From NCBI GenBank assembly GCA_019636735.1, contig JAHBWY010000004.1:62001-126000 (forward strand): 64,000 bases of DNA, read 5' to 3'. Position 1 is the first letter of the stretch, and every line of letters begins with the position of its first letter. Position numbers and translations under genes: made by a program. Below the pieces are notes generated by a model, which was given only the letters and a program-made list of their open reading frames with translations, was not told where the DNA came from and made no database searches. Shown here piece after piece: positions 1 through 64,000 of the stretch. Source of the DNA: Phycisphaeraceae bacterium (GTDB lineage: Bacteria; Planctomycetota; Phycisphaerae; Phycisphaerales; SM1A02).

Positions 1-870
1 GGCGCCGGATGATCGACTGAAGACGAGGTGATCGACGCTCAAGCCACCTGGCCCGGTCAACACGATGCCAAGCGACAAGGTCAGAAGGCCCACTTGGAGG
101 AAGAATGTCTTATAGGCGTCAAGCGGCATGCCGAAGATGAATGGATGCGCCAGGATCGCCGCGAGCGAGGTGAGATAGATCGCACCAGCCATGATGAAGA
201 CGATTCCGAGGGCCGCCAGCCGCGAGAAGATCCCGATGAGCAGCGCCGCGCCGCCGAGCAGCTCACCGATGCCGACGAGATAGCCGGAGATGCGCGGCGC
301 GGGCAGTCCCGCGTTGTGCGCCATGAGCGCGATGCGCTCGCAGCTTCGAACTGAGAGAGGGTCGCTCTTGGGTGGCGCGGTCTCTTCACGCAGGGGCGCG
401 CGCATGGAGACCCGGACCGGCTCGGCGCCGTGGTCGAGACCTCGGTCGGGTGTGATGAAGAGCGCGGCGGATGGTGCGGGCGCCGCGGATGAGGGCGCTG
501 CCGGAGCGGGAGAGGCCGGGGCTGGTGCCGGTGCCGCGGGCGCCGCGGGTGGCGGTGCCGCGGGTGCCGCAGGCGCTTCCGCTGGCCTCGGGGCCGATGG
601 TGCTGGAGTCGGTGCCGGCTCGCTCGGTGGCCGATCAATCACGGGTGCCGCGCCGTTGGCCGCGCCCGTGTCAGGCTCCTTGACCGCGCCTTCACCGACG
701 GGGGCGGGGCGCCAGCGCCAGCCCATCGCCTCCAGTTGGGCCATCTCCTGCGGGGTGACTTTCGTTTCAGTGAAGAGCTTCGAGTAGCCCACCGGAATGA
801 AGGCCGCGGCGAGCACCACTCGAGCGAGCAGTGGAACGATGTGGACCGCGGCAGATTGACTTGCGTGCAT
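1..870 (-). CDS. DoxX-family membrane protein with Pro/Ala-rich insert (3' end outside window)
   Basis: The frame is open from an ATG at 870 to the left edge, so the C-terminus is missing. A GGAGG site lies 5 nt before the ATG. A first hydrophobic segment (about residues 10-32) is followed by a Pro/Ala-rich low-complexity stretch (about residues 75-135). The rest has the look of DoxX/DoxD: a GYLVGIGELLGGAALLIG helix, an ILAHPF loop and further helices. DoxX proteins are small multi-helix inner-membrane proteins, some linked to quinone-dependent redox chemistry. No partner gene is visible here, so the specific role is unknown. The long disordered insert between helix 1 and the remaining helices is unusual for the family. 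Confidence 0.7.
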   Translation of the reverse strand, partial: MHASQSAAVHIVPLLARVVLAAAFIPVGYSKLFTETKVTPQEMAQLEAMGWRWRPAPVGEGAVKEPDTGAANGAAPVIDRPPSEPAPTPAPSAPRPAEAPAAPAAPPPAAPAAPAPAPASPAPAAPSSAAPAPSAALFITPDRGLDHGAEPVRVSMRAPLREETAPPKSDPLSVRSCERIALMAHNAGLPAPRISGYLVGIGELLGGAALLIGIFSRLAALGIVFIMAGAIYLTSLAAILAHPFIFGMPLDAYKTFFLQVGLLTLSLGIVLTGPGGLSVDHLVFSRSSGA

Positions 871-893
871 GAGTGCCTCCGTGCGTTCACGGC

Positions 894-900
894 TATCCTA
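894..900. promoter_or_regulatory. Overlapping divergent -10 elements (tRNA-Leu / doxX)
   Basis: The plus strand reads TATCCT at 894-899, 12 nt before the tRNA. The minus strand reads TAGGAT across 900-895, about 24 nt before the doxX ATG and its ribosome site. Both fit the TANNNT pattern seen elsewhere in this window. No clear -35 elements are visible. The promoter role is inferred. Confidence 0.4.
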
Positions 901-911
901 AGGATTGCCGC

Positions 912-995
912 GCGGGCGTGGCGGAACGGCAGACGCGCCGGGCTTAGAACCCGGTGGGCTCATCACCCGTGCAGGTTCAACTCCTGTCGCCCGCA
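912..995 (+). tRNA. tRNA-Leu (anticodon UAG)
   Basis: The acceptor stem is GCGGGCG at 912-918 with CGCCCGC at 988-994, discriminator A at 995. The anticodon arm is CCGGG-CTTAGAA-CCCGG, giving anticodon UAG (reads CUA/CUG). A long variable arm typical of class II tRNAs follows, then a T-arm GCAGG-TTCAACT-CCTGT. The 3' CCA is not encoded. The gene lies between doxX (divergent) and the DAHP synthase gene. Confidence 0.95.
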
Positions 996-1044
996 CTTCG
1001 CCCCCAGGCCAGGGGAGCCCTCACCTCCGGCCAGTTTTGAGCCG

Positions 1045-2442
1045 ATGAAACCAGTCGTGTCACCTCTCGCCGCCGTCGATTCCGCCGCGCCGTGGACGCC
1101 CGATTCCTGGCGGGGCCGGCCCTGCCGTCAGCAACCGCCTTGGCCCGATGCGGAAGCCCTTGAACGCGCGCTCGCGGAGCTGCGAACGCTGCCGCCGCTG
1201 GTCACCAGTTGGGAGATCGAAGCCCTCCGCCAGCAACTCGCCGACGCCGCCGCCGGTCGCCGTTTCCTCCTGCATGGCGGCGACTGCTGCGAGCAATTCG
1301 ATGAGTGCACCTCGTCGGCGATTGCGGCGAAGCTCAAGATCCTTCTCCAGATGAGCCTTGTCCTCGTGCACGGTGGGCGAAGGCCGGTCATTCGAGTCGG
1401 TCGCTTCGCCGGTCAGTACGCCAAGCCGCGCTCGAGCGAAACGGAGACGCGGCACGGCGTGACGCTTCCGAGCTACCGAGGGGACAATGTCAATCGATCG
1501 GGATTCACTCCGGAGGAGCGCCGCCCCGACCCGTGGCGTCTCATCGAAGGTCACGCCCGCAGCGCGATGACGCTCAACTTCATCCGCGCTCTCGTCGACG
1601 GCGGGTTTGCCGACTTGCATCACCCTGAGAACTGGGATCTCGACTTCGTGAAGCACTCGCCGCTCGGCGCGGACTACCAGCGCATGGTGGAGCAGCTCGG
1701 TGAGAGCCTGCGTTTCATGGAGACGCTCGTGGGAGCGCAGGTGCTTGGAACCAATCGAGTCGACTTCTTCTCGAGTCACGAGGGGTTGATTCTCGACTAC
1801 GAAGCGGCATTGACCCGGACCGTTCCGCATCGCGAGGGCTTCTACGACCTTTCGACGCACTTTCCGTGGATCGGCTATCGCACGCTCGACCTCGATGGCG
1901 CGCATGTCGAGTTCTTCCGCGGCATCGCCAACCCCGTCGGACTCAAGATCGGACCGGGTCTTGAGCCGCAGGCGGTGGTCGCGCTTCTCCAGCGTCTCGA
2001 TCCGAATCGCCAGCCGGGCAAGATCGCATTGATTGCACGCTTCGGAGCGCATCAGGTGGCGCATGAGCTGCCCCGCATCATCGACGCCGTCAAGAGCAGC
2101 GGATGGACCCCAACATGGGTCTGCGACCCCATGCATGGCAACACCGAAACGGTCATTCCCTCGAGTGGCGCGGGTGCTGGCGTGCCGATCAAGACTCGCA
2201 AGTTCGCGCACATTCTCGCCGAGCTTGAGCAGAGCTTCGAAATCCATCGCGCCAAGGGCGTGCCCCTCGGCGGTGTGCACATTGAGCTCACCGGCGAGGA
2301 TGTCACCGAGTGCACGGGCGGTGCGCGAGGGCTCTCCGATGAGCAACTGGCGCGCGCCTATCGGAGTCGAGTGGATCCCCGCCTGAACTACGAGCAGGCG
2401 CTTGAGATGGCGATGCTGATCGCCCGCCGCATGCGCGATTGA
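1045..2442 (+). CDS. 3-deoxy-7-phosphoheptulonate (DAHP) synthase, class II
   Basis: First enzyme of the shikimate pathway: condenses phosphoenolpyruvate and erythrose-4-phosphate. The 465-residue length fits the class II (plant/mycobacterial) type. The family metal-binding segments are visible: Cys in GGDCCEQF, His in CDPMHGNT, Glu in HIELTGEDVTEC and Asp in VDPRLNYEQA. GIANPVGLKIGPG is also characteristic. The ATG at 1045 is preferred because upstream in-frame sequence runs back through the tRNA gene. No Shine-Dalgarno is evident before it. It lies 49 nt after the tRNA and could be co-transcribed. No other shikimate gene is adjacent. Confidence 0.95.
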   Translation: MKPVVSPLAAVDSAAPWTPDSWRGRPCRQQPPWPDAEALERALAELRTLPPLVTSWEIEALRQQLADAAAGRRFLLHGGDCCEQFDECTSSAIAAKLKILLQMSLVLVHGGRRPVIRVGRFAGQYAKPRSSETETRHGVTLPSYRGDNVNRSGFTPEERRPDPWRLIEGHARSAMTLNFIRALVDGGFADLHHPENWDLDFVKHSPLGADYQRMVEQLGESLRFMETLVGAQVLGTNRVDFFSSHEGLILDYEAALTRTVPHREGFYDLSTHFPWIGYRTLDLDGAHVEFFRGIANPVGLKIGPGLEPQAVVALLQRLDPNRQPGKIALIARFGAHQVAHELPRIIDAVKSSGWTPTWVCDPMHGNTETVIPSSGAGAGVPIKTRKFAHILAELEQSFEIHRAKGVPLGGVHIELTGEDVTECTGGARGLSDEQLARAYRSRVDPRLNYEQALEMAMLIARRMRD

Positions 2443-2542
2443 TCGGGCTGGCTCGGCGCCGCCGCGCCGGGTGCTCAGGGCCGATTGAAACGCGCCACGC
2501 GTGAAGGGAACCGCCATCGCATCCGACGGCCGCGTGCACGGG

Positions 2543-2548
2543 TAGAAT
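2543..2548 (+). promoter_or_regulatory. TAGAAT -10-like hexamer before KS-beta gene
   Basis: The hexamer ends 9 nt before the ATG at 2558 and there is no Shine-Dalgarno site. A start site about 7 nt downstream would give an mRNA with almost no leader. The same GTAGAATCCG string recurs at 8166, upstream of nuoG. Confidence 0.45.
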
Positions 2549-2557
2549 CCGCCCCCC

Positions 2558-3889
2558 ATGCCCAGACAGTCAAGACGCGTGGCCATCTCCGGGATCGGCC
2601 CCATCACGCCCTTCGGCCTGGGCATCGATCCGCTCTGGAGCGGACTCTGCGAAGGTCGCTCTCTGCTGGGACCGGCGCTCACCTTCGACTCGACGGCGTT
2701 TCCCTGTCCCTTCGTCGGCGCCATTCCCGCCGATCGCTTTGATGTCAAGAGCGTCGTCCCGAAGTCCTATCGCAAGGGAACCAAGGTGATGGCACGGGAC
2801 ATCGAACTCGCCGTCGGTGCCGCGCATGCGGCGATGGCGAGCGCCGGCGTCGTCACCAAGGCCTCTGAACCTGCGGACGGCCGGGTCACGATTCCGCCCG
2901 ATCGATTCGGCTGCCACATTGGCGCCGGTCTCATCGCCGCCGAGGAGAACGAACTGACGGCGGCGCTCGCGACGGCGGTCGATGAGCAGGGGCGTTTCAC
3001 CTTGGCGCTCTGGGGCTCGCGAGGCATGGAGAACCTCACGCCGCTCTGGATGCTCAAGTACCTGCCGAACATGCTCGCCTGTCATGTCACGATCATCCAC
3101 GACTGCCAGGGGCCGTCGAACACCATCACCTGCGCTGAGGTGAGCGGTCTGCTCAGCATGGGCGAGTCGATGCGCGTCATCGAGCGCGGCGACGCCGATG
3201 CCTGCCTCTCCGGCGGCGCCGAGAGCAAGGTGAACCTGATGGCGCTGCTTCGACAGCACTTTGCCGGTCGAACACCGCGCTGCGACTCGACGATGGAGCC
3301 CGCGTCACTCGTGCGGCCCTTCGCGGCCGATGCCGTTGGATGTCCACCCGGCGAGGGCGGCGGTCTGCTGATTCTCGAAGCCGAGGAGGCGCTCGAGCGC
3401 CGAGGCGGTCGTGCCATCGCCTCGCTCGAGGGCTTCGGCGCGAGCCAGAGTCTCTGCATGGATGACGCGGGAATTCAGCCCGACGCCGAGGGTGTCTCCG
3501 ACGCAATCGCAGCGGCGCTCGACGATGCCAACGCGGACATCGACTCGATCGATGCGATCGTGCCCTTCGGAAGCGGCGTGCCCGTGATCGATTCGGCCGA
3601 GCGCCAGGCCATTGCCACCGTGTTCGGCCCACGCGCGAAGTCGATTCCCATCGTCACCGTGACGCCGAGCATTGGCAACTGCGGCGCCGGGGCGGGTGCG
3701 ATTGCCGCGTGCGTCGCCGTCGAGTGTCTCAGGCGACAGGCGCTGCCCGCACGGCTCAACACCAGGGGCGTGACCGACCTCGATGCCAATGCGGCGCCGA
3801 CCCGTTCGGCCTCGCTCAATCGCGTGCTGGTCGTCCTGCCGAGTTTCGGCGGCCAGAACGGAGCCATCGTGCTCGGGAGAGTCGCGTGA
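2558..3889 (+). CDS. Beta-ketoacyl synthase-like protein lacking catalytic triad (chain-length-factor type)
   Basis: A thiolase-fold protein of 443 residues aligning along its whole length with FabF/KS enzymes, starting VAISGIGPITPFG. The active-site Cys position is Glu (GPSNTITCAEVSG, E194). The first catalytic His (HGTGT in active enzymes) is Phe in PFGSGV (F337). The second (GH) is Asn in SIGNCGAG (N374). All three catalytic residues are therefore gone, as in the KS-beta/chain-length-factor partners of type II polyketide synthases, which usually carry Gln at the Cys site. The complete ketosynthase gene follows 82 nt downstream. It probably forms a heterodimer with that enzyme and shapes product length. 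The product is unknown: no acyl carrier protein, reductase or dehydratase gene is nearby. Confidence 0.85.
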   Translation: MPRQSRRVAISGIGPITPFGLGIDPLWSGLCEGRSLLGPALTFDSTAFPCPFVGAIPADRFDVKSVVPKSYRKGTKVMARDIELAVGAAHAAMASAGVVTKASEPADGRVTIPPDRFGCHIGAGLIAAEENELTAALATAVDEQGRFTLALWGSRGMENLTPLWMLKYLPNMLACHVTIIHDCQGPSNTITCAEVSGLLSMGESMRVIERGDADACLSGGAESKVNLMALLRQHFAGRTPRCDSTMEPASLVRPFAADAVGCPPGEGGGLLILEAEEALERRGGRAIASLEGFGASQSLCMDDAGIQPDAEGVSDAIAAALDDANADIDSIDAIVPFGSGVPVIDSAERQAIATVFGPRAKSIPIVTVTPSIGNCGAGAGAIAACVAVECLRRQALPARLNTRGVTDLDANAAPTRSASLNRVLVVLPSFGGQNGAIVLGRVA

Positions 3890-3971
3890 TGCGGCGCCGC
3901 TCATCGCATGAATCAGCCCGCGGAGGGCGGCCGTGGTGCTGCTGCGCCGTGTCGCATGAAGGAGTCACTCG

Positions 3972-5288
3972 ATGAGCGCGCCGGAACGAATCGTCGTCAC
4001 GGGGATGGGCTGGGTGACTCCGCTTGGTCAGGATCTCGAGTTGGTGTGGTCGCGCCTCATGAAGGGCGAGAGCGGCATGGCGCCGATCACGCACTTCGAT
4101 GCCACGACCTTTCCAACGACCTTCGCGGCGCAGGTCGGTCCGCTGGACCTCGGGCGAGTGTTGAGGGAGGCGCATGCGACCGCCGGTCCCAACACGCGAT
4201 TCGCGCTCGGCGCCGCCGCGCAGGCGTGGGCCCAAGCTGGCTTCCGCGACGCGCCGCCGAAGAAGCCGCGGCGAGTCGGCTGCTATCTCGGCGCCGGCGA
4301 AGGAGTGCTTGACTTCGACAACTATGTGGCGACCAACATCGGGGGCTGGGACGCCGTTGCGTCGAAGGTTGATGGTCGGCGCTGGATCGAGACGGCACTC
4401 ACTCGCATGGATCGCATGCGCGAGATCGAGCAGGAGCCGAACATGCCGCTCGCTCATCTCGCGCGCGAGTTCAATCTGCGCGGGCCGACCTACAACTGCC
4501 TGACGGCGTGCGCAGCGAGCACCCAGGCGATCGGCGAGGCCTTCAGCATTCTCCGGCGCGGAGACGCCGATGTGATGATCTCCGGCGGCACGCACACGAT
4601 GATCCATCCCTTCGGCGTGACCGGCTTCAACCGGCTTACGGCCCTCTCGACCTTCAAGGGCGATCCGACCAAGGCCAGCCGTCCCTTCTGCGCGAGCCGT
4701 GACGGGTTCGTCATGGGTGAAGGCAGCGGCATGGTGGTGCTTGAAACGCTGTCGCACGCGCGCTCGCGCGGGGCGAAGCCGATCGCTGAAGTGATCGGCT
4801 ATGGCTCGAGCGCGGACGCCTTCCGCATCACCGATATCCAGCCTGAAGGCCGAGGCGCCGCGGCCGCCATGTCGCAAGCTCTTCGGCAGGCGGGGCTCGA
4901 CCCGCAATCGACGCGCCCCGATGGACGGCCGGTCATCGATTACATCTCCGCCCATGGCACGGGCACGAAGGAGAACGACTCGATCGAGAGTCGCGCCGTC
5001 AAGGTCGTCTTCGGCGGACAGGCGCAGCGCATTCCCATGAGTTCCATCAAGAGCATGATGGGACACCTGATCGCCGCCGCCGGCGCCGTCGAGTTCATCA
5101 CCTGCGTGATGGCCATTCGGCACGGCATGCTGCCGCCCACGATCAACCACCACGATCCCGATCCGACGCTCGATCTCGACTATGTCCCCAACCAGGCGCG
5201 GCCGGCGCAGGTTGACACTTGCCTCTCGAACTCCTTCGGCTTCGGCGGGCAGAACGACACCGTCATCGTGACGCGATTCGCAGAGTAG
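3972..5288 (+). CDS. Beta-ketoacyl-ACP synthase (FabF/KS-alpha type)
   Basis: A 438-residue condensing enzyme with an intact triad: C180 in TACAASTQAIGEA, H328 in AHGTGTKENDSIE and H365 in SMMGHLIAAAGAVE. It would elongate an ACP-bound acyl chain with malonyl-ACP. A GGAG site lies 8 nt before the ATG. The partner upstream has lost the triad and a membrane protein gene begins 10 nt downstream, so the three form a likely operon. It could be an ordinary FabF, but the tight pairing with a KS-beta-like gene and the lack of fab genes argue for a specialised fatty-acid or polyketide route. Confidence 0.9.
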   Translation: MSAPERIVVTGMGWVTPLGQDLELVWSRLMKGESGMAPITHFDATTFPTTFAAQVGPLDLGRVLREAHATAGPNTRFALGAAAQAWAQAGFRDAPPKKPRRVGCYLGAGEGVLDFDNYVATNIGGWDAVASKVDGRRWIETALTRMDRMREIEQEPNMPLAHLAREFNLRGPTYNCLTACAASTQAIGEAFSILRRGDADVMISGGTHTMIHPFGVTGFNRLTALSTFKGDPTKASRPFCASRDGFVMGEGSGMVVLETLSHARSRGAKPIAEVIGYGSSADAFRITDIQPEGRGAAAAMSQALRQAGLDPQSTRPDGRPVIDYISAHGTGTKENDSIESRAVKVVFGGQAQRIPMSSIKSMMGHLIAAAGAVEFITCVMAIRHGMLPPTINHHDPDPTLDLDYVPNQARPAQVDTCLSNSFGFGGQNDTVIVTRFAE

Positions 5289-5297
5289 GGAGGGGGC

Positions 5298-6080
5298 ATG
5301 GGTGAGACGGCAGCCGAGCGCGGGGGCGACGAGACGCATGCGGCCCGCGGCGCCGATGAGGCCATCACCGAAGGTGCCGGTCGCGGACCCTTGATGCCCA
5401 ACTCGCGGCCGCTCGAAGCGGCGAGCGCCCGCGCCGCGGACTCTTCCGAGCGGCGCTCCCGGCGGCGTGCGTTGGTCTTGCTCGTCGCGGTGGTCGGCGC
5501 GCTGCTCGTGCTGCTCGGATTCATGCTCGCGCGTGCCGCGCCATCGTGGTGGCGGCCACCTGTTGGTGACGACCGCTCCGACGCTCGGGCCCGCGCGATT
5601 GAGCAGGGACTCGCCGCCGAATTCACGCGTGTCCGGCCCGAGGGCGAGACTTGGGCGATCCGCATCTTCGAGGCGGATGCGAACGCGTGGCTCGCCCTTC
5701 GACTTCCCTTGTGGCTCAAGCACGATCGAGAGTTGCCGTGGCCGCAAGGAATCGAGGTTGTCCAGATTCACTTCGAGCGGCCTGATCGCGTGGTGGTCGC
5801 GGCCGATCACGGTGGGCGAATCTGGTCGGTGGTGTTTCGGCCGCGGATCGAGGCGGGCGTGCTCGCCCTCGACACTGTGGGCGGGGGAGTGGGGCGCCTC
5901 TGGATCCCGTGGGCGGCCACCACGGGAGAGGGGACATCAAGTCTCGCCAAGTTCGTGCCGGAACTTGCTCGCCCGGTCGAAGCGATCCTCCCGTTGCCGG
6001 ACGATCGCCGAGTCCGCCTGCTCGACTTCGAAGTCGACCGCGGGGAGATCCGTCTCCAGTTCGAGACGCTGTGGCGCTGA
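5298..6080 (+). CDS. Single-pass membrane protein of unknown function, downstream of KS pair
   Basis: A 260-residue protein with a GGGAGGGG ribosome site directly before its ATG. It has a polar N-terminal tail (about 1-57) ending in SERRSRRR, one transmembrane segment (about 58-78), then an extracytoplasmic domain rich in beta-strand-like sequence (for example GIEVVQIHFERPDRVVVAAD). The positive-inside rule places the N-terminus in the cytoplasm. It starts 10 nt after the ketosynthase gene, so it is probably co-expressed with the KS pair. I recognise no family. Confidence 0.75.
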   Translation: MGETAAERGGDETHAARGADEAITEGAGRGPLMPNSRPLEAASARAADSSERRSRRRALVLLVAVVGALLVLLGFMLARAAPSWWRPPVGDDRSDARARAIEQGLAAEFTRVRPEGETWAIRIFEADANAWLALRLPLWLKHDRELPWPQGIEVVQIHFERPDRVVVAADHGGRIWSVVFRPRIEAGVLALDTVGGGVGRLWIPWAATTGEGTSSLAKFVPELARPVEAILPLPDDRRVRLLDFEVDRGEIRLQFETLWR

Positions 6081-6143
6081 GATCGACTCACTCCGGGCGT
6101 TGACGGCGCGGTGTTTGCGCCGGACTCCGTCAAGCTCCGCTGT

Positions 6144-7403
6144 CTATCGAGGACTCGCCGCGGGAGTCGTGGCAGCGGGGGGCATGGGCCCCAGGCGCGC
6201 ACGAACGCGATCGATGAGTGTGATGCCGAGCAGCACTTCGCAACGACGCATCGCATCCTGCGACAGTTGTTCCCGAGCGCGGAGCTGCGGCTCGAGTGCG
6301 CGTCGAAGGCCCTCGGCGACCTCCGATCCGGTTCCCTCTTCAACCGCGTCGTCCCACTGGGCACAGAAGCGCTCCAGTGTGGCGCTCGTTCGCTCGTACG
6401 CCGCGACATAGTCGCGATGGAGGGCATCAATGGCGGTCCGCGCGGCGTCATCAAGGGACGGCTCGGTCGAGAGTGCCGTGAAGAACGAATGGAGCGCGTG
6501 CTGATCCGGATACAGCTCTGGATAGAGATGCTCGAGCGCCACACGCCTCCACTCAGGTCTCAGCTCGTCGCCGAAGGCACTCCCAAGCGCATCGATGGTT
6601 TGGAGGTGCAGTTCGCGAATCCTTGCCGCTACCCGGGCGGGCCGCTCGAACGCGGAGCGCGCCTCTGCACCGGCACCATCGTGATTGAGCCAGCGTCTCC
6701 GCTGTTCCCTGGTCGCTTCTCGCATGGAAGTGGCCCACAGTCCCAGTTGCTTCGTGAGTTCGACTGCATATGCGTCGAGGGTTGTTCGAAGCAATGGTGC
6801 GCGACTGTCGTCGAACGAAGCTCGCGCTGCGACCGCAACGACGAGCGGCCTCAACTCGAGATGAACCCAGCGACTCGTCGTGGTGAATGATCGGTGCTTC
6901 CGGCGTTCCGCGCGCGCCATCAACATCGGCACCCGATCGACACCGTCGTCCGGAAGCAGTGGAACGACGGAGTCAATGAGCGCCAACTCAGCCTTGGTCG
7001 ACGCCTCAACGGCTGCAACGAAGAGCCGATCGGCGTCCGCTACCGCTCGAAGGCACTCGGGCGATGTGACTCCAAAGACGAGCATCGCATCGGACGCCTC
7101 GGCCGCAGCCGCCAGATAGGGCGGCAGGTGCCGCCGCATGAGCTGATTGTGCTCCTCAACGAAGGTCTCGAAGAGCGTCTCCAGGACCGGTCGAAGAGCA
7201 GGATCGATCCCATGCAGCTCCACCCACGAGGCGCACTCAGCTCGGGAGATCGGGTGGGCAACAGGCGGGCCGAACGGATGGAGGTAACCCTGACCCGTTG
7301 TCGCAAAGGAGCGCCAGGAGAGGGGCGACTCGAGCGGCATGGGGCGCGATGGTCCGTTCGCCCCGATCACCACCGCCAGACAGCCGATGATCGTCGACAG
7401 CAT
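6144..7403 (-). CDS. Unrecognised helical protein, probably exported
   Basis: A 419-residue protein from the ATG at 7403. That start lies 4 nt after the stop of the upstream Cys-rich gene, so the two form an operon. The N-terminus (LSTIIGCLAVVIGANG) could be a signal peptide or anchor. The rest is almost entirely predicted helix, rich in Arg, Ala, Leu and Glu, with conserved-looking HPFGPPVAHPISRAEC near residue 45. There is no Shine-Dalgarno site. I recognise no domain. An in-frame extension upstream to 7574 would overlap the Cys-rich gene and is Arg/Ser-rich, so it was not used. Confidence 0.6.
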   Translation of the reverse strand: MLSTIIGCLAVVIGANGPSRPMPLESPLSWRSFATTGQGYLHPFGPPVAHPISRAECASWVELHGIDPALRPVLETLFETFVEEHNQLMRRHLPPYLAAAAEASDAMLVFGVTSPECLRAVADADRLFVAAVEASTKAELALIDSVVPLLPDDGVDRVPMLMARAERRKHRSFTTTSRWVHLELRPLVVAVAARASFDDSRAPLLRTTLDAYAVELTKQLGLWATSMREATREQRRRWLNHDGAGAEARSAFERPARVAARIRELHLQTIDALGSAFGDELRPEWRRVALEHLYPELYPDQHALHSFFTALSTEPSLDDAARTAIDALHRDYVAAYERTSATLERFCAQWDDAVEEGTGSEVAEGLRRALEPQLRAREQLSQDAMRRCEVLLGITLIDRVRARLGPMPPAATTPAASPR

Positions 7404-7407
7404 CGGC

Positions 7408-7773
7408 TCAGCAACCCGGGCCCGTCGGGCGCCTGTTGATGTGACCGACCGAGTGGACGGGCCCCCACGCACAACCGTCCGGTGGATGGCAGACTCGAAG
7501 GCGAACCGTGCAGAAGGAGGCTGGCTCGTCGAGATCCTCACAGTGAGTCTGACCGCCACTTCCCACGGCCACACAGCGCTTCAATGGCTCATCGTCAATG
7601 AACTGATGCGGGCAGGAATAGGTTCCGCAGTCCGCGCCGCCCCCGATTCCGTTCATCGCGCAAGCCGGCGTCGTCTGCGGTTTGACACATCCAGCGGGCT
7701 TGACTTGAGCAAGGCTCAATGGAGCGACGACGAGGCCGAAGATTGCAATGGCGACCCTGATTGATGTGCGCAT
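7408..7773 (-). CDS. Small exported Cys-rich protein
   Basis: A 121-residue protein with a good signal peptide (RTSIRVAIAIFGLVVAPLSLAQ, cleavage after the Ala of SLAQ). The mature part has nine Cys, mostly in pairs that could form disulfides (KPAGCVKPQTTPAC, ADCGTYSCP, FCTVRLRVCHPPDGC), and ends GPGC. No cofactor motif such as CxxCH is present. It precedes and nearly touches the 419-residue helical protein gene. A 12-C tract lies about 58 bp upstream of its ATG. Family unknown. The gene is short and could be spurious, but the signal peptide and Cys spacing support it. Confidence 0.55.
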   Translation of the reverse strand: MRTSIRVAIAIFGLVVAPLSLAQVKPAGCVKPQTTPACAMNGIGGGADCGTYSCPHQFIDDEPLKRCVAVGSGGQTHCEDLDEPASFCTVRLRVCHPPDGCAWGPVHSVGHINRRPTGPGC

Positions 7774-7831
7774 TGGGAAATCTCAGCGAGGTGCTCTGTT
7801 CGACGATCATCGCGACCGGCTTTGGAGCGTA

Positions 7832-7843
7832 CCCCCCCCCCCC
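7832..7843. repeat. Homopolymer C12 tract
   Basis: Twelve consecutive C lie about 58 bp upstream of the minus-strand Cys-rich gene, in its likely promoter region. Tracts this long are prone to slippage and could vary promoter spacing. They are also common sites of sequencing-length error. Confidence 0.9.
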
Positions 7844-8166
7844 TCTTGAGTCAAGGACTTTCAAGCTCGAGCTGAGCTCCGCGCAGTGTGCTCCGTGCCG
7901 AGCAGAAGTGGCGAGGGTTGGACCAGTCCATGAGCGCGGGGCACCAAGCGTTCCACCGATGAGAACCCACCGCCTCGCTCGGCGACTTCGCACGGCCCTT
8001 GATCGTCTCAAAGTGGCTCTTGGAGATGCGTGGACGATGCTCATGCGCGGTCGGGAGCGATGCTCAACCGATGCTTCGACAAGCCCATCCGCCAGCAGAC
8101 AAGACTCCGAGCGGACCTGTGTCAGGGGAGGGCTGGACCACTCGCTCCCGGATGGCCCGGCTCCCG

Positions 8167-8172
8167 TAGAAT
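8167..8172 (+). promoter_or_regulatory. TAGAAT -10-like hexamer upstream of nuoG
   Basis: It sits in GTAGAATCCG, the same 10-mer as before the KS-beta gene at 2542. Here it is 42 nt from the first possible nuoG ATG, so the transcript would have a leader. No -35 element is obvious. Confidence 0.35.
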
Positions 8173-8214
8173 CCGGCTCCCGGCGTGGCGCCACGCTTCG
8201 CGGGCCCCGGCTGA

Positions 8215-9906
8215 ATGCCGCCGACTTCGTCAACCTTCGCCACCTTCATGCCGCAACTCACCATCAACGGCAAGACTTACGACTTCGAGAAAGGCGAGAC
8301 GATCCTCCAGGTCGCGCTTCGCAACGAGGTCGAGATTCCTCACTACTGCTACCACCCCGGCCTCTCGATCGTGGCCAACTGCCGCATCTGCCTGGCGGAG
8401 GTGTGGGCGCCGAACCCGAAGACCGGCAAACTCGAGCCAGGACCGAAGCTCTTTCCGACCTGCCAACACCCCGCCGCCGAGGGGCAGGTCGTCTACACGG
8501 AGAGCCCGAAGGCGATCGCCAACCAGAAGGCGGTCATGGAGTACCTGCTCATCAACCACCCGGTTGATTGCGCCGTCTGCGACCAGGCGGGTGAGTGCCA
8601 CCTTCAGGATTACAGCTACCAGTATGGCCGGGGCCAGAGCCGCTATCTCGAAGACAAGAACAAGAAGCCGAAGAAGGACCTCGGCCCGCATGTGCTTCTG
8701 TACAGCGATCGCTGCATCATGTGCACCCGTTGCGTGCGCTTCACGCGCGAGGTGACGGGCACGGGCGAACTCATGGTCGACGGCCGTGGCTCGACCGAGC
8801 AGATCGATGTCTTCCCCGGTCTCGCGATCAACAACGAGCTCTCCGGCAATGTCGTGGACATCTGCCCGGTGGGAGCACTCCTCGACAAGGACTTCCTCTT
8901 CCAGCAGCGTGTCTGGTTCCTGAAGAAGACCCCGTCGATCGATGGCCTCACCGCGAGCGGCGACAACATCTCCGTTGAGCACAATGAGGGTCGCATCTAC
9001 CGCTTCAAACCGAGGGCCAACGCTGAAGTGAACCAGTGGTGGATCACCGACGAGGTGCGCTATGGCTGGAAGTTCGTGCATCGCGAGGATCGGCTTCGAC
9101 TGCCCGGGGTGAAGGGTCGGCAGCCCTGGGTTCTCGAAGAGGCACCAGAGGCGTGGGCCACCGCGATCGATCGGGCGAATGGAGTGCTTGAAAGCGCGAT
9201 GGACGGGCGCGCCGCAGGCCGGCCGAAGCGCCTTGGTGCGGTGATCTCGCCGATGCTCAGTTGCGAGGATGCATTCCTTCTTGCTCGCTGGGTTCGCGCG
9301 ATTGATCCCGAGGCGGTGCTCGCCGTCGGACCGGTGCCGCGGCATGGCAGCGATCGCACCTTCCCCTCGGGCTTCACCGTCTGTGCGGAGAAGGCGCCAA
9401 ATGCCCGCGGTGTTCGGCGGGTCCTGAATGCGATGGACGGGAAGATCCTGGACTCGGACGCCTTCCTCGACCAGGCACGCAGCGGCTCTCTCGGCGCCGT
9501 GGTCGTCACGGGGAACTATCCGAGCGAGTGGGTGACGCCCGCGTGGTCGCAGGCGCTCGCGAAGACGCCATTCGTGCTGATCGACACGCTGCCGACTGAA
9601 CTGCTCGCGATGGCCGAAGTCGTCCTCCCCGGCGCGGCGTGGGTCGAGAAGGAGGGCTGCTTCGAGAATCGAGGCGGTCGCATGCAGGCCTTCGATCGCG
9701 CGATCGCTCCGGTCGACTTTGCGCGGGCCGAGGCGCAGATCGCGCTTGATCTCCTGGCGCACCTCGACGGCTCAATTCCCACGGCATTCCGCGCCTCTGA
9801 CACGCGGCGCGCGATGGCCAGCGCCGGGCTTGCTGGATTCCGCACGATTCACGAGGTTCCCGCGCAGGCCACCGCGGAACCGGACATGGTCTATCTCGAG
9901 CTATGA
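8215..9906 (+). CDS. nuoG: NADH-quinone oxidoreductase subunit G-like iron-sulfur protein
   Basis: A complex I NuoG-type electron-transfer subunit of 563 residues. The N-terminal 2Fe-2S ferredoxin domain has Cys in HYCYHPGLSIVANCRIC and PTCQHP. The NuoG His/Cys 4Fe-4S region follows (NHPVDCAVCDQAGECHLQDY). Next comes SDRCIMCTRCVRF with a distal Cys in VVDICPVGAL. The C-terminal part resembles a shortened molybdopterin-oxidoreductase domain. It is much shorter than E. coli NuoG (about 900 residues). An ATG at 8248 (MPQLTINGKTYDF) starts right at the ferredoxin domain and may be the true start; neither has a Shine-Dalgarno site. No other nuo gene is adjacent, so the other subunits must be elsewhere, or this is a related NADH dehydrogenase or hydrogenase subunit. 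Confidence 0.88.
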   Translation: MPPTSSTFATFMPQLTINGKTYDFEKGETILQVALRNEVEIPHYCYHPGLSIVANCRICLAEVWAPNPKTGKLEPGPKLFPTCQHPAAEGQVVYTESPKAIANQKAVMEYLLINHPVDCAVCDQAGECHLQDYSYQYGRGQSRYLEDKNKKPKKDLGPHVLLYSDRCIMCTRCVRFTREVTGTGELMVDGRGSTEQIDVFPGLAINNELSGNVVDICPVGALLDKDFLFQQRVWFLKKTPSIDGLTASGDNISVEHNEGRIYRFKPRANAEVNQWWITDEVRYGWKFVHREDRLRLPGVKGRQPWVLEEAPEAWATAIDRANGVLESAMDGRAAGRPKRLGAVISPMLSCEDAFLLARWVRAIDPEAVLAVGPVPRHGSDRTFPSGFTVCAEKAPNARGVRRVLNAMDGKILDSDAFLDQARSGSLGAVVVTGNYPSEWVTPAWSQALAKTPFVLIDTLPTELLAMAEVVLPGAAWVEKEGCFENRGGRMQAFDRAIAPVDFARAEAQIALDLLAHLDGSIPTAFRASDTRRAMASAGLAGFRTIHEVPAQATAEPDMVYLEL

Positions 9907-10508
9907 GCGCCCTTCACCCCGCGCCGACGGCGCACCCTGTTCACGAACTCATCGCCGGTCGGTGGAGTCCCTATGTGTTCGACGAGCGGCCCATACCCGC
10001 CGCCGATCTCCATGCGATCTTTGAAGCGGCGCGATGGGCGCCGTCGTCATTCAACGAGCAGCCATGGCGCTTCATTGTGGCGACGAAGAGTGACTCCGAG
10101 GCGTTCGGCCGCATCCTCTCCTGTCTGGTCGATGCAAACCAGGCGTGGGCGAAGCACGCGCCAGTGCTGGCGCTCGGCTGCTACATGCGGAAGTTCGCGA
10201 AGAATGGCCAGGAGAACAAGGCGGCGGCGCATGATCTTGGGCAGGCGGCTGCGCTTCTCTCGATCGAGGCAGTGTCGCGCGGAGTCGCGGTCCACCAGAT
10301 GATCGGCATTCTCCCCGACCGAGCGCGTGAACTCTTCGCGGTGCCCGCCGATGCCGAGGTTCTCACGGCGCTCGCGCTCGGCGTTCCGCTCCATCCGTCA
10401 GAAGGCCAAGGTGATCTCGCGTCGCGCGATTCATCCCGGCGACCACGGCAGTCGCTTTCCCAGATCGTCTTCGGCGATGGATGGGGCAAGGCCGGACCCG
10501 TGCGCTGA
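9903..10508 (+). CDS. Nitroreductase-family flavoprotein
   Basis: A 201-residue protein overlapping the nuoG stop by 4 nt (ATGA), so it is translationally coupled. Family features include the early RWSPYVFDERPIP segment, FEAARWAPSSFNEQPWRFIV (FMN-binding Arg/Ser region and dimer contact) and GVAVHQMIGI in the central helix. Such enzymes use NAD(P)H and FMN to reduce quinones, nitro compounds or other electrophiles. The physiological substrate cannot be read from the sequence. Coupling to an NADH-oxidising subunit gene suggests a redox role. Confidence 0.88.
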   Translation: MSALHPAPTAHPVHELIAGRWSPYVFDERPIPAADLHAIFEAARWAPSSFNEQPWRFIVATKSDSEAFGRILSCLVDANQAWAKHAPVLALGCYMRKFAKNGQENKAAAHDLGQAAALLSIEAVSRGVAVHQMIGILPDRARELFAVPADAEVLTALALGVPLHPSEGQGDLASRDSSRRPRQSLSQIVFGDGWGKAGPVR

Positions 10509-10554
10509 GCGCGCCAGAGCCACGAGGCAATCTGCGCAAGAAGGGCCCTCTTTG

Positions 10555-11262
10555 TCACGAGGGATCGAAGAAGTCGATCTTCGCCGAGGCGAGGTCGTAC
10601 ATCGCCCCGGCGAGTTCAACGCGCCCTCGATCGATGAGCGCCCGCAGCAGGGGGCTCTCGCGGCGGATTGACTCCATGGTGATCGCGACATTTGTCCGGG
10701 CAACCGCGTTCACGAAGTCGGGGTTGTCGGCGCTTCGATGGCCGTCAAACGGCGTCGCCTGGATGGCCGGGCTGATGCGACCAAGCAACGAGCTGAAGTG
10801 CCCCATCGTCACACCGGCGACCGCGCTGGTGACCGCGCTGCACCCGGTGTGGCCCATCACCAAGATGACCTTGGCCCCGGCGATGCTGCATGCGAACTCC
10901 ACGCTGCCAAGCACCTCGGGCACGACGACATTGCCGGCGAGTCGTGCATTTAGAACCTGCCCGATGCCGAGATCCATGATGATCTCCGCAGGCGCGCGGG
11001 AGTCGATGCAGGTGAGGAGGATGGCCGCCGGATACTGGGCACCGACGCTCGCGGCCTGTTCATGCAGGAAGTCTCGGTTGAGCGGGGTCCCCCGACGAAA
11101 GCGATCATTACCCGCCCGCATCATGTTGATGATCTCGCGCGGCGTCATGGCGTCGCGCTCCTCTCGCGTCATGAGGTGCGGTGCACCGCAGGCCGATCGT
11201 GGTCGGGCCGAGGCATCCGAAGAGTGCGGGGGGCGACGGGGGAGTGAGGCGTCGGTGGGCAT
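10555..11262 (-). CDS. Beta-class carbonic anhydrase
   Basis: Interconverts CO2 and bicarbonate. The zinc-site motifs are present: LLTCIDSR (Cys plus the Asp-Arg dyad) and GHTGCSAV (His and Cys). Length is 235 residues from the first ATG. The first 30 residues are low-complexity and ATG 11172 (MTREERDAMTPREI) is an equally good start. Neither has a clear ribosome site. It is transcribed away from the FG-GAP gene and converges with the nitroreductase gene. Confidence 0.93.
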   Translation of the reverse strand: MPTDASLPRRPPHSSDASARPRSACGAPHLMTREERDAMTPREIINMMRAGNDRFRRGTPLNRDFLHEQAASVGAQYPAAILLTCIDSRAPAEIIMDLGIGQVLNARLAGNVVVPEVLGSVEFACSIAGAKVILVMGHTGCSAVTSAVAGVTMGHFSSLLGRISPAIQATPFDGHRSADNPDFVNAVARTNVAITMESIRRESPLLRALIDRGRVELAGAMYDLASAKIDFFDPS

Positions 11263-11315
11263 CGAGTGGGTTCGGCCGTTGACAGGCCACGAAGGTCTTG
11301 CAACGGACGATTGGC

Positions 11316-11325
11316 AGGATAGGCT
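11316..11325. promoter_or_regulatory. Overlapping divergent -10 elements (carbonic anhydrase / FG-GAP gene)
   Basis: AGGATAGGCT gives TATCCT on the minus strand (11321-11316) and TAGGCT on the plus strand (11320-11325). For the plus direction, TTGCAA at 11298-11303 is a possible -35 with a 16-nt spacer. Both transcripts would have leaders of about 50 nt. Confidence 0.45.
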
Positions 11326-11381
11326 TTTCCTGTTGCTCAGGCCCTTCTCGTGGCAGGGCTTGGGCGCGTGGGAGGTCCATC

Positions 11382-13169
11382 ATGACGAATCGCGCGCGCG
11401 TCGTGGTTCCGTTCCGCTCGGTCTGGCGCTGGGGTGGAGCGTTGTCGACATGGGCGCTCATCACCTCGGTGACCCATGCAGGGGGTGGCCTGACCTTCAC
11501 CGATGTGACCGCTGCAAGCGGCGTCATCGCGAGGCATGACCCCTCGGGCGCGCTGCTCTTTGCGCCGAGCATCATCGCGGATCTCATTGGTCCGGTGGTC
11601 GTCGGTGACTTCAACAACGACGGCTGGCAGGACATCTTCTTCGTCTCGAGCGGGAAGCAGCCCGATCGCCTCTTCATCAACAATGGCGATGGCACCTTCA
11701 CCGACCGCGCGGCGGAGTGGGGGGTGGCGGTCAAGCACATGGGGCTCTCCGCCTGCGTGGGTGACTATGACGGCGATGGCTGGCTCGACATTTTCGTGAC
11801 GAGCGGAGGGCTTGACGGTTCGCCCCTCGCCAAGGGCAAGCATCGTCTCTATCGCAATCTGAACGGGAGCGGCTTTGAGGAAGTGGCGCAGGCCGCGGGT
11901 GTTGCGACCGCATCGCCCTTCATCGCCGATGGCCTCGGCTGCGCCTTCGGCGACTTCGATCTCGATGGCGACCTCGATCTCTTCGTGGCCGGCTACTTCA
12001 TCGTCGGCAAGGGCAATCGACTCTTCCGCAACAACGGCAACGGCACCTTCACCGATGTCTCCGCGCCCGCGGGCTTTCAACCGCTGCCGATTCATGGCTT
12101 CTCACCCCGGTTCGTCGACATGGACGGCGATCGCTACCCCGAGCTCCTGATTGCCGCGGACTTCCACACCTCGAAGTACTTCGTGAACAACATGAATGGC
12201 ACCTTTACGAACGCGACGCTGTCGAGCGGCACGGGGACCGATGACAACGGCATGGGGTCCGTCGTTGCCGATCTTGACGGCGATGGCCGTTTCGACTGGT
12301 TTGTCACGAGCATCTGGGCCGTGGGCAGCCCGGAGACGCCGGGGACGGGCAACCGCCTCTATCGGAACATGGGCAACCACGCCTATCTCGATGTGACCGT
12401 GGCGAGCGGCGTGCTGAATGGCAACTGGGCCTGGGGCGCGACGGCGGTTGACCTGAATCACAACGGCTCGCTTGATCTGGTGCAGGCCAACGGCTGGATC
12501 ACCTCGCCACAGTTTCAGAATCAGCCGACTCGAGTGTGGATCAATGACGGCACTGGCGGATTCACTGAACAGGCGGCCGCGACGGGCCTCTGGCACACGC
12601 TCTCGGGACGAGGAGTGCTGTCATTCGACTTCGACAACGATGGTGATCGCGATGTCCTGATCGCTGCGAGCAAGGACTTCCTGAAGCTCTATCGAAATGA
12701 CCTCATTGCACCGGGCGGCTCCATGGCGGGGCGACACTGGCTGCGCGTCGAGATCGACTCCCGCGGATCACCGCGCGTGGCGCCCTTTGGCATCGGGACG
12801 CGCATTGAACTTCTGGCCAGCGGGCGCCGCCAGTTTCGCTTCATCGACGGCGGAACGAACTTCCAGTCACAGGATGAGCTCGCCGCGCACTTCGGTCTCG
12901 GCTCCGCTGAGGTGGTCGACGAGCTTCGATTGCTCTGGAGCGACGGGACGACGACGCTGCTGCGAGATGTCGCCGCGGACCAGCGCCTGACCATTGCGAT
13001 CAAGCGTCGCTGCGATCTCGACCGAGACGATCGTGTCAACGGCGCGGATCTGGCCATCCTGCTGGGGCACTGGGGAGAGATCGACGACACCGACCCCATC
13101 GACCTCAATGCCGATGGTGCGGTGAACGGCGCGGATCTTCTTCTGCTGCTTGCGAACTGGGGGTGGTGA
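11382..13169 (+). CDS. Secreted FG-GAP/VCBS repeat protein with ASPIC/UnbV domain and dockerin-like C-terminus
   Basis: A 595-residue exported protein. The ATG at 11382 has GGAGG 6 nt upstream. A signal segment ends near THAGGG. Seven calcium-binding FG-GAP-type repeats follow: FNNDGWQD, YDGDGWLD, FDLDGDLD, MDGDRYPE, LDGDGRFD, LNHNGSLD and FDNDGDRD, consistent with a seven-bladed propeller. An ASPIC/UnbV region (VDELRLLWSDGTTTLLRDV) comes next. The last 50 residues contain two dockerin-like calcium motifs, LDRDDRVNGADLAILLGHWG and LNADGAVNGADLLLLLANWG. Such tails are frequent on secreted planctomycete proteins. Partner and ligand are unknown; attachment or carbohydrate binding at the surface is an inference. 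Confidence 0.88.
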   Translation: MTNRARVVVPFRSVWRWGGALSTWALITSVTHAGGGLTFTDVTAASGVIARHDPSGALLFAPSIIADLIGPVVVGDFNNDGWQDIFFVSSGKQPDRLFINNGDGTFTDRAAEWGVAVKHMGLSACVGDYDGDGWLDIFVTSGGLDGSPLAKGKHRLYRNLNGSGFEEVAQAAGVATASPFIADGLGCAFGDFDLDGDLDLFVAGYFIVGKGNRLFRNNGNGTFTDVSAPAGFQPLPIHGFSPRFVDMDGDRYPELLIAADFHTSKYFVNNMNGTFTNATLSSGTGTDDNGMGSVVADLDGDGRFDWFVTSIWAVGSPETPGTGNRLYRNMGNHAYLDVTVASGVLNGNWAWGATAVDLNHNGSLDLVQANGWITSPQFQNQPTRVWINDGTGGFTEQAAATGLWHTLSGRGVLSFDFDNDGDRDVLIAASKDFLKLYRNDLIAPGGSMAGRHWLRVEIDSRGSPRVAPFGIGTRIELLASGRRQFRFIDGGTNFQSQDELAAHFGLGSAEVVDELRLLWSDGTTTLLRDVAADQRLTIAIKRRCDLDRDDRVNGADLAILLGHWGEIDDTDPIDLNADGAVNGADLLLLLANWGW

Positions 13170-13176
13170 AGGCGCA

Positions 13177-13214
13177 CGCTCGTCGACGGGTCGCAAGGAC
13201 CACGCCGACGAGCG
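13177..13214. terminator. Candidate bidirectional hairpin between convergent genes
   Basis: A perfect 9-bp inverted repeat, CGCTCGTCG with CGACGAGCG, with a 20-nt loop. It sits between the stop of the FG-GAP gene and the stop of the His-rich lipoprotein gene. No T-run follows, so intrinsic termination is uncertain. Confidence 0.4.
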
Positions 13215-13229
13215 AACGCCGCAGCACGC

Positions 13230-13829
13230 TCAGTGTGAGAGTGAGAACGAGAGAAGGGTCGTGCGGCCCGCTCCTTCGAGTTCAGCCCAGATCTTGGCAT
13301 CGGGGGGAAGCGGATCGGGCACTTCGACATGGGCGTGCCACTCCTTGGTGGCGCCATCCTTCTCAAGGTCGGCGAGCACCTTCAGGGCGCCTCGGCCATC
13401 CTCGCTTCCGATCCAGAGTCGCACGGTGGTGGGGGGCGGCGCATCGGCTTGACTCGGGTCGATGTCCTCGTCGGCCATCCGCATGAGGATGATGTCGACG
13501 GCAATGTCACCGCCGGGGGTCACGGGCCCTTCGTCGCGCGTGGCGATGATCGTCCACGGCGACACCGAGACCTGTCCGAGCTCGATCGATGGCCCATGGT
13601 GATGTCCGCCCGACATGCCCTCGCCATGTCCGTGATCGTGGCCGTCGCCATGACCATGACCGTCGCCGTGGTCATGATCGTGCCCGTGATCGTTCGACTT
13701 GGTGGGGGTCGACTTCTGAGCGTCGTTCGCCTTGGTGTCGGGCTCCCGGGAGCACGCAGCGGCCGTCAGCACAACTCCGAGGGTCAGGGCGAAGGTCAGG
13801 CGAACGCGACTCGAATGGTGTTCTCGCAT
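13230..13829 (-). CDS. His-rich metal-binding lipoprotein, end of RND efflux operon
   Basis: A 199-residue protein with a lipoprotein signal (LTLGVVLTAAAC, lipobox AAC) and a GGAG site 7 nt before the ATG. The segment at about residues 47-80 is dominated by His, Asp and Gly (HGHDHDHGDGHGHGDGHDHG, then HHHG), a likely reservoir for Zn, Co, Ni or Cu. The C-terminal part looks like a small beta domain (VRLWIGSEDGRGALKVLADL). It begins 36 nt after the RND pump gene on the same strand. It probably captures metal in the periplasm or at the membrane for or beside the pump. Confidence 0.8.
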   Translation of the reverse strand: MREHHSSRVRLTFALTLGVVLTAAACSREPDTKANDAQKSTPTKSNDHGHDHDHGDGHGHGDGHDHGHGEGMSGGHHHGPSIELGQVSVSPWTIIATRDEGPVTPGGDIAVDIILMRMADEDIDPSQADAPPPTTVRLWIGSEDGRGALKVLADLEKDGATKEWHAHVEVPDPLPPDAKIWAELEGAGRTTLLSFSLSH

Positions 13830-13865
13830 GGATCTCTCCTTTGAGGGGCAGCATACGCCCCGGAT

Positions 13866-16800
13866 TCATCGACGAACGAACGCCTCGCGCGGCACGCGAC
13901 GCACGAGGGCATATCCCACCGGCACGACGACAAGATTGAGAAGCGTGGAAGACATCAGCCCTCCAAGAACAACGATCGCCATCGGCGCGAGCAGTTCGCT
14001 GCCGGGGCGGCCCGCGGCGAGCGCCAAAGGCAGCAAGCCCAGCGCAGCGCTCAGCGCCGTCATCAGGATCGGCGAGAGGCGCTCCAGCGAACCTCGAAGA
14101 ATGACCTCGGCGGGTGGACAGTGCTCCACCACGGCCAGATGGCGATAGTGATTGACCAGTAGAAGACCGTTGCGAAGGGCGATGCCGAAGAGCGTGATGA
14201 AACCGACCATGCTGGCGATGGAAATCACCGGCACCGGCGCTGACGAGAGGCCGAGCAGGGCAGCGCTCGTCGCCAGTGGACCGGCGCCGCTCGTGCCAAG
14301 GATCGACTCGGCGACGATGATGGCTGCGATACCCCCGATGAGGCCGAGCGGCAAGTTCACCATGACGAGAAGAGCCACCGCGGTCGAACCAGTCGCAATG
14401 CGAAGCAGCACCACCATCACGAGCAGGACGGCGAGGCCGCCGAGAAGCAGCCTCTTGGCAGCGCTCTCTCTTGCTTCGAATTGACCGCCGTACTCGACGG
14501 TGGCGCCCCGAGCGTGCACGATGGGGTCGACCACTTGTCGCACCTCTTCGACCAGATCGCCGAGATTGTGACCGTCGGAGACATTCAAAGAGACCACCGC
14601 CTTGCGTCGCCCCCCCTCGCGCGTGATGGCGCCGCTGGTCATTTCGGGATCGATGTCGGCGATCTCGTTCAGGCGCACCATCGCACCGCGGTCGTTGCGC
14701 AGAAGGAGATCACGCACCTGCTGGATCGTCTGTCGCTCACCTTCGGCGAGGCGCACCGTAATCGCGAGACGGCGATGGCCGTCGGTGACCTCGGCCACCC
14801 TCGCGCCGTGCAGCGCCGACTGCACCTGCCGTGCAGCCGAGGCTGGAGTCAGACCGGCCGCGGCGAGATCCGCGCGACGGAAGCGGATGGAGAGCGAGGG
14901 AATCAGCATCTCTCGATTGGCGGTGACATCGCGCGCGCCGGGCATGGGCTTGAGCGCGCCCTCGATGCTGCGGGCCAGTTCGCGCAGTGTTGGCAGATCC
15001 TCGCCATAGACATTGATGGCGATCGCCGCCGGCGTGCCCGAGAGAATGTGCGAGAGTCGATGCTCGATCGGCTGGCCGATCTGCACTGATAGTCCCGGCA
15101 CATCGGTGATGACCTCGGCGACTGCGCGGCGGACGACATTCACATTGGCATCAGGCAGCAGCGCGATATCGATCTCGCTGTTGAAGACAGGCTCGGCGTG
15201 TTCATCGCGCTCGGCGCGGCCGGTGCGCCGCGTCACCGTCGCGACACCATCAATCCCGAGGAGGCGCTGCTCAACCATTCGGGCGGCGCGATCGGTCTCG
15301 TCGAGCGAGGTTCCCGGTGGGGCCGAGACGAAGACCGTCAGTGATCCTTCATTGAACGATGGAAGAAAGGAGGTGCCGAAGCGCGCGGCGGTCATGAGCG
15401 ACATGAGCGTCATGACGATCGCGCCCGCCACCACCCAGAAGCGATGCCGCAGCGACCATCGAAGCGATGGTTCGTAGAGGCGCTTGAGTCGAGCCACGAC
15501 CCAGCCATCACCGTGGCTTCGACTGGCCGAGCCCATCCTTGCACCGCGCTTGACGAGGCCTCCGAGGAAGAGGCTGCACGCCGCGGGAGTCACCGTCAGC
15601 GCCACCAGCAGCGAGGCGACAATCGACACCACATAGGTGATCCCCAGCGGTCGGAAGAAGCGACCTTCGACTCCCTCGAGAGCAAAGAGCGGCGCGAACA
15701 CGACGACGATGATGACCGTGGCCATCACCATCGCGGGCCGGATCTCGTTGCTCGCCTGAAGCACCACCTGGGCGGTCGAGAGGCGATCCGCCTCGGCGCG
15801 CCCGGCATTCTCGCGAAGGCGCCGATAGACATTCTCAACATCGATGATCGCGTCATCGACCAGCACGCCGACGGCGACCGCGAGGCCGCCGAGGGTCATC
15901 ACATTGAGCGTCAGGCCCATGCCGTCCATGACGAGGAGCGCCGCAGCCAGTGACAGCGGCAGCGCCGCCAGCGTGATGAGCGTGGTGCGCACATTCAACA
16001 GGAAGAGCACCAGCACCACGGAGACGATGATCACGGCATCGCGAAGCACCTTCATCAGGTTGGAGACGGAGCGTTCGATGAAGTCCGACTGCCTGAAGAC
16101 GCGTCGCTCGAGAACAACGCCCTTCGGCGCCGCGGCCATCAGGCGGTCGAGAGCCCGGTCCACGGAACGGGTCAGCGCCAGCGTGTTCGTGCCGGGCGAC
16201 TTCTGTACCGAGAGCACCACCGCCGGGCGGCCCTGGCTCGCCGCGGTGCCGCGCTGCGGTGCGGGACCGAGGCGCACCTCGGCCACTTCACCCAGGCGCA
16301 CCGGTGTGCCTCCGCGCCGCTCGACCAGAGTGTCCGCGAGGTCGCGGGCGCTCGTGACACGCGCACTTTGGCGAATCGGAAGCTCTCGTCGGTCAACATC
16401 TCGAAGGAAGCCGGCACTGGAGGTGTCGTGCGCCGCCGCTGCCGCGCTCACGATGTCATCGACGGAGAGGCCCATGAGCCCAAGGCGCTCGGGGTCGAGA
16501 TTGACCTGATACTCAGGCAGCTCTCCTCCGATCACGGACACCTGAGCGACACCGGGAACGGCGAGCAGCAGGCGCCTGAGGTCGAACTCCGACCACGCTC
16601 GGAGCTCGAGGTCGGAGACGGTGCCGTCCGGCGAGGAGACGGCAAGCAGCATGATCTCGCCGGTGATCGAAGTGATCGGCGTCATTTCCGCATGCGCGCC
16701 GGGTGGAAGCGCATCGCGGATGGCCGTAAGCCGCTCCGTCACGAACTGCCGGGCGCGCAGAATGTCCTCACCCCACCCGAACTCAACCCAGATGAGGCCA

Positions 16801-17069
16801 AGCGATGGTGCGCTCGCACTTCGGACGCGCCGAACTCCGGGCAGCCCCAGCATGGAGGCCTCGATCGGCACGGTGACCGCCTGTTCCACCTCGTCGGCGG
16901 CCAGTCCCGGGGCCTCGGTGAGGAGCACCACCGTGGGTGCGTTCAGCTCGGGAAAGACATCGACGGGCATCTCCGGCAGGCGCACGACGGCCCATGCCAG
17001 AAGCGCCCCGGCGAGGAGCAGCACCACCGACGCGTGGTGAATCGAGAATGCAATCAGGTGTCGAAGCAT
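13866..17069 (-). CDS. RND-family efflux permease, heavy-metal (CzcA/CusA) type
   Basis: A 1067-residue inner-membrane proton/substrate antiporter, the motor of a tripartite pump. The N-terminus LRHLIAFSIHHASVVLLLAG, paired periplasmic loops and two six-helix bundles match the family. The proton-relay helix reads GVLVDDAIIDVENVYRR (near residue 400), unlike CzcA (DFG...DGAV) or CusA (MVDAAIVMIEN). The ion therefore cannot be assigned from this motif. GAGGAG precedes the ATG. The fusion-protein gene ends 8 nt upstream and the His-rich lipoprotein gene follows. Confidence 0.93.
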   Translation of the reverse strand: MLRHLIAFSIHHASVVLLLAGALLAWAVVRLPEMPVDVFPELNAPTVVLLTEAPGLAADEVEQAVTVPIEASMLGLPGVRRVRSASAPSLGLIWVEFGWGEDILRARQFVTERLTAIRDALPPGAHAEMTPITSITGEIMLLAVSSPDGTVSDLELRAWSEFDLRRLLLAVPGVAQVSVIGGELPEYQVNLDPERLGLMGLSVDDIVSAAAAAHDTSSAGFLRDVDRRELPIRQSARVTSARDLADTLVERRGGTPVRLGEVAEVRLGPAPQRGTAASQGRPAVVLSVQKSPGTNTLALTRSVDRALDRLMAAAPKGVVLERRVFRQSDFIERSVSNLMKVLRDAVIIVSVVLVLFLLNVRTTLITLAALPLSLAAALLVMDGMGLTLNVMTLGGLAVAVGVLVDDAIIDVENVYRRLRENAGRAEADRLSTAQVVLQASNEIRPAMVMATVIIVVVFAPLFALEGVEGRFFRPLGITYVVSIVASLLVALTVTPAACSLFLGGLVKRGARMGSASRSHGDGWVVARLKRLYEPSLRWSLRHRFWVVAGAIVMTLMSLMTAARFGTSFLPSFNEGSLTVFVSAPPGTSLDETDRAARMVEQRLLGIDGVATVTRRTGRAERDEHAEPVFNSEIDIALLPDANVNVVRRAVAEVITDVPGLSVQIGQPIEHRLSHILSGTPAAIAINVYGEDLPTLRELARSIEGALKPMPGARDVTANREMLIPSLSIRFRRADLAAAGLTPASAARQVQSALHGARVAEVTDGHRRLAITVRLAEGERQTIQQVRDLLLRNDRGAMVRLNEIADIDPEMTSGAITREGGRRKAVVSLNVSDGHNLGDLVEEVRQVVDPIVHARGATVEYGGQFEARESAAKRLLLGGLAVLLVMVVLLRIATGSTAVALLVMVNLPLGLIGGIAAIIVAESILGTSGAGPLATSAALLGLSSAPVPVISIASMVGFITLFGIALRNGLLLVNHYRHLAVVEHCPPAEVILRGSLERLSPILMTALSAALGLLPLALAAGRPGSELLAPMAIVVLGGLMSSTLLNLVVVPVGYALVRRVPREAFVRR

Positions 17070-17077
17070 GCCTCTCC

Positions 17078-18598
17078 TCAGTGATCCGCGTGCCAGGTGC
17101 CGTCGGCGTGGAAGTGCCCGCCCTTCGGAATGGCGCCGCTCGAATCGACCATGAGCTGATAGGCGCCATCGAGGACGACCTCATCGCCTTCGCGCACACC
17201 GCTGCGAATGACGATCCAGCGGCCATCATCGATGCCGAGGTCGGCGTCGAGTCGAATGGCCCGATCGGGGTTGCGCGGATCGCGACGGAAGAGAAGCGCC
17301 TTCGCTCCGTCGCGCACCACGGCGCGGAGCGGAATCGCGAGCTCGGGTCGTGCATCGCCATCGACGGTCACCTCAAGAAGTGCCGAGACCCCCGGCCGCG
17401 CCCACGCCGGGGGGCGGGTTCCCTCGATGGGCCGCAGCACGAGATCGATGGTGCGGCGATCGGAGTCGGCGACGGGCGCGATGAAGAGGGTGCCGTGCAT
17501 CGGTGCGGCGCCGGTGGTCTCCGAGGCCAGCGCACCCGAGCCGATTGAGGTCGCCGCAACGGACGATGCCGTCGCCGCTCCCGTGGTTACGGCGGAGGCG
17601 CTTCGCCCCGAGTCGCGCACCGATCCGGCGGGAATGGCTACCGCGGTCGGGTGCGCTGGAAGGCGGGCGAGGTCGCCCTGAAGGAGCGCCGCACGGACCT
17701 GCACTTGCGACGGATCGACCACTTCGAGAACGGGCGCAAGCGCTTCGACCTGCCCCCCGGAGATGGCGTGGATCTTCGCGACAATGCCGTCGATGGCGGA
17801 GCGCCGCTCAAGGCGATCGATCCGCTGCCATCGCGGCTGGCCGTCGTCGAGTCGCTCCAGATCACTCACAGGAACGGCGGTGATCGCCGCCGCTGCGGAG
17901 AGAAGCAGGACGGCTCGGGTTCGCGCGGCGTCGAGCTTCGCTTCGGCGTCGCGATTCCGCGCCTCGAGCGCCGCCTCCTTCTCACCCGTCTCGGCGAGTT
18001 CGACCTTGGCTCGGGCAAGCTGCGCCCGTGCCTCCGAGAGCTCGCCTCCAGGCGCGCCACCCGCAGCCACGAGGTGTTCGAGTTGCTCGACCCGCGCCGC
18101 GCGCAGCGCGATGGTCTCGTGAAGACCCTCCTCGTGATGGCGGTGGGCCAGCATCAACGGCGCGATGCTGGCCACCTCGGTTTCCGAGAGGCGAATCGCC
18201 GTGAATGTCTCTGAGAGCTGCTGCTGAAGCTCGCGCCACTGTGGCGAGTCGATGCGAAAGAGCGCCTCGCCCGCGCGGATCGGCTCGAACTCGCTGACGA
18301 GAAGCTCCACCACGCCGCTCGCGGGTGAGCGCTCTTCGCGATGGGCTGATGGCGGAAGTTCCACCCGCGCCGGAAGTCGCAGAGTCTGGGCCACCGGTCT
18401 GAGCTCCACGCGAGCAAAGGTGATGCCGAGATTGCGCCGCACGGTGGCACCGATCTCGACCCGATTGGTGATGGCCGGCACCTCCTCGGTCGGCGTCGCG
18501 GCTGGCGGGGGTTTGGAGCGGTCACATCCGGAGACGATGCTCACCGTCAGCGCGAGCAGCGAAGCACAAGGCCGGAGCATGGAATTGGAGCGAATCAT
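17078..18598 (-). CDS. RND efflux membrane-fusion (periplasmic adaptor) lipoprotein
   Basis: A 506-residue CzcB/CusB-type adaptor linking the RND pump to the outer-membrane channel. The lipoprotein signal is LLALTVSIVSGC. The barrel-sandwich start is GVVELLVSEFEPIRAGEALF, followed by a long helical hairpin rich in Glu, Ala and Arg (about residues 130-240). Beta-barrel and membrane-proximal domains with EVTVDGDARPELAIPLRAV come at the end, and the C-terminus is His-containing (GGHFHADGTWHADH). The start overlaps the stop of the outer-membrane factor gene by 4 nt. An Ala/Ser/Thr-rich insert lies near residues 335-365. Confidence 0.92.
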   Translation of the reverse strand: MIRSNSMLRPCASLLALTVSIVSGCDRSKPPPAATPTEEVPAITNRVEIGATVRRNLGITFARVELRPVAQTLRLPARVELPPSAHREERSPASGVVELLVSEFEPIRAGEALFRIDSPQWRELQQQLSETFTAIRLSETEVASIAPLMLAHRHHEEGLHETIALRAARVEQLEHLVAAGGAPGGELSEARAQLARAKVELAETGEKEAALEARNRDAEAKLDAARTRAVLLLSAAAAITAVPVSDLERLDDGQPRWQRIDRLERRSAIDGIVAKIHAISGGQVEALAPVLEVVDPSQVQVRAALLQGDLARLPAHPTAVAIPAGSVRDSGRSASAVTTGAATASSVAATSIGSGALASETTGAAPMHGTLFIAPVADSDRRTIDLVLRPIEGTRPPAWARPGVSALLEVTVDGDARPELAIPLRAVVRDGAKALLFRRDPRNPDRAIRLDADLGIDDGRWIVIRSGVREGDEVVLDGAYQLMVDSSGAIPKGGHFHADGTWHADH

Positions 18599-19989
18599 GA
18601 GGGGGCATCCTCGAGAGCGGAGCGTGGGGGACCCACGAGTTCATCCTGTGTGGCTGATGAGATCGATTCGGCGAGTCGCGTGTCGATCACTCGGAGCCTC
18701 GCGTCGTAGCGGCTCCGGAGGGTTTCGAGAAGGAGCAGGGGATCGACTCGACCGAGTTCGGCGCTCCGCCGAACCTCGGCGTCCTGGAGATCAACCAGCG
18801 GGAGCAGATCTCGGTCGAGCGAGAGCCGCGCCGCGCGGGACATCTCGACCCGCACCAGCGCGACCTCGAGCTGCGACTCGATCGACTCGAGAAGACCGTA
18901 GAACTCCTCGCGCACGCGGTCGCGCTCGGCGAACGCCTCGGCCACACCCTGCTGATTCCTGTTCCACAGCGGAAGCGGCAGGGAGATGCCGAGCAGCACG
19001 CGACCATCGCCCTGGTCCTCCTTGTAGCCGGGGCCGATGGTGATGTCGGGGTACTGACGACGCACTTCAAGTTCGAGCGCCGCTTCGGCGACGGCGTAAT
19101 GGCTCCGCATCGCGCGAAGAGCGGGATTCCGCTTGAGCCACGCCTCGCGCGCGGAGGTCGGATCGGTCGCTGGTTCGAGCACGACTTGCGGCACGAACTC
19201 GACGGGCGCTTCCGGGGCGAGCCCCAGGGCATCACGGAGGAGCAGTTCGAGCTCGCGCCCCTCCGCCTCAACCAGAAGAAGCTCCGCACGGCGGCCCGCG
19301 AGTTCAACCTGAAAGAGGCGCGCGTCGACGCGAGCGAGAACGCCGGCGGCTTCGAGTCGCTGCGCCGAGATCGCCACAGCGTCGACCTCACGCACCAGTT
19401 CGCGCAGCAGCTCTTCGCGCAGTCGCTGAGCGGACCACTCCATCCAACGCCTGCGAATCGTTGCCCGATGACTCCACTCGCGCGACGCGATCGCGTCGAG
19501 CTCCGCGCGGAGCGCCTCATCGGCGCGGCGCTGCAAGGCCTCGACGCGCCCCGAGATGGGAATGGTGATGCCGATCGCAGCCCCGACAATCCATGGATTC
19601 GGCACGCTCTGCACGATCCGCTCGATCTCGATGCCGAGGACGGGGTCATCCCAGAGCCCTGCAAAGTCCGCCGTCGCCTGCGCGACGCCCGCACCGCGGC
19701 GAACCACGCGAAGTTCTCGATTGAAGACGAGGCCGATCGCCTCCGCCTCGGCGAGCGTGATGCCGTCGGCGGCGTTGAACTCCTGCGATGGGTGATGCGC
19801 CGCGGCGAGGCGCCGCGCGAACTCGCGCACTCCCTCGTCGTCCGGTGAACGGACCAGCCACGCCTGGCGCGCGGCTTCCGGATCAAGTGGCGCAGGCTCA
19901 TAGGAGGCGCACGCCGCCGGTAGCAGGAGGAGCGTGGCGATCAGGAGCCGATGAGCCGCAGTTGTGTTGACGGGAAAGGTCGGTGGCAC
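18595..19989 (-). CDS. Outer-membrane efflux channel lipoprotein (TolC/CusC/CzcC-like)
   Basis: A TolC-family channel of 464 residues with two repeated helical OEP units (AEAIGLVFNRELRVVRRGAG and EAWLKRNPALRAMRSHYAVA starts). A GTG at 19989 gives a compact lipoprotein signal (RLLIATLLLLPAAC) and is preferred. An in-frame ATG at 20097 would add 36 Arg-rich residues before the signal and is unlikely. It overlaps the adaptor gene by 4 nt and follows the Cys-rich exported protein gene. It provides the exit duct of the tripartite metal pump. Confidence 0.9.
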   Translation of the reverse strand: MPPTFPVNTTAAHRLLIATLLLLPAACASYEPAPLDPEAARQAWLVRSPDDEGVREFARRLAAAHHPSQEFNAADGITLAEAEAIGLVFNRELRVVRRGAGVAQATADFAGLWDDPVLGIEIERIVQSVPNPWIVGAAIGITIPISGRVEALQRRADEALRAELDAIASREWSHRATIRRRWMEWSAQRLREELLRELVREVDAVAISAQRLEAAGVLARVDARLFQVELAGRRAELLLVEAEGRELELLLRDALGLAPEAPVEFVPQVVLEPATDPTSAREAWLKRNPALRAMRSHYAVAEAALELEVRRQYPDITIGPGYKEDQGDGRVLLGISLPLPLWNRNQQGVAEAFAERDRVREEFYGLLESIESQLEVALVRVEMSRAARLSLDRDLLPLVDLQDAEVRRSAELGRVDPLLLLETLRSRYDARLRVIDTRLAESISSATQDELVGPPRSALEDAPS

Positions 19990-20127
19990 GGAATGGAACT
20001 CGAAGCGCCATGCCCGGGTGAACCCGAGCGAAAGTCGATCAGCCGTGCGAGGAGGACGCGCGCGGCCACGCAGACACCTCACCGACGATCGAACCAAGTC
20101 GACCTTCGGCAGGCGCGCGTAGACCTT

Positions 20128-20598
20128 CTAGACGAGCAATCGAGTTGTGCGCAATCCCGGCGGCGGCGCACCGCCCCGAAGCGGTGCGGCCGGCGCGTGC
20201 GTGCCCGTCACCGGCTGCATCGCCGTAACGAGAAGTGGCGTTGGAAGCAGGGCCACGACACACGCCGTCGATGACGCGGTCGGAGCGCCCTGCACCAGTG
20301 TGCCGTAGTCACGGCATGAGTCGTTGGTCGGGCAGCATGGTGCGGCCGGCGAGGACTTCCTATCGATGTCGGCCTTGGGCTCAGCCGAGCAGTGCCCGCC
20401 GCAAGAGTGCTCGGCGCGAGGCGCGATGGCCCGGATGAGCGTGTGAACTCGCGGTCCATCCAACACGGCCACGACCGTCGAACAGGCGCTCTCTCCGCAC
20501 ACGGGAAGCACAGCGACCCGGCAGCAATGATGCACGCGCAGCATGGCCGTCGCCATGATGAGAAGTGCCACCAACACGGTGGTTGGCTGCCGGTGCAT
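20128..20598 (-). CDS. Cys-rich exported protein at head of RND efflux operon
   Basis: A 156-residue protein from the ATG at 20598, with an N-terminal hydrophobic segment (TTVLVALLIMATAML). It has many Cys, including two CC pairs, in HHCCRVAVLPVCGESAC, HSCGGHCSAEP and PCCPTNDSC, then a second hydrophobic stretch and a Pro/Gly-rich tail. These look like thiolate/His metal sites or disulfides. It is first in the minus-strand run leading to the outer-membrane channel, adaptor, pump and His-rich lipoprotein. A periplasmic or membrane metal-binding or sensing role is inferred. I recognise no named family. Confidence 0.65.
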   Translation of the reverse strand: MHRQPTTVLVALLIMATAMLRVHHCCRVAVLPVCGESACSTVVAVLDGPRVHTLIRAIAPRAEHSCGGHCSAEPKADIDRKSSPAAPCCPTNDSCRDYGTLVQGAPTASSTACVVALLPTPLLVTAMQPVTGTHAPAAPLRGGAPPPGLRTTRLLV

Positions 20599-20605
20599 GC
20601 GATCG

Positions 20606-20611
20606 AGTGTA
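20606..20611 (-). promoter_or_regulatory. TACACT -10-like hexamer at head of RND operon
   Basis: On the minus strand it ends 7 nt before the ATG of the Cys-rich gene at 20598, with no Shine-Dalgarno site. It fits the leaderless-type pattern. I see no palindromic metal-regulator operator and no regulator gene beside it. Confidence 0.4.
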
Positions 20612-20763
20612 GAGCCGGAGTGACGGGGTGCCAACCGTTTGAGCGCACACTTGTGTCACTCGTTCGGCTCGCGTGCCCTGGTCCAGCTTTGCGGACCTCG
20701 CCCCTCGGCTGATCCATCGACGATCGAGCCGTCGCCCCGTTCCGACGGTGTTCGAGGGCCCGC

Positions 20764-20769
20764 TAGGCT
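20764..20769 (+). promoter_or_regulatory. TAGGCT -10-like hexamer before ACT-domain gene
   Basis: It ends 6 nt before the ATG at 20776 with no ribosome site between. The spacing fits a leaderless transcript. Confidence 0.45.
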
Positions 20770-20775
20770 CGTTGC

Positions 20776-21168
20776 ATGCAGGGCCTTTCGCTCGTTCGGT
20801 TCGAAGGTCGATGGGCGGTCGCGAAGCTTCCCATCCATGACCCACTCCCCGACTGGGTGCATCGGGCGATCGCGGGAGATCGCTTCGTGAGCCTCACGAC
20901 AGCGGCAACAGAGCGATCGCTCATCGCGCCCGAAGGGCTCATTCCTCTTGAAGTGAAGGTGGAGCGAGGCTTCGCGCTGCTCGGCGTGCCTGGCGTGATC
21001 TCGTTCAGCGAGTGCGGCGTGCTGGCGCGACTGGTGGGGCCGCTCGCGACGGCGGGCATCAGCGTGCTCGCCGTCGCCACCTTCGACACGGACTACCTCC
21101 TTCTGCGCGAATCGGAAGTCGAGCGGGCTCGAACTGCTCTGAATGCCGCGGGAATCCCCATCGTCTGA
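20776..21168 (+). CDS. ACT-domain protein
   Basis: A 130-residue protein made of two ACT-like halves. The second contains the typical GVLARLVGPLATAGISVLAV followed by TFDTDYLLLRESEVERA. Small stand-alone ACT proteins of this kind (ACT_7, distantly CASTOR-like) are thought to bind amino acids or similar ligands. The ligand is not visible from the sequence. The ATG follows a -10-like hexamer directly. The lipoprotein hydrolase gene starts 34 nt after its stop on the same strand. Confidence 0.82.
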   Translation: MQGLSLVRFEGRWAVAKLPIHDPLPDWVHRAIAGDRFVSLTTAATERSLIAPEGLIPLEVKVERGFALLGVPGVISFSECGVLARLVGPLATAGISVLAVATFDTDYLLLRESEVERARTALNAAGIPIV

Positions 21169-21188
21169 GGGAGATCGACGCGCCCCCG

Positions 21189-21194
21189 TATCCT
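21189..21194 (+). promoter_or_regulatory. TATCCT -10-like hexamer before hydrolase gene
   Basis: It ends 8 nt before the ATG at 21203, in TATCCTCTCCC. The same 11-mer occurs at 24184 and 45625, each time upstream of a gene. Confidence 0.45.
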
Positions 21195-21202
21195 CTCCCG
21201 CC

Positions 21203-22372
21203 ATGCGACGCCCCGGGCGAATTGCAGCGCTCTTCATGCTGACTTGGCCACTGCTCGTCATGACGGGCTGTGAGAGCTTCTTCATTTCGCTGATCGCCTT
21301 TCCGCCGAACGCCGGAGAGACGATCGAGGTCTCGCACGAGCGTGACGAACAGTGCCGTCGGTCGATGCGGGCCGATCACTTCCTGCGCGTGAATGTCGAT
21401 GAGCCCGAGGCGTCGATCGGCGTGTGGATCATCGACCCGGCGCCGGAGGGCCACGACCCCGTGTGGCCCGGCGCCTCGCGGGACTCTGCGTTCGATGCCG
21501 CGGGGGGAGCGAGCCCGCGGGGGACGATCTTCATTCTTCACGGGGTGACCGACGGCCCATTCTGGGTGCGTGAGCGTGCGCGTGCCTTTGCCCGGCACGG
21601 CTACCGCGCGGTGCTCATCGGGCTGCGGGGCTACGCCGAGTCGACCGGTGCCGTGCGCGGCTTCGGCGTGCTCGAGCGCAGTGATCTCGTGTCGGTCGCC
21701 AATGCGCTTGAGCGACTGGGGCTTCTCGTTCCGCCGCTCGGAGTGTGGGGTGTCTCTTACGGCGGGGCCACGGCCATCCAATACGCGGCGATCGATCCGA
21801 GGGTCCGCGCGGTCGTCACGGTCGGGGCCTTCGCCGAGATGCTCGATGCGGTGCCCACGGCCATTCGCGCCACGGTGCCGGTGCTGCCGTGGTTCTACTC
21901 CGATGCGGAGTTGCGCGGATTCGCCTGGGTTGCGGCGCACGCTGGTGGCTACCACGCGGAGCAGGCCAGCGCCGAGGAGAGCATGCGCCGCATTCGCGCT
22001 CCGGTGCTGCTCATTCACGGGGACTGGGATGCGATCGTTCCGCCTGAGAACGCCGAACGCCTGCACGCTGCGGCGCCGGACCGCTCGCGCGTCGTCACGA
22101 TCCCGGCGACTGGACACTTCGGGACATTCGTCGACATCGGAGGTCGGGTCCAGAAGGCATCGATCGAGTGGTTCGATGCCTGCTTCGACCCGCCCGCCGA
22201 GGCGGCGATTGCCGCTTGGTCGCGCGCCGCCGCACGCGAGGCCGACTCCGATGATGCGGAAACTGAGCAGCCCACCCCCGAGGTCCAGCCGCGCGTGAAG
22301 GTCTGGTCGATCAAGCTCCCCGAGCGTTTCACCCTGCGAGAGACACCGGCCGAGGGTGAGGTGCAGCCGTGA
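21203..22372 (+). CDS. Alpha/beta-hydrolase lipoprotein
   Basis: A 389-residue protein with a lipoprotein signal (ALFMLTWPLLVMTGC). The hydrolase fold is clear: oxyanion region IFILHGVTDGP, nucleophile elbow GVSYGG with Ser, acid in LLIHGDWDAIVP and His in IPATGHFG. The C-terminal tail (after about residue 330) is acidic and Pro-rich. It likely cleaves an ester or amide in the envelope; the substrate is unknown. The ATG at 21203 is chosen because it starts the signal sequence. It overlaps the downstream SMR gene. Confidence 0.85.
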   Translation: MRRPGRIAALFMLTWPLLVMTGCESFFISLIAFPPNAGETIEVSHERDEQCRRSMRADHFLRVNVDEPEASIGVWIIDPAPEGHDPVWPGASRDSAFDAAGGASPRGTIFILHGVTDGPFWVRERARAFARHGYRAVLIGLRGYAESTGAVRGFGVLERSDLVSVANALERLGLLVPPLGVWGVSYGGATAIQYAAIDPRVRAVVTVGAFAEMLDAVPTAIRATVPVLPWFYSDAELRGFAWVAAHAGGYHAEQASAEESMRRIRAPVLLIHGDWDAIVPPENAERLHAAAPDRSRVVTIPATGHFGTFVDIGGRVQKASIEWFDACFDPPAEAAIAAWSRAAAREADSDDAETEQPTPEVQPRVKVWSIKLPERFTLRETPAEGEVQP

Positions 22373-22734
22373 TCTTCGGCGCTCCGCCAAGTGTGCCCAT
22401 GGCGTGGGGCCTGCTGGTGGTGGCAGGTCTCTTTGAAGTGGGCTGGGCGGTTTCGATGAAGTACTCCGAGGGGTTCACGCGTCCGTTCGTGACGCTGGTC
22501 ACCGTCATCCTCTTGGCGATCAGCATGGTGCTGCTTGCCATGGCGCAGCGCTCGCTGCCGCTGGGGACGGCCTATGGCGTCTGGGTTGGAATTGGCGCCT
22601 TCGGTGCGGCGCTCATGGGCATCGTGCTCTTCAAGGAGCCGGTCACCTTCGTTCGCATCCTCTGCCTGAGCGCGCTGATCGCTGCGATCGTGGGCCTGAA
22701 GCTCACCAGCACCGCCGAAGCTGGAGCCTCATGA
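22369..22734 (+). CDS. SMR-family exporter, SugE/Gdx type
   Basis: A four-helix small multidrug resistance protein. LFEVGWAVSMKYSEGFTR contains the essential Glu in helix 1 and the Gdx-type KYSEGFTR loop. SLPLGTAYGVWVGIGAFGAA is the family signature, and the end GLKLTS matches SugE. Gdx proteins export guanidinium in exchange for protons. A GTG at 22369 (GAGG 8-11 nt upstream, overlapping the hydrolase stop) gives 121 residues; an ATG at 22399 gives 111, nearer the usual 105. I see no guanidine riboswitch, though none would be expected inside an operon. It overlaps the MATE gene by 4 nt. Confidence 0.92.
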   Translation: MIFGAPPSVPMAWGLLVVAGLFEVGWAVSMKYSEGFTRPFVTLVTVILLAISMVLLAMAQRSLPLGTAYGVWVGIGAFGAALMGIVLFKEPVTFVRILCLSALIAAIVGLKLTSTAEAGAS

Positions 22735-24149
22735 AGCAGCCGCGGTTCGTGCGCGAGGTGTGGGCCCAGGCGTGGCCCACTGTCATCACGATGCTCAGCT
22801 ACACGCTGATGCAGTTCGTTGATGCGCTGATGGTGGCGCAGGTGAGTCCCCTGGCGCTCGCGGCGCAGGGCAGCGGCGGCGTGTGGAGCTTCGCGCCGCT
22901 TGCGTTCCTCTTCGGCACGCTCTCGCTGGTCAACGCCTTCATTGCCCAGAGCTTGGGCGCGGGGCGGCGCGACGCTGTCGCCCGCTACGCGTGGGCGGGA
23001 CTTTGGATGGCGGCCATCACCTGGGCGCTCGTGATGGTGCCATGGGGCGTGGCGCTGCCGTTCATCTTCGGAGCGCTGCCCCATGAGCCGGAACTGGTCA
23101 GGCTCGAGACGATCTACGGCCAGATTCTCGCCTTCGGTGCGCTCATTACGCTGACCTCGAAGTCGCTGAGCAACACCTTCTTCGGACTCCAGCGGCCCCG
23201 AGTCATCACGGTTGCGGCGATCGTCGGCAACATCGCGAACGGTCTCGCGAACTATGTGCTCATCTTCGGCGAGCGCGGGCTTCCCGAGTGGGGACTGCCC
23301 GGTGTGCCCGGAGTGCCAGCGCTCGGGGTTGCCGGCGCCGCGCTCGGAACGCTGCTGGGCGTACTGGTCGAGGTGATGATTCCGCTGTGCCTCTTCCTCG
23401 GTCGCTCGATGAATGAGCGCTACGGCACGCGCCGCGCGTGGCGATTCCCACGCCGCGAGTTCATCGACCTCCTGCGCGTCGGATCGCCCGCCTCGATCCA
23501 GTTCGGCAACGAGATTCTCTGCTGGGCGGCGTTCATGACCATCCTTGTGGGGAGTTTCGGCTCCATTCACCAGACCGCGGGATGGGCCGTCCTGCGCTAC
23601 ATGCACCTCTCGTTCATGCCCGCGGTCGGATTCAGCGTCGCCGCGACAAGTCTCGTCGGTCGATCAATCGGCGAAGGGCGCCCTGATCTTGCGCTCAAGC
23701 GTGCGCGAACGGCCACCATCATGGCCACGATCTACATGGGGATCTGCGCGCTGCTGATGGTCGTGCTGCGCGAGCCGCTTCTCGCCATCTTCGCGTCAGG
23801 GCCCGGCACCTCGCCCGATGAGAGCGAGCGCATCATCTCGATCGGCAGCAAGCTCATGATCTGCGCGGCGGTCTTCCAGGTCTTCGACGCCGTCGGCATC
23901 GTCTACAGCGGAGGTCTGCGCGGCGCGGGCGACACCCTGATTCCGGGCATCGCCACACTCGTGCTGAGCTGGGTTCTCATCGTCGGGTTGGGGTGGGCGT
24001 TCGTCCACTTTGCACCAGGGCTCGAGAGCCTTGGACCGTGGATCGCCGCCGCCGCGTACATCATCGCGCTCGGGATCTGGATGGGGGTACGGTTTGAACG
24101 GGGCCGCTGGATGAGCCGCCGGTTGGTCAAGCCCGTGGCTTCCGCGTAA
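22731..24149 (+). CDS. MATE-family efflux transporter
   Basis: A 472-residue polytopic membrane protein with about 12 hydrophobic segments in two similar halves, typical of MATE cation/drug antiporters. Family-like features are an N-terminal WAQAWPTVITMLSYTLMQFV followed by DALMVAQVSPLALAAQG, and the second-half GSPASIQFGNEILCWAAF. It is translationally coupled to the Gdx-like gene (ATGA overlap), so two different exporters share one transcript. Substrate unknown. Confidence 0.92.
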   Translation: MKQPRFVREVWAQAWPTVITMLSYTLMQFVDALMVAQVSPLALAAQGSGGVWSFAPLAFLFGTLSLVNAFIAQSLGAGRRDAVARYAWAGLWMAAITWALVMVPWGVALPFIFGALPHEPELVRLETIYGQILAFGALITLTSKSLSNTFFGLQRPRVITVAAIVGNIANGLANYVLIFGERGLPEWGLPGVPGVPALGVAGAALGTLLGVLVEVMIPLCLFLGRSMNERYGTRRAWRFPRREFIDLLRVGSPASIQFGNEILCWAAFMTILVGSFGSIHQTAGWAVLRYMHLSFMPAVGFSVAATSLVGRSIGEGRPDLALKRARTATIMATIYMGICALLMVVLREPLLAIFASGPGTSPDESERIISIGSKLMICAAVFQVFDAVGIVYSGGLRGAGDTLIPGIATLVLSWVLIVGLGWAFVHFAPGLESLGPWIAAAAYIIALGIWMGVRFERGRWMSRRLVKPVASA

Positions 24150-24183
24150 GGCCGCTCGGTTGAGCCACTCCGGGGGCAGTCGC

Positions 24184-24189
24184 TATCCT
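24184..24189 (+). promoter_or_regulatory. Candidate promoter of tandem alpha-CTD gene
   Basis: TATCCT in TATCCTCTCCC, with TTGAGC at 24160-24165 as a possible -35 (18-nt spacer). The transcript would carry a leader of about 75 nt to the ATG at 24270. Confidence 0.45.
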
Positions 24190-24269
24190 CTCCCGATTCG
24201 AGTTCGGCAGGTCCCGCGCGGGCGCCTCGACCCACGATGACCGCCGCCATGGCGAACCCAGGAGCACGC

Positions 24270-25202
24270 ATGAGTCAGCACGGTCTTGACACGGTCATCG
24301 GAACGAAGGCGGTTGCAGCGGACCCGCGAGCGGCGGCCGAGCACTTTGAGCGTGGTCTCACGCTCGAGGGCGATGGCCAGCGCTGGGATGCGATCGAGGA
24401 GTTCCGGCTTGCGGTTGAGAAGAACCGTTCGCCCGCGCATCTCTTCCGCCTCGCCTTCGTCGCGGACCTCCTGGGCTTCGACGACGAGGCGCTGCGCACC
24501 TACGAGGAGATCGCCACGCTTCCCGAGCCGCCGATCAACGCGCTCGTCAATCTCGCCATCCTCCTTGAAGACCGGGGCGACTTCGCACGAGCCGAGCGCC
24601 TGCTGCGCAAGGTGCTCGACACCGACCCCAATCATCCGCGTGCCCGCCTCTTCATCCGCGATGTGCAGGCCAGCAAGACGATGTACTACGACGAGGATCT
24701 GGCGCGCGACGCGGCGAAGCAGAACGCCATCCTCGATACGGCGATCGGCGACTTCGAGCTTTCCGTGCGCAGCCGCAATTGCCTCAAGAAGATGCAGATC
24801 CGGACGATCGGCGACCTCCTTCGCATCACCGAGGCGGAGCTGCTCTCCTACAAGAACTTCGGCGAGACCTCGCTGGTCGAGATTCGCAGCATGCTTGCGT
24901 CCAAGGGACTCCGACTGGGTCAGGCTCTCGATTCGGGCCACTACGCCCGCATCCGTCGCGAGGTGGCCGAGACGCTCAAGGGAACCGTGCCGGACACTGT
25001 GCTCAATCGGCCTGTCGGCAGCCTTGAGCTGAGCGTCCGGGCCCGCAAGGCGCTGCAACTCCTGAATGTCCAGACCCTCGGGGACCTCGCCAGCCGCACC
25101 GAGGCGGAACTCATGGGCATCAAGAACTTCGGGCAGACGAGCCTGGAGGAGATCAAGGCGCGACTCCAGGAGAGCGGTCTCCAGTTGCGGAGCCTCGAGT
25201 AG
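24270..25202 (+). CDS. TPR-like protein with two RNA-polymerase alpha-CTD-like domains
   Basis: A 310-residue protein. Residues about 20-130 are TPR-like helices (AAEHFERGLTLEGDGQRWDA, NLAILLEDRGDFARAERLLR). Two domains follow that match the RNA polymerase alpha C-terminal domain, at about 155-218 and 245-308. Against E. coli alphaCTD, the DNA-contact residue equivalent to R265 is kept in both (R167 in SVRSRN, R257 in SVRARK). So are N294, G296 and S299 (N196/G198/S201 in KNFGETS; N286/G288/S291 in KNFGQTS). N268 is kept only in the first; K298 is Thr in both. There is no alpha N-terminal domain. The ATG at 24270 has GGAG 5 nt upstream; ATG 24237 is an alternative. It may bind AT-rich upstream DNA or RNA polymerase partners while the TPR part binds another protein. 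That function is inference. Confidence 0.88.
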   Translation: MSQHGLDTVIGTKAVAADPRAAAEHFERGLTLEGDGQRWDAIEEFRLAVEKNRSPAHLFRLAFVADLLGFDDEALRTYEEIATLPEPPINALVNLAILLEDRGDFARAERLLRKVLDTDPNHPRARLFIRDVQASKTMYYDEDLARDAAKQNAILDTAIGDFELSVRSRNCLKKMQIRTIGDLLRITEAELLSYKNFGETSLVEIRSMLASKGLRLGQALDSGHYARIRREVAETLKGTVPDTVLNRPVGSLELSVRARKALQLLNVQTLGDLASRTEAELMGIKNFGQTSLEEIKARLQESGLQLRSLE

Positions 25203-25223
25203 TCCTGAGCCGATAGTGCTCTC

Positions 25224-26714
25224 ATGAAGGGCGCCATTCAAGCTGCACGCGGACATCGCCTCTTTGTGGCGGGTGTCGGTGCGCTCGCGCTGCTGGTGGT
25301 CATCACCGCGTGGATCGGACCGGCGGGTTGTCAGTCCGGCAATGACTCTTCGTCGGTGCGACGGCCCGACCGGCCGGCATCGCCGCTTGATGAAGCGGTC
25401 GATCTTCGCAGGCGCCCGGGCGAAGCCGAGGTAATGATGTCGGCGATCCCAGAGCTTCCGGAGGAGCGGCCTCTACCACCATCGAGCGAGCCCATGGTGC
25501 GCATTCGCGTGGCAGCGCTGCGCGGGCAGGCCGCGGAGTTGAGTGTGCCCGGCGGTGACTTCCTGGTCGGAGAGATCGACGCCTCCCCCGCATCGATGGA
25601 GCAGGTCTCGGCGCCCCTCGTTGTTCGCCACGATGGTCGCGGCTGGATTCTGCGCGAGGGCTCGGGGGCGCTCCACCGCGAGCGGCGCATTGATCATCAG
25701 CGGCCGCTCCAGGTGCGCGGCGTGACCACGGCGCGAGGGGGCTCGATCCAGACCACCGTGCCGATCTCGTATGCAGGTCAGCGCTGGCCCGGCGTGATGC
25801 GCCTTCACCCCCGCAGTGATGGCCAGGGCTTGGATCTGGTGGTGCTGGTCGAGATGGAGCGCTATCTGCCCGGCGTCATCGCGAAGGAGCTCTATCGAAA
25901 CTGGGGCCTCGAGACCTATCGCGCTCAGGCCATTGCGGCGCGAAGTTACGCCGTCGTCGAGGCGGCGCATTGGGCGCGGCGCCGCCACTTCGACATGGTC
26001 GCTGGCGAGGCGAGTCAGGCGTGGATTGGTGAAACTGACAATCCGACGGCGACGCGCGCCGTCTCGGACACGCGCGGCATGCTGCTCGTCTATGACGGTC
26101 GAGTCGTTCCTGCCTACTACTCGAGTTGCTGCGGCGGTCACGCGGCCGACGCCTTCGAAACCATCACACGAAATCCGAATCATGACATTCCTCCGCTGGC
26201 CCTGGGGCGGCAGCCGGCGGGTCGACGGCCGAACTGCTGCCGTCAGTCGCCCACTTGGACCTGGACTGAGCGCCTGCCCGCAGCGGAGGTGGCGCGCCGC
26301 CTCTCGGCATGGGGCGCCGAGGCGGGTCGCGCGGATCTCGGCTCGATCCGGGGCCTCTCGCAGATCTTCGTTTCTGGCGTGAATGCTGCGGGGCGAACCC
26401 AGGCGATCACGGTCATCGACAGCCGCGGCACGCGCGTCGAGATTCCAGCCGAGACCTTCAGGTTCGCCATCAACGGCGCGCCAGCCGATCCATCCCGCTC
26501 CACCTCGGGCGATGCCGCGCCGCGGCGAACGCTGAAGTCGAGCAATGTCGAAGTCGCGCTGGAAGGAGAGATGGTGCTCGTCGCAGGTCGCGGTCACGGT
26601 CATGGTGTCGGCATGTGCCAGTTCGGTGCCGAGGCGATGGCACGAGCGGGGCGCTCCTGGCGCGACATCCTGCTTCTCTACTATCCGGAAGCGGTGCCGA
26701 GCCGCTGCTGGTGA
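25224..26714 (+). CDS. SpoIID/LytB-domain protein, membrane anchored
   Basis: A 496-residue protein with an N-terminal hydrophobic segment (LFVAGVGALALLVVITAWIG) followed by GPAGC, either a lipobox or an uncleaved anchor. The SpoIID domain is clear: YLPGVIAKELYRNWGLETYR with the catalytic-region Glu, RAQAIAARSYAV, AYYSSCCGGHAADAF, and a C-terminal GHGHGVGMCQFGAEAMAR. SpoIID enzymes are lytic transglycosylases acting on glycan strands stripped of stem peptides. It lies 21 nt after the alpha-CTD protein gene. A role in cell-wall turnover is likely; sporulation is not implied. Confidence 0.92.
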   Translation: MKGAIQAARGHRLFVAGVGALALLVVITAWIGPAGCQSGNDSSSVRRPDRPASPLDEAVDLRRRPGEAEVMMSAIPELPEERPLPPSSEPMVRIRVAALRGQAAELSVPGGDFLVGEIDASPASMEQVSAPLVVRHDGRGWILREGSGALHRERRIDHQRPLQVRGVTTARGGSIQTTVPISYAGQRWPGVMRLHPRSDGQGLDLVVLVEMERYLPGVIAKELYRNWGLETYRAQAIAARSYAVVEAAHWARRRHFDMVAGEASQAWIGETDNPTATRAVSDTRGMLLVYDGRVVPAYYSSCCGGHAADAFETITRNPNHDIPPLALGRQPAGRRPNCCRQSPTWTWTERLPAAEVARRLSAWGAEAGRADLGSIRGLSQIFVSGVNAAGRTQAITVIDSRGTRVEIPAETFRFAINGAPADPSRSTSGDAAPRRTLKSSNVEVALEGEMVLVAGRGHGHGVGMCQFGAEAMARAGRSWRDILLLYYPEAVPSRCW

Positions 26715-26769
26715 TCGGTCGCGGCCTCACGCGTCACTCATTGAGCCGCACGAAGGAGTCAGGGAGGCC

Positions 26770-27378
26770 ATGTTCACGGGCATCATTGAGCAGATGGGGA
26801 CGGTGACAGCGCTCGTCGATGGTCCAGAGTCACGGCGGCTCTCCATCGAGGGCGGTGCGTGGCCCCCGGATCCGAAGGCAGGCGAGTCGATCGCCGTGAA
26901 CGGCTGCTGTCTCACCCTGGCCTCGTCGGGAGCGGGAACCCTTGAGTTCGATGTCATTCCTCAGACTCTCTCTCGCACCACGCTGGGCGGCTGGCAGGTG
27001 GGGCGTCGCGTGAACCTCGAGCGCTCGGCGACGCCATCGACGCTGCTCGGCGGGCACTTGGTCCACGGGCATGTCGATGCGACGGGGCGCGTGCGCGCGC
27101 TCAGTCGAAGCGGCGAGTGGCGTCTCACCATTGTCGCCCCGGCCGAAGTGGCGCCCTTCCTCATGCCGCGCGGGAGCATCGCCGTCGACGGCGTCTCCCT
27201 GACAATCGCCGCGGTGAATGGAAGCGACTTCGAGGTCTGCCTGATCCCCGAAACCCTCGCACGCACCACGCTCGGCGTGCTGCGCGAAGGCTCCCTCTGC
27301 AATCTCGAAGCGGACTCGATCGCCAAGATGGTCGACGCCGCGGTGCGACACCGCCTCGGTCGCCGAGCGTCAGGCTGA
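26770..27378 (+). CDS. ribE: Riboflavin synthase, alpha chain
   Basis: Dismutates two 6,7-dimethyl-8-ribityllumazine molecules to riboflavin. The 202-residue protein has two lumazine-binding halves. The first runs MFTGIIEQMGTV to IAVNGCCLTLAS with LSRTTLGGW. The second has LVHGHVDATGRV, IAVDGVSLTIAAV and LIPETLARTTLG. The N-terminal MFTGIIE and VNGxCLT motifs are diagnostic. GGAGG lies within 10 nt of the ATG. No other rib gene is adjacent and no FMN riboswitch is visible upstream. Confidence 0.96.
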   Translation: MFTGIIEQMGTVTALVDGPESRRLSIEGGAWPPDPKAGESIAVNGCCLTLASSGAGTLEFDVIPQTLSRTTLGGWQVGRRVNLERSATPSTLLGGHLVHGHVDATGRVRALSRSGEWRLTIVAPAEVAPFLMPRGSIAVDGVSLTIAAVNGSDFEVCLIPETLARTTLGVLREGSLCNLEADSIAKMVDAAVRHRLGRRASG

Positions 27379-27386
27379 CCCCATCG

Positions 27387-28439
27387 TCAGCGTGCCCCTT
27401 CGAGCCAGCGCCGCACGGATGCATCGACTCGCGGGCGGTCGCGGCGCGACCACGCCTTGAGATGCTCGGGGTTCAGGCGCGTTGGCAGCTCCTTCGCGGA
27501 CATTGGCTCGAGTGCATCGATCACGCCGACCCAGAAGGCGATGAGACCGACGATGCGCTCGGGCGGACACCCCAGTTCCCGCAGGGCGGCGAGAGAGAGA
27601 TCGCCGTCGCGCTTGCTCAGGCGCCGGCCCTCGTCATCGAGCACCAGCGGGAGATGCCACCATCTCGGCGGCAAGAATCCAAGCGCTTTGGCGAGCACGC
27701 TCTGAATGGCCGCCGACTGGAGGAGATCTTCACCGCGAACGACATCGGTCACGCCGCCAGCGGCATCGTCAACGACGACGGCGAGTTGATAGGCCGCAAC
27801 GCCCGCCTTGCTCCAGACGATCGGATCGCCCGGGTCATCGGCAAGCGGGAAGGCATGGCGCCCCATGACCTCGTCATGCACCTCGACGAGCGCATCGTCC
27901 ATTCGGAAGCGATGGTTGATGGTCCGCGCCTCGAAGCGCCACTTCGGACCGAGGGCAGGTCGGAGCGCACGGGGGAAGCAGAGTGTGGCACCGTCGCCGT
28001 GCGGGGCGCTCGCGGGGGAGGCAGGTGCCGTTGCCGCGCTCTCGGCGCGGACCTTTGCGCTCACCTCTTCGCGCACCGCTTCGCGAGCCTCTGCGCTGAC
28101 ATGTGCGCGGACCTCGGCACGGGAGTGCGGGCTTTCAAAGACCAAGCCGCGTGCCGAGAGGTTTCGCATCGCGTCTTCGTATCGGGCCCCTCGAGTGGAC
28201 TGCCGTTCGGACTCCGAGTCCCACTCGATCCCGAGCCATCCGAGGGAGCGTCGGATCTCCTCCTCGGCTCCAAGCTTCACGCGGGGGGCGTCGAGGTCCT
28301 CGATGCGAAGCAGCAAACGCCACCCCGAGGCCCGAGCCAAGGCCCAATTGACCATGAAAGTCGAGGCGTTTCCGAGGTGAAGGGCGCCGGTCGGGCTTGG
28401 TGCCAGCCTGGAGCATGGGGGGGTAGCCGAAGTCCTCAC
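27387..28439 (-). CDS. gluQ: Glutamyl-Q tRNA(Asp) synthetase-like protein
   Basis: A class I aminoacyl-tRNA synthetase catalytic domain without an anticodon-binding domain. It has LAPSPTGALHLGNAS (HIGH-type), LRIEDLDAPRVK, and GRRLSKRDGD (KMSKS-type). The length of about 350 residues fits GluQRS, which attaches Glu to queuosine in tRNA-Asp, rather than GltX (about 470). The zinc-binding Cys of the E. coli enzyme are not visible. That region holds a Glu/Ala/Arg-rich insert (residues about 105-145). A GTG at 28439 is preferred because an ATG at 28511 would run into the divergent phhB gene. Confidence 0.85.
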   Translation of the reverse strand: MRTSATPPCSRLAPSPTGALHLGNASTFMVNWALARASGWRLLLRIEDLDAPRVKLGAEEEIRRSLGWLGIEWDSESERQSTRGARYEDAMRNLSARGLVFESPHSRAEVRAHVSAEAREAVREEVSAKVRAESAATAPASPASAPHGDGATLCFPRALRPALGPKWRFEARTINHRFRMDDALVEVHDEVMGRHAFPLADDPGDPIVWSKAGVAAYQLAVVVDDAAGGVTDVVRGEDLLQSAAIQSVLAKALGFLPPRWWHLPLVLDDEGRRLSKRDGDLSLAALRELGCPPERIVGLIAFWVGVIDALEPMSAKELPTRLNPEHLKAWSRRDRPRVDASVRRWLEGAR

Positions 28440-28444
28440 GCGGA

Positions 28445-28450
28445 TATCAT
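28445..28450 (+). promoter_or_regulatory. TATCAT -10-like hexamer before phhB
   Basis: It ends 8 nt before the ATG at 28459 with no Shine-Dalgarno site, consistent with a leaderless transcript. It lies in the 19-nt gap to the divergent gluQ-like gene. Confidence 0.4.
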
Positions 28451-28458
28451 GCCCGCCA

Positions 28459-28755
28459 ATGACACGCCTCAGCCAGGAGCAGGTGGACACCGCCCTCGAC
28501 CAGCTTGCCAAATGGACCCAGTCGGGTGACTCGATCCAGCGGACCTACCTGCTGAAAGACTTCGCGGCGGCCATGCAGTTCGTGAACGCCGTGGCCCAGG
28601 AGGCGGAGCGTCTCCAGCACCACCCGGACATCCTGGTCCGTTGGAACAAGGTCACGCTGACCCTCTCGACCCACGACGCCGGTGGCATCACCGAGAAGGA
28701 CATGGACTTCGCCGGGGTCGCGGACAAGCTCGGCGCGTCTCACAAGTCGAAGTGA
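28459..28755 (+). CDS. phhB: Pterin-4-alpha-carbinolamine dehydratase (PhhB/DCoH family)
   Basis: A 98-residue protein of normal family length. The central motif QHHPDILVRWNKVTLTLSTH carries the catalytic His residues, preceded by FAAAMQFVNAVAQEAERL and followed by GGITEKDMDFA. It dehydrates 4a-hydroxytetrahydrobiopterin in regeneration of the pterin cofactor. No aromatic amino-acid hydroxylase gene is nearby, so its role here may be in another pterin pathway. Confidence 0.93.
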   Translation: MTRLSQEQVDTALDQLAKWTQSGDSIQRTYLLKDFAAAMQFVNAVAQEAERLQHHPDILVRWNKVTLTLSTHDAGGITEKDMDFAGVADKLGASHKSK

Positions 28756-28763
28756 TCAAGTCC

Positions 28764-28788
28764 GACCCGTGCGTCGGGAACACGGGTC
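28764..28788. terminator. Candidate bidirectional hairpin after phhB / mcsB
   Basis: A perfect 8-bp inverted repeat, GACCCGTG with CACGGGTC, and a 9-nt loop. It sits between the convergent phhB and mcsB stops. There is no T-run. Confidence 0.45.
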
Positions 28789-28834
28789 GCGCCCGCGCGA
28801 GGCCGACGCGCGTCGTGCCGCGCTGCACCACGCC

Positions 28835-29893
28835 TCAATGCAGGGTGATGTCCCGCAGGGCCTGTCGAAGGAGCGACGCGCGAATCGCCTTTGCCGCCTG
28901 CTCATCATGAGCCGCGGGCTCCGACGCGACGAGGTGGGCCGGCTGCGTCTGCACGAGCAGCATGCTGAGCCGATCAAGCGGCAGGCCGCCGACCAGCCCC
29001 GCCGCGACACCGAGCCTGAGGCTTGAGAGCAGCTTGAGCGACTCATCCGCCGTAAGCAGGCGGGCCGCCTGAAGCGTCGCCGCTGCACGGTGGACCTTGT
29101 CCTCGGCGACCAGACGCGAACGCTCAAGCAGCATTGCCCTCGCTTCGCGCTCATAGGCAACGATCTGCGGAACGATTCGCTGGGCGAACTCCTCGAGGAG
29201 ATCTTCCTCCCGAACTCCGAGCGTCACCTGGTTGGAAATCTGGAAGAAGCTGCCAATCGCGTCGGTGCCTTCGCCGTAGAAGCCGCGGACGGCGAGGTTC
29301 AGGTCCTTCGCCGCGCGCTTGACCCGCTCCAACTCGCCGGTGAGTTTGAGGGAGGGCAGGTGGACCATCACGGAGACGCGAATGCCGCAACCCACATTGG
29401 TGGGGCACGCCGTCAGGTAGCCCCAACGCGGGCTGAACGCGTAGTCCAGTGTCTGACCGAGCGCTTCGTCGAAGCGATGGGCCTCGGTCATCGCCCGCTC
29501 AAGGTCGAGGCCTGGCCGCAGCGCCTGAATGCGAAGGTGATCTTCCTCGTTGACCATCACCGAGAGTTCGCCCTCGCAACCGAGCGCGACGGCCCGCGGA
29601 AAGTCGACCTCCGCGAAGTTCTTGCTGATGAGGTGCTGCTCCACGAGCAACTGCCGTCGATGGGTGGATGCCTTCTCCATGGGCAGCCACTCCATCGCGC
29701 CATCCGGCAACGCAGACTTGGAGGCGCGGCGCACCGACTCAACGACCTCGCTCCGCTGAGGATCGCTCGCCCGGGTGACGAATGGAACTCCCGCCAAGTT
29801 CCGCGCCAGCCGGATGCGACTTGAGACGACGACATCGGCATCAGGTCCAGCAGCGCCGGGGCTGCCGGAGGGGCCGTCGGCGCGGAGCCTCAT
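28835..29893 (-). CDS. mcsB: Protein arginine kinase McsB
   Basis: ATP:guanido phosphotransferase fold of 352 residues. SSRIRLARNLAGVPF is the N-terminal nucleotide-binding Arg motif, VNEEDHLRIQ carries the substrate-binding Glu, and LTACPTNVGCGIRVSVMVHL carries the catalytic Cys (C163) and Arg. GFYGEGTDAIGSFFQISNQ is also conserved. McsB phosphorylates Arg side chains, marking proteins for ClpCP. I do not find the RDxxRA allosteric pArg motif of Bacillus McsB in the C-terminal region. The start overlaps the mcsA stop by 4 nt. Confidence 0.93.
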   Translation of the reverse strand: MRLRADGPSGSPGAAGPDADVVVSSRIRLARNLAGVPFVTRASDPQRSEVVESVRRASKSALPDGAMEWLPMEKASTHRRQLLVEQHLISKNFAEVDFPRAVALGCEGELSVMVNEEDHLRIQALRPGLDLERAMTEAHRFDEALGQTLDYAFSPRWGYLTACPTNVGCGIRVSVMVHLPSLKLTGELERVKRAAKDLNLAVRGFYGEGTDAIGSFFQISNQVTLGVREEDLLEEFAQRIVPQIVAYEREARAMLLERSRLVAEDKVHRAAATLQAARLLTADESLKLLSSLRLGVAAGLVGGLPLDRLSMLLVQTQPAHLVASEPAAHDEQAAKAIRASLLRQALRDITLH

Positions 29894-30414
29894 GCCTTCG
29901 CCTCCGCGCAGTCATCGCCCTCTTTCGAGCCGCCTTCATCGAGCGCATGCAGGCGATCACGCAGTCGCGCAGCGCGCTCGTACTGCTCGGCGGCAACCGC
30001 TGCCTGCAACTCCTGGAGCAACCGGGCTCGCTGAAGTCCGCGCTCGACCCGACCGGGAGAACCGCTCGGTGCGCGGCCGACATGGTGGGTCGCGCCCGCC
30101 TGCGCGCGGGCGATGAGCGTGCCGAGGTCAGGTTGAAATGCGTCGTAACAGGAGGGGCAGCCGAGGATGCCGCTCTGGCGGAACTCAAGCACGGTCAGCC
30201 CGCACCCCGGGCAGGTTCCCGTTCCCTTGCCGCGCCGAACCTCTCCATGCTGTTCGACGATCTTCGAGAGCAGCGTCGTCACCGGCAGCGGGGGAATCTC
30301 AAAGCCATGGGCCTGCGCATGCTCGGCGCAGAGGTGGACCTCGCTGGTCTTGCCGTTTCTGATGACCACTTCGTGGACGACCGCAGGTTTGTCGCAGTGG
30401 TCACACTTCTTCAT
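29890..30414 (-). CDS. mcsA: McsA-like zinc-finger activator (UvrB/UvrC motif)
   Basis: A 174-residue protein. The N-terminal zinc-binding pairs CDHC and CAEH are followed by a second pair, CPGCG and CPSC, and a C-terminal UVR-like helix (LLQELQAAVAAEQYERAARL). In Bacillus, McsA activates the McsB arginine kinase and assists ClpC. The ATG at 30414 is chosen because it begins right at the first zinc site. The upstream in-frame extension overlaps the intergenic -10 element and kdsA. It is coupled to mcsB. Confidence 0.9.
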   Translation of the reverse strand: MKKCDHCDKPAVVHEVVIRNGKTSEVHLCAEHAQAHGFEIPPLPVTTLLSKIVEQHGEVRRGKGTGTCPGCGLTVLEFRQSGILGCPSCYDAFQPDLGTLIARAQAGATHHVGRAPSGSPGRVERGLQRARLLQELQAAVAAEQYERAARLRDRLHALDEGGSKEGDDCAEAKA

Positions 30415-30424
30415 CGGAGAGCCG

Positions 30425-30430
30425 ATTCTA
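30425..30430 (-). promoter_or_regulatory. TAGAAT -10-like hexamer before mcsA-mcsB
   Basis: On the minus strand it ends 10 nt before the mcsA ATG. I found no CtsR heptad-type operator and no ctsR gene next to it. Confidence 0.45.
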
Positions 30431-30476
30431 TTCGCCTCGCAGCGTGGTGACGCATGGGACCGCGGGAGTGGAGCGG

Positions 30477-31307
30477 TCAGGAGGCGGAGGCCTTGCGGAT
30501 GGCCACGAGCGTCCGAAGCAGGCCGGGAACGGCATCGAGCGGCAGGGCGGTGGGGCCGTCGCTCAAGGCGGTGGATGGGTCCGGATGGCACTCGAGGAAG
30601 ATCGCGTCGACCCCGGCGGCCACCGCGGCGCGGGCCAGCAGTGGCGCCCGATCGGGGCGGCCCCCGGTGACGGCGCCGCTCGCTCCGGGGAGCTGGGTCG
30701 AGTGGGAGACATCGAAACAGACTGGAGCGCCCAGATCGCGCAGATCTCCCAGGCCGATGAAATCGTTCACCAGCCGGTGATAGCCGAAGAAGGTCCCGCG
30801 CTCAGTAAGCATCACATGGCGGCAGCCCCCTTCGCGCAGTTTGCCGAGCACGCCTCGCATCTCGAGGGGTGCCATGAACTGCCCCTTCTTGACATTCACG
30901 GGTTTGCCGGTGTCGGCGGCGGCGAGCAGCAGATCCGTCTGCCGGCAGAGGAACGCGGGAATCTGGAGCATGTCGACGGCCGACGCCGCGGCCGCGGCCT
31001 GTTGCGGTTCGTGGATGTCCGTCGTCACCGGAACGCCGAGTTCGTCGCGCAGTCGGCGCAGACGATCAAGGCCCTTTGAGGCTCCCGGACCTCGTGGGCT
31101 CGAAAGACTGCTCCGGTTGGCCTTGTCGAAGCTCGCCTTGAAGCAATAGGGAAGTCCGAGTTCCCGACAGGTGTCTCGGATCGTGACACCAATCCGGCGG
31201 TTGATGGCGTCATCCTCCAGAGCGCAGGGGCCGGCGATGACAAGCATCGATGAAGCCGGGCGTTCGAAAAACGCGAGCAGTGGAGCTGCGTAGGAGGTTT
31301 CGGACAT
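30477..31307 (-). CDS. kdsA: 3-deoxy-8-phosphooctulonate (KDO-8-P) synthase
   Basis: Condenses PEP and arabinose-5-phosphate to KDO-8-phosphate for lipopolysaccharide. The 276-residue protein carries family motifs: VIAGPCALEDD, FKASFDKANRSS, SPRGPGASKGLD, VTTDIHEPQQAAA, LQIPAFLCRQTDLL, NVKKGQFMAP and a C-terminal FLECHPDPSTALSDGPTALP. The ATG at 31307 is the only good start; a longer in-frame extension is low quality. It supports a KDO-containing outer membrane. No other LPS gene adjoins. Confidence 0.95.
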   Translation of the reverse strand: MSETSYAAPLLAFFERPASSMLVIAGPCALEDDAINRRIGVTIRDTCRELGLPYCFKASFDKANRSSLSSPRGPGASKGLDRLRRLRDELGVPVTTDIHEPQQAAAAASAVDMLQIPAFLCRQTDLLLAAADTGKPVNVKKGQFMAPLEMRGVLGKLREGGCRHVMLTERGTFFGYHRLVNDFIGLGDLRDLGAPVCFDVSHSTQLPGASGAVTGGRPDRAPLLARAAVAAGVDAIFLECHPDPSTALSDGPTALPLDAVPGLLRTLVAIRKASAS

Positions 31308-31421
31308 GGCGTCTGGCGCGATCGTGTCAGGCTGAGATCGGTCGAGAGGACAGGACTTGACCCGTTTTGTATCCGACAATGGAGTCGGGCGGCGCCCTAC
31401 CGGCGCCGGAAGGAGGCGCGC

Positions 31422-32219
31422 ATGAGCGTTCCGTTCATGGGACCGGAAGCGTTCGGAGAGTTCGTCCACAAGCTCTTTCGCCGCAATTGGCCCGACCGCA
31501 AGTCGGAGCTGAGCGGCCCGCTTTCGCTTCATGTCGATGGGCGGAGTCTCGGCCTCGAGAATCTCTTCCGCATGTGCCGACAGGACCCTGATCGAGCGGT
31601 TGACATCGTGGAGCACTACTTCGATCGCCTGCTGGAAGGTGATGCGCTCGGGTCGATTCCGATGCCGTTCGCCGTGGCGAGGCATCGCATCATGCCGCGC
31701 ATTCAGCCGGAGTCGATCTTCTCCCAGATGGACCGCCAGCTCGTCGCCCATGTGCCGTTCGTGAATGGAACGGTGATCGTCTTCGTCATCGACCTGCCTC
31801 ATGTGACCGTGAGCGTCACGACGGAACAGATGATCCGCTGGGGCGTCCAGCCCGAAGAACTTGAGGAAGTGGCGCGGGAGAACCTTGCTCGCTACTCGCC
31901 GGAGCTGCGCGTGCAGATGGTCGATTCGACCGAGGGTGGTCGGGCCGCGCTCGTCTCCATGCAGGATGGGTACGACGCCGCGCGGCTGCTGCTCAGCCGC
32001 CTGCACTCGCGACTGGCACCAGAGCTCAAGGGCGACTTCTATGTCGCCACGCCGGCGCGGGACATGTTCCTTGCGCTCACCTGCGACCCCGCGGAGTTCG
32101 TGAATCGGCTCCAGGAGCGGGTGGAACGGGACTATCGTCGGCTTCCATATCCGATCACGAGCAACCTCTTCCTGGTGACGCGCGACGGCGTGGCGGGGAC
32201 CGCGGCCGAAGCAGCGTAG
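31422..32219 (+). CDS. DUF1444/UPF0354 (YtpQ-like) family protein
   Basis: A 265-residue soluble protein close to the usual family length. AGGAGG lies 6 nt before the ATG. Visible features are PFAVARHRIMPRIQP, LVAHVPFVNGTVIVFVIDLP, ARENLARYSPELRVQM and FYVATPARDMFLALTCD, which match the pattern of this uncharacterised family. The biochemical role is unknown. Its TAG stop falls inside the -10-like element of the downstream pabA-like gene, 10 nt away. Confidence 0.75.
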   Translation: MSVPFMGPEAFGEFVHKLFRRNWPDRKSELSGPLSLHVDGRSLGLENLFRMCRQDPDRAVDIVEHYFDRLLEGDALGSIPMPFAVARHRIMPRIQPESIFSQMDRQLVAHVPFVNGTVIVFVIDLPHVTVSVTTEQMIRWGVQPEELEEVARENLARYSPELRVQMVDSTEGGRAALVSMQDGYDAARLLLSRLHSRLAPELKGDFYVATPARDMFLALTCDPAEFVNRLQERVERDYRRLPYPITSNLFLVTRDGVAGTAAEAA

Positions 32220-32222
32220 GCT
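32217..32222 (+). promoter_or_regulatory. TAGGCT -10-like hexamer overlapping upstream stop codon
   Basis: It ends 7 nt before the GTG start at 32230 and includes the TAG stop of the DUF1444 gene. It would give the amidotransferase gene its own leaderless transcript. Confidence 0.35.
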
Positions 32223-32229
32223 CTCCGCC

Positions 32230-32868
32230 GTGCTGCTCCTGATCGACAACTACGACTCCTTCACCTTCAACCTGGCGCATGCCTTTCTGGTGCTTCGACC
32301 CGAGATTGAGGTGAAGGTCGTTCGCAACGACGCGATCACGCTGGCCGAGGCGAGAGCATTGGCTCCGTCGCACCTCGTGATCTCACCGGGACCGTGCACG
32401 CCGCGCGAGTCGGGCATCTCTCCCGAGTTGATCGAGGCCTTTCGAGGGGTGATTCCGATCCTCGGGGTGTGCCTCGGCCATCAGGCGATCGGCGCATGCC
32501 ACGGCATGACGGTCCGCCGGAACAGCCGCGCGGTGCATGGCAAGACCTCCATGATCCGGCACGACGGGCGCGGGATCTTTGAAGGAGTGCCCAATCCCTT
32601 TCAGGCGACGAGATATCACTCGCTGATCGTCGATCGGGCGACGGTGACACCGGACTTCGAGGTCTCCGCGTGGACGGAGGAGGACGAGGTGATGGGCCTG
32701 CGATGGCGCGGATCGAAGAATCCGAGCGCGCCCCTCGACGGTGTGCAGTTTCACCCTGAGAGCTACCTCACCCACGATGGTCCGAGGCTGCTCGAGAACT
32801 TCCTCAAGTCGGCGGTGCAGCGCGATGAGTCTCACTCGAAGCGGCGCGACGCGAGCTCCGCGGTCTGA
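32230..32868 (+). CDS. pabA: Anthranilate/aminodeoxychorismate synthase glutamine amidotransferase subunit
   Basis: Class I glutamine amidotransferase of 212 residues starting with GTG. It has LLIDNYDSFTFNLAH, the oxyanion segment SPGPCTPRESG, the nucleophile Cys in GVCLGHQAIGAC and the His-Glu pair in VQFHPESYLT. It supplies ammonia to TrpE or PabB. PabA and TrpG cannot be told apart by sequence alone, and one gene often serves both. No trpE or pabB is adjacent. Confidence 0.92.
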   Translation: MLLLIDNYDSFTFNLAHAFLVLRPEIEVKVVRNDAITLAEARALAPSHLVISPGPCTPRESGISPELIEAFRGVIPILGVCLGHQAIGACHGMTVRRNSRAVHGKTSMIRHDGRGIFEGVPNPFQATRYHSLIVDRATVTPDFEVSAWTEEDEVMGLRWRGSKNPSAPLDGVQFHPESYLTHDGPRLLENFLKSAVQRDESHSKRRDASSAV

Positions 32869-32903
32869 CCCCCGGTGCCGCGCCGATCGGCGATGGTGGT
32901 GAG

Positions 32904-35315
32904 TCAAGGAGCGTCCTCGCCATCGAGCCAGCCGGTCCGCCTCAAGTCGCGTGTGGCCTCGGTGGGACCGCCCTGAAGTTGCTCGAGTTGGCGGCTAAGT
33001 TCGCCGATCTCCATGCGACACGCTCGATAGGCCTCGGTCTCGCCGCGGTTCCGGTGCCAAATCGCCCGATCCTTGCGTTCGGACAAGCGAAGGACGATCG
33101 CTTCGATCCGATCGGGCTCCATGGCCAGTAGTGAGGCGCTGACACGATCGGCAGCCAGCAGGTGTTGCCACGCCGCGTCGAGATCGTTCGTGGCGATGGA
33201 GCCTCTTGCCGCGAGGTACAGCGTGTGTCCAAGCTGCGCTCGATAGTGGAATCGCCTCGGCTCGCGGGCGACGAGAGCGGTACCCACCGCGATCGCTTGA
33301 TCGAAGTGCCGTGTCGCGTCGGCGTGCCTGCCGAGGTCGCTCATGGTCATGGCGATTCGGCGATGTCCTTCGAGGAGCGTGTAGTGGGAGAGCGATCGAT
33401 CCGGAGTTCGTTCGACGAGCTCTTCGGCGATTCTCAGTCTCTCATGCATGCTGGTGAGAGCCACCTCTGGGTCGGCCCGGACCTTCGGAGTTGGCCAGAC
33501 TCGATCGAGGGCCCAGGTCAGGTCGTCAAGGATGCCCACATCTTCAGGGTGTGCCTTATGGAGCACTCGAAGGAGATTGAGCGCCGCCTCGTACTGAACA
33601 AACGCCTCGTCAATGCGTCCCTCCTCGTGGACCACATCGCCCATAAGTACGATCGCCTGCGCCTCGCGTCGCCGAAGCGCTGGATGGCCGGGGCGCTCCC
33701 GAGCCATGATGGTGAACTCATGGAGCGCCTGCGCTCTCAGGGTCCGGGCACGGTCGAGGTCCGCGGACTCCATCGCCACATTGCCCAGTTCTTCGATGAG
33801 ACGAGCCCGCGCCATGCGGAGTTGCAGGTCCTCGGGATCGATTCGAAGCAGCGCTTCCGTCCGCACAAGAAGCGACTCGGCCAGGGACCTCCGCGCGGCG
33901 CTGGTCCCAATGACGGGGTGGAGTGCATCGATGACCCCATCAAGGATCAGCGCAATCTCGTCGCGCTGGCTCTCAATCTGGCGCGAGAGACTATCTCGTG
34001 AGATCACCACCGCGGCCACGGCCGACATCGAGGCGAGCACCGCAATGAGGATAAGAACCGCCGTCACCGGCGCTCGCCGCGCCGAGAGTAGCAGTCGTTC
34101 CGGAAGACGAGCGGGGCGCGCCACGATCGGCCGATCGTCGAGCAGTCGCCGGAGATCGTCGGCGAGCGCCGCGGCGGAGGGGTAGCGATCGGCTTCAAGC
34201 GGCGCCGCCGCACAGTCGATGATCGCTTCGAGGTCGCGCTGCCGACGAAGGTGCGCCGCGACGCCGCTTGAGAGGTCAACATGGTCCGATCGGCGGCCCT
34301 GCATCAACTGGCGACCAATGGCGAGTCTGCGCCCGGTGAGCACCTCGTGAAGGATCACTCCGAGGGCGTAGACATCACTTCGAACTCCGGCCGATTGCCC
34401 GGCAAGCTGCTCCGGGCTCATGTACGCCAGCGTGCCGAAGACCTGTCCCTCCAGGGTCAGCCGAGTCTCCGAGCCAGGCTCGCGCTCCAACAGGCGCGCG
34501 ATGCCGAAGTCGATGACCTTCACCTTCCCGTCGGGCATCGAGAGAAGCACATTGCTTGGCTTCAGATCTCGGTGGATGACTCCCCGTCCGTGCGCGTGTT
34601 CAACCGCTCCGCACACATCGAGGATCTTCTCAATGCGGGCGCGGGCATCGAGGTGGAGCACTTCGCATGCGCGATCGATGGGCATTCCCTCGATGAACTC
34701 CATGGCCAGGAAGCGGCGACCATCTCGCGTGACACCTGCGTCGGTGATCCTCGCAATGCCCGGGTGATCGAGCATGGCCAGAACCCTCGCTTCCTGTTCG
34801 AAGCGACGCTGATGCAGGCGAAGCGCCACGGACGCGCGGGATGGATCATGGGGTGAGCCGGATGAGCGATCACTCTCCGCTTCCAGCCATGCGTCGGCGA
34901 AACACTTGATGGCCACCACCCTGCGCACGGGTTGAAGCTGCTCGGCGAGGAAGACCTCTGTGGAACTGCCGCGAGAGATCCGCCGGATGATCCGATAGCG
35001 ATCGTCAACTTCGGGCCATGCCCCGACGGATGCGTCGCCATGGTGACTGGCGACGCCGCTGCGTTCACTCCCCAAGGCCTCGGTCACCAGTCCGGCGAGT
35101 GACGCCTCTCCCGGAGCACCATCGGGCGATGGGTGGTGCTCGCTCTCTTCATCAGCGAGCGCAAGCATGGAACGCACCGCGCTGGCCACCTCCGGTTCGG
35201 CAGACTCCAGTTCGCTCAGGAGAGTTTCGCGCTGAGAGCGATCGCCGGCACGGGCGCGGAGAAAGGCGTCCCGAACGCGGATGTAGTCAACGGAGTTGCA
35301 CGCGTGCGCGTCCAT
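32904..35315 (-). CDS. Transmembrane Ser/Thr protein kinase with TPR-like sensor region
   Basis: An 803-residue Hanks-type kinase. After a 100-residue N-terminal region, the kinase domain runs about 105-380: GSSTEVFLAEQ glycine-loop region, VAIKCF Lys, HRDLKPSN with catalytic D250, DFG at D269, and GTLAYMSPEQLAG activation end. One transmembrane segment follows (about 416-437, LILIAVLASMSAVAAVVI). The C-terminal part is TPR-like repeats (about 460-760), presumably extracytoplasmic. The gene overlaps the ECF sigma gene by 29 nt. It probably controls that sigma factor. Confidence 0.92.
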   Translation of the reverse strand: MDAHACNSVDYIRVRDAFLRARAGDRSQRETLLSELESAEPEVASAVRSMLALADEESEHHPSPDGAPGEASLAGLVTEALGSERSGVASHHGDASVGAWPEVDDRYRIIRRISRGSSTEVFLAEQLQPVRRVVAIKCFADAWLEAESDRSSGSPHDPSRASVALRLHQRRFEQEARVLAMLDHPGIARITDAGVTRDGRRFLAMEFIEGMPIDRACEVLHLDARARIEKILDVCGAVEHAHGRGVIHRDLKPSNVLLSMPDGKVKVIDFGIARLLEREPGSETRLTLEGQVFGTLAYMSPEQLAGQSAGVRSDVYALGVILHEVLTGRRLAIGRQLMQGRRSDHVDLSSGVAAHLRRQRDLEAIIDCAAAPLEADRYPSAAALADDLRRLLDDRPIVARPARLPERLLLSARRAPVTAVLILIAVLASMSAVAAVVISRDSLSRQIESQRDEIALILDGVIDALHPVIGTSAARRSLAESLLVRTEALLRIDPEDLQLRMARARLIEELGNVAMESADLDRARTLRAQALHEFTIMARERPGHPALRRREAQAIVLMGDVVHEEGRIDEAFVQYEAALNLLRVLHKAHPEDVGILDDLTWALDRVWPTPKVRADPEVALTSMHERLRIAEELVERTPDRSLSHYTLLEGHRRIAMTMSDLGRHADATRHFDQAIAVGTALVAREPRRFHYRAQLGHTLYLAARGSIATNDLDAAWQHLLAADRVSASLLAMEPDRIEAIVLRLSERKDRAIWHRNRGETEAYRACRMEIGELSRQLEQLQGGPTEATRDLRRTGWLDGEDAP

Positions 35316-35859
35316 TCAAGCGGGTCCTGAGCCAGAGCCGGGCCGCCTCGACATAGTCCTGAATCCGACGCCCGCTCAGGCCCAGTCGATCGCCGATCTG
35401 GTCATGGGTCATCCCCCCGAGAAAGCGCAAAACGAAGGCCTGGGCGGAAACGGGATCGGTCGATTCCAGAATCTTCAGTTCCTCGTCCAGCTCGACCAGG
35501 GAGTAGCCACGGGAAACGGCGTCCGAGGAGGCGTCGAAAACCACCAGGCCGTCGAGATTGAGCTCGCATCGAACCCAGTCGCGCCCCCGTCGCTCCGCCC
35601 GGCGATGGCGTGCATGGTCAACCAAAATGTTCCTCATGGCCGTCGCGACATAGGCCAGAAAGGCACCCTTGGACTGAAAACGGAACTGCTCCGACTGCAC
35701 CAGCCTGATCCAGACCTCGTGGATCAGCGCGGTGGGCTGAAGGGTGTGGTCTCTCGGCTCGCCCTTGAAGAACGACTCTGAGAGCGCTCGGATCTCACTC
35801 CCCAACTTGGTGAGGAGATCGTCGATCGACTCGTCTTGCGCTGCGCACTTGCGGGACAC
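35287..35859 (-). CDS. ECF-type RNA polymerase sigma factor (TIGR02999-like)
   Basis: A 190-residue sigma-70-family protein. LQPTALIHEVWIRLVQSE in region 2 is the signature of the TIGR02999-type ECF group. AFLAYVATAMRNILVDHARHRRAERR completes region 2, and region 4 ends with RFLGGMTHDQIGDRLGLSGR. A GTG at 35859 is chosen because GGAGGGAGG lies 7 nt upstream. An in-frame ATG at 35907 overlaps a -10-like TAGCAT and has no ribosome site. It is paired with the overlapping kinase gene. No anti-sigma factor gene is present, so phosphorylation by the kinase is the likely control (inference). Confidence 0.92.
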   Translation of the reverse strand: MSRKCAAQDESIDDLLTKLGSEIRALSESFFKGEPRDHTLQPTALIHEVWIRLVQSEQFRFQSKGAFLAYVATAMRNILVDHARHRRAERRGRDWVRCELNLDGLVVFDASSDAVSRGYSLVELDEELKILESTDPVSAQAFVLRFLGGMTHDQIGDRLGLSGRRIQDYVEAARLWLRTRLNGRARVQLR

Positions 35860-35905
35860 CGCCAGAACCTCCCTCCGACCCCGGCGGCCCTCCCCGGATT
35901 CTCCC

Positions 35906-35911
35906 ATGCTA
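35906..35911 (-). promoter_or_regulatory. TAGCAT -10-like element for sigma/kinase operon
   Basis: Minus-strand TAGCAT overlaps the alternative ATG at 35907. This argues that translation begins at the downstream GTG with its strong ribosome site. Confidence 0.3.
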
Positions 35912-35928
35912 CCGGCCCGACCTCGAGT

Positions 35929-36390
35929 TCAAGCCTGCCGAGGCGTGAAGGTCGTGCCACTTTCGGCGTAAAAATTGACGAGATCGCCGGTCTGAAAGTC
36001 GCTGGCCAACTGGCCCTCGCAGAGATCGAACCAGATCGGCACCGCGGCGCGGACGAGCAGACGGTTGCGCTCGAGGTCACCGGCGAGCACGCGACCTTGG
36101 ACGATTCGGGGGTGTCCCTCGATGGGCTCGATGAACGCGCCGCCTGCGCTGGCCCGGTGCATGCGAAGGGCGCGCCCATTGATGACACCCTCGACACGAC
36201 GACCGGGTTCACCGGGAAAGGCAGCCAGCGGCGCCCCCGGCTTCAAATGCAATCGATATTCGCTGCCCGGAACGGAGAGGACAACCAATTCATCGGAGGC
36301 AGAGTCGACCCTGACCCGGGCGAGGTCATCGATAGCGCTGTCGCGGGGAGCATTCGTGACGGATGACGAGGAGTTGATCGGCGCGTTCAT
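35929..36390 (-). CDS. Unrecognised small protein
   Basis: A 153-residue protein from the ATG at 36390. A Ser/Asn-rich N-terminus (NAPINSSSSVTNAPRDS) is followed by beta-rich sequence (LARVRVDSASDELVVLSVP, RRVEGVINGRALRM, GRVLAGDLERNRLLVRAAVP). It could be a PilZ- or OB-like barrel, but no PilZ motif (RxxxR...D/NxSxxG) is present. No ribosome site is evident. It follows the beta-repeat membrane protein gene by 73 nt on the same strand. Function unknown. Confidence 0.5.
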   Translation of the reverse strand: MNAPINSSSSVTNAPRDSAIDDLARVRVDSASDELVVLSVPGSEYRLHLKPGAPLAAFPGEPGRRVEGVINGRALRMHRASAGGAFIEPIEGHPRIVQGRVLAGDLERNRLLVRAAVPIWFDLCEGQLASDFQTGDLVNFYAESGTTFTPRQA

Positions 36391-36463
36391 GTCGGGTGTC
36401 GTGGAACTGTCAGATGATGAGAAGTTGATGAGGTCCGGGGACCGTGGAGGCGCTCGGCGCGCC

Positions 36464-37609
36464 TCATTCGCTGGTGAGAACGCGCTTCCGCTGGCCGTTG
36501 GCTGAGTAGATCGCCACCTCGCCATCGCCGCGCGGATCGACGCTCGCTCGGACCACCGAGTTGCCGTCACCGCCGCGCACCGTGATCGCACCACCCTGAC
36601 CATCAGCGGCGGCACCCATCACGAGGGCGGGGCGGCCATCGAGGGAGAAGAGATTCACCTGGCCGCCAGCGCTGCCCGATCCGAGCGCCGCCACGCGTGT
36701 GCCCGCGGAGAAGAAGGAGAGAAGCCCGGTGTGCTGCGGGCCCGCTTCGAGAATGATGGTCGCGTCACCGCCGGCACCGATCATCGCGCGGCCGCTGCCA
36801 TCGACTCGGGCGTCCACTTCGAAGATGGGCCGCGACACGGGTGCCGATGGTGATTGAGCCGGCGCAGCGCCGGTCGGCGCCGCGCTTCCGCCCACGCTTG
36901 GCGGGGCCTGAAGTTGCGAAACGCTACTCCGCTGCGAATCGGCGACGCTGATCTGGATCATGCCAGCCTGACCGCGGTCTCCGGCGCCGATCAATGCGAC
37001 GGGCGGACCACCGGACGCGAAGGCCTCAAAGACGCCGCCACCGGGCGCCGCGACGATCGCCGCCGAGGGCGCGCCGTCGCGATCGGCCACTCGAAGGAGC
37101 CCCGCGCTGACCTTGTTGCTGCCGGCATAAAGCACCTCGCGGCCCGCCGCATTGACGATGCTCACGGCCGCGCCATGTTCGCGTGACACGCCGGCGAGGA
37201 AGCCCGGCTTGCCATCGGCCCAGAATGACTCGAAGCGTCCGCCATCGGCCGTCGCATAGGCGCTCACGGCCTGCTCGCCCTTCTCGTTCCAGAGGACGAG
37301 GTCACCGCCGAAGTCACTGGCGCCGAGGCGCATCGTGTTCGCGCCGGAACGACTCCAGAGGTCGATCTGTCCGCCGCTCGGCGCTGCGGTCGCCACGAGG
37401 ACGGGCTTGCCCTCGGCGCCGATGATCTCAAGGCGGGTCGTTCGGACGACATCCATGATGAATGCGCTCGGCATCGTCATCGCGCCGAGCGCCGCGACGG
37501 TGCCTGCGCCGATGACGCCAAGGGCCGCCGCGCGCCACCGCGCGGCACGGCGCTCCGAGAGACGAAGGGACGCTTCCAGTCGATCAAGTCGCTCTTCAAC
37601 ACTGGGCAT
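36464..37609 (-). CDS. Membrane-anchored protein with Gly-rich beta repeats
   Basis: A 381-residue protein. The N-terminus VEERLDRLEASLRLSERRAA is a short coiled coil, followed by one transmembrane segment (about 26-50). The rest is a series of roughly 20-residue repeats of the type GxxVxxxGAxxxGGxxxLW: for example KPVLVATAAPSGGQIDLWSR, SDFGGDLVLWNEKGEQ, AGGQVNLFSLDGRPALVMGA and DGQGGAITVRGGDGN. An Ala/Pro/Ser linker lies at about 225-255. Such repeats usually build beta-solenoids or prisms. The ATG at 37609 has GGAG 6 nt upstream. Function unknown. Confidence 0.7.
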   Translation of the reverse strand: MPSVEERLDRLEASLRLSERRAARWRAAALGVIGAGTVAALGAMTMPSAFIMDVVRTTRLEIIGAEGKPVLVATAAPSGGQIDLWSRSGANTMRLGASDFGGDLVLWNEKGEQAVSAYATADGGRFESFWADGKPGFLAGVSREHGAAVSIVNAAGREVLYAGSNKVSAGLLRVADRDGAPSAAIVAAPGGGVFEAFASGGPPVALIGAGDRGQAGMIQISVADSQRSSVSQLQAPPSVGGSAAPTGAAPAQSPSAPVSRPIFEVDARVDGSGRAMIGAGGDATIILEAGPQHTGLLSFFSAGTRVAALGSGSAGGQVNLFSLDGRPALVMGAAADGQGGAITVRGGDGNSVVRASVDPRGDGEVAIYSANGQRKRVLTSE

Positions 37610-37636
37610 GCGAGGCTCCATGAGATTCGGGGTCGA

Positions 37637-37644
37637 TAGCATAC
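37637..37644. promoter_or_regulatory. Overlapping divergent -10-like elements
   Basis: TAGCATA reads TAGCAT on the plus strand (37637-37642, 11 nt before ATG 37654). On the minus strand it reads TATGCT (37644-37639, about 29 nt before ATG 37609). This is the same arrangement as at 895, 11320 and 42650. Confidence 0.35.
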
Positions 37645-37653
37645 GGCCCCATC

Positions 37654-38901
37654 ATGCCACGAACGAACGGACGCCGCGCCCCTCGAACTTCCTCGCCATC
37701 CCGACGCTCGAAGTCCGCCGCGAAGTTGGCCGTTCCCGAAACGCCACTGGGCACCGTGCGAGAGCGAGCCCGAATGAACCGAGGTCCGACCCTTGGTGTG
37801 GCGCTGATCGGAAGTCGATTCATGGGGCGGGCGCACTCCAACGCCTGGTCACAGTGTGCTCGGTTCTTCGACCTTCCACGAGCTGTGTCGATGCAGCTTG
37901 TGGCGGGGCGCGATCGAGCCCACGCGAAACGATTCGCGGCGCGGTGGGGGTGGGCGGAGGGAAGCGGTGAGTGGCGCGATGCACTCAACGATTCCGAGGT
38001 GTCCCTCGTCGATGTCGCGACGCCCAATCACCTCCATGCGGAAATGGCCATCGCGGCTCTTCGCTCGGGGCGTCATGTCGCATGCGAGAAGCCGCTCGCG
38101 GGAACGCTCGACGACGCGCGTCGCATGCGCGACGAGGCGCGCAAGGCGGCGAAGCGGGGCGTCCGCACCTTCGTCTGGTTCAACTATCGTCGATGCCCGG
38201 CAGTGGCGCTGGCGCACCAACTGGTTCGTGAAGGGCGCCTCGGTGAGATTCGCCATGTCCGGGCGCACTATCTCCAGGATTGGGGACGCGGGGCGCCAGC
38301 CGGTCTCTGGCGCTTCCGACGCGATGAAGCCGGATCCGGTGCGCACGGCGATCTGAACGCGCACATTGTCGATATGGCCCGCTTCATCACTGGGCTCGAG
38401 GTGGTCGAGGTGACCGGCGCGATTGAACACACCTTCGACAGAAGGCACCAAGTGGACGACGCGGTGCTCTTCCTTGCCCGTCTGCGTGGTGGAGCAGTCG
38501 CCTCCTTCGAGGCGACGCGCTTCGCGACCGGGAACCAGAACCGCAACGAGATCGAGGTGAACGGCGAGAGGGGCGCCCTGCGATTCGATTTCGAGCGGAT
38601 GAACGAATTGCTCTGGTGGAATGACACGCTTCCCTCGAAGCTGCGGGGTTGGAGCCGCATCATGTGCACGAATGCGGGGGACCATCCCTATGCCTCGGCC
38701 TATTGGCCTGCGGCGCACCTCATCGGCTATGAGCACGGCTTCGTGAGCATGGCGGCGGACATCGTTCGGGTGCTCGGGGGCGGTGAGCCGGTGGTTCCAC
38801 TGCCCGATTTCGAGGATGGCTGGATGACCCAGTGCGTTCTCGAGGCGGCCATTCGCTCCGCTCGAAGCGGACGCTCGGTGAAGCTCTCGGCGATTCGTTG
38901 A
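37654..38901 (+). CDS. Gfo/Idh/MocA-family NAD(P)-dependent oxidoreductase
   Basis: Rossmann-fold dehydrogenase of 415 residues from the first ATG. The nucleotide-binding motif is VALIGSRFMGRAHSNAW, the catalytic-Lys motif is HVACEKPLAGTLDDA, and the conserved WRFRRDEAGSGAHGDLNAHI holds the substrate-binding Asp/His. The first 40 residues are Arg/Ser/Pro-rich and may not be translated; ATG 37774 (MNRGPTLGVALIG) starts at the domain. The -10-like TAGCAT favours 37654. It probably oxidises a sugar or inositol-type substrate, unidentified. Confidence 0.9.
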   Translation: MPRTNGRRAPRTSSPSRRSKSAAKLAVPETPLGTVRERARMNRGPTLGVALIGSRFMGRAHSNAWSQCARFFDLPRAVSMQLVAGRDRAHAKRFAARWGWAEGSGEWRDALNDSEVSLVDVATPNHLHAEMAIAALRSGRHVACEKPLAGTLDDARRMRDEARKAAKRGVRTFVWFNYRRCPAVALAHQLVREGRLGEIRHVRAHYLQDWGRGAPAGLWRFRRDEAGSGAHGDLNAHIVDMARFITGLEVVEVTGAIEHTFDRRHQVDDAVLFLARLRGGAVASFEATRFATGNQNRNEIEVNGERGALRFDFERMNELLWWNDTLPSKLRGWSRIMCTNAGDHPYASAYWPAAHLIGYEHGFVSMAADIVRVLGGGEPVVPLPDFEDGWMTQCVLEAAIRSARSGRSVKLSAIR

Positions 38902-39264
38902 GCCATCGTGACTATGCGGATCGAGGTGTCCACCGTCGGGCGCGCTTCGCCGCGCGGGACGGCGCCGAGTTGGGCTCGACGCCAGACCTCGCCGCGGTCA
39001 ACGCCGCACCTCGATGGATCAGCGCCATGTCGCGCAGCAGTCGGCACGACATCGCTCGAGTAAGTTCGTGCAACAAGTCACGAGCCGGCGCGGCAGCCCG
39101 ATGGCGCGATCACAACAGCGTGCGTTCCTCGAACAGCTCAGCCATGTCGCCCACAAGGCGGGGCTCTCTCAACTTTGGAACTTCGCGGCTGGAACGGGAG
39201 ATTTCATGGACAGGCGGGGATCTGCGCCGATAGTCTCTGGAGGTCGAACAGGAAGGAGGGCGTC
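38902..39264. other. Intergenic region without recognised gene
   Basis: This 363-nt stretch lies between the oxidoreductase and the 21-codon leader ORF. Frames are open through it, but the sequence is Arg/Ser-rich in every frame and has no good start. I see no hairpin or RNA motif I can name. It may be the 5' region of the leader transcript. Confidence 0.4.
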
Positions 39265-39330
39265 ATGCCCGATCGTGGGTCCTGTCGTTCAAACCCGAAG
39301 TGGAACGGAGGTGGTCATGTCGCACCGTGA
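39265..39330 (+). CDS. 21-codon leader ORF (possible uORF / leader peptide)
   Basis: The ATG at 39265 is preceded by AAGGAGGGCGTC, one of the strongest ribosome sites in the window. The encoded peptide begins PDRGSCRSNPKW and ends GGHVAP before a TGA at 39328-39330. The stop lies 13 nt inside the next gene (ATG 39317), in another frame. Stop and start therefore overlap in a way suited to translational coupling or re-initiation. No amino-acid run typical of attenuators is present. Real translation is unproven. Confidence 0.45.
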   Translation: MPDRGSCRSNPKWNGGGHVAP

Positions 39331-39823
39331 CATCGATCACCTGGTCCATGCGCTCATGCCGGCGGCGAAGTGCGTGCTCGCGCGCGAACGAGCCATGCCT
39401 CCGATGGGCGCGGAGATGCTCCCCGATGGCGAGGTCATCACGCGATGCACCCATGGTCACGGCGAACGCACGCGAGACCCCAAGGGAGCGGTCAAGGCCT
39501 TCGAGGAGGAGTTCCGCAGCAAGGCGGCGCTCGGTCAGGTTCGCGCGGTCGCCATCTGCATGAGCGTGACTACACCGTCGCGCGATCGGGCTCGCAAGAC
39601 CCACGCCATCTGCATCTCGGTGGAGCATGAGTCCGGTGAAGCGATGGATGTCTATTGCCCCTATCGCAAGGGATGGTTCGGACGCTTCCGCTATGGAGAG
39701 CCCTTCTCGCAACGGCGCGAGGCTCACATCTTCAAGGTCAAGGCCCATGCCACCACCATCCGCGGTGAGCATGTCTCCCGTACACTTCGGGGCCTTGTCT
39801 CCGAGCGACACCAGTCTCACTGA
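39317..39823 (+). CDS. Unrecognised basic protein downstream of leader ORF
   Basis: A 168-residue protein with GGAGG 5 nt before the ATG. It has two His/Cys-containing stretches: EVITRCTHGHGERTRDP and AICMSVTTPSRDRARKTHAI, then SVEHESGEAMDVYCPYRKGW and FGRFRYGEPFSQRREAHIFK. No known domain is apparent and no signal peptide is present. Upstream in-frame codons exist but lack a start with a ribosome site. Its 3' end overlaps the squalene-hopene cyclase start by 53 nt. Confidence 0.6.
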   Translation: MSHRDIDHLVHALMPAAKCVLARERAMPPMGAEMLPDGEVITRCTHGHGERTRDPKGAVKAFEEEFRSKAALGQVRAVAICMSVTTPSRDRARKTHAICISVEHESGEAMDVYCPYRKGWFGRFRYGEPFSQRREAHIFKVKAHATTIRGEHVSRTLRGLVSERHQSH

Positions 39824-41990
39824 TCGAACTCCCGGCACTGCGGCCGAGCGACACGGCGCATCGGCCGCGGTGCCACCCGTGACCGGGACGCCATCGGCGG
39901 CCGAGTCGTCGACCGACCGCACCGGGCCGAGCGGCACATTCCACAGGGGCGAACCAGCAACCGGAACCGCCTCTGCGGGGCCCGGCGATGCGATCGCAGC
40001 GGCTCTTGAACGGGCCATCGGCGCGCTTCGCTCGCTTCAGCGCGAGGATGGCCACTGGTGCGCTGAACTCCAGGGTGACTCGATTCTCCAGAGCGAGTAC
40101 ATCCTGATGAAGTGGATTCTGGGGCAGGAGCGCCAGCCTCTGGCCGATGGTCGCCCCGCCTCAACACTGCTTCGCATCGTCAACCAACTCCGGGCACAGC
40201 AGCGCCCCGACGGCGGGTGGGGCCAGTATCCGGGATCGGGCGTTGACCTCTCCGCGACCGTCAAGGCGTACTTCGTGCTGAAGCTCTATGGCGATGACCC
40301 CGAGGCGCCGCACATGCGGAGCGCTCGGGAGATCGTCCTCCGGATGGGCGGCGCGGAACGATGTAACTCCTTCTCCAAGTTCTATCTGGCTTGCCTGGGG
40401 CAGATCTCGTGGAACGCGGTGCCGGCGATTCCGCCCGAACTCGTCTATCTGCCAAAGTGGTTCTACTTCCACATGGACAAGATGAGCGCTTGGAGCAGGA
40501 CCATGATCCTGCCGCTCGCGCTCGTGGTCACGCTGCGGCCGACGCGTCGTCTGCCTACGGAGCTCTCGATCGACGAGCTCTACCTGAATCTTCGCGATCG
40601 TCATCGCCTCCTGATGCGAAGCGATGTGCCGCTTCGCTGGCGCCGCTTCTTCGGCGTCATCGATGCAACACTCAAGGCTCTGCATGGTCTCGGCGGATCA
40701 CCTCTGCGAGGCCGCGCGATCGCTCGATCTCTCAAGTGGATTCTCGCCCGCATGGGGCAGGATGCGCCGGCGCCGACGGAAGGCCTCGGGGCCATCTTCC
40801 CGCCGATGGTCTATGCGCAGATCGTCTTCAAGGCGCTCGGCTGGGATCGTTCCAACCCCATCTGGCGCCGCGCCGAACTCGAACTCGACGCCTTCATGAT
40901 CGAGGAGGGCGATCGGATTCGCCTTCAGCCCTGCTTCAGCCCTGTGTGGGACACGGGCATTGCGCTCTATGCGCTCGCCGACGCCGGGCTGAGTGTGGGC
41001 GATGCATCGGTCCGACGCGCCGCGGAGTGGCTCGTGGGCCGCGAGTGCAGACATCGAGGTGACTGGGCGGCGAACCTTCCGGCGGGAGTCGAGCCGTCGG
41101 GGTGGTGGTTCGAGTACCGAAACGCCTGGTACCCCGATGTCGATGACACGGCCATGGTGGCGATGGCGCTGCGTCGCAGCGAGCATCCGGAAGGCAAGGC
41201 CGCGGCGGAGCGGGGAGTTCGCTGGATCCTCGCCATGCAGAATGATGATGGCGGCTGGGCAGCCTTCGACAAGACGCGCGATCGGCGCATCTATGAGTAT
41301 GTCCCCTTCGCCGATCACAACGCGATTCAGGATCCGAGCTGCCCGGACATCACCGGCCGCGTGCTCGAGTGTCTCTCCTGGCATGGCTATCGCCTCGATC
41401 ATCCGGCGGTGGCGCGCGCGATCAACTACATCCGCTCGCATCAGGAGCGCGATGGGTGCTGGTTCGGTCGCTGGGGAGTGAACTACATCTACGGCACCTG
41501 GCAGTCGGTGATCGGTCCGATCCGCTGCGGCGTCTCTCGCCATGAAGAGTGGATCGCTCGCGCCGGCCGCTGGATCAAGAGTGTGCAGAAGCCCGATGGC
41601 AGTTTCGGTGAGAGCGCCAACTCCTACGAGGATGCCTCGCTCAAGGGGCAGGGCCCGAGCACGGCGAGCCAGACGGCATGGGCCGCGATGGTGCTTCAGG
41701 AGATCTACGGACCCGATGACCCCGATCTTCGTCGAGCGCTCGAGTGGCTCGCTCGCACTCAACTGACGCCCGAGCAGGCGGCGGATCGCGGCGCGAATCC
41801 CGATGGCGACCCGCCCGGAAGCTGGTGCGAACTCGAGTTCACCGGCACCGGCTTCCCGCGGGTCTTCTATCTGCGCTACCACCTCTATCGCCTCTACTTC
41901 CCGCTGATGGCGCTCGCGCGCGGAGTGCGCGGACGCAGTCAGAAGGGGGTCGACGCCGTGAACGAGACGCGCTCACCCGTGACGGGGTGA
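39771..41990 (+). CDS. shc: Squalene-hopene cyclase
   Basis: Cyclises squalene to hopene/diplopterol for hopanoid lipids at the inner membrane. The 739-residue protein has the catalytic DVDDTA at 456-461 (proton-donating Asp 458). Several QW repeats are visible: REDGHWCAELQGD, QRPDGGWGQYPGSG, NDDGGWAAFDKT, ERDGCWFGRWGVNYIYGTW and QKPDGSFGES. PPELVYLPKWFYFHMDKMSA is typical of the substrate channel. The first 75 residues are low-complexity Ser/Thr/Pro/Ala with no homology I recognise. ATG 39771 overlaps the previous gene; other starts are possible. No squalene-synthesis or hpn genes are adjacent. Confidence 0.94.
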   Translation: MSPVHFGALSPSDTSLTDRTPGTAAERHGASAAVPPVTGTPSAAESSTDRTGPSGTFHRGEPATGTASAGPGDAIAAALERAIGALRSLQREDGHWCAELQGDSILQSEYILMKWILGQERQPLADGRPASTLLRIVNQLRAQQRPDGGWGQYPGSGVDLSATVKAYFVLKLYGDDPEAPHMRSAREIVLRMGGAERCNSFSKFYLACLGQISWNAVPAIPPELVYLPKWFYFHMDKMSAWSRTMILPLALVVTLRPTRRLPTELSIDELYLNLRDRHRLLMRSDVPLRWRRFFGVIDATLKALHGLGGSPLRGRAIARSLKWILARMGQDAPAPTEGLGAIFPPMVYAQIVFKALGWDRSNPIWRRAELELDAFMIEEGDRIRLQPCFSPVWDTGIALYALADAGLSVGDASVRRAAEWLVGRECRHRGDWAANLPAGVEPSGWWFEYRNAWYPDVDDTAMVAMALRRSEHPEGKAAAERGVRWILAMQNDDGGWAAFDKTRDRRIYEYVPFADHNAIQDPSCPDITGRVLECLSWHGYRLDHPAVARAINYIRSHQERDGCWFGRWGVNYIYGTWQSVIGPIRCGVSRHEEWIARAGRWIKSVQKPDGSFGESANSYEDASLKGQGPSTASQTAWAAMVLQEIYGPDDPDLRRALEWLARTQLTPEQAADRGANPDGDPPGSWCELEFTGTGFPRVFYLRYHLYRLYFPLMALARGVRGRSQKGVDAVNETRSPVTG

Positions 41991-42637
41991 TTGAACGCCA
42001 GCTCGCGCGCATGAAGCAGCATGCGAAGGCCGGGTGGTCGGAGTTCCGCCGGCGCATAGAGATCGTCGCCGACGATCGGCAAGCCGATCCAGAGCAGGTG
42101 CAGGCGAAGCTGATGGCCCCGTCCGGTGATCGGTTCGAGTTCGAGCCGAGCGCCGGATCGTGACGCGGGAAGCTCTGACGCGCCGGGAGTCGCGAGCGCC
42201 GGCAAACTGGTCAAACGCTCGAGCACACGCCAGCGCGTGAGGCTCGGACGGCCATGCGTGTGACAGACCATCTGCCGCGGTGGGTCATCGAGATTCTTGC
42301 GAATGGGAAGGTCGACTTCGCCCGAGTCACCCTCGGGAGAGCCCGCGACAATCGCCTCGTAGCGCTTGGAAGTTCGTCGCTCCTGGAACTGCATGCTCAG
42401 CGCTCGATGCGTCTCCGCGTCGAGCGCGAGAACGATGACCCCTGAGGTGTCCCGATCGAGTCGATGCACGATGCGAGCGCCGGGATAGCGCTGAGCGGCG
42501 CGCGCGACGAGGCAATCGGCCTTCTCGGGACCGATGCCGGGCACGCTCAAGAGCCCCGCTGCCTTGTCGAGCACGATGAGTGCCTGATCGGCATGGAGGA
42601 GCGTGTAGCCATCGCCAGCGGTCGAGGGTGCCGTCAC
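41939..42637 (-). CDS. RluA/RluD-family 23S rRNA/tRNA pseudouridine synthase
   Basis: A 232-residue protein with the catalytic motif RIVHRLDRDTSGVIVLA (Asp nucleophile), preceded by LIVLDKAAGLLSVPG and followed by LEPITGRGHQLRLHL and LLLHARELAFNHP. There is no N-terminal S4 domain, so it is of the RluA rather than RluC/D architecture. It starts with GTG at 42637. The last 52 nt overlap the 3' end of the cyclase gene in convergent orientation. The exact uridine target is not predictable. Confidence 0.9.
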   Translation of the reverse strand: MTAPSTAGDGYTLLHADQALIVLDKAAGLLSVPGIGPEKADCLVARAAQRYPGARIVHRLDRDTSGVIVLALDAETHRALSMQFQERRTSKRYEAIVAGSPEGDSGEVDLPIRKNLDDPPRQMVCHTHGRPSLTRWRVLERLTSLPALATPGASELPASRSGARLELEPITGRGHQLRLHLLWIGLPIVGDDLYAPAELRPPGLRMLLHARELAFNHPVTGERVSFTASTPF

Positions 42638-42646
42638 AGGGCCGTG

Positions 42647-42656
42647 AGCCTAGACT
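42647..42656. promoter_or_regulatory. Interlocked divergent -10-like elements in a 28-bp intergenic gap
   Basis: AGCCTAGACT gives TAGACT on the plus strand (42651-42656, 9 nt before ATG 42666). On the minus strand it gives TAGGCT (42652-42647, 9 nt before GTG 42637). Neither start has a Shine-Dalgarno site. Two RNA polymerases could not occupy the site together. Confidence 0.5.
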
Positions 42657-42665
42657 GTTCGCTCC

Positions 42666-43973
42666 ATGCAAAGCCCTGCTCTCCGCGTTCTCGGGCGACC
42701 CGTGCCGATCCTCCTCGCGCTCGTCGCGACCACCAGTGTGATGGCGCAAGGGGCGCGCCCATCTTCGGAGAGCGCCTCGCCGCCCATCGACTGGCGCAGT
42801 GCCGAGGCGGGCATCCTGACGAACCAGACCCAGCTCACCTTCCGCGACCGCTTCGTGAAGGCGGGTGAGAGTTACTTCTCGCCCGATGGCCGCAGGATCA
42901 TCTTCCAGGCGGTGGAACAGCCGACCGACGAGCGTGAACCCGATGAGTTCTACGCGATGTTCGTCGCCGATCTCATCACTGCTGCGGAGTCGGACGGGGC
43001 ACCGCGCTGGCAACTCGAGAACATCCGGCGCGTGAGCCCGACGGGCAGCGCGAACACCTGCGGCTGGTTCCACCCGATCGACCCCGATCGCATTCTCTTT
43101 GCCACGACCATCGGGCCGCCGACCGCTTCTGATCCTCCCGGCTTTCAGCGCGGAACCAGCCGCTATCGCTGGAGCTTCCCGCCCGAGATGCGGATCGTGG
43201 AGGCGAAACTCTCCGAGTTGCCTCTCGTGCCGCTCGCCGCCGAAGCCAAGCCCGGTGACCCGAGCGACATTCCCACGAACCTTCTGCGCCTGCTGGCCGG
43301 CGACGGGCGCGCCTATGTAGCCGAAGGCTCCATCTCCAACGACGGTCGCACGCTTCTCTTCTGCTCGCTTGAGACCAACGAAGGTGACCTCTTCGTGAAG
43401 GACCTCGAGAGCGGCTCGATCACTCCGCTCGTGATGGCCCCGGGCTATGACGGCGGGCCCTTCTTCTCGCCGACCGGAGACCGGATCTGCTACCGCAGCG
43501 ATCGCCGCGGGAACAACCAACTTCAGTTGTATGTGGCCGACCTCGAGCGCGATGCGGAAGGTCGCGTGATCGGCGCGACGACCGAGTACGCCGTCACGGC
43601 CAACAGCGATGTGAACTGGTGCCCCTACTGGCACCCGGCAGGCGAACACCTGGTCTACGCCTCGAGCACCGTGGGGCACCGAAACTACGAGATCTTCGTC
43701 GTCGATGCCAGAAGTGACGATGGCGCGGTGCCGCCGCAGCGTCGCTACGGCACCAATCCTCGACGAATCACCTTTGCCGACGGCGCCGATGTGTTGCCCG
43801 TCTTCGATTCCACCGGAGCGATCATGATGTGGACGAGTCAGCGCCACGACGATCGCTCAAGCCAGGTGTGGATCGCCGACTTCGTGATGCCGCTTGAACC
43901 GCGAACTTCCGATCCGGGCGTAGGGCGCGTCGGGGGTGAAGCCGCGCCGGCCAACGGCGGGGCCGCGCGCTAG
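42666..43973 (+). CDS. Exported TolB-like beta-propeller protein
   Basis: A 435-residue protein with a signal peptide (VPILLALVATTSVMAQ). WD40/PD40-like TolB repeats are visible: YFSPDGRRIIFQAVEQ, SISNDGRTLLFCSLETN, FFSPTGDRICYRSDRRGNNQ and YWHPAGEHLVYASSTVGHRN, with VFDSTGAIMMWTSQR last. It begins LTNQTQLTFRDRFVKAGESY as in many TolB-like exported proteins. It is probably periplasmic. It lies 6 nt upstream of nadB, so the two may be co-transcribed; a functional link is not obvious. Confidence 0.87.
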   Translation: MQSPALRVLGRPVPILLALVATTSVMAQGARPSSESASPPIDWRSAEAGILTNQTQLTFRDRFVKAGESYFSPDGRRIIFQAVEQPTDEREPDEFYAMFVADLITAAESDGAPRWQLENIRRVSPTGSANTCGWFHPIDPDRILFATTIGPPTASDPPGFQRGTSRYRWSFPPEMRIVEAKLSELPLVPLAAEAKPGDPSDIPTNLLRLLAGDGRAYVAEGSISNDGRTLLFCSLETNEGDLFVKDLESGSITPLVMAPGYDGGPFFSPTGDRICYRSDRRGNNQLQLYVADLERDAEGRVIGATTEYAVTANSDVNWCPYWHPAGEHLVYASSTVGHRNYEIFVVDARSDDGAVPPQRRYGTNPRRITFADGADVLPVFDSTGAIMMWTSQRHDDRSSQVWIADFVMPLEPRTSDPGVGRVGGEAAPANGGAAR

Positions 43974-43979
43974 GCGACC

Positions 43980-45641
43980 ATGTCGTCCGTTCGCGAGCGT
44001 CGCCATCTCATTCCCTACCGCAGCGCACGGCTGCCGTCGATCTTCACCGATGTCCTGGTGATCGGATCGGGCGTTGCAGGCCTGCGCGCGGCCATTGAAG
44101 TGGCGCGGCAGCGCGAGGTCATCGTGCTGGCGAAGGAGTCGCTCGAGCTCTCGAACACGGCGTGGGCGCAGGGGGGCATCGCGGCGGTGCTCGACTCGGA
44201 TGATTCGCTGGAGAGTCACGAGGGTGACACGCTTGAAGCGGGGGCGGGGCTCTGCGAGCCGGGGCCGGTGCGCATCCTCGTGACCGAGGGGCCGGCGGAG
44301 GTCGAGCGACTCCTCGAATGGGGCATGCAGCTCGATCGCACCGCGTCGGGAGCGCTCGAGCTCGGGCTTGAGGGCGGGCATCGCCGCAAGCGGATCGTGC
44401 ACAGTGATGGCGATGCGACCGGGCACGAGCTCGCCCGCACGCTGCTTGCTGTGGCGCGAAGGACCCCGCAGCTTCGCATCTTCGAGCGCTGCTTTGCCGT
44501 CGACCTCGTGGTCGATGAAGCGCGTGGCGTCACGGGCGCGCTGACCTGGCACCCGAAGCATGGGCTTCAGCTCATCCGCGCGGGGGCGACACTGCTCGCC
44601 TCCGGCGGGGCGGGTCAGGTCTATCGCGAGACGACCAATCCGAGAGTGGCGACGGGCGATGGACTTGCCATGGCGTGGCGCGCCGGCGCCGAGCTTGCTG
44701 ACCTCGAGTTCATGCAGTTTCATCCGACGACGCTCTATGTCGCGGGCGCCCACCGGGCATTGATCACCGAGGCGGTGCGCGGCGAGGGTGCGCGCTTGGT
44801 CGATCGAGAGGGCGTGCGGTTCATGGAGGGGCGTCACCCGATGGCGGAGCTTGCGCCGCGCGACATAGTCTCGCGTGCGATCGTCGAACACCTCTCCGCT
44901 CGCCACGACTCGCATGTCTTCCTCGACGCGCGGCACATGGGCACCGACGGCTTCCGTCGCCGTTTTCCGGGGCTGGCGCGGATGCTCGAAGAGTTCTCAC
45001 TCGATGGCGGCCGTGATCTCATTCCGGTGTCGCCCGCGGCGCACTATCTCATTGGTGGCGTGGTGACCGATGAGCACGGTCTCACCTCGCGGCTCGGTCT
45101 CTTCGCCGCAGGTGAGGTGGCCTGCACGGGTGTTCACGGCGCCAACCGCCTCGCGAGCAACAGCCTTCTCGAGGGTCTCGTCTTCGGACGCCGTGCCGCT
45201 GAGGCGATGCTCGGCCTCTCGACGGAGCGACCTGTTCCGCGCGACTTCGAGTGCGTGGTCCCTTCGACGGATCGCGCCGATCTCGACCTCGGCGACATTC
45301 GCCAGAGCTTGCGCAGCGCCATGTGGCGTCATGTCGGCGTGCGGCGCGATGGAGCGCATCTCCGCGATGTGAAGGACATGTTCCGCTTCTGGACCCGATA
45401 TGGCCTGCGGGCGGTCTTCAACGATCCATCGGGGTGGGAGACGCAGAACCTGCTCATGATCGGTTCGGTGATGACCAGGGCGGCGCTCGCTCGCGAGGAG
45501 AGCCGCGGCACCCACGCTCGCCTCGATTTTCCCGAGGGCGAGCCCTCCGGAGCCGTCCATCGCCTCTGGTCGATCGACAGGGCGGAGCCGCTCTCGGCGC
45601 CGGTGGGCCGCTTGACGGCTGCGGTATCCTCTCCCCGGTGA
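43980..45641 (+). CDS. nadB: L-aspartate oxidase
   Basis: FAD enzyme oxidising L-aspartate to iminoaspartate, the first step of de novo NAD synthesis. The 553-residue protein shows VLVIGSGVAGLRAAIE (FAD dinucleotide motif), SNTAWAQGGIAAVL, the covalent-site-lacking HSDGDATGHELARTL, EFMQFHPTTLYV, LITEAVRGEGARLVDREG and HGANRLASNSLLEGLVFG. The C-terminal helical domain is present. nadA and nadC are not adjacent. The downstream lipoprotein gene overlaps its stop by 4 nt. Confidence 0.95.
   Translation: MSSVRERRHLIPYRSARLPSIFTDVLVIGSGVAGLRAAIEVARQREVIVLAKESLELSNTAWAQGGIAAVLDSDDSLESHEGDTLEAGAGLCEPGPVRILVTEGPAEVERLLEWGMQLDRTASGALELGLEGGHRRKRIVHSDGDATGHELARTLLAVARRTPQLRIFERCFAVDLVVDEARGVTGALTWHPKHGLQLIRAGATLLASGGAGQVYRETTNPRVATGDGLAMAWRAGAELADLEFMQFHPTTLYVAGAHRALITEAVRGEGARLVDREGVRFMEGRHPMAELAPRDIVSRAIVEHLSARHDSHVFLDARHMGTDGFRRRFPGLARMLEEFSLDGGRDLIPVSPAAHYLIGGVVTDEHGLTSRLGLFAAGEVACTGVHGANRLASNSLLEGLVFGRRAAEAMLGLSTERPVPRDFECVVPSTDRADLDLGDIRQSLRSAMWRHVGVRRDGAHLRDVKDMFRFWTRYGLRAVFNDPSGWETQNLLMIGSVMTRAALAREESRGTHARLDFPEGEPSGAVHRLWSIDRAEPLSAPVGRLTAAVSSPR
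45625..45630 (+). promoter_or_regulatory. TATCCT -10-like hexamer inside nadB 3' end
   Basis: It ends 7 nt before the GTG at 45638, in TATCCTCTCCC, repeating the 11-mer found at 21189 and 24184. It would give the lipoprotein gene an internal promoter within the nadB operon. Confidence 0.35.
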
Positions 45642-46327
45642 TTCGCGCCGCGTGCAGCCTGCTTCTTCTTTCGACCGCGGTTCTGCCGCTGTCGGGCTGC
45701 GTGCGGACGGAGTACATCCATCGGCCTTCCTTCTATGCCGAAGCATCGGGGCGACCTCTTGATGAGACCTGGGTGAAGCCTGATGGCACTCGAGTCGTCG
45801 TCAGCAGCCGTCGCCGCGACGACGATGGCGCACCGAAGATCCTTCAGGTGATGAAGATCGAGATTCTCGATGAGACCGATGAGCAGCGCAAGGAGCGGGA
45901 GAAGCGCGAAAAGGAGGAGGGGATCAAGGAACTTCTCCCGCGTGAGGAACTCCCCGACGGCACGCTGATCCTCCGGGCATGGACTCCCGATCAGGTGCTC
46001 GGGCACATCATGACCTGCCTGCGCAACGAGGAGTACGACGCGCTCTATGTCCACATGCTCGAGCCGGGCGTGCGGGCGCAGTGGGAGGCCTCAGGCGGCG
46101 GCGTGCAGGCATGGCGCGACTTCTGCCGCACCCATCGGCGCGACATCATGGCGATGGTGAATCGCATGAGCTTCTCTCTGCTGGGAGGCGATGTCGTGCT
46201 TGAGCGCTACGGCACGAACCAGTTGCGCACCCGCTTCTCGCCGAGACTCGAGCGCCAGTTCCGCTTCCGCGCCATCGAGATGGCCTACACCGCCGACGGC
46301 ATGAAGCTCACCGGCATCCGCGAATAG
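45638..46327 (+). CDS. Unrecognised lipoprotein coupled to nadB
   Basis: A 229-residue protein starting with GTG, overlapping the nadB stop (GTGA). The lipoprotein signal is ACSLLLLSTAVLPLSGC. A charged helical stretch (EQRKEREKREKEEGIKELL, about residues 85-105) precedes a mixed alpha/beta C-terminal domain with WTPDQVLGHIMTCLRNEEYD. The C-terminal part could be an NTF2-like or SnoaL-like fold, but no motif proves it. Function unknown. Confidence 0.78.
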   Translation: MIRAACSLLLLSTAVLPLSGCVRTEYIHRPSFYAEASGRPLDETWVKPDGTRVVVSSRRRDDDGAPKILQVMKIEILDETDEQRKEREKREKEEGIKELLPREELPDGTLILRAWTPDQVLGHIMTCLRNEEYDALYVHMLEPGVRAQWEASGGGVQAWRDFCRTHRRDIMAMVNRMSFSLLGGDVVLERYGTNQLRTRFSPRLERQFRFRAIEMAYTADGMKLTGIRE

Positions 46328-46340
46328 CGCGGCATCGCTC

Positions 46341-46358
46341 CGGCGGCAGCGGCCGCCG
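46341..46358. terminator. Candidate bidirectional hairpin before clpC stop
   Basis: CGGCGGC with GCCGCCG, a 7-bp stem and AGCG loop, between the convergent lipoprotein and clpC stops. No T-run is present. Confidence 0.35.
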
Positions 46359-46394
46359 CCTCGACGGGGTGGTCGATGACCCTGCGACGGACCC

Positions 46395-48932
46395 TCAGCC
46401 GGCGTTGGCGGGCTGGGGCGGCGGAGGCTGGCTCGGAGCGTGCTCGGCCCTGAAGGTGAGGTGCTCCTTCCCTTCTTCCCGCGTGACCCAGATCTTGTCG
46501 CCGGGGTTGAACTCGCCTGAGAGGAGGTTCTCCGAAAGCGGATCCTCCACGAACTGGGCGAGGGCCCGGCGCAGCGGTCGAGCGCCGAAGTCGGGGTTGT
46601 AGCCCTTCTCGATCAGGAAGTCCTTGGCGGGCTGGTCGAGTTCCATCTGCATGTTCTTCGCCTGAAGGCGATCGCGCACCTTGGCCAGCTCGAACTCGAT
46701 GATGTGGTTGAGATCATCCTTGACGAGCGGACGGAAGACGATCGTGTCGTCAAGGCGATTGATGAACTCCGGTCGGAAGTGCTTCTCGACCTCGCCCATC
46801 AGGGCCTTGCGCATCTTCTCGTAGTCCTGCACTTCGCTTCGCTTGGTGAAGCCGAACGCACTGCCGCCCTTGATGACATCGGCGCCGATATTCGAGGTCA
46901 TGATCAGGATGGTGTTCCTGAAATCGACATGGCGTCCGAAGCTGTCGGTGAGACGACCTTCCTCCATCACCTGGAGAAGCATGTTGAAGACATCGGGGTG
47001 AGCCTTCTCGACCTCGTCGAGGAGCACGACCGCGTACGGACGGCGGCGGATGCGCTCGGTGAGCTGACCGCCCTCCTCGTACCCGACATAGCCGGGTGGG
47101 GCGCCGATCAGCCGGGAGACATTGTGCTTCTCCATGTACTCGCTCATGTCGAGCGTCATGAGAGCGTCCTGGTCTCCGAACATGAACTCGGCGAGGGCCT
47201 TCGCGAGAAGCGTCTTTCCGACACCGGTCGGGCCGAGGAACATGAACGATCCCATCGGTCGCTTCGGATCCTTGAGGCCGGAGCGCGCCTTGCGAATGGC
47301 GCGGGAGACGGCGCGGACGGCCTCCTCCTGCCCGACGACGCGCTTGTGCAGCTCCTGCTCGAGCTGGAGCAGCCGCTGGGACTCCTCCTTCTCGAGGCGT
47401 GTCAGCGGCACGCCGGTCATCTTGCTCACGACTTCGGCAATGACGACCTCGTCGACGACGCCGTCAACCTCGTTCATGCGCTCGCGCCACGCCTGCTGCA
47501 CGCGCTCCTTCTCCTTGCGGAGCTTCTCCGCCTGGTCGCGGAGCTCCGCGGCCTTCTCGTAGTCGGCGCTCTTGACCGCCTCGTCCTTCTCAATCGAGAG
47601 GCGCTCGATGCGCTCCTCGAGATCGGCGAGGTCGGGCGGCTTCGTCATGCTCTTCAGGCGAAGCCGGGCGCCAGCCTCGTCGATGACATCGATCGACTTG
47701 TCCGGCTGCACGCGGCCGGGGATGTAGCGTCCCGAGAGCTCGACCGCCGAGCGGAGCGCCTCGTCGGTATAGCGCACGCGGTGATGCGTGGCGTACTTGT
47801 CGCGGAGCCCCTTCAGGATCTCGACCGTCTGATCGGGCGAAGGCGGATCGACGGGAATCGGCTGGAAGCGGCGCTCGAGCGCGGCATCCTTCTCGATGTA
47901 CTTGCGGTACTCATCGAAGGTGGTCGCACCAATGCACTGGATCTCGCCGCGGGCGAGCGAAGGCTTCAGGACATTGCTCGCGTCGATCGCACCCTCGGCG
48001 CCGCCAGCGCCAACCAGCGTGTGCAGCTCGTCGATGAAGAGGATGACATTCTTCGCGCGGCGCACTTCGCTCATGACCGCCTTGATGCGCTCCTCGAACT
48101 GGCCGCGATACTTGGTTCCGGCGACCATCATGGCGAGGTCGAGCACCACCAGGCGCTTGTCATGGAGAAGGTCGGGGACCTCCTGCGAGACGATGGACTG
48201 CGCCAAGCCTTCGACGATGGCCGTCTTGCCGACGCCCGCTTCGCCGAGGAGAACGGGGTTGTTCTTGGTCCGGCGGCAGAGCACCTGAATGAGACGCTCG
48301 ATTTCACGCTGACGGCCGATGACTGGGTCAAGCTCGCCGCTCTTGGCGAGTTCGGTGAGATCGCGCCCGAAGCTGTCGAGCGCCGGGGTCTTGCTCTTGC
48401 CGCGGCGGGTGGCGGTGCCGGGGGCGGCCTCCGGGGGACCGGGCTGCTCCGCCGCCTCGGGCTGCGGTGAGCCGCCTTCCTGCTCGCTCTCGGCGCCGGC
48501 GCCAAGGAGATTCAGCACCTCGTCGCGGACTTCCTCGAGCTTGAGTCCGAGGTTCATGAGCACCTGCGCGGCCACGCCATCCTGCTCGCGCAGAAGGCCG
48601 AGCAGAAGGTGCTCGGTACCCACATAGTTGTGGTTCAGGTTCCGGGCCTCCTCGATCGCGTACTCGATGACCTTCTTCGCCCGCGGCGTCTGGGGCAGCT
48701 TGCCCATGGTCACCATTTCGGGGCCGCTCTTGACGAGCTTCTCCACCTCGAGGCGAACCTTGCGCAGATCGATGTCCAGGTTCTTCAGGACATTCGCTCC
48801 GACGCCGGAGCCTTCCTTGACGAGACCGAGCAGGATGTGCTCAGTCCCGATGTATTCGTGGTTGAAGCGCTGGGCCTCCTGGTTGGCCAGGGCCATGACC
48901 TTGCGGGCGCGATCGGTGAGCCTTTCAAACAT
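46395..48932 (-). CDS. clpC: ATP-dependent Clp protease ATPase subunit ClpC
   Basis: An 845-residue Hsp100 unfoldase. Two N-terminal Clp repeats (residues 1-142) carry GTEHILLGL and GTEHLLLGL; their E31 and E107 align with the phospho-arginine-binding Glu 32 and 106 of Bacillus ClpC. AAA domain 1 has [14 protein letters not shown], and a UVR-like M-domain lies near 420-480 ([20 protein letters not shown]). AAA domain 2 has [15 protein letters not shown] Gly/Pro/Ala/Gln-rich linker lies at about 145-185. The ATG has AGGAGG 5 nt upstream. ClpC feeds ClpP; clpP is not in the window. Confidence 0.96.
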
Positions 48933-49150
48933 GCGACCTCCTGACTGCTGGATCGAACGGGATCCTCTTCCTCTACGCCGTTGCCGACGGGACGGACCAT
49001 GGAATCGTAGGTTCCCGTGGTCCGATCGTCAGGCGATCACCGCAATCCGGAGGCCTGTTCGCCGCCGTCGTGCCGCGCCGCATCGACAGCATCGACCGGC
49101 CATGAGGGCCTCTTCAGGGGTTCCTCCCATCGAATGGCGCATCTTCTGCG

Positions 49151-49156
49151 TAGTCT
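49151..49156 (+). promoter_or_regulatory. TAGTCT -10-like hexamer before metalloprotease gene
   Basis: It ends 8 nt before the ATG at 49165; no Shine-Dalgarno site is present. Confidence 0.4.
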
Positions 49157-49164
49157 TTCGTGTC

Positions 49165-50526
49165 ATGGCTGGAGATTCGACTGCCAAAACGGCGCACTCG
49201 GCACGACCGGTGTCGACGGTTGTGGTCGTGCTGATGGCCCTCGCCCTGCTGCTGGTTGCGGCGGCCGAGGAGAAGGTGCTCCCCCGACCGATCGAAATCA
49301 GAACCCGGACCGTCTCGGGGACGATCGTCCGAGGAATGCTGGAGCGATGGGATGAGCAGGGCATCACCGGCAGCTTCGGCACGCGGCGCTGGAGCGAGCT
49401 GCCCGCGGCGGAGATCAACAGAATCCGACGCATGGTCATGGATGAGCGGAGCGCGGCGGAGTGGATTGCGCTCGGAGAGCTGCTCCTCGAGGCGGCCGAT
49501 GGCGAGAAGCTGAGCGACGCGGCGTTCGTGCGGGCGCGGCGCCTTGATCGTGACGCCGGGCCGGCCATTGATGCCGCCCGCGAGCGCGGCACGGAGCGCC
49601 GCCGCGTGGCGGCCGAGCAGCGGCTTCGCAGCATCCTGCCCGAGGGAGGGGAGTTCGACGCGAAGCCCTGGCCGATCTTGAGCGCCTCGGAGCAGTCGGC
49701 CGCCACCGAGGAAATGAAGAAGGACGCCGAGCGCATCATGCGCGACGCCGGCGCCTCGATGCCGCTCGTCGAGACGAAGTACTTCCTCCTCTATTCGGAA
49801 CTTCAGCCCCGGCAGACTGCATTCTGGGCGTCGCAGCTCGACGGCATGTACGAGATGTGCATGCGGCTTCTGCATGTGGAGCTTGGAATCAACCTCTTCT
49901 GGGGCAAGGCGGTCGTCTTCATCTTCCCCACGCGCGAGCGCTTCCGCGTGGTCGAGGCGAGCGCCTTCGGCACGATGGTTCCCGATGGCGTGCTGGGTCT
50001 CTGTCATATGAAGGGACCGAAGGTCTTCATCAACAGCTTCCTTGGGAATGACGAGCTGATGTTCGCTTCGGTGCTGCTGCATGAGACCACGCACGGCATC
50101 ATGCATCGCTACCTGACGCCGATGCGATTGCCGACATGGGCCAACGAGGGCTTTGCCGATCGAATCGCACACATGGCGATGTCTCGCGCCAATCTCCGTA
50201 ACCCCATGGATGCCCTGCGACGAGAGCAGGGGGTGCGCTATCTGCGGCAGCGCGGCGATGTGGCGCGCATTGTCCGCATGCGCTATGACGACGGCTCATG
50301 GCCCGGTGAAGAGGCGATCGGTTATGCGGTGGGCTATGTCATGACGAACTTCATGCTCGACACCGTGCCGAAACTCGCTCCGGCCCGGGGGAAGGATCGC
50401 TTCAAGGACTGGGTCGTCGCGGTCAAGAGCGGCAAGCCCTGGGAGCAGGCGCTGCGTGAGGATTTCGGCTTCCCGATCGAGACCTTGGCCGACGAGCTTG
50501 TGAAGTGGCACCGCACGAATGACTGA
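49165..50526 (+). CDS. Exported gluzincin-type zinc metalloprotease
   Basis: A 453-residue protein with an N-terminal hydrophobic signal (STVVVVLMALALLLVAAA). The zinc motif is LLHETTHGIMHRYL (HExxH), and the third ligand Glu is in WANEGFADRIA about 20 residues later, the gluzincin pattern. The first half (about 30-200) is a helical, highly charged region with a beta start (TVSGTIVRGMLERWDEQGI), perhaps an SPRY/SH3-like or propeptide region. Family close to peptidase MA-like/DUF1570 types. The substrate is unknown. Confidence 0.8.
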   Translation: MAGDSTAKTAHSARPVSTVVVVLMALALLLVAAAEEKVLPRPIEIRTRTVSGTIVRGMLERWDEQGITGSFGTRRWSELPAAEINRIRRMVMDERSAAEWIALGELLLEAADGEKLSDAAFVRARRLDRDAGPAIDAARERGTERRRVAAEQRLRSILPEGGEFDAKPWPILSASEQSAATEEMKKDAERIMRDAGASMPLVETKYFLLYSELQPRQTAFWASQLDGMYEMCMRLLHVELGINLFWGKAVVFIFPTRERFRVVEASAFGTMVPDGVLGLCHMKGPKVFINSFLGNDELMFASVLLHETTHGIMHRYLTPMRLPTWANEGFADRIAHMAMSRANLRNPMDALRREQGVRYLRQRGDVARIVRMRYDDGSWPGEEAIGYAVGYVMTNFMLDTVPKLAPARGKDRFKDWVVAVKSGKPWEQALREDFGFPIETLADELVKWHRTND

Positions 50527-50600
50527 TGGCCGGTGAGAGGCGGCGCGATCGGGTGGTCCGTTGGATCGGCCCTGCCACGCGCCGATGCGCCTAGGCAACG

Positions 50601-50631
50601 CGGCCGGTCCTTCCCGAAGTGAGGCCGGCCG
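50601..50631. terminator. Candidate hairpin between convergent genes
   Basis: CGGCCGG with CCGGCCG, a 7-bp stem and 17-nt loop, in the 147-nt gap between the metalloprotease and antiporter stops. No T-run is present. Confidence 0.3.
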
Positions 50632-50673
50632 AGGTCGCGGCGTGGAGGCGGGAACTTGAGGCCGCGCTGCGAA

Positions 50674-52404
50674 CTACTCGCTCCGGGAGGCACCGTCGTC
50701 GCCCGCCGCATTGAGCATGGCGAGGAAGCGAGTGAAGCTGCCCGAGGCAACGGCACGGTCGATCGTCTCCTTGCGGGCGAAGGTCCGCGCGATGTCGGCG
50801 AGCAGCTCGAGCTGCGATTGCTGCCCCGTGGTCGGCGTAAGCACCATGACGAGCAGTCGCGAAAGCTGGCCGTCGCGCGCATCAAAGGGCACGCCCGATG
50901 GCGCGAGCGCCACCACCACGATCGGCTTCTCCAGACTCGCCAGGCGACCGTGCGGAACCGCCAGACCATTGGGAAGCGAGGTTGGCATCGACTGCTCGCG
51001 CTCCCAGACGGCCTGGTGAATCTCATTAGCCGGAACTCCGGCGAGGGGTGCGGCGGCGACGGCCATGCGCCGGATCGCGACTTCATTCGACTCAGCGGTG
51101 ATGTACGGGAGGAATGAGCGCGCCGAGAGATGATCGCGCATTCGCACCGGCCGCGGCCGTTTGAGCACGGCCTGCATGACCGGTCCGGCAATGATGCTCG
51201 TGACCAGCGCCATGATCACGAGCGCCACGAAGAGACGCTCGCCGATGACGCCGGCCTGGAGTGCCAGCATGGCCAGCACAATCTCCATGGCGCCGCGCGC
51301 ATTGAGCGCGAAGCCGATGGCCCACGCCTGCCGCTTGGGGAAACCGGCCAGAAGCGCCCCCATGGCGCTGCCGATCGACTCCCCCGCACAGGCGATCACC
51401 AGGATGAGGATCACCAGCATCAGGTCGAAGTTCGCCACAAAGTCGACCCGCAGGCCGATCGACGCGAAGAAGAGCGGGGCGAAGACGCTGGCGATGAACT
51501 GTTCGACCGTGGCCCGCGTGCGCTGCTGGAGGTGCTTCGAGTCTCCAATGGCAATGCCCACCATGAAGGCGCCGAAGATCGCGTGCACGCCGATCCACTC
51601 AGTGATCGCGGCGCCCGCAAGACCGAGCGTGATGGCCGCACTGAGCACGCCGCCCGGCCACTGGGTGTGGGCCTGGACCCATGGCAGCATCCGATCGATG
51701 ATCCAGCGCCCGACGGTCAGCGTGAAGACGACGAAACCGATGGTGAGCCCGATCGTGAGCCCCACCCCGCTCCCGAGTGATGTGAAGGCGCTCTCGACTG
51801 GCGCTGCGGCGCCGATCATGGCCAGCACCAGCGCAAAACCCATCCACCCGATGAGATCGTGAATGACTGCGGAGGCCATCACCACCATGCCGAGATCGCT
51901 GCGGAAGAGGTTGAGATCCATCAGGATCTTGGCGGCGACGGGCATGGCGGCGATCGACAGCGCGATGCCGAGAAAGATCGAGAAGATCAGCGGGTCGGCG
52001 CCGGGCTCGATGCCGACCGCGCGCGGCGTGAGCTGGCCCAGCGTGAAGCCGATGGTGAAGGGAAGCGAGATGCCGCACGCCGCGATGACGATCGCTGACT
52101 TGCGAAGGCGCAGAATGGAGGAGAAGTCGATCTCCATGCCCGCGACGAGCATGAAGAGGGTCACGCAGAGCGTGGTGATGCCCTGAAGCGCGATGGCCCC
52201 ATCTCCGCTCGATGGGAAGAGCCACATCTGCCCCTGAGGAAAGACCGCACCAAGGACGGTGGGCCCCAACAGGATGCCCGCCATGATCTCCCCCAGGACC
52301 GCAGGTTGTCTGAAACGACGGGCGATTTCCCCCATGACACGGGCCACCCCGAGCAGCACCGCCATGGAGAAGAAGAGGACCGTGATCTGATGATGATCGA
52401 GCAC
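50674..52404 (-). CDS. CPA2-type cation/proton antiporter fused to a PTS EIIA-like domain
   Basis: A 576-residue protein starting with GTG. Residues about 1-400 are a KefB/NhaS3-like antiporter with 12-13 helices; GEIMAGILLGPTVLG and the paired Asp/acidic positions in the later helices fit CPA2. No RCK/TrkA-N nucleotide-binding domain follows. Instead, residues about 425-570 resemble a PTS EIIA type-2 (PtsN-like) domain: NEIHQAVWEREQSMPTSLPN, then GLAVPHGRL with a candidate phosphorylatable His485. The EIIA part could gate transport according to PTS phosphorylation (inference). It is last in a run with lolC- and lolD-like genes. Confidence 0.9.
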   Translation of the reverse strand: MLDHHQITVLFFSMAVLLGVARVMGEIARRFRQPAVLGEIMAGILLGPTVLGAVFPQGQMWLFPSSGDGAIALQGITTLCVTLFMLVAGMEIDFSSILRLRKSAIVIAACGISLPFTIGFTLGQLTPRAVGIEPGADPLIFSIFLGIALSIAAMPVAAKILMDLNLFRSDLGMVVMASAVIHDLIGWMGFALVLAMIGAAAPVESAFTSLGSGVGLTIGLTIGFVVFTLTVGRWIIDRMLPWVQAHTQWPGGVLSAAITLGLAGAAITEWIGVHAIFGAFMVGIAIGDSKHLQQRTRATVEQFIASVFAPLFFASIGLRVDFVANFDLMLVILILVIACAGESIGSAMGALLAGFPKRQAWAIGFALNARGAMEIVLAMLALQAGVIGERLFVALVIMALVTSIIAGPVMQAVLKRPRPVRMRDHLSARSFLPYITAESNEVAIRRMAVAAAPLAGVPANEIHQAVWEREQSMPTSLPNGLAVPHGRLASLEKPIVVVALAPSGVPFDARDGQLSRLLVMVLTPTTGQQSQLELLADIARTFARKETIDRAVASGSFTRFLAMLNAAGDDGASRSE

Positions 52405-52416
52405 GGGTGTTCAACC

Positions 52417-53190
52417 TCAGTCGTGCGCCACCCGCCCATCGACCAGTCGCACCACTCGATCGGCGCGCTCGGCCACCTTGGGATCATGGGTCACCATCAC
52501 CATCGTGAGGCCAGCGCGGTGTCGCGCCGCGAGCAGATCAAGGATCTCCCGCCCAGTGTGCGCATCGAGATTGCCCGTCGGCTCGTCGGCGAGAAGCAGG
52601 GGCGGCTCGTTCATCAGCGATCGAGCAATGGCGACGCGCTGGCACTCGCCACCGGAGAGCTCGCGCGGTCGGTGCTTCAACCGATGACCAAGACCCATGG
52701 ACTCGAGCAGGTCGCTCGCGCGGCGACGGGCACCCCGCGCCGCGACCGGCCAGGCAAGGGGGCCTCGCCCCACCCGCGCGGGAAGAAGCGTGTTCTCCAA
52801 CACCGACAGCTCCGGCAGCAGGTGGTAGAACTGAAAGACGAAGCCGACCTCGCGGCGCCGATACCGGTCGCGCGCACGCCCCGAGAACCGGGCGAGATCG
52901 CCGTCTCGGACACGGATCGACCCCGAATCTGGATCGGGCTGATCGAGCGCGCCCAGCAGGTGCAGAAGCGTGCTCTTGCCGCTGCCGGAGCTGCCGAGGA
53001 CCGCCACCCACTCGCCCTCGCGCACTCGAATCGACGCGCCCTTCAGCACGGGCACCGCCACTCGACCGAGGCGATAGGTGCGCCGAAGGTCGGTGGCGTC
53101 GAGCATCACACCAGCGGGAAGCGGCTTGCCAGCGCCGGATGATCGTGCGGCGGTCGATCCACCTCGGTCCGGCGCAACTGGGTTACTCAT
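52417..53190 (-). CDS. lolD: ABC transporter ATPase, LolD/MacB type
   Basis: A 257-residue ATPase with Walker A LGSSGSGKSTLLHLL, the Q-loop in VFQFYHLLPELSVLEN, signature LSGGECQRVAIARSL, Walker B LLLADEPTGNLDA and switch His in MVTHDPKVA. GALDQPDPDSGSI and the LPELSVLEN loop are typical of LolD. The first 28 residues are a Ser/Gly-rich extension. It overlaps the permease gene by 8 nt. With that permease it probably extracts lipoproteins or other lipids from the inner membrane. Confidence 0.92.
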   Translation of the reverse strand: MSNPVAPDRGGSTAARSSGAGKPLPAGVMLDATDLRRTYRLGRVAVPVLKGASIRVREGEWVAVLGSSGSGKSTLLHLLGALDQPDPDSGSIRVRDGDLARFSGRARDRYRRREVGFVFQFYHLLPELSVLENTLLPARVGRGPLAWPVAARGARRRASDLLESMGLGHRLKHRPRELSGGECQRVAIARSLMNEPPLLLADEPTGNLDAHTGREILDLLAARHRAGLTMVMVTHDPKVAERADRVVRLVDGRVAHD

Positions 53191-54826
53191 AGCGCAGCGC
53201 CCTCACGGGATCGATGTCAGCGGCTCGTGCCGCAGGCACGCTCGCGCCGAGCACGCTGAAGACGACGGCGCCCACCACCGTGATGCCGGCCGTCACCCAG
53301 TCGACCTGGCTCGGAATGCGCGAGAAGTAGTACACGCGCGGATCCCACATCACCCAGCCCTTGTGATAGTGCAGCGCCAGAGCCAGAGCGGTCAGCGCCA
53401 GCGCGCCCACCGTCCAGAGCAGGACCCACAGGATGGTGTCCCGGGATAGGGACCAGATGGCTGCGGCGACGCAGGTGGCCGCCGCGAGCGCCACCAGGAC
53501 CACGAGCCACCATGGCGCGGGCTCGCCGATCGCCGCATGCACTCGATTGATGTTCGTCACGAAGAGGTACGCGAGGCCGACCCCGGCCGCACTTCCGACG
53601 ACCCCGATCGCCACGCCATACTGGAGAAAGATGGCCAGGATGCCGCTGCGGCCGGCGCCGACCGCACGCAGAATGCCGATGTCGCGCGTCTTCTCCGCCA
53701 CGATGGCCCAGAAGATGCTCAGGACCAGTCCCGCGCAGACGAGATAGATGATCGAAAAGAGGATGCGCATCATTTCGCGCTCCTTTTCGACCGGTCCGAT
53801 GATGTCAGCGAGCTGCTGCTCCCAGGTGTTGATGGTGATCTCGCTCCGGGCAGGCAGGTGACGCTCAAGCGGTGGGCGGTCGCGCTGCGACTCCCACACC
53901 GAGATGTACGCCCGTTCCACCGCATCGCGAAGGCGCTTTGAGTCGGTGCCGCTCTCTCCCCGCACGAAGATGTGCGTGGCGCGCGCTGGCGCCGTGCCGA
54001 TGAGCGGCAGGCTTCCATCCTCGGCAGGAGGCGCCGTGCGGTCATAGATCGGCTGCTCGTTCATTCGAAGAAGCCGCTGTCCCTCGACGAGCGGGATCAT
54101 GACGCGCTGCTTGTCGACCTGGAAGACGCCGCTCGCGAACTCATTCACCACCGGCATCACGAGATCGCGCATCTCGCCGACTCGACCGCGCCCCGAGATC
54201 GGAGCCACCGTCAGCGTGACCTCGTGGTTCGGCATCCACCAGCCGCCAATGAAGCGATAGGAGCCATCGGACTCGCGCGTGTTGCCGATGCTGACATGGA
54301 TACCCAGGATCGCACCCGGGCGACCGTTGACACCCTCCATGCGCCGGGTGCGATCGAGAATGTCCGGCGGGAGAATGCGGCGCGGATCGTCCGGCAGCAT
54401 CGCATCAACCTCGGCGGCGGTGGCGGGGGGCTTCCAGTAGATGGTCCTGTCAAAGCCCGTCACCTGCCCGAAGCTCTCCGGGTCGATGGCCCACACCTGC
54501 ACTGGATTGACGCTCTTCTCCTCGTGCGCCGGATAGGGCATCCGGAGCACGCCATAGGTCTCAACGATCGGCGCGGCGGCGGCGGCCTCAGGTTGCTCGA
54601 GGATTGCGGCGATCAGGCTCTCGTAGTCGGGAATCCCCTGGAGCGGCCGGGAGATGATGACATCGCCCCAGAGCGAGCGGCCGCTGGTGCGGACCATCTC
54701 GAGGAACCCCGACATCACGCTGACCACGGTGATGACGAGCGCCACGCAGAGGGCGACCGCAGCGACCGCAATGAATGGGATCACGCGCGAGGTGAGATAT
54801 CGCCTGACCAGAAGGAGGGGATACAC
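53183..54826 (-). CDS. ABC transporter permease, LolC/LolE (FtsX-like) family
   Basis: A 547-residue permease. The N-terminus YPLLLVRRYLTSRVIPFIAV starts the first helix, followed by SVMSGFLEMVRTSGRSLWGD, a large periplasmic domain (about 60-370), and three C-terminal helices with the FtsX-like IFLQYGVAIGVVGSAAGVGL. It ends VPAARAADIDPVRALRYE, the usual family tail. A GTG at 54826 is chosen because it matches family N-termini and follows a TACCAT hexamer at 9 nt. An ATG at 54871 adds 15 Pro/Arg-rich residues. The single permease suggests a LolC2D2-type or MacB-like homodimer. Confidence 0.88.
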   Translation of the reverse strand: MYPLLLVRRYLTSRVIPFIAVAAVALCVALVITVVSVMSGFLEMVRTSGRSLWGDVIISRPLQGIPDYESLIAAILEQPEAAAAAPIVETYGVLRMPYPAHEEKSVNPVQVWAIDPESFGQVTGFDRTIYWKPPATAAEVDAMLPDDPRRILPPDILDRTRRMEGVNGRPGAILGIHVSIGNTRESDGSYRFIGGWWMPNHEVTLTVAPISGRGRVGEMRDLVMPVVNEFASGVFQVDKQRVMIPLVEGQRLLRMNEQPIYDRTAPPAEDGSLPLIGTAPARATHIFVRGESGTDSKRLRDAVERAYISVWESQRDRPPLERHLPARSEITINTWEQQLADIIGPVEKEREMMRILFSIIYLVCAGLVLSIFWAIVAEKTRDIGILRAVGAGRSGILAIFLQYGVAIGVVGSAAGVGLAYLFVTNINRVHAAIGEPAPWWLVVLVALAAATCVAAAIWSLSRDTILWVLLWTVGALALTALALALHYHKGWVMWDPRVYYFSRIPSQVDWVTAGITVVGAVVFSVLGASVPAARAADIDPVRALRYE

Positions 54827-54835
54827 GCGGACGGC

Positions 54836-54841
54836 ATGGTA
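54836..54841 (-). promoter_or_regulatory. TACCAT -10-like hexamer before lolC-lolD-antiporter operon
   Basis: Minus-strand TACCAT ends 9 nt before the GTG at 54826. It supports that start over the upstream ATG, which would lie within the promoter. Confidence 0.35.
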
Positions 54842-54870
54842 TCCACGCGGCGGCTGCGGCTCCGGGCGCA

Positions 54871-54876
54871 TACGAT
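54871..54876 (+). promoter_or_regulatory. TACGAT -10-like hexamer before PEBP gene
   Basis: It ends 6 nt before the ATG at 54883; no ribosome site is present. Confidence 0.35.
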
Positions 54877-54882
54877 GCACGC

Positions 54883-55635
54883 ATGGAACTCCTCTCGCGT
54901 CGAGCGTTGCCGCCGTTTCGCTTCGCTCTTGGCGCCGCGCTGCTGCTGCTCGCGGCTGGAAGTGCGATGGCCCAGGATCCGGCTCCCGGCCGTGGCTCCC
55001 CGGGCGTGGGCCCCGGAGGCGCGTCGACACCGCGCACCCCCGACAGCTTCTTCCTTCGCTCGAGTGCGTTCGGAGATGGCGCGCGTATTCCCGATGTGCA
55101 CACGGTCGTCGGTGACGATCGGTCGCCCCCCTTGGAGTGGGGAAATGCCCCGGCAGGCACGCAGTCTTTCGCGATCATCTGCGAGGACATCGATATTCGC
55201 GGTCGTCCCTTCGTCCACTGGGTGATCTACGCGATTCCCGCGGAGACGACCTCGCTGCCGGAAGGGTTGCCGCGCGACCGCGAACTCGATGAACCAGCCG
55301 GTGCGAGGCAGGGCACCAACGGCTTTTCGAAGGACCGTGATGGCTATCGAGGTCCCGCGACTCCACCGGGGAATCAGCCGCATCGCTATCGATTCACCAT
55401 CTATGCGCTCAAGGGCGTTCCCGAGACACGGGGTGGACTGACGGCCGATGCGCTGCGCCAGCGCATGAAGGACATGATCCTCGCCGAGGCTTCATTCGTC
55501 GGGACCTTCTCTCGCGCGAGGCGACCGGGTGAGACGCCTCCGGGCGTGCAGGAGCCCGAGCGGCCGCGCGGATCGGCGCCAGGTGGAGATCAGGGAACGG
55601 CACCGGGCGGGCGCCCGGACCGGGACACGCCCTGA
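54883..55635 (+). CDS. Exported PEBP/YbhB-family protein
   Basis: A 250-residue protein with a signal peptide (FALGAALLLLAAGSAMAQ). The phosphatidylethanolamine-binding-protein fold is seen in DRSPPLEWGNAPAGTQSFAI, CEDIDIRGRPFVHWVIYAIP (ligand-pocket Asp/His), GFSKDRDGYRGPATPPGN and PHRYRFTIYALKG. YbhB/YbcL-type proteins are periplasmic; ligands are poorly known. The C-terminal 40 residues are a Pro/Gly/Arg-rich tail not found in the core family. It is divergent from the lolC-like gene. Confidence 0.9.
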   Translation: MELLSRRALPPFRFALGAALLLLAAGSAMAQDPAPGRGSPGVGPGGASTPRTPDSFFLRSSAFGDGARIPDVHTVVGDDRSPPLEWGNAPAGTQSFAIICEDIDIRGRPFVHWVIYAIPAETTSLPEGLPRDRELDEPAGARQGTNGFSKDRDGYRGPATPPGNQPHRYRFTIYALKGVPETRGGLTADALRQRMKDMILAEASFVGTFSRARRPGETPPGVQEPERPRGSAPGGDQGTAPGGRPDRDTP

Positions 55636-55663
55636 CGCTCTCCGGGCTCGTACGGCCCACACT

Positions 55664-56305
55664 TCACTCGGGAGCCGGAACGCCGATTGGTAGGACCTCG
55701 ACCCGGCCGGTCCACTCGCGGGCTCCGGGGAGTGAGAAGCCGACCTTGGGCGCGACCATGGTGGCGGTCAGCGTCGCTCGAACCGCAGCGCCGAGAGGGA
55801 CGCCGCGATCGGCGTCAAGTCCCGACGGGACATCGACGGCGAGAATGGGAAGACCGGCCGCATTCATCGCTTCGATCGCGCGCTGATCAGTGGCGCTCAG
55901 CGCTCGATCAAGACCGGTGCCGTAGAGCGCATCGACAATCACCGTGCCTTCGAGTGGAGGATCGCCCGGCGCGCCGAAGCCGATGATGGGAATGCCAAGC
56001 CTCGCGGCGATCTTCGCCTGCATCTCGGCATCGCTGCCGGCGCGCGGCGGTGCCACCTGGCGCACTCGCGGCGCTGCCCCTTGCACGAGAGCGAGGCGTG
56101 CGATCGCGAAGCCATCACCGCCGTTGTTGCCGGGGCCACAGACGATCTCGAGCCGGGCGCCGCGCCATTCAGGAGCGACGAGTTCGCGCAGCAGAGCCAC
56201 GCAACCGATGGCGGCGTTCTCCATGAGCACCATGCCGGGAACCCCGAGTGTCTCGATCGCATGTTGGTCGAACGCTCTCGCCTGGGCACGGGTGAGCAGT
56301 CGCAT
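55664..56305 (-). CDS. nnrE: NAD(P)H-hydrate epimerase (YjeF N-terminal domain)
   Basis: Repairs damaged NAD(P)H by epimerising its hydrate. The 213-residue single-domain protein has ARAFDQHAIETLGVPGMVLM and NAAIGC, the Rossmann motif VCGPGNNGGDGFAIARL, VDALYGTGLDR and LAVDVPSGLDADRG. The dehydratase (NnrD) domain fused in E. coli is absent. The ATG at 56305 starts at the domain and follows TACCGT closely; an upstream ATG at 56380 is less likely. Confidence 0.93.
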   Translation of the reverse strand: MRLLTRAQARAFDQHAIETLGVPGMVLMENAAIGCVALLRELVAPEWRGARLEIVCGPGNNGGDGFAIARLALVQGAAPRVRQVAPPRAGSDAEMQAKIAARLGIPIIGFGAPGDPPLEGTVIVDALYGTGLDRALSATDQRAIEAMNAAGLPILAVDVPSGLDADRGVPLGAAVRATLTATMVAPKVGFSLPGAREWTGRVEVLPIGVPAPE

Positions 56306-56311
56306 GGCCAC

Positions 56312-56317
56312 ACGGTA
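56312..56317 (-). promoter_or_regulatory. TACCGT -10-like hexamer before nnrE
   Basis: On the minus strand it ends 6 nt before the ATG at 56305, without a ribosome site. Confidence 0.35.
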
Positions 56318-56349
56318 CCGACCCGCCTCACCGCATGGCGCTCGAGTGC

Positions 56350-56355
56350 TACGCT
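56350..56355 (+). promoter_or_regulatory. TACGCT -10-like hexamer before glycosyltransferase gene
   Basis: It ends 8 nt before the ATG at 56364, without a ribosome site. Confidence 0.35.
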
Positions 56356-56363
56356 TGCCGCCG

Positions 56364-57632
56364 ATGGAGACTCTTCGCATCGCCCTGCTTGTCGGCGCCG
56401 GGGTTTGCGCCGCGGGTGGTGTCTACTGGGCGGTGGCGATCTTCCGCATTGCGCGCGAGCTCATCCGGCTGGCACGGGTGGAAGAGGGACTGGCGCTCGG
56501 TGAGCCCGAAGGCGGCTGGCCGACGGTCAGCGTGGTCGTGCCCGCCCACAACGAGGAGCAACTCGCCCCGGCCTGTGCGAAGGCCCTTCTCGCCTCGGAC
56601 TATCCCTCGATCGAGGTGATCTTCGTGCTCGATCGCTGCACCGACTCGACCCTTGAGCGGCTGCGCCCGTTGGCGCAGGCGGACTCCCGGCTGGTGATCA
56701 TCGAGAATCACTCCTGTCCACCGGAGTGGGCGGGGAAGTGCAATGCCGCGCGAGTCGGCGCCGAGTCGGCTCGTGGCGAGGCGCTCCTCTTCACTGATGC
56801 CGACACGGCCTTCGACCCGCGCCTCGTTCGGGCCTCGGTGGCGCTCCTGAGGCATCGAGGGCTCTCCCTTCTGTCACTGCTTCCTACGCTCACCTCGGAG
56901 CGCTTCTTCGAGCGCGTCTCGCAGCCCGTCGCCGCGTTGACCCTGCTGCGGATGTATCCGGTCTCCAGCGCCAATCGACCGACGAACCCGCGTGTCTTTG
57001 CCAATGGGCAGTTCATGCTCTTCGAGCGCTCGACCTATGAGCGCCTCGGAGGCCACGCCGCCGTGCGCGACGATCTGCTCGAGGACATCGCCTTCGCCCG
57101 CGCCGTGCGGGATCGCGCAGGCGGTCGCTGCGGACTCTTCGTTGCTGGACCGCTGCTGGTGGTGCGCATGTACGAATCGCTCACCTCGTTTGTGGAAGGC
57201 TGGAAGCGCATCTTCATCGAGGCGTGCCTTCGCTCACCCACGAGACTTCGGCGGAAGGCGATCGAAGTGTTCCTTCTCGGCGTCGCGCAGCCATTCGTCG
57301 AGGTGCTGGTTGTCATCATGGCGCTCGTGGCCCTGATGGTGACAGAAGGAAGCAGCGGGACGGGGGCAGCGCTTCCCGAAGCGGGTCACGCCGACTCGTC
57401 GATCGCCGGAGTCGCGGTGGCTTCACTCCTCATCGCCTTTGCGGCCAATCTGCTGCGCACGGCGGCGCTCGCGACCTGCTATCGCCACTCCTCGGCGCCG
57501 CTCGTCGGCGTACCCTTCTATCCCCTCGGTTCCTGGCATGTGCTGCGCTCGCTCTGGGGCGGCGCCCGCGACCTTCTGCGGCGGCGCCCGGTGCGGTGGG
57601 GCGGCCGCGAGTATGTCCTTGAGCCACGGTAG
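56364..57632 (+). CDS. Membrane glycosyltransferase family 2 (HpnB/CrtQ-like)
   Basis: A 422-residue inner-membrane GT2. An N-terminal anchor (ALLVGAGVCAAGGVYWAV) is followed by a GT-A domain: VSVVVPAHNEEQLAPACAKA, VIFVLDRCTDSTL, GKCNAARVGAESARGEALLF, metal-binding TDADTAFDP, and LLEDIAFARAV, the ED acceptor motif. Two to three C-terminal helices end the protein. The order resembles hopanoid-associated HpnB and carotenoid CrtQ-type enzymes, which is notable as a hopene cyclase gene is in the window. The acceptor is not provable from sequence. It lies 13 nt before surE. Confidence 0.88.
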   Translation: METLRIALLVGAGVCAAGGVYWAVAIFRIARELIRLARVEEGLALGEPEGGWPTVSVVVPAHNEEQLAPACAKALLASDYPSIEVIFVLDRCTDSTLERLRPLAQADSRLVIIENHSCPPEWAGKCNAARVGAESARGEALLFTDADTAFDPRLVRASVALLRHRGLSLLSLLPTLTSERFFERVSQPVAALTLLRMYPVSSANRPTNPRVFANGQFMLFERSTYERLGGHAAVRDDLLEDIAFARAVRDRAGGRCGLFVAGPLLVVRMYESLTSFVEGWKRIFIEACLRSPTRLRRKAIEVFLLGVAQPFVEVLVVIMALVALMVTEGSSGTGAALPEAGHADSSIAGVAVASLLIAFAANLLRTAALATCYRHSSAPLVGVPFYPLGSWHVLRSLWGGARDLLRRRPVRWGGREYVLEPR

Positions 57633-57645
57633 AGCTACCTGAACT

Positions 57646-58446
57646 ATGCGCATTCTCCTGACCAACGACGACGGCATCTTCGCGCCTGGCATCGAGGCGT
57701 TACATGACTCCATTCGAGACCTCGGCGAAGTGACGGTGGTCGCTCCGGCCACGGTGCAGAGCGCGGAGAGTCACGGCATTACCTTCCATCGCCCGCTCAT
57801 GACGCGGCGCATGAAGCTCCCGCGCATCGAGGGGATCGCCGTCGAGGGCACTCCCGCCGACTGTGTGAAGCTGACGCTCAAGAGCCTCTGGCCCTCGTGG
57901 CATGGAGCGGGCTCTCGTCCTGATCTCGTGATCAGCGGCATGAACTTCGGGGCGAACGCGGGCATCAATGTCATCTATTCGGGCACGGTCGCGGCGGCCA
58001 TCGAGGCGGCCTTCCTCGGCGTGCCGGCGATCGCGGTCAGCCTCTACATCGGCCGTCGCCTTGAGACGCACCTGCCGCGAGCGGCGGAGATCGCGCGCAC
58101 CGCCATCGATCGCGTGCTTCTGCACCCTCTTGATGCTCATCGCGTCGTGAACATCAATGTCCCCATCACCGAGCGAGCCGATGCGCCGATGCCGCCGATG
58201 CGCGTCGTGTCGATGAACACCGCGCCGGCTGCCGACGGCTATGAGCGCCGCACCAGCCCCGAGGGTCACGACTACTACTGGCCCACGGGCAATGGCATGG
58301 AGTTCATTCACACCGCCGAAGAGAGCGATGTCGAAGCCCTCGCGCAGCGGGCCGTGACGATCACTCCGCTGCACTTCGACCTGACCGACCACTCGCGCCT
58401 CGAGTCGTGGCGCGGGAGGCTCGCCGATGCCGCCGCCGCGAGGTGA
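57646..58446 (+). CDS. surE: 5'/3'-nucleotidase SurE
   Basis: A 266-residue phosphatase acting on nucleoside monophosphates. The N-terminal metal site is RILLTNDDGIFAPGI (paired Asp). AESHGITFHRPL, VEGTPADCVKLTL, VISGMNFGANAGINVIYSGT (Asn ligand) and AAIEAAFLGVPAIAVS complete the conserved core. Length is normal. It follows the glycosyltransferase gene closely and converges with the dioxygenase gene at 10 nt. Confidence 0.96.
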   Translation: MRILLTNDDGIFAPGIEALHDSIRDLGEVTVVAPATVQSAESHGITFHRPLMTRRMKLPRIEGIAVEGTPADCVKLTLKSLWPSWHGAGSRPDLVISGMNFGANAGINVIYSGTVAAAIEAAFLGVPAIAVSLYIGRRLETHLPRAAEIARTAIDRVLLHPLDAHRVVNINVPITERADAPMPPMRVVSMNTAPAADGYERRTSPEGHDYYWPTGNGMEFIHTAEESDVEALAQRAVTITPLHFDLTDHSRLESWRGRLADAAAAR

Positions 58447-58456
58447 GCCGGCGCGG

Positions 58457-59425
58457 TCACGGCTTCACCGCGGGGAGTGTCACCTTCGGCAGCGCGGCAA
58501 CGATCGAGTCACGACGACTCTCAAGCCATGCTGGAAGCATGAGGTCATGGCCGAGCTGATCGACGGGCTCGTCGATGGCGAAGCCGGGCAGGTCCGTGGC
58601 GAACTCGAAGATGACACCGCCCGGCTCCCTGAAGTAGAGGGAGCGGAAGTAGTGTCGATCGACGATTCGGGTGGACTTCACTCCATGTTCCGAGAGGGCG
58701 GCATGCCAGCGCACCTGATCCGCTTCATCCGCCATCCGGAAGGCAATGTGGTGCACGCTGCCGGCACCGAGCTTCGATGGCGGAGCATCGGGAGTCGAGA
58801 GGAGGTCGATGGCTCGGGCCGGTGTGGTCGGCCCGCTGGTGGCGGTGAGTCGGAGGCGTGATCCCTCTGATTCGCGTTCGACGAAACCCATCGTGTCGCG
58901 CAGCAGGGCTGCTGTGGCGTCAACGGCGGCCACGGCCAGCGTGACTGAGTGAAAGCCTCGAATCGCATGCAGGGGAGGCAGTGCACTGCCGTCATCCTGC
59001 GGCAGGTCCGAGTGCGAAACAGACGCCACCAGTTCGAGCCGCATTCCGTCGGGGTCCTCGAAGGCGATGAACGGATCAGCAAATCGCTCGCCCGTTTCGA
59101 TCAAGTCAACTCCGAGCCTCGACAGGCGCTCGCTCCACCAGCCGATCGAGTCAGGCGCAATGGCGAACGCCGTCGCTTGAGTCTCACCCGAGCCACGCTG
59201 ACCGCGCTTGACATGACGCCATGGAAAGAAGGTGAGCACTGTTCCGGGAGATCCGGTCGAGTCGGCAAAGTAGAAGTGAGCGGCGCTCGGGTCGTCGAAG
59301 TTCACCGTCCGCTTGATGAGGCGCAGCCCGAGCACGCCGACATGGAAGTCGAGATTGGCCTGCGCATCGGAGGCGATGGCGGTGACATGATGAAGCCCGA
59401 GGATGGGAGCGGGTCGATCTGACAT
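58457..59425 (-). CDS. VOC-family ring-cleaving dioxygenase (MhqO-like)
   Basis: A 322-residue protein of two vicinal-oxygen-chelate modules. ILGLHHVTAIASDAQANLDF carries the first metal His, then RLIKRTVNFDDPSAAHFYFA and GSPGTVLTFFPW. The second module has RGFHSVTLAVAAVDATAAL, GSVHHIAFRMADEADQ and a C-terminal FREPGGVIFEFATD with the Glu ligand. MhqO-type enzymes are linked to quinone/electrophile detoxification. The substrate is unproven. Confidence 0.9.
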   Translation of the reverse strand: MSDRPAPILGLHHVTAIASDAQANLDFHVGVLGLRLIKRTVNFDDPSAAHFYFADSTGSPGTVLTFFPWRHVKRGQRGSGETQATAFAIAPDSIGWWSERLSRLGVDLIETGERFADPFIAFEDPDGMRLELVASVSHSDLPQDDGSALPPLHAIRGFHSVTLAVAAVDATAALLRDTMGFVERESEGSRLRLTATSGPTTPARAIDLLSTPDAPPSKLGAGSVHHIAFRMADEADQVRWHAALSEHGVKSTRIVDRHYFRSLYFREPGGVIFEFATDLPGFAIDEPVDQLGHDLMLPAWLESRRDSIVAALPKVTLPAVKP

Positions 59426-59525
59426 CTCACGAATTCATGCTCAGGAGCGGCAGACCAACCACGGCGGCACCGTCCGAGTCGTTCGATCGCTGGGAGCTTG
59501 AATCACGCGCCCGGTCATGAGCCAG

Positions 59526-59560
59526 CGCGGTTCGCCGCGAACGCCTTTCGCTTGGCGAAA
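59526..59560 (-). terminator. Candidate hairpins downstream of tonB-like gene
   Basis: Two perfect small inverted repeats lie in the 178-nt gap: CGCGG-TTCG-CCGCG (59526-59539, a stable UUCG-type loop on one strand) and TTTCGC-TTG-GCGAAA (59546-59560). They are just 3' of the tonB-like gene on the minus strand. No strong T-run follows. Confidence 0.35.
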
Positions 59561-59603
59561 CCGCCTTGTCTCGTCCGCGTTGCAAGGCGCCGTTCGCATT
59601 GAG

Positions 59604-61085
59604 CTAGCGCACCAGCATGCGCATCGAGAGCTTCAGGCGCTCGTCGGCACCGAGCGTCGAGAGCTGCTCGCCGCGTGCGCGCCAGCGGTAGAGGGAGTCC
59701 ACGAGTCGATCGTCGAGCTGCGGCAGGCCCGAACTTTCGATCATGGTGACCTTCCGCACCACTCCCTGGCGATCGAACTGAAGTTCGAAGATGGGATTGC
59801 GGCCGGGCGAAACCTGAACGGCGAGATACTCGGGAAGGAGCGCCGGCCGGCGCGTCAGGATCTGGAGACCGCGCGCGGCAAGCGGCCGTCCATTGCGCCA
59901 CCGTTCGGCAGGGACATCGATCGTCGAAGTTGCATCAGCCTCACGATCACTGAGTTCACCATCCGCGGGCGGGCCGGGCGTGGCAGCGGGCCGTGTCGGA
60001 GCGTCTGAAGCGTCGGGAGCTGGCGGCATCGGCGGAGCGCCCTCTGGTCTCGGTGGAGGCGACGGCGGCGCGTTCGGCGCGGGCTCGTGATGCTCGGGAG
60101 CGGTCTCAAGATCCTCAGGAACCGGCGGAACCTGCGGCGAGGGCTCGGAGGCGGGCGGTGTCGGCTCCGGCCGCACTGGAGCGACGATGGCGGGCGTTGC
60201 CGGGACCGGTTGCGGTGCGGGCGGTTCCGGGGCCACTGGTGGCTCTTGCGTCGGTTCGGCTTCCGGCGAGGGTGGAACTTCGCTTGGCAGAGGCGTCGGT
60301 TCGCTGCGGTCATCGACCGGCCGCACGATGTTGTCGGGCGTGGGTGACGCCTGCGCGGGTGGCGCCGGAGCGGGCGCGGTGGGCGATGGCGGTTCGCTTT
60401 CGCGCGGTGCCGAAGGTGGTGGTGTCTCGCTCGGCGGCTTCTCCGGCACGGGCGGCGAAGGCAGTGGCGCCGTCACCGGCTCACGGGTTTGCGCCGTGGC
60501 GTCGACGGCTCGATCCGGCGAGGGCGCCGCATTCGGTGAGCGATCGGGCTCAAGCGGTGGAGCCGCAGGACGACTTCGGGCGAGTTGTCCGCGCTCATGT
60601 GCACGCTCGCTCTCGGTGATGGGACTTGGCGGCGCGTCGTTCGGCGCCGGAGGCGTGAGCGGCGACGCTTGGCTCAGGGCGCCGGGTGGCGCCGGGGGGG
60701 GCGGTGCGCCGCCCGACTCCTCCATGCGCATCGCCGCCTGCTCAACCTCGGAGAGTCGCGCGAGATGCTCCTGGTACTGGTCGTACCCGATCCATGTGGT
60801 CAGCGGCTCGTCGGAGCCCTGGTCGATGCCGAGCCTGAGGCGCTGCATCTCGATCGGGCGCTTCGGCGGTTCACTCGGATCCTCGGATTCCTCTTCAGGT
60901 GTGTCCTCGTCACGCTCCGGTTCCTCGCGATCCGCCGCCGTGAGGTCGAGGTCCGCGAGCATGGCGCCCTCCCCGTCGAGCGCCCGAGCGAGCGCCGGAA
61001 TGAGCACCGCTGCATGAATGAGCAGCGACGCGGCGATGCAGACCGAGAGGGGAATTGAGTCGCGAGATGCCACGACGGTTCTCAT
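59604..61085 (-). CDS. TonB-like energy-transducing protein with long Pro-rich linker
   Basis: A 493-residue protein. One N-terminal transmembrane segment (PLSVCIAASLLIHAAVLIP) has the S/H-containing helix typical of TonB/TolA. An acidic stretch follows (EEPERDEDTPEEESEDPSEP), then about 250 residues of Pro/Ala/Glu/Ser linker, far longer than in E. coli TonB. The C-terminal domain (about 420-493) is TonB-like: NPIFELQFDRQGVVRKVTMI, SSGLPQLDDRLVDSLYRWRA. It lies 29 nt after exbD. A TACGAT overlaps the ATG at 61085, so the GTG at 61073 is an alternative start. It probably links proton-driven ExbD motion to outer-membrane receptors. Confidence 0.8.
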   Translation of the reverse strand: MRTVVASRDSIPLSVCIAASLLIHAAVLIPALARALDGEGAMLADLDLTAADREEPERDEDTPEEESEDPSEPPKRPIEMQRLRLGIDQGSDEPLTTWIGYDQYQEHLARLSEVEQAAMRMEESGGAPPPPAPPGALSQASPLTPPAPNDAPPSPITESERAHERGQLARSRPAAPPLEPDRSPNAAPSPDRAVDATAQTREPVTAPLPSPPVPEKPPSETPPPSAPRESEPPSPTAPAPAPPAQASPTPDNIVRPVDDRSEPTPLPSEVPPSPEAEPTQEPPVAPEPPAPQPVPATPAIVAPVRPEPTPPASEPSPQVPPVPEDLETAPEHHEPAPNAPPSPPPRPEGAPPMPPAPDASDAPTRPAATPGPPADGELSDREADATSTIDVPAERWRNGRPLAARGLQILTRRPALLPEYLAVQVSPGRNPIFELQFDRQGVVRKVTMIESSGLPQLDDRLVDSLYRWRARGEQLSTLGADERLKLSMRMLVR

Positions 61086-61114
61086 CGTAGGCGGAGGGAC
61101 TCGTGAAGGGCAGA

Positions 61115-61534
61115 TCAGCGGGGGCGCGGCCTTCCAACCAGCGAGATCGGCACGCCCGAGGCGTGGACGCGGCTCAGGACATCCTGAAGCAGCGGCGCCC
61201 GGTCGACCTCGGTGGCGCCCTCGGCGATCGCGAGATAGAAGACCGTTCGAGGTTCGCGATCGCGCTCGCGCTGGAGGCGCGGTGCGATCTCCTCCAACTC
61301 GATCGCCTCGCGATTGAAGTAGAGATTGCCGTCGAGATCGATGCTCACCGTCACGGCCGGTGCGGGTGTCGCCTCCCGGCTCGCCACGAGCGTGCGGAGT
61401 TCCATGGGCAGGATGTCGACCTGCACGACCAGCACCAGCGAGTAGATGAAGAAGGTCATCAGGAAGACCATGATGTCGATGAGCGGCGTGAGCTCGATTC
61501 GAGGCTCCCATCGCGATCGTCGAAGGCGTCTCAT
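61115..61534 (-). CDS. exbD: ExbD/TolR-family biopolymer transport protein
   Basis: A 139-residue protein with a single N-terminal helix containing the proton-carrying Asp: IELTPLIDIMVFLMTFFIYS. A periplasmic domain follows (VTVSIDLDGNLYFNREAIEL ... FYLAIAEGATEVDRAPLLQD). ExbD works with ExbB (MotA/TolQ type) to energise TonB or TolA. No exbB/tolQ gene lies next to it. It is flanked by the STAS gene and the tonB-like gene on the same strand. Confidence 0.93.
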   Translation of the reverse strand: MRRLRRSRWEPRIELTPLIDIMVFLMTFFIYSLVLVVQVDILPMELRTLVASREATPAPAVTVSIDLDGNLYFNREAIELEEIAPRLQRERDREPRTVFYLAIAEGATEVDRAPLLQDVLSRVHASGVPISLVGRPRPR

Positions 61535-61580
61535 GGCACCCTTGGTGTGTCGCGCGGTCGGCGCGGAGCCTCGACCGAGA

Positions 61581-61916
61581 TCAGAGGCTCATCTGCATCG
61601 ACGCCAGCGCCGCCGTCACATCCTCGTTGAAGTCGAAGACCTTGTCGAGACCGGTCACGAGCAGGACGCTCCAGACCGTGTCCCGCACGCCGCAGAGGCG
61701 CAGCCGCTTGCCCAGGGAGAGCACCTTCTTGCGAAGGCGCAGCAGTTGGGCGAGATTGGACGAGTTGAGCGTGATGACATTGCGAAGGTCGAGCACGACA
61801 TGCCGCGCTTCGCCATGCTCGAGGCGCGAGGCGAGGTTGCCCATCTCCTCGGAGAAGATGGGCTCTTCGGCGAGTTCGACCAGCAGGATCTCGTCGGACC
61901 ACTCAGTCAGCGGCAT
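61581..61916 (-). CDS. STAS-domain protein (anti-sigma-factor antagonist type)
   Basis: A 111-residue single STAS domain. Its core, HVVLDLRNVITLNSSNLAQL, contains the Ser that is phosphorylated in SpoIIAA/RsbV-type antagonists (SSN). It is followed by LRLRKKVLSLGKRLRLCGV and VTGLDKVFDFNED. Such proteins release an anti-sigma kinase or act as stressosome-like switches; no RsbW-type kinase is adjacent. It heads a minus-strand run with exbD (46 nt) and the tonB-like gene. Confidence 0.9.
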   Translation of the reverse strand: MPLTEWSDEILLVELAEEPIFSEEMGNLASRLEHGEARHVVLDLRNVITLNSSNLAQLLRLRKKVLSLGKRLRLCGVRDTVWSVLLVTGLDKVFDFNEDVTAALASMQMSL

Positions 61917-61922
61917 GGCGGA

Positions 61923-61928
61923 AGCATA
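61923..61928 (-). promoter_or_regulatory. TATGCT -10-like hexamer before STAS gene
   Basis: On the minus strand it ends 6 nt before the ATG at 61916, without a ribosome site. The 74-bp repeat lies directly upstream. Confidence 0.4.
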
Positions 61929-61961
61929 ACGGAGTCTCGTGCCGCGTTGCGCCCGGGTGAC

Positions 61962-62246
61962 ATGCCGACGCGAGGGCCTCGACCTCGAATCGCGTCACGC
62001 GACGCGAGGCGTTGCTCCCAGTGCCGATGCGTGACTCGACACATCGGGGCATGCGCCATTTCGAGGCGATTACTCCCGTTGCTTGGCGTCGCACTCGACT
62101 TCAAGACTCGGGCCTCGGTCCGGCGCTCTCTCACTCGAAGCGAGTGCTCCCGGTGCTACGCGTCGCTCTCGACTTGAGGACTCGAGCCTCGACGCGCCGC
62201 TCTCCACTTCGAAGCGTGTGCTCCAAACGCTATGCGTCGCTCTCGG
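61962..62246. repeat. Imperfect 74-bp tandem repeat merging with gyrA 3' end
   Basis: Repeat units begin at 62232, 62158 and 62084, exactly 74 bp apart, each starting with a variant of TGCGTCGCTCTCG. Two older-looking, shortened units begin at about 62027 (57 bp) and 61962 (65 bp). The unit at 62232 consists of the last codons and near-stop region of gyrA (Glu-Ser-Asp-Ala end). Within the full units, ACTCGAGCCTCG and GGCGCTCT-type segments recur. One unit holds a perfect hairpin, CACTCG-AAG-CGAGTG (62132-62146). The array fills nearly all of the gyrA-STAS gap. Confidence 0.8.
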
Positions 62247-64000
62247 CGACGACCTTCGCGGCGGCGATGAGCGCATCATCGTCGCGCAGCTTGATGACGC
62301 GAACGCCCTGCGTGTTCCGGCCGATCTGGCTGATCTCGCCGGCGCTCACTCGAACGATCATGCCGCCGCGGCTGATGAACATGAGATCATCGCTCGGGCG
62401 CACGCTGTGAATCGCGACGACGCGCCCGTTGCGCTCGGTGGTCTTGATGTCGATGCGACCCTTGCCGCCGCGACTCTGGGCACGCGTCGAGCCATCTTCG
62501 CTGTGCACCAGGTACTCAAGAAGCGGCGTGCGCTTGCCGTAGCCGTGCTGGGTCACGGTAAGCAGATCGCTCGCATCGTCGCAGCGCACGGCGCCGACGA
62601 CCTCGTCGCCCTCCTCAAGCTCGACGCCCTTCACGCCCGCGGCCGCACGGCCCATCACACGGGCATCATTCTCGTCGAAGCGGATGGCCATGCCGCTCGC
62701 GGTCGCCAGAAGCACATGATCGCGGCCGCTCGTAAGCAGGACCTCGACCAGGCGATCGCCGTCGTTGAGGTTCACCGCGATGATGCCCGATCGGTTGACA
62801 TTCCGGTAGTCGCCGAGCGCCGTGCGCTTCACACGCCCCTGCGCCGTCACGAAGAAGAGGTAGTCCTCGCGTGACTCGAATCCGGCCACCGGAAGGAAGG
62901 TGCGGATCGACTCATCGTCGCGCATCTCGAGCACCTGGCGGATGTGGCGGCCCTTGCTGGTCCGGGACATCTCCGGAATCTGCCAGACCTTCGTGCGGAA
63001 GACGCGCCCGGTGGTGGTGAAGCAGAGGAGATCATCGTGGCTCGACCCGGTGAAGATCTGCTCGATGAAGTCGCCTTCCTTGGCATCGCTGCCGCGAATG
63101 CCAACGCCGCCGCGCCCCTGGGTGCGATAGGTGTCGACCGGCAAGCGCTTCACATAGCCCTCGTGGCTGATCGTGACGACGACATCGTGCTCCGTGATGA
63201 GCGCTTCGATGTCGAAGTCCTCGGCCTCGCCCTGCTCGATGCGAGTGCGACGGGCATCGCCGAACTTGTCCTTCAGCTCGATGGTGTCCTCGCGGATGAT
63301 GTCCAGCACGAGCTTCTCATCCGCGAGAATCGCCTCGTAGCCCTCGATCTCCTCGAGGAGCTTCGTGAACTCGGCGGCAAGCTTCTCCACTTCAAGGCCG
63401 ACGAGCTGGATCAGCCGCATGGCGCCGATCGCCTCGGCCTGCACTCGGGTCAGGCGGGCCCCCTCGGGCACAAGGTGCGTGCGCTCGATGACCTGCCGCG
63501 GAATGAGCGGCGCGTAGCGATGGTCGGCGGCGATCCGGAAGCCGCGGTCCATCAGCGCCGTGATCGCCTCTTCACGCTCGCGGCTCTGCCGGATGATGCG
63601 AATCACCTCGTCGATGTCGCAGACGGCGTAGATGAGACCTTCAAGGCGATGCGCCTGCTGCTTCGCCTGGCGGAGCAGGTAGGCGGTGCGACGCCGGACG
63701 ACCTGGCGCCGATGGTCGATGTAGCCCTGGAGCAGCGCCTTCAAGCCGAGCGTGCGCGGCTGGCTGTTGACCAGCGCAATGTTCGCCACGCTGAAGTTGC
63801 TCTGGAGGGGCGTGTACTCGTAGAGCTGCTTCTCGACGACCTCGGGATCGGCGCCCTTGCGCAGCACCACGACGATGCGCGTCTGGGCATCACGCCCGGA
63901 GTGGTTCTTCACATCGGCGACATCACTGATGCGCCCCTCGCGGCTCGACTCGACGATCTTCTCGATGAGCGAACTCTGGTTGACCTGGTAGGGGATCTCG
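62230..64000 (-). CDS. gyrA: DNA gyrase subunit A, C-terminal part (5' end outside window)
   Basis: The frame stays open to the right edge, so the start and catalytic Tyr lie outside. Present are the end of the tower/coiled-coil region (EIPYQVNQSSLIEKIVESS, NVANIALV-type segment) and the C-terminal pinwheel. The GyrA box QSRGGKG, in blade 1, identifies gyrase rather than topoisomerase IV ParC. Other blade motifs include GRGGVGIRGSDAKEGDF, MSRTSKGRHIRQVLEM, RSGIIAVNLNDGDRL and SRGGMIVRVSAGEISQIGRN. The last five codons form part of the 74-bp repeat unit. Confidence 0.96.
   Translation of the reverse strand, partial: EIPYQVNQSSLIEKIVESSREGRISDVADVKNHSGRDAQTRIVVVLRKGADPEVVEKQLYEYTPLQSNFSVANIALVNSQPRTLGLKALLQGYIDHRRQVVRRRTAYLLRQAKQQAHRLEGLIYAVCDIDEVIRIIRQSREREEAITALMDRGFRIAADHRYAPLIPRQVIERTHLVPEGARLTRVQAEAIGAMRLIQLVGLEVEKLAAEFTKLLEEIEGYEAILADEKLVLDIIREDTIELKDKFGDARRTRIEQGEAEDFDIEALITEHDVVVTISHEGYVKRLPVDTYRTQGRGGVGIRGSDAKEGDFIEQIFTGSSHDDLLCFTTTGRVFRTKVWQIPEMSRTSKGRHIRQVLEMRDDESIRTFLPVAGFESREDYLFFVTAQGRVKRTALGDYRNVNRSGIIAVNLNDGDRLVEVLLTSGRDHVLLATASGMAIRFDENDARVMGRAAAGVKGVELEEGDEVVGAVRCDDASDLLTVTQHGYGKRTPLLEYLVHSEDGSTRAQSRGGKGRIDIKTTERNGRVVAIHSVRPSDDLMFISRGGMIVRVSAGEISQIGRNTQGVRVIKLRDDDALIAAAKVVAESDA

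Follow-up and report, generated by a model that had tools for sequence, protein, structure and literature searches.

A near-universal TPR protein of Planctomycetota carries two RNA polymerase alpha-CTDs and may act in transcription

The frame at 24270-25202 (+) of the window (i.e., the whole stretch of 64,000 nucleotides that was analysed) encodes a 310-residue protein in which a TPR region is followed by two domains of the RNA polymerase alpha-CTD type. We found that this gene is near-universal and usually single-copy in Planctomycetota, and that its alpha-CTDs keep the residues with which the polymerase alpha subunit reads DNA. The protein may be a core transcription factor specific to this phylum.

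Gene and domain architecture

The start of the frame at 24270 is supported by a Shine-Dalgarno-like AGGAG, read directly from the sequence 5 nt upstream of the ATG (24260-24264, +), and by a similar N-terminal peptide, MS..xDxxIG, in three relatives (L005, L007, and L009). The frame, the Pfam and PDB sequence searches, and the relatives all point to a TPR / double alpha-CTD protein. The TPR region (residues ~20-138; 24327-24683, +) comprises about three TPR hairpins and a capping helix, on the basis of Pfam (TPR_2, E = 2e-9, 37.3 bits against a cut-off of 27, with TPR_14 and TPR_19 likewise above cut-off), the helices of the AlphaFold2 model, and the alignment. Both the profile scores and the helical hairpins of the model agree with the 34-residue helical hairpin repeats of TPR proteins, and the N-terminus is best matched in the PDB sequence search by engineered TPR proteins. 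The joint to the first alpha-CTD (residues 131-143; 24660-24698, +), with the pattern D...S..M.YDED, is conserved: in the alignment of 75 family proteins D131 is kept in 74, M138 in 62, and D141 and E142 in 65 each.

The two RNA_pol_A_CTD (PF03118) stretches lie C-terminal to the TPRs and score 140.4 bits against a cut-off of 23.8 (E = 1.4e-41), or 77.8 and 69.2 bits when each domain is taken singly. The first (CTD1, residues 150-217; 24717-24920, +), recognised from Pfam, PDB, structure, and alignments, is better conserved than any other part of the protein, and its nearest PDB sequence is the E. coli alpha-CTD (9e-15, gap-free alignment). The second (CTD2, residues 243-308; 24996-25193, +), recognised from Pfam, PDB, and alignments, is nearest to the B. 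subtilis alpha-CTD (about 3e-11 to 5e-11). The linker between them (24921-24995, +) is variable in the alignment, with 22-42 residues across the family and usually 24-29. Pfam gave no match to the alpha-NTD anywhere in the 310 residues, thus the protein cannot replace alpha in the core enzyme; NCBIfam rpoA models scored 130-144 bits, below their cut-offs of 228-302, which leaves it outside RpoA.

The initial annotation, made from the sequence before any search, had described a TPR protein with two alpha-CTDs and no alpha-NTD, and the Pfam and PDB sequence searches confirmed it. It had also claimed that both domains retain the equivalents of E. coli alpha R265, N294, G296, and S299. All of them were located: R265 corresponds to R167 in CTD1 (24768-24770, +) and R257 in CTD2 (25038-25040, +), N294 to N196 (24855-24857, +) and N286 (25125-25127, +), G296 to G198 and G288, and S299 to S201 and S291.

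An antisense ORF of 357 aa (24183-25256, -) and an ORF of 98 aa also recur across the relatives. We discarded both as genes, as the simplest reason for their recurrence is that they mirror conservation on the coding strand.

Predicted fold

The structure was modelled with AlphaFold2 from the single sequence, reaching a mean pLDDT of 69, with most CTD blocks at about 73-88 and low values at the N-terminus and in the linkers. The Foldseek matches of this model are not split between CTD1 and CTD2, and they leave the domain arrangement unreadable. They include the alpha-CTDs of B. subtilis (1z3e, TM to target 0.92, rmsd 1.1), of E. coli (8y5t, TM to target 0.91, rmsd 0.9; 1lb2, 0.91), and of Caulobacter on AT-rich DNA (9zum, TM to target 0.80-0.84), as well as alpha-CTD complexes with CAP and DNA (1lb2 and 3n4m). 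The initial annotation had considered that the helices could form a different HhH-type fold. The model, with TM to target values of 0.80-0.92 that speak to the fold only, supports a true alpha-CTD fold for the predicted domains rather than another HhH fold. At the sequence level, the generic HhH profile HHH_5 stays at 21.0 bits, under its cut-off of 27.

Distribution and copy number

Orthologues were counted at E <= 1e-20, so that rpoA matches are excluded from the tally. The gene is present in 277/294 Planctomycetota genomes, including all of the ~69 listed at a completeness of at least 95%; most of the 17 genomes lacking it are incomplete assemblies, and two of the 17 are listed at a completeness of at least 90%. 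Among named planctomycete records (Phycisphaerae, Pirellula, Kuenenia, Planctomycetaceae, and others), seven out of seven have the orthologue. Outside Planctomycetota the samples of four phyla gave 0/408 genomes (0/145 around Verrucomicrobium, 0/101 around Longilinea, 0/61 around Fimbriimonadaceae, and 0/101 around Pelotomaculum), and the positive control, run on a planctomycete sample with the identical query and cut-off, gave 23/25. The records of Verrucomicrobium, Akkermansia, Opitutaceae, Longilinea, Fimbriimonadaceae, and Pelotomaculum yielded rpoA or TPR matches only. The earlier remark that the domain combination is annotated in planctomycetes thus understated a gene that is near-universal and usually single-copy there.

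An apparent horizontal transfer to an “Alphaproteobacteria” MAG (L105/G307) was rejected: its phylum sample consists of genomes of the window's phylum, and the MAG is probably a misnamed planctomycete. This overlap, together with the presence of the gene in every named planctomycete tested, also indicates that the window's phylum is Planctomycetota.

Copy number was surveyed with the PF03118 profile on 59 genomes at least 97% complete. Most of them hold three such domains (rpoA, CTD1, and CTD2), and the whole source genome holds exactly these three. A full-length rpoA is present as a separate gene in the source genome (G000:C4:395464-396465, also at L001:730-1734) and in all the 59 genomes searched. 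Only two PF03118 domains were found in four genomes of family f48 and in one of f93. Within f48, a degenerate-looking CTD2 next to an intact CTD1 was observed in five genomes (G258 at locus L211, G088, G195, G239, and G275), four of which have two PF03118 domains; in G258 the CTD2 is devoid of the usual contact motif. CTD2 degeneration, as read from these sequences, likely explains the two-domain count in f48.

Comparison with rpoA and residue conservation

Across 16 genomes used to compare the two proteins, the mean pairwise identity was 70% for CTD1, 59% for CTD2, and 49% for the TPR region, with 63% for the rpoA NTD and 61% for the rpoA CTD. The identity of CTD1 was higher than that of the rpoA CTD in 105/120 pairs, which are not independent of each other. 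By this sequence measure, CTD1 evolves more slowly than the rpoA CTD of the same organisms.

Residue conservation was counted over the 75 family proteins using E. coli alpha numbering. The minor-groove contact residues are kept nearly throughout, R265 in 74 (CTD1) and 75 (CTD2) and N294 in 74 and 72, followed by G296 (75 and 72), S299 (72 and 70), and E302 (75 and 74). CTD1 also keeps N268 in 70 and C269 in 67 proteins, and in CTD2 position 268 is mostly K or R. The pattern supports the idea that the DNA-contact residues of the CTDs are under strong purifying selection. In the closed complex at E. coli rrnBP1, the two alpha-CTDs form a side-by-side, head-to-tail dimer; each inserts R265 and N294 into the minor groove, with K291 and K298 contacting phosphates (PMC7822876). 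These two lysines are replaced in CTD1, by S/A and T, respectively, and given their loss the DNA affinity of the protein may be weak.

The polymerase itself differs among planctomycete classes. N294 is replaced by S or A in 18/18 sampled rpoA of the window's class (including the source genome; rpoA in L035-L051) and kept in 12/12 sampled rpoA from the other classes. In the window's class, therefore, only the TPR / double-CTD protein keeps the full contact set. Tentatively, we consider it possible, if rather improbable, that the protein is an extra general transcription factor of Planctomycetota, found in none of the other sampled phyla, to which the upstream-DNA reading of the polymerase alpha-CTDs has passed in part or entirely, most clearly where rpoA has lost N294.

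Not all of the constraint points to DNA. An R occupies position 267 in 72/75 CTD1 and 65/75 CTD2 domains, but in none of 30 planctomycete rpoA, in none of six rpoA CTDs from the verrucomicrobial samples, and not in E. coli. As a helical wheel places this nearly invariant residue off the DNA face, part of the constraint would come from something besides DNA, and R267 may mark a protein contact specific to the family. In E. coli alpha, the acids at 259/261 contact sigma region 4. CTD1 retains this acidic surface (D259 is D in 70 and E in 5; E261 is E in 66 and D in 8), and its evolution is slow throughout, beyond the DNA contacts. Both features would suit a decoy or regulator whose CTDs bind the partners of the alpha-CTD (sigma region 4, activators, NusA), passing them to the polymerase or keeping them from it. 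A TPR-class chaperone (PMC10977090), SicA of Salmonella, has indeed been reported to bind the RNAP alpha subunit, with InvF (PMC10761746). We find such a role doubtful, since the DNA-contact residues are among the best-kept positions of both domains, and a decoy acting on proteins alone would have no use for R265, N294, and G296 in both.

Gene neighbourhood and origin

A spoIID-family gene (25224-26714, +; Pfam SpoIID, E = 3.5e-18) lies immediately downstream. Over 41 loci, ruvA is found downstream in 16 and spoIID in 15, mostly as the next gene; the loci with adjacent ruvA come from about a dozen families, often with a gap of 5-60 nt and on the same strand. The locus L213 has the order TPR-CTD - ruvC - ruvA - ruvB, and together with L210 it gives the fuller order TPR-CTD - (ruvC) - ruvA - ruvB - queH - spoIID - tgt - yajC - secD, in which the neighbours up to yajC were assigned by Pfam and secD by position and sequence only. 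Gene order thus indicates an ancestral locus adjoining ruvC-ruvA-ruvB-queH-spoIID-tgt-yajC-secD, of which spoIID is the sole remnant beside the gene in the window, where ruv genes are absent. With repair, tRNA modification, and secretion genes side by side, the cluster speaks for an old locus inherited vertically more than for any function.

The frequent adjacency of ruvA, itself an HhH protein, could be taken to mean that the gene encodes an adaptor for DNA repair or recombination, with the TPRs binding a repair protein and the CTDs serving as HhH-type non-specific DNA grips beside the Holliday-junction machinery of RuvABC. We judge this unlikely. RuvA and other HhH proteins do share an HhH-type DNA-binding hairpin with the CTDs, and RuvA is an ancestral gene neighbour, but the sequence is alpha-CTD-specific (140 bits for PF03118 against 21, sub-cut-off, for HHH_5), as are the fold and the residues, including the D259/E261 acids. 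Moreover, adjacency says little in a cluster that also includes queH, tgt, yajC, and secD, and the window has spoIID only.

In a FastTree phylogeny on 59 aligned columns, CTD1 formed one clade (support 0.71), CTD2 another (0.79), and the two a joint clade (0.97) apart from rpoA. The tree indicates that the domain was captured once and duplicated in tandem once, in each case ahead of the radiation of the phylum, with supports that are modest on such short sequences. That the gene is a chance product or a decayed rpoA duplicate with no function of its own deserves practically no credence: such duplicates exist in principle and nothing was found in favour of one here, whereas near-universal presence in the phylum, a single origin, and a CTD1 better conserved than the rpoA CTD all stand against it.

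Members outside the window's order are mostly about 430-460 aa long, with more N-terminal TPRs, which are absent in the window's order. Some relatives have very long frames (up to 958 aa), and the fused domains that these suggested were dismissed, as by eye the additional parts look like non-coding high-GC upstream extensions. An origin from mobile elements was also rejected: the plasmid and phage collections yielded rpoA-like matches only, none covering 80% of the query. One partial match to the protein was found in a viral contig collection.

Proposed function and known systems

We propose, with confidence evenly divided for and against, that the protein is a core transcription factor specific to Planctomycetota, in which a TPR scaffold carries a pair of alpha-CTDs detached from the polymerase. 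The two linked CTDs would grip the minor groove of AT-rich DNA, in UP-element-like or other upstream sequences, as the alpha-CTD pair of the polymerase does, and CTD1 may also contact sigma region 4 through its conserved acids at 259/261. The TPRs would hold another protein, and the factor would thereby link this partner to promoters or to the polymerase. Of the roles put forward in the initial annotation, namely competition for UP elements, bridging of DNA to polymerase partners, and recruitment of another factor through the TPRs, any may apply.

Coherently with this proposal, the domains match alpha-CTDs in sequence and structure, DNA-bound ones included (9zum, 1lb2, and 3n4m), the contact residues are kept in both CTDs across the 75 proteins, and the presence of two CTDs in one chain recalls the side-by-side dimer at rrnBP1. 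The higher identity of CTD1 relative to the rpoA CTD, the presence in nearly all genomes with usually three PF03118 domains each, and the loss of N294 in 18 of the 30 sampled rpoA, all in the window's class, argue in the same direction. Against it stand the replacement of K291 and K298 in CTD1, the degenerate CTD2 in part of f48, by which two working CTDs would not always be needed, and the conserved neighbours (ruvCAB, queH, tgt, and secD), which are non-transcription genes. The near-invariant R267, which would lie off the DNA face, and a single-sequence model that is silent on domain arrangement also count against the proposal.

The closest known domain is the RpoA alpha-CTD (PF03118), which shares the fold, about 40-54% identity, R265/N294/G296/S299/E302, and the 259/261 acids. 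The differences lie in the tandem CTDs on a TPR scaffold without alpha-NTD, in R267 in both domains, and in the replaced K291 and K298. SicA/InvF offers another TPR-class protein cooperating with the alpha subunit in transcription activation, although as separate proteins where here TPR and alpha-CTD are in one chain. BREX PglW and the PRK07758 hypothetical proteins also carry an alpha-CTD-like domain outside rpoA, but they have other architectures, and their NCBIfam scores are far under cut-off (40 of 990 and 45 of 115 bits, respectively).

The component parts are already known; for their combination, the open-licence PMC literature gave no experiment and no functional or comparative description, and an earlier note may exist elsewhere. 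The main text of the P. limnophila essential-gene paper (PMC10632474) mentions no TPR protein. The retention of a single-copy protein by nearly the whole phylum, with a domain better conserved than that of the polymerase, suggests that some basic step in gene expression is different in Planctomycetota. The protein offers a way into promoter recognition in these bacteria, whose cell biology is unusual, as well as a marker gene for the phylum. It is also a natural case of an alpha-CTD detached from the polymerase, in which DNA and sigma contacts could be tested in isolation.

Additional frames with alpha-CTD matches

Four or five PF03118 domains were counted in five genomes of f71, f80, and f30, and a further small frame (109-155 aa) occurs in no fewer than three of these genomes. 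Small extra alpha-CTD frames, apart from rpoA and the TPR protein, were observed in f71 and f80 (G274:C138:42643-42834, G205:C14:61784-61975, and G167:C1:4088706-4088888). In the Verrucomicrobium phylum sample, the CTD region weakly matched a 1221-aa frame (G374:C8:71425-72114) at two sites that overlap (E about 1e-8); this frame may encode an alpha-CTD or HhH protein that is unrelated.
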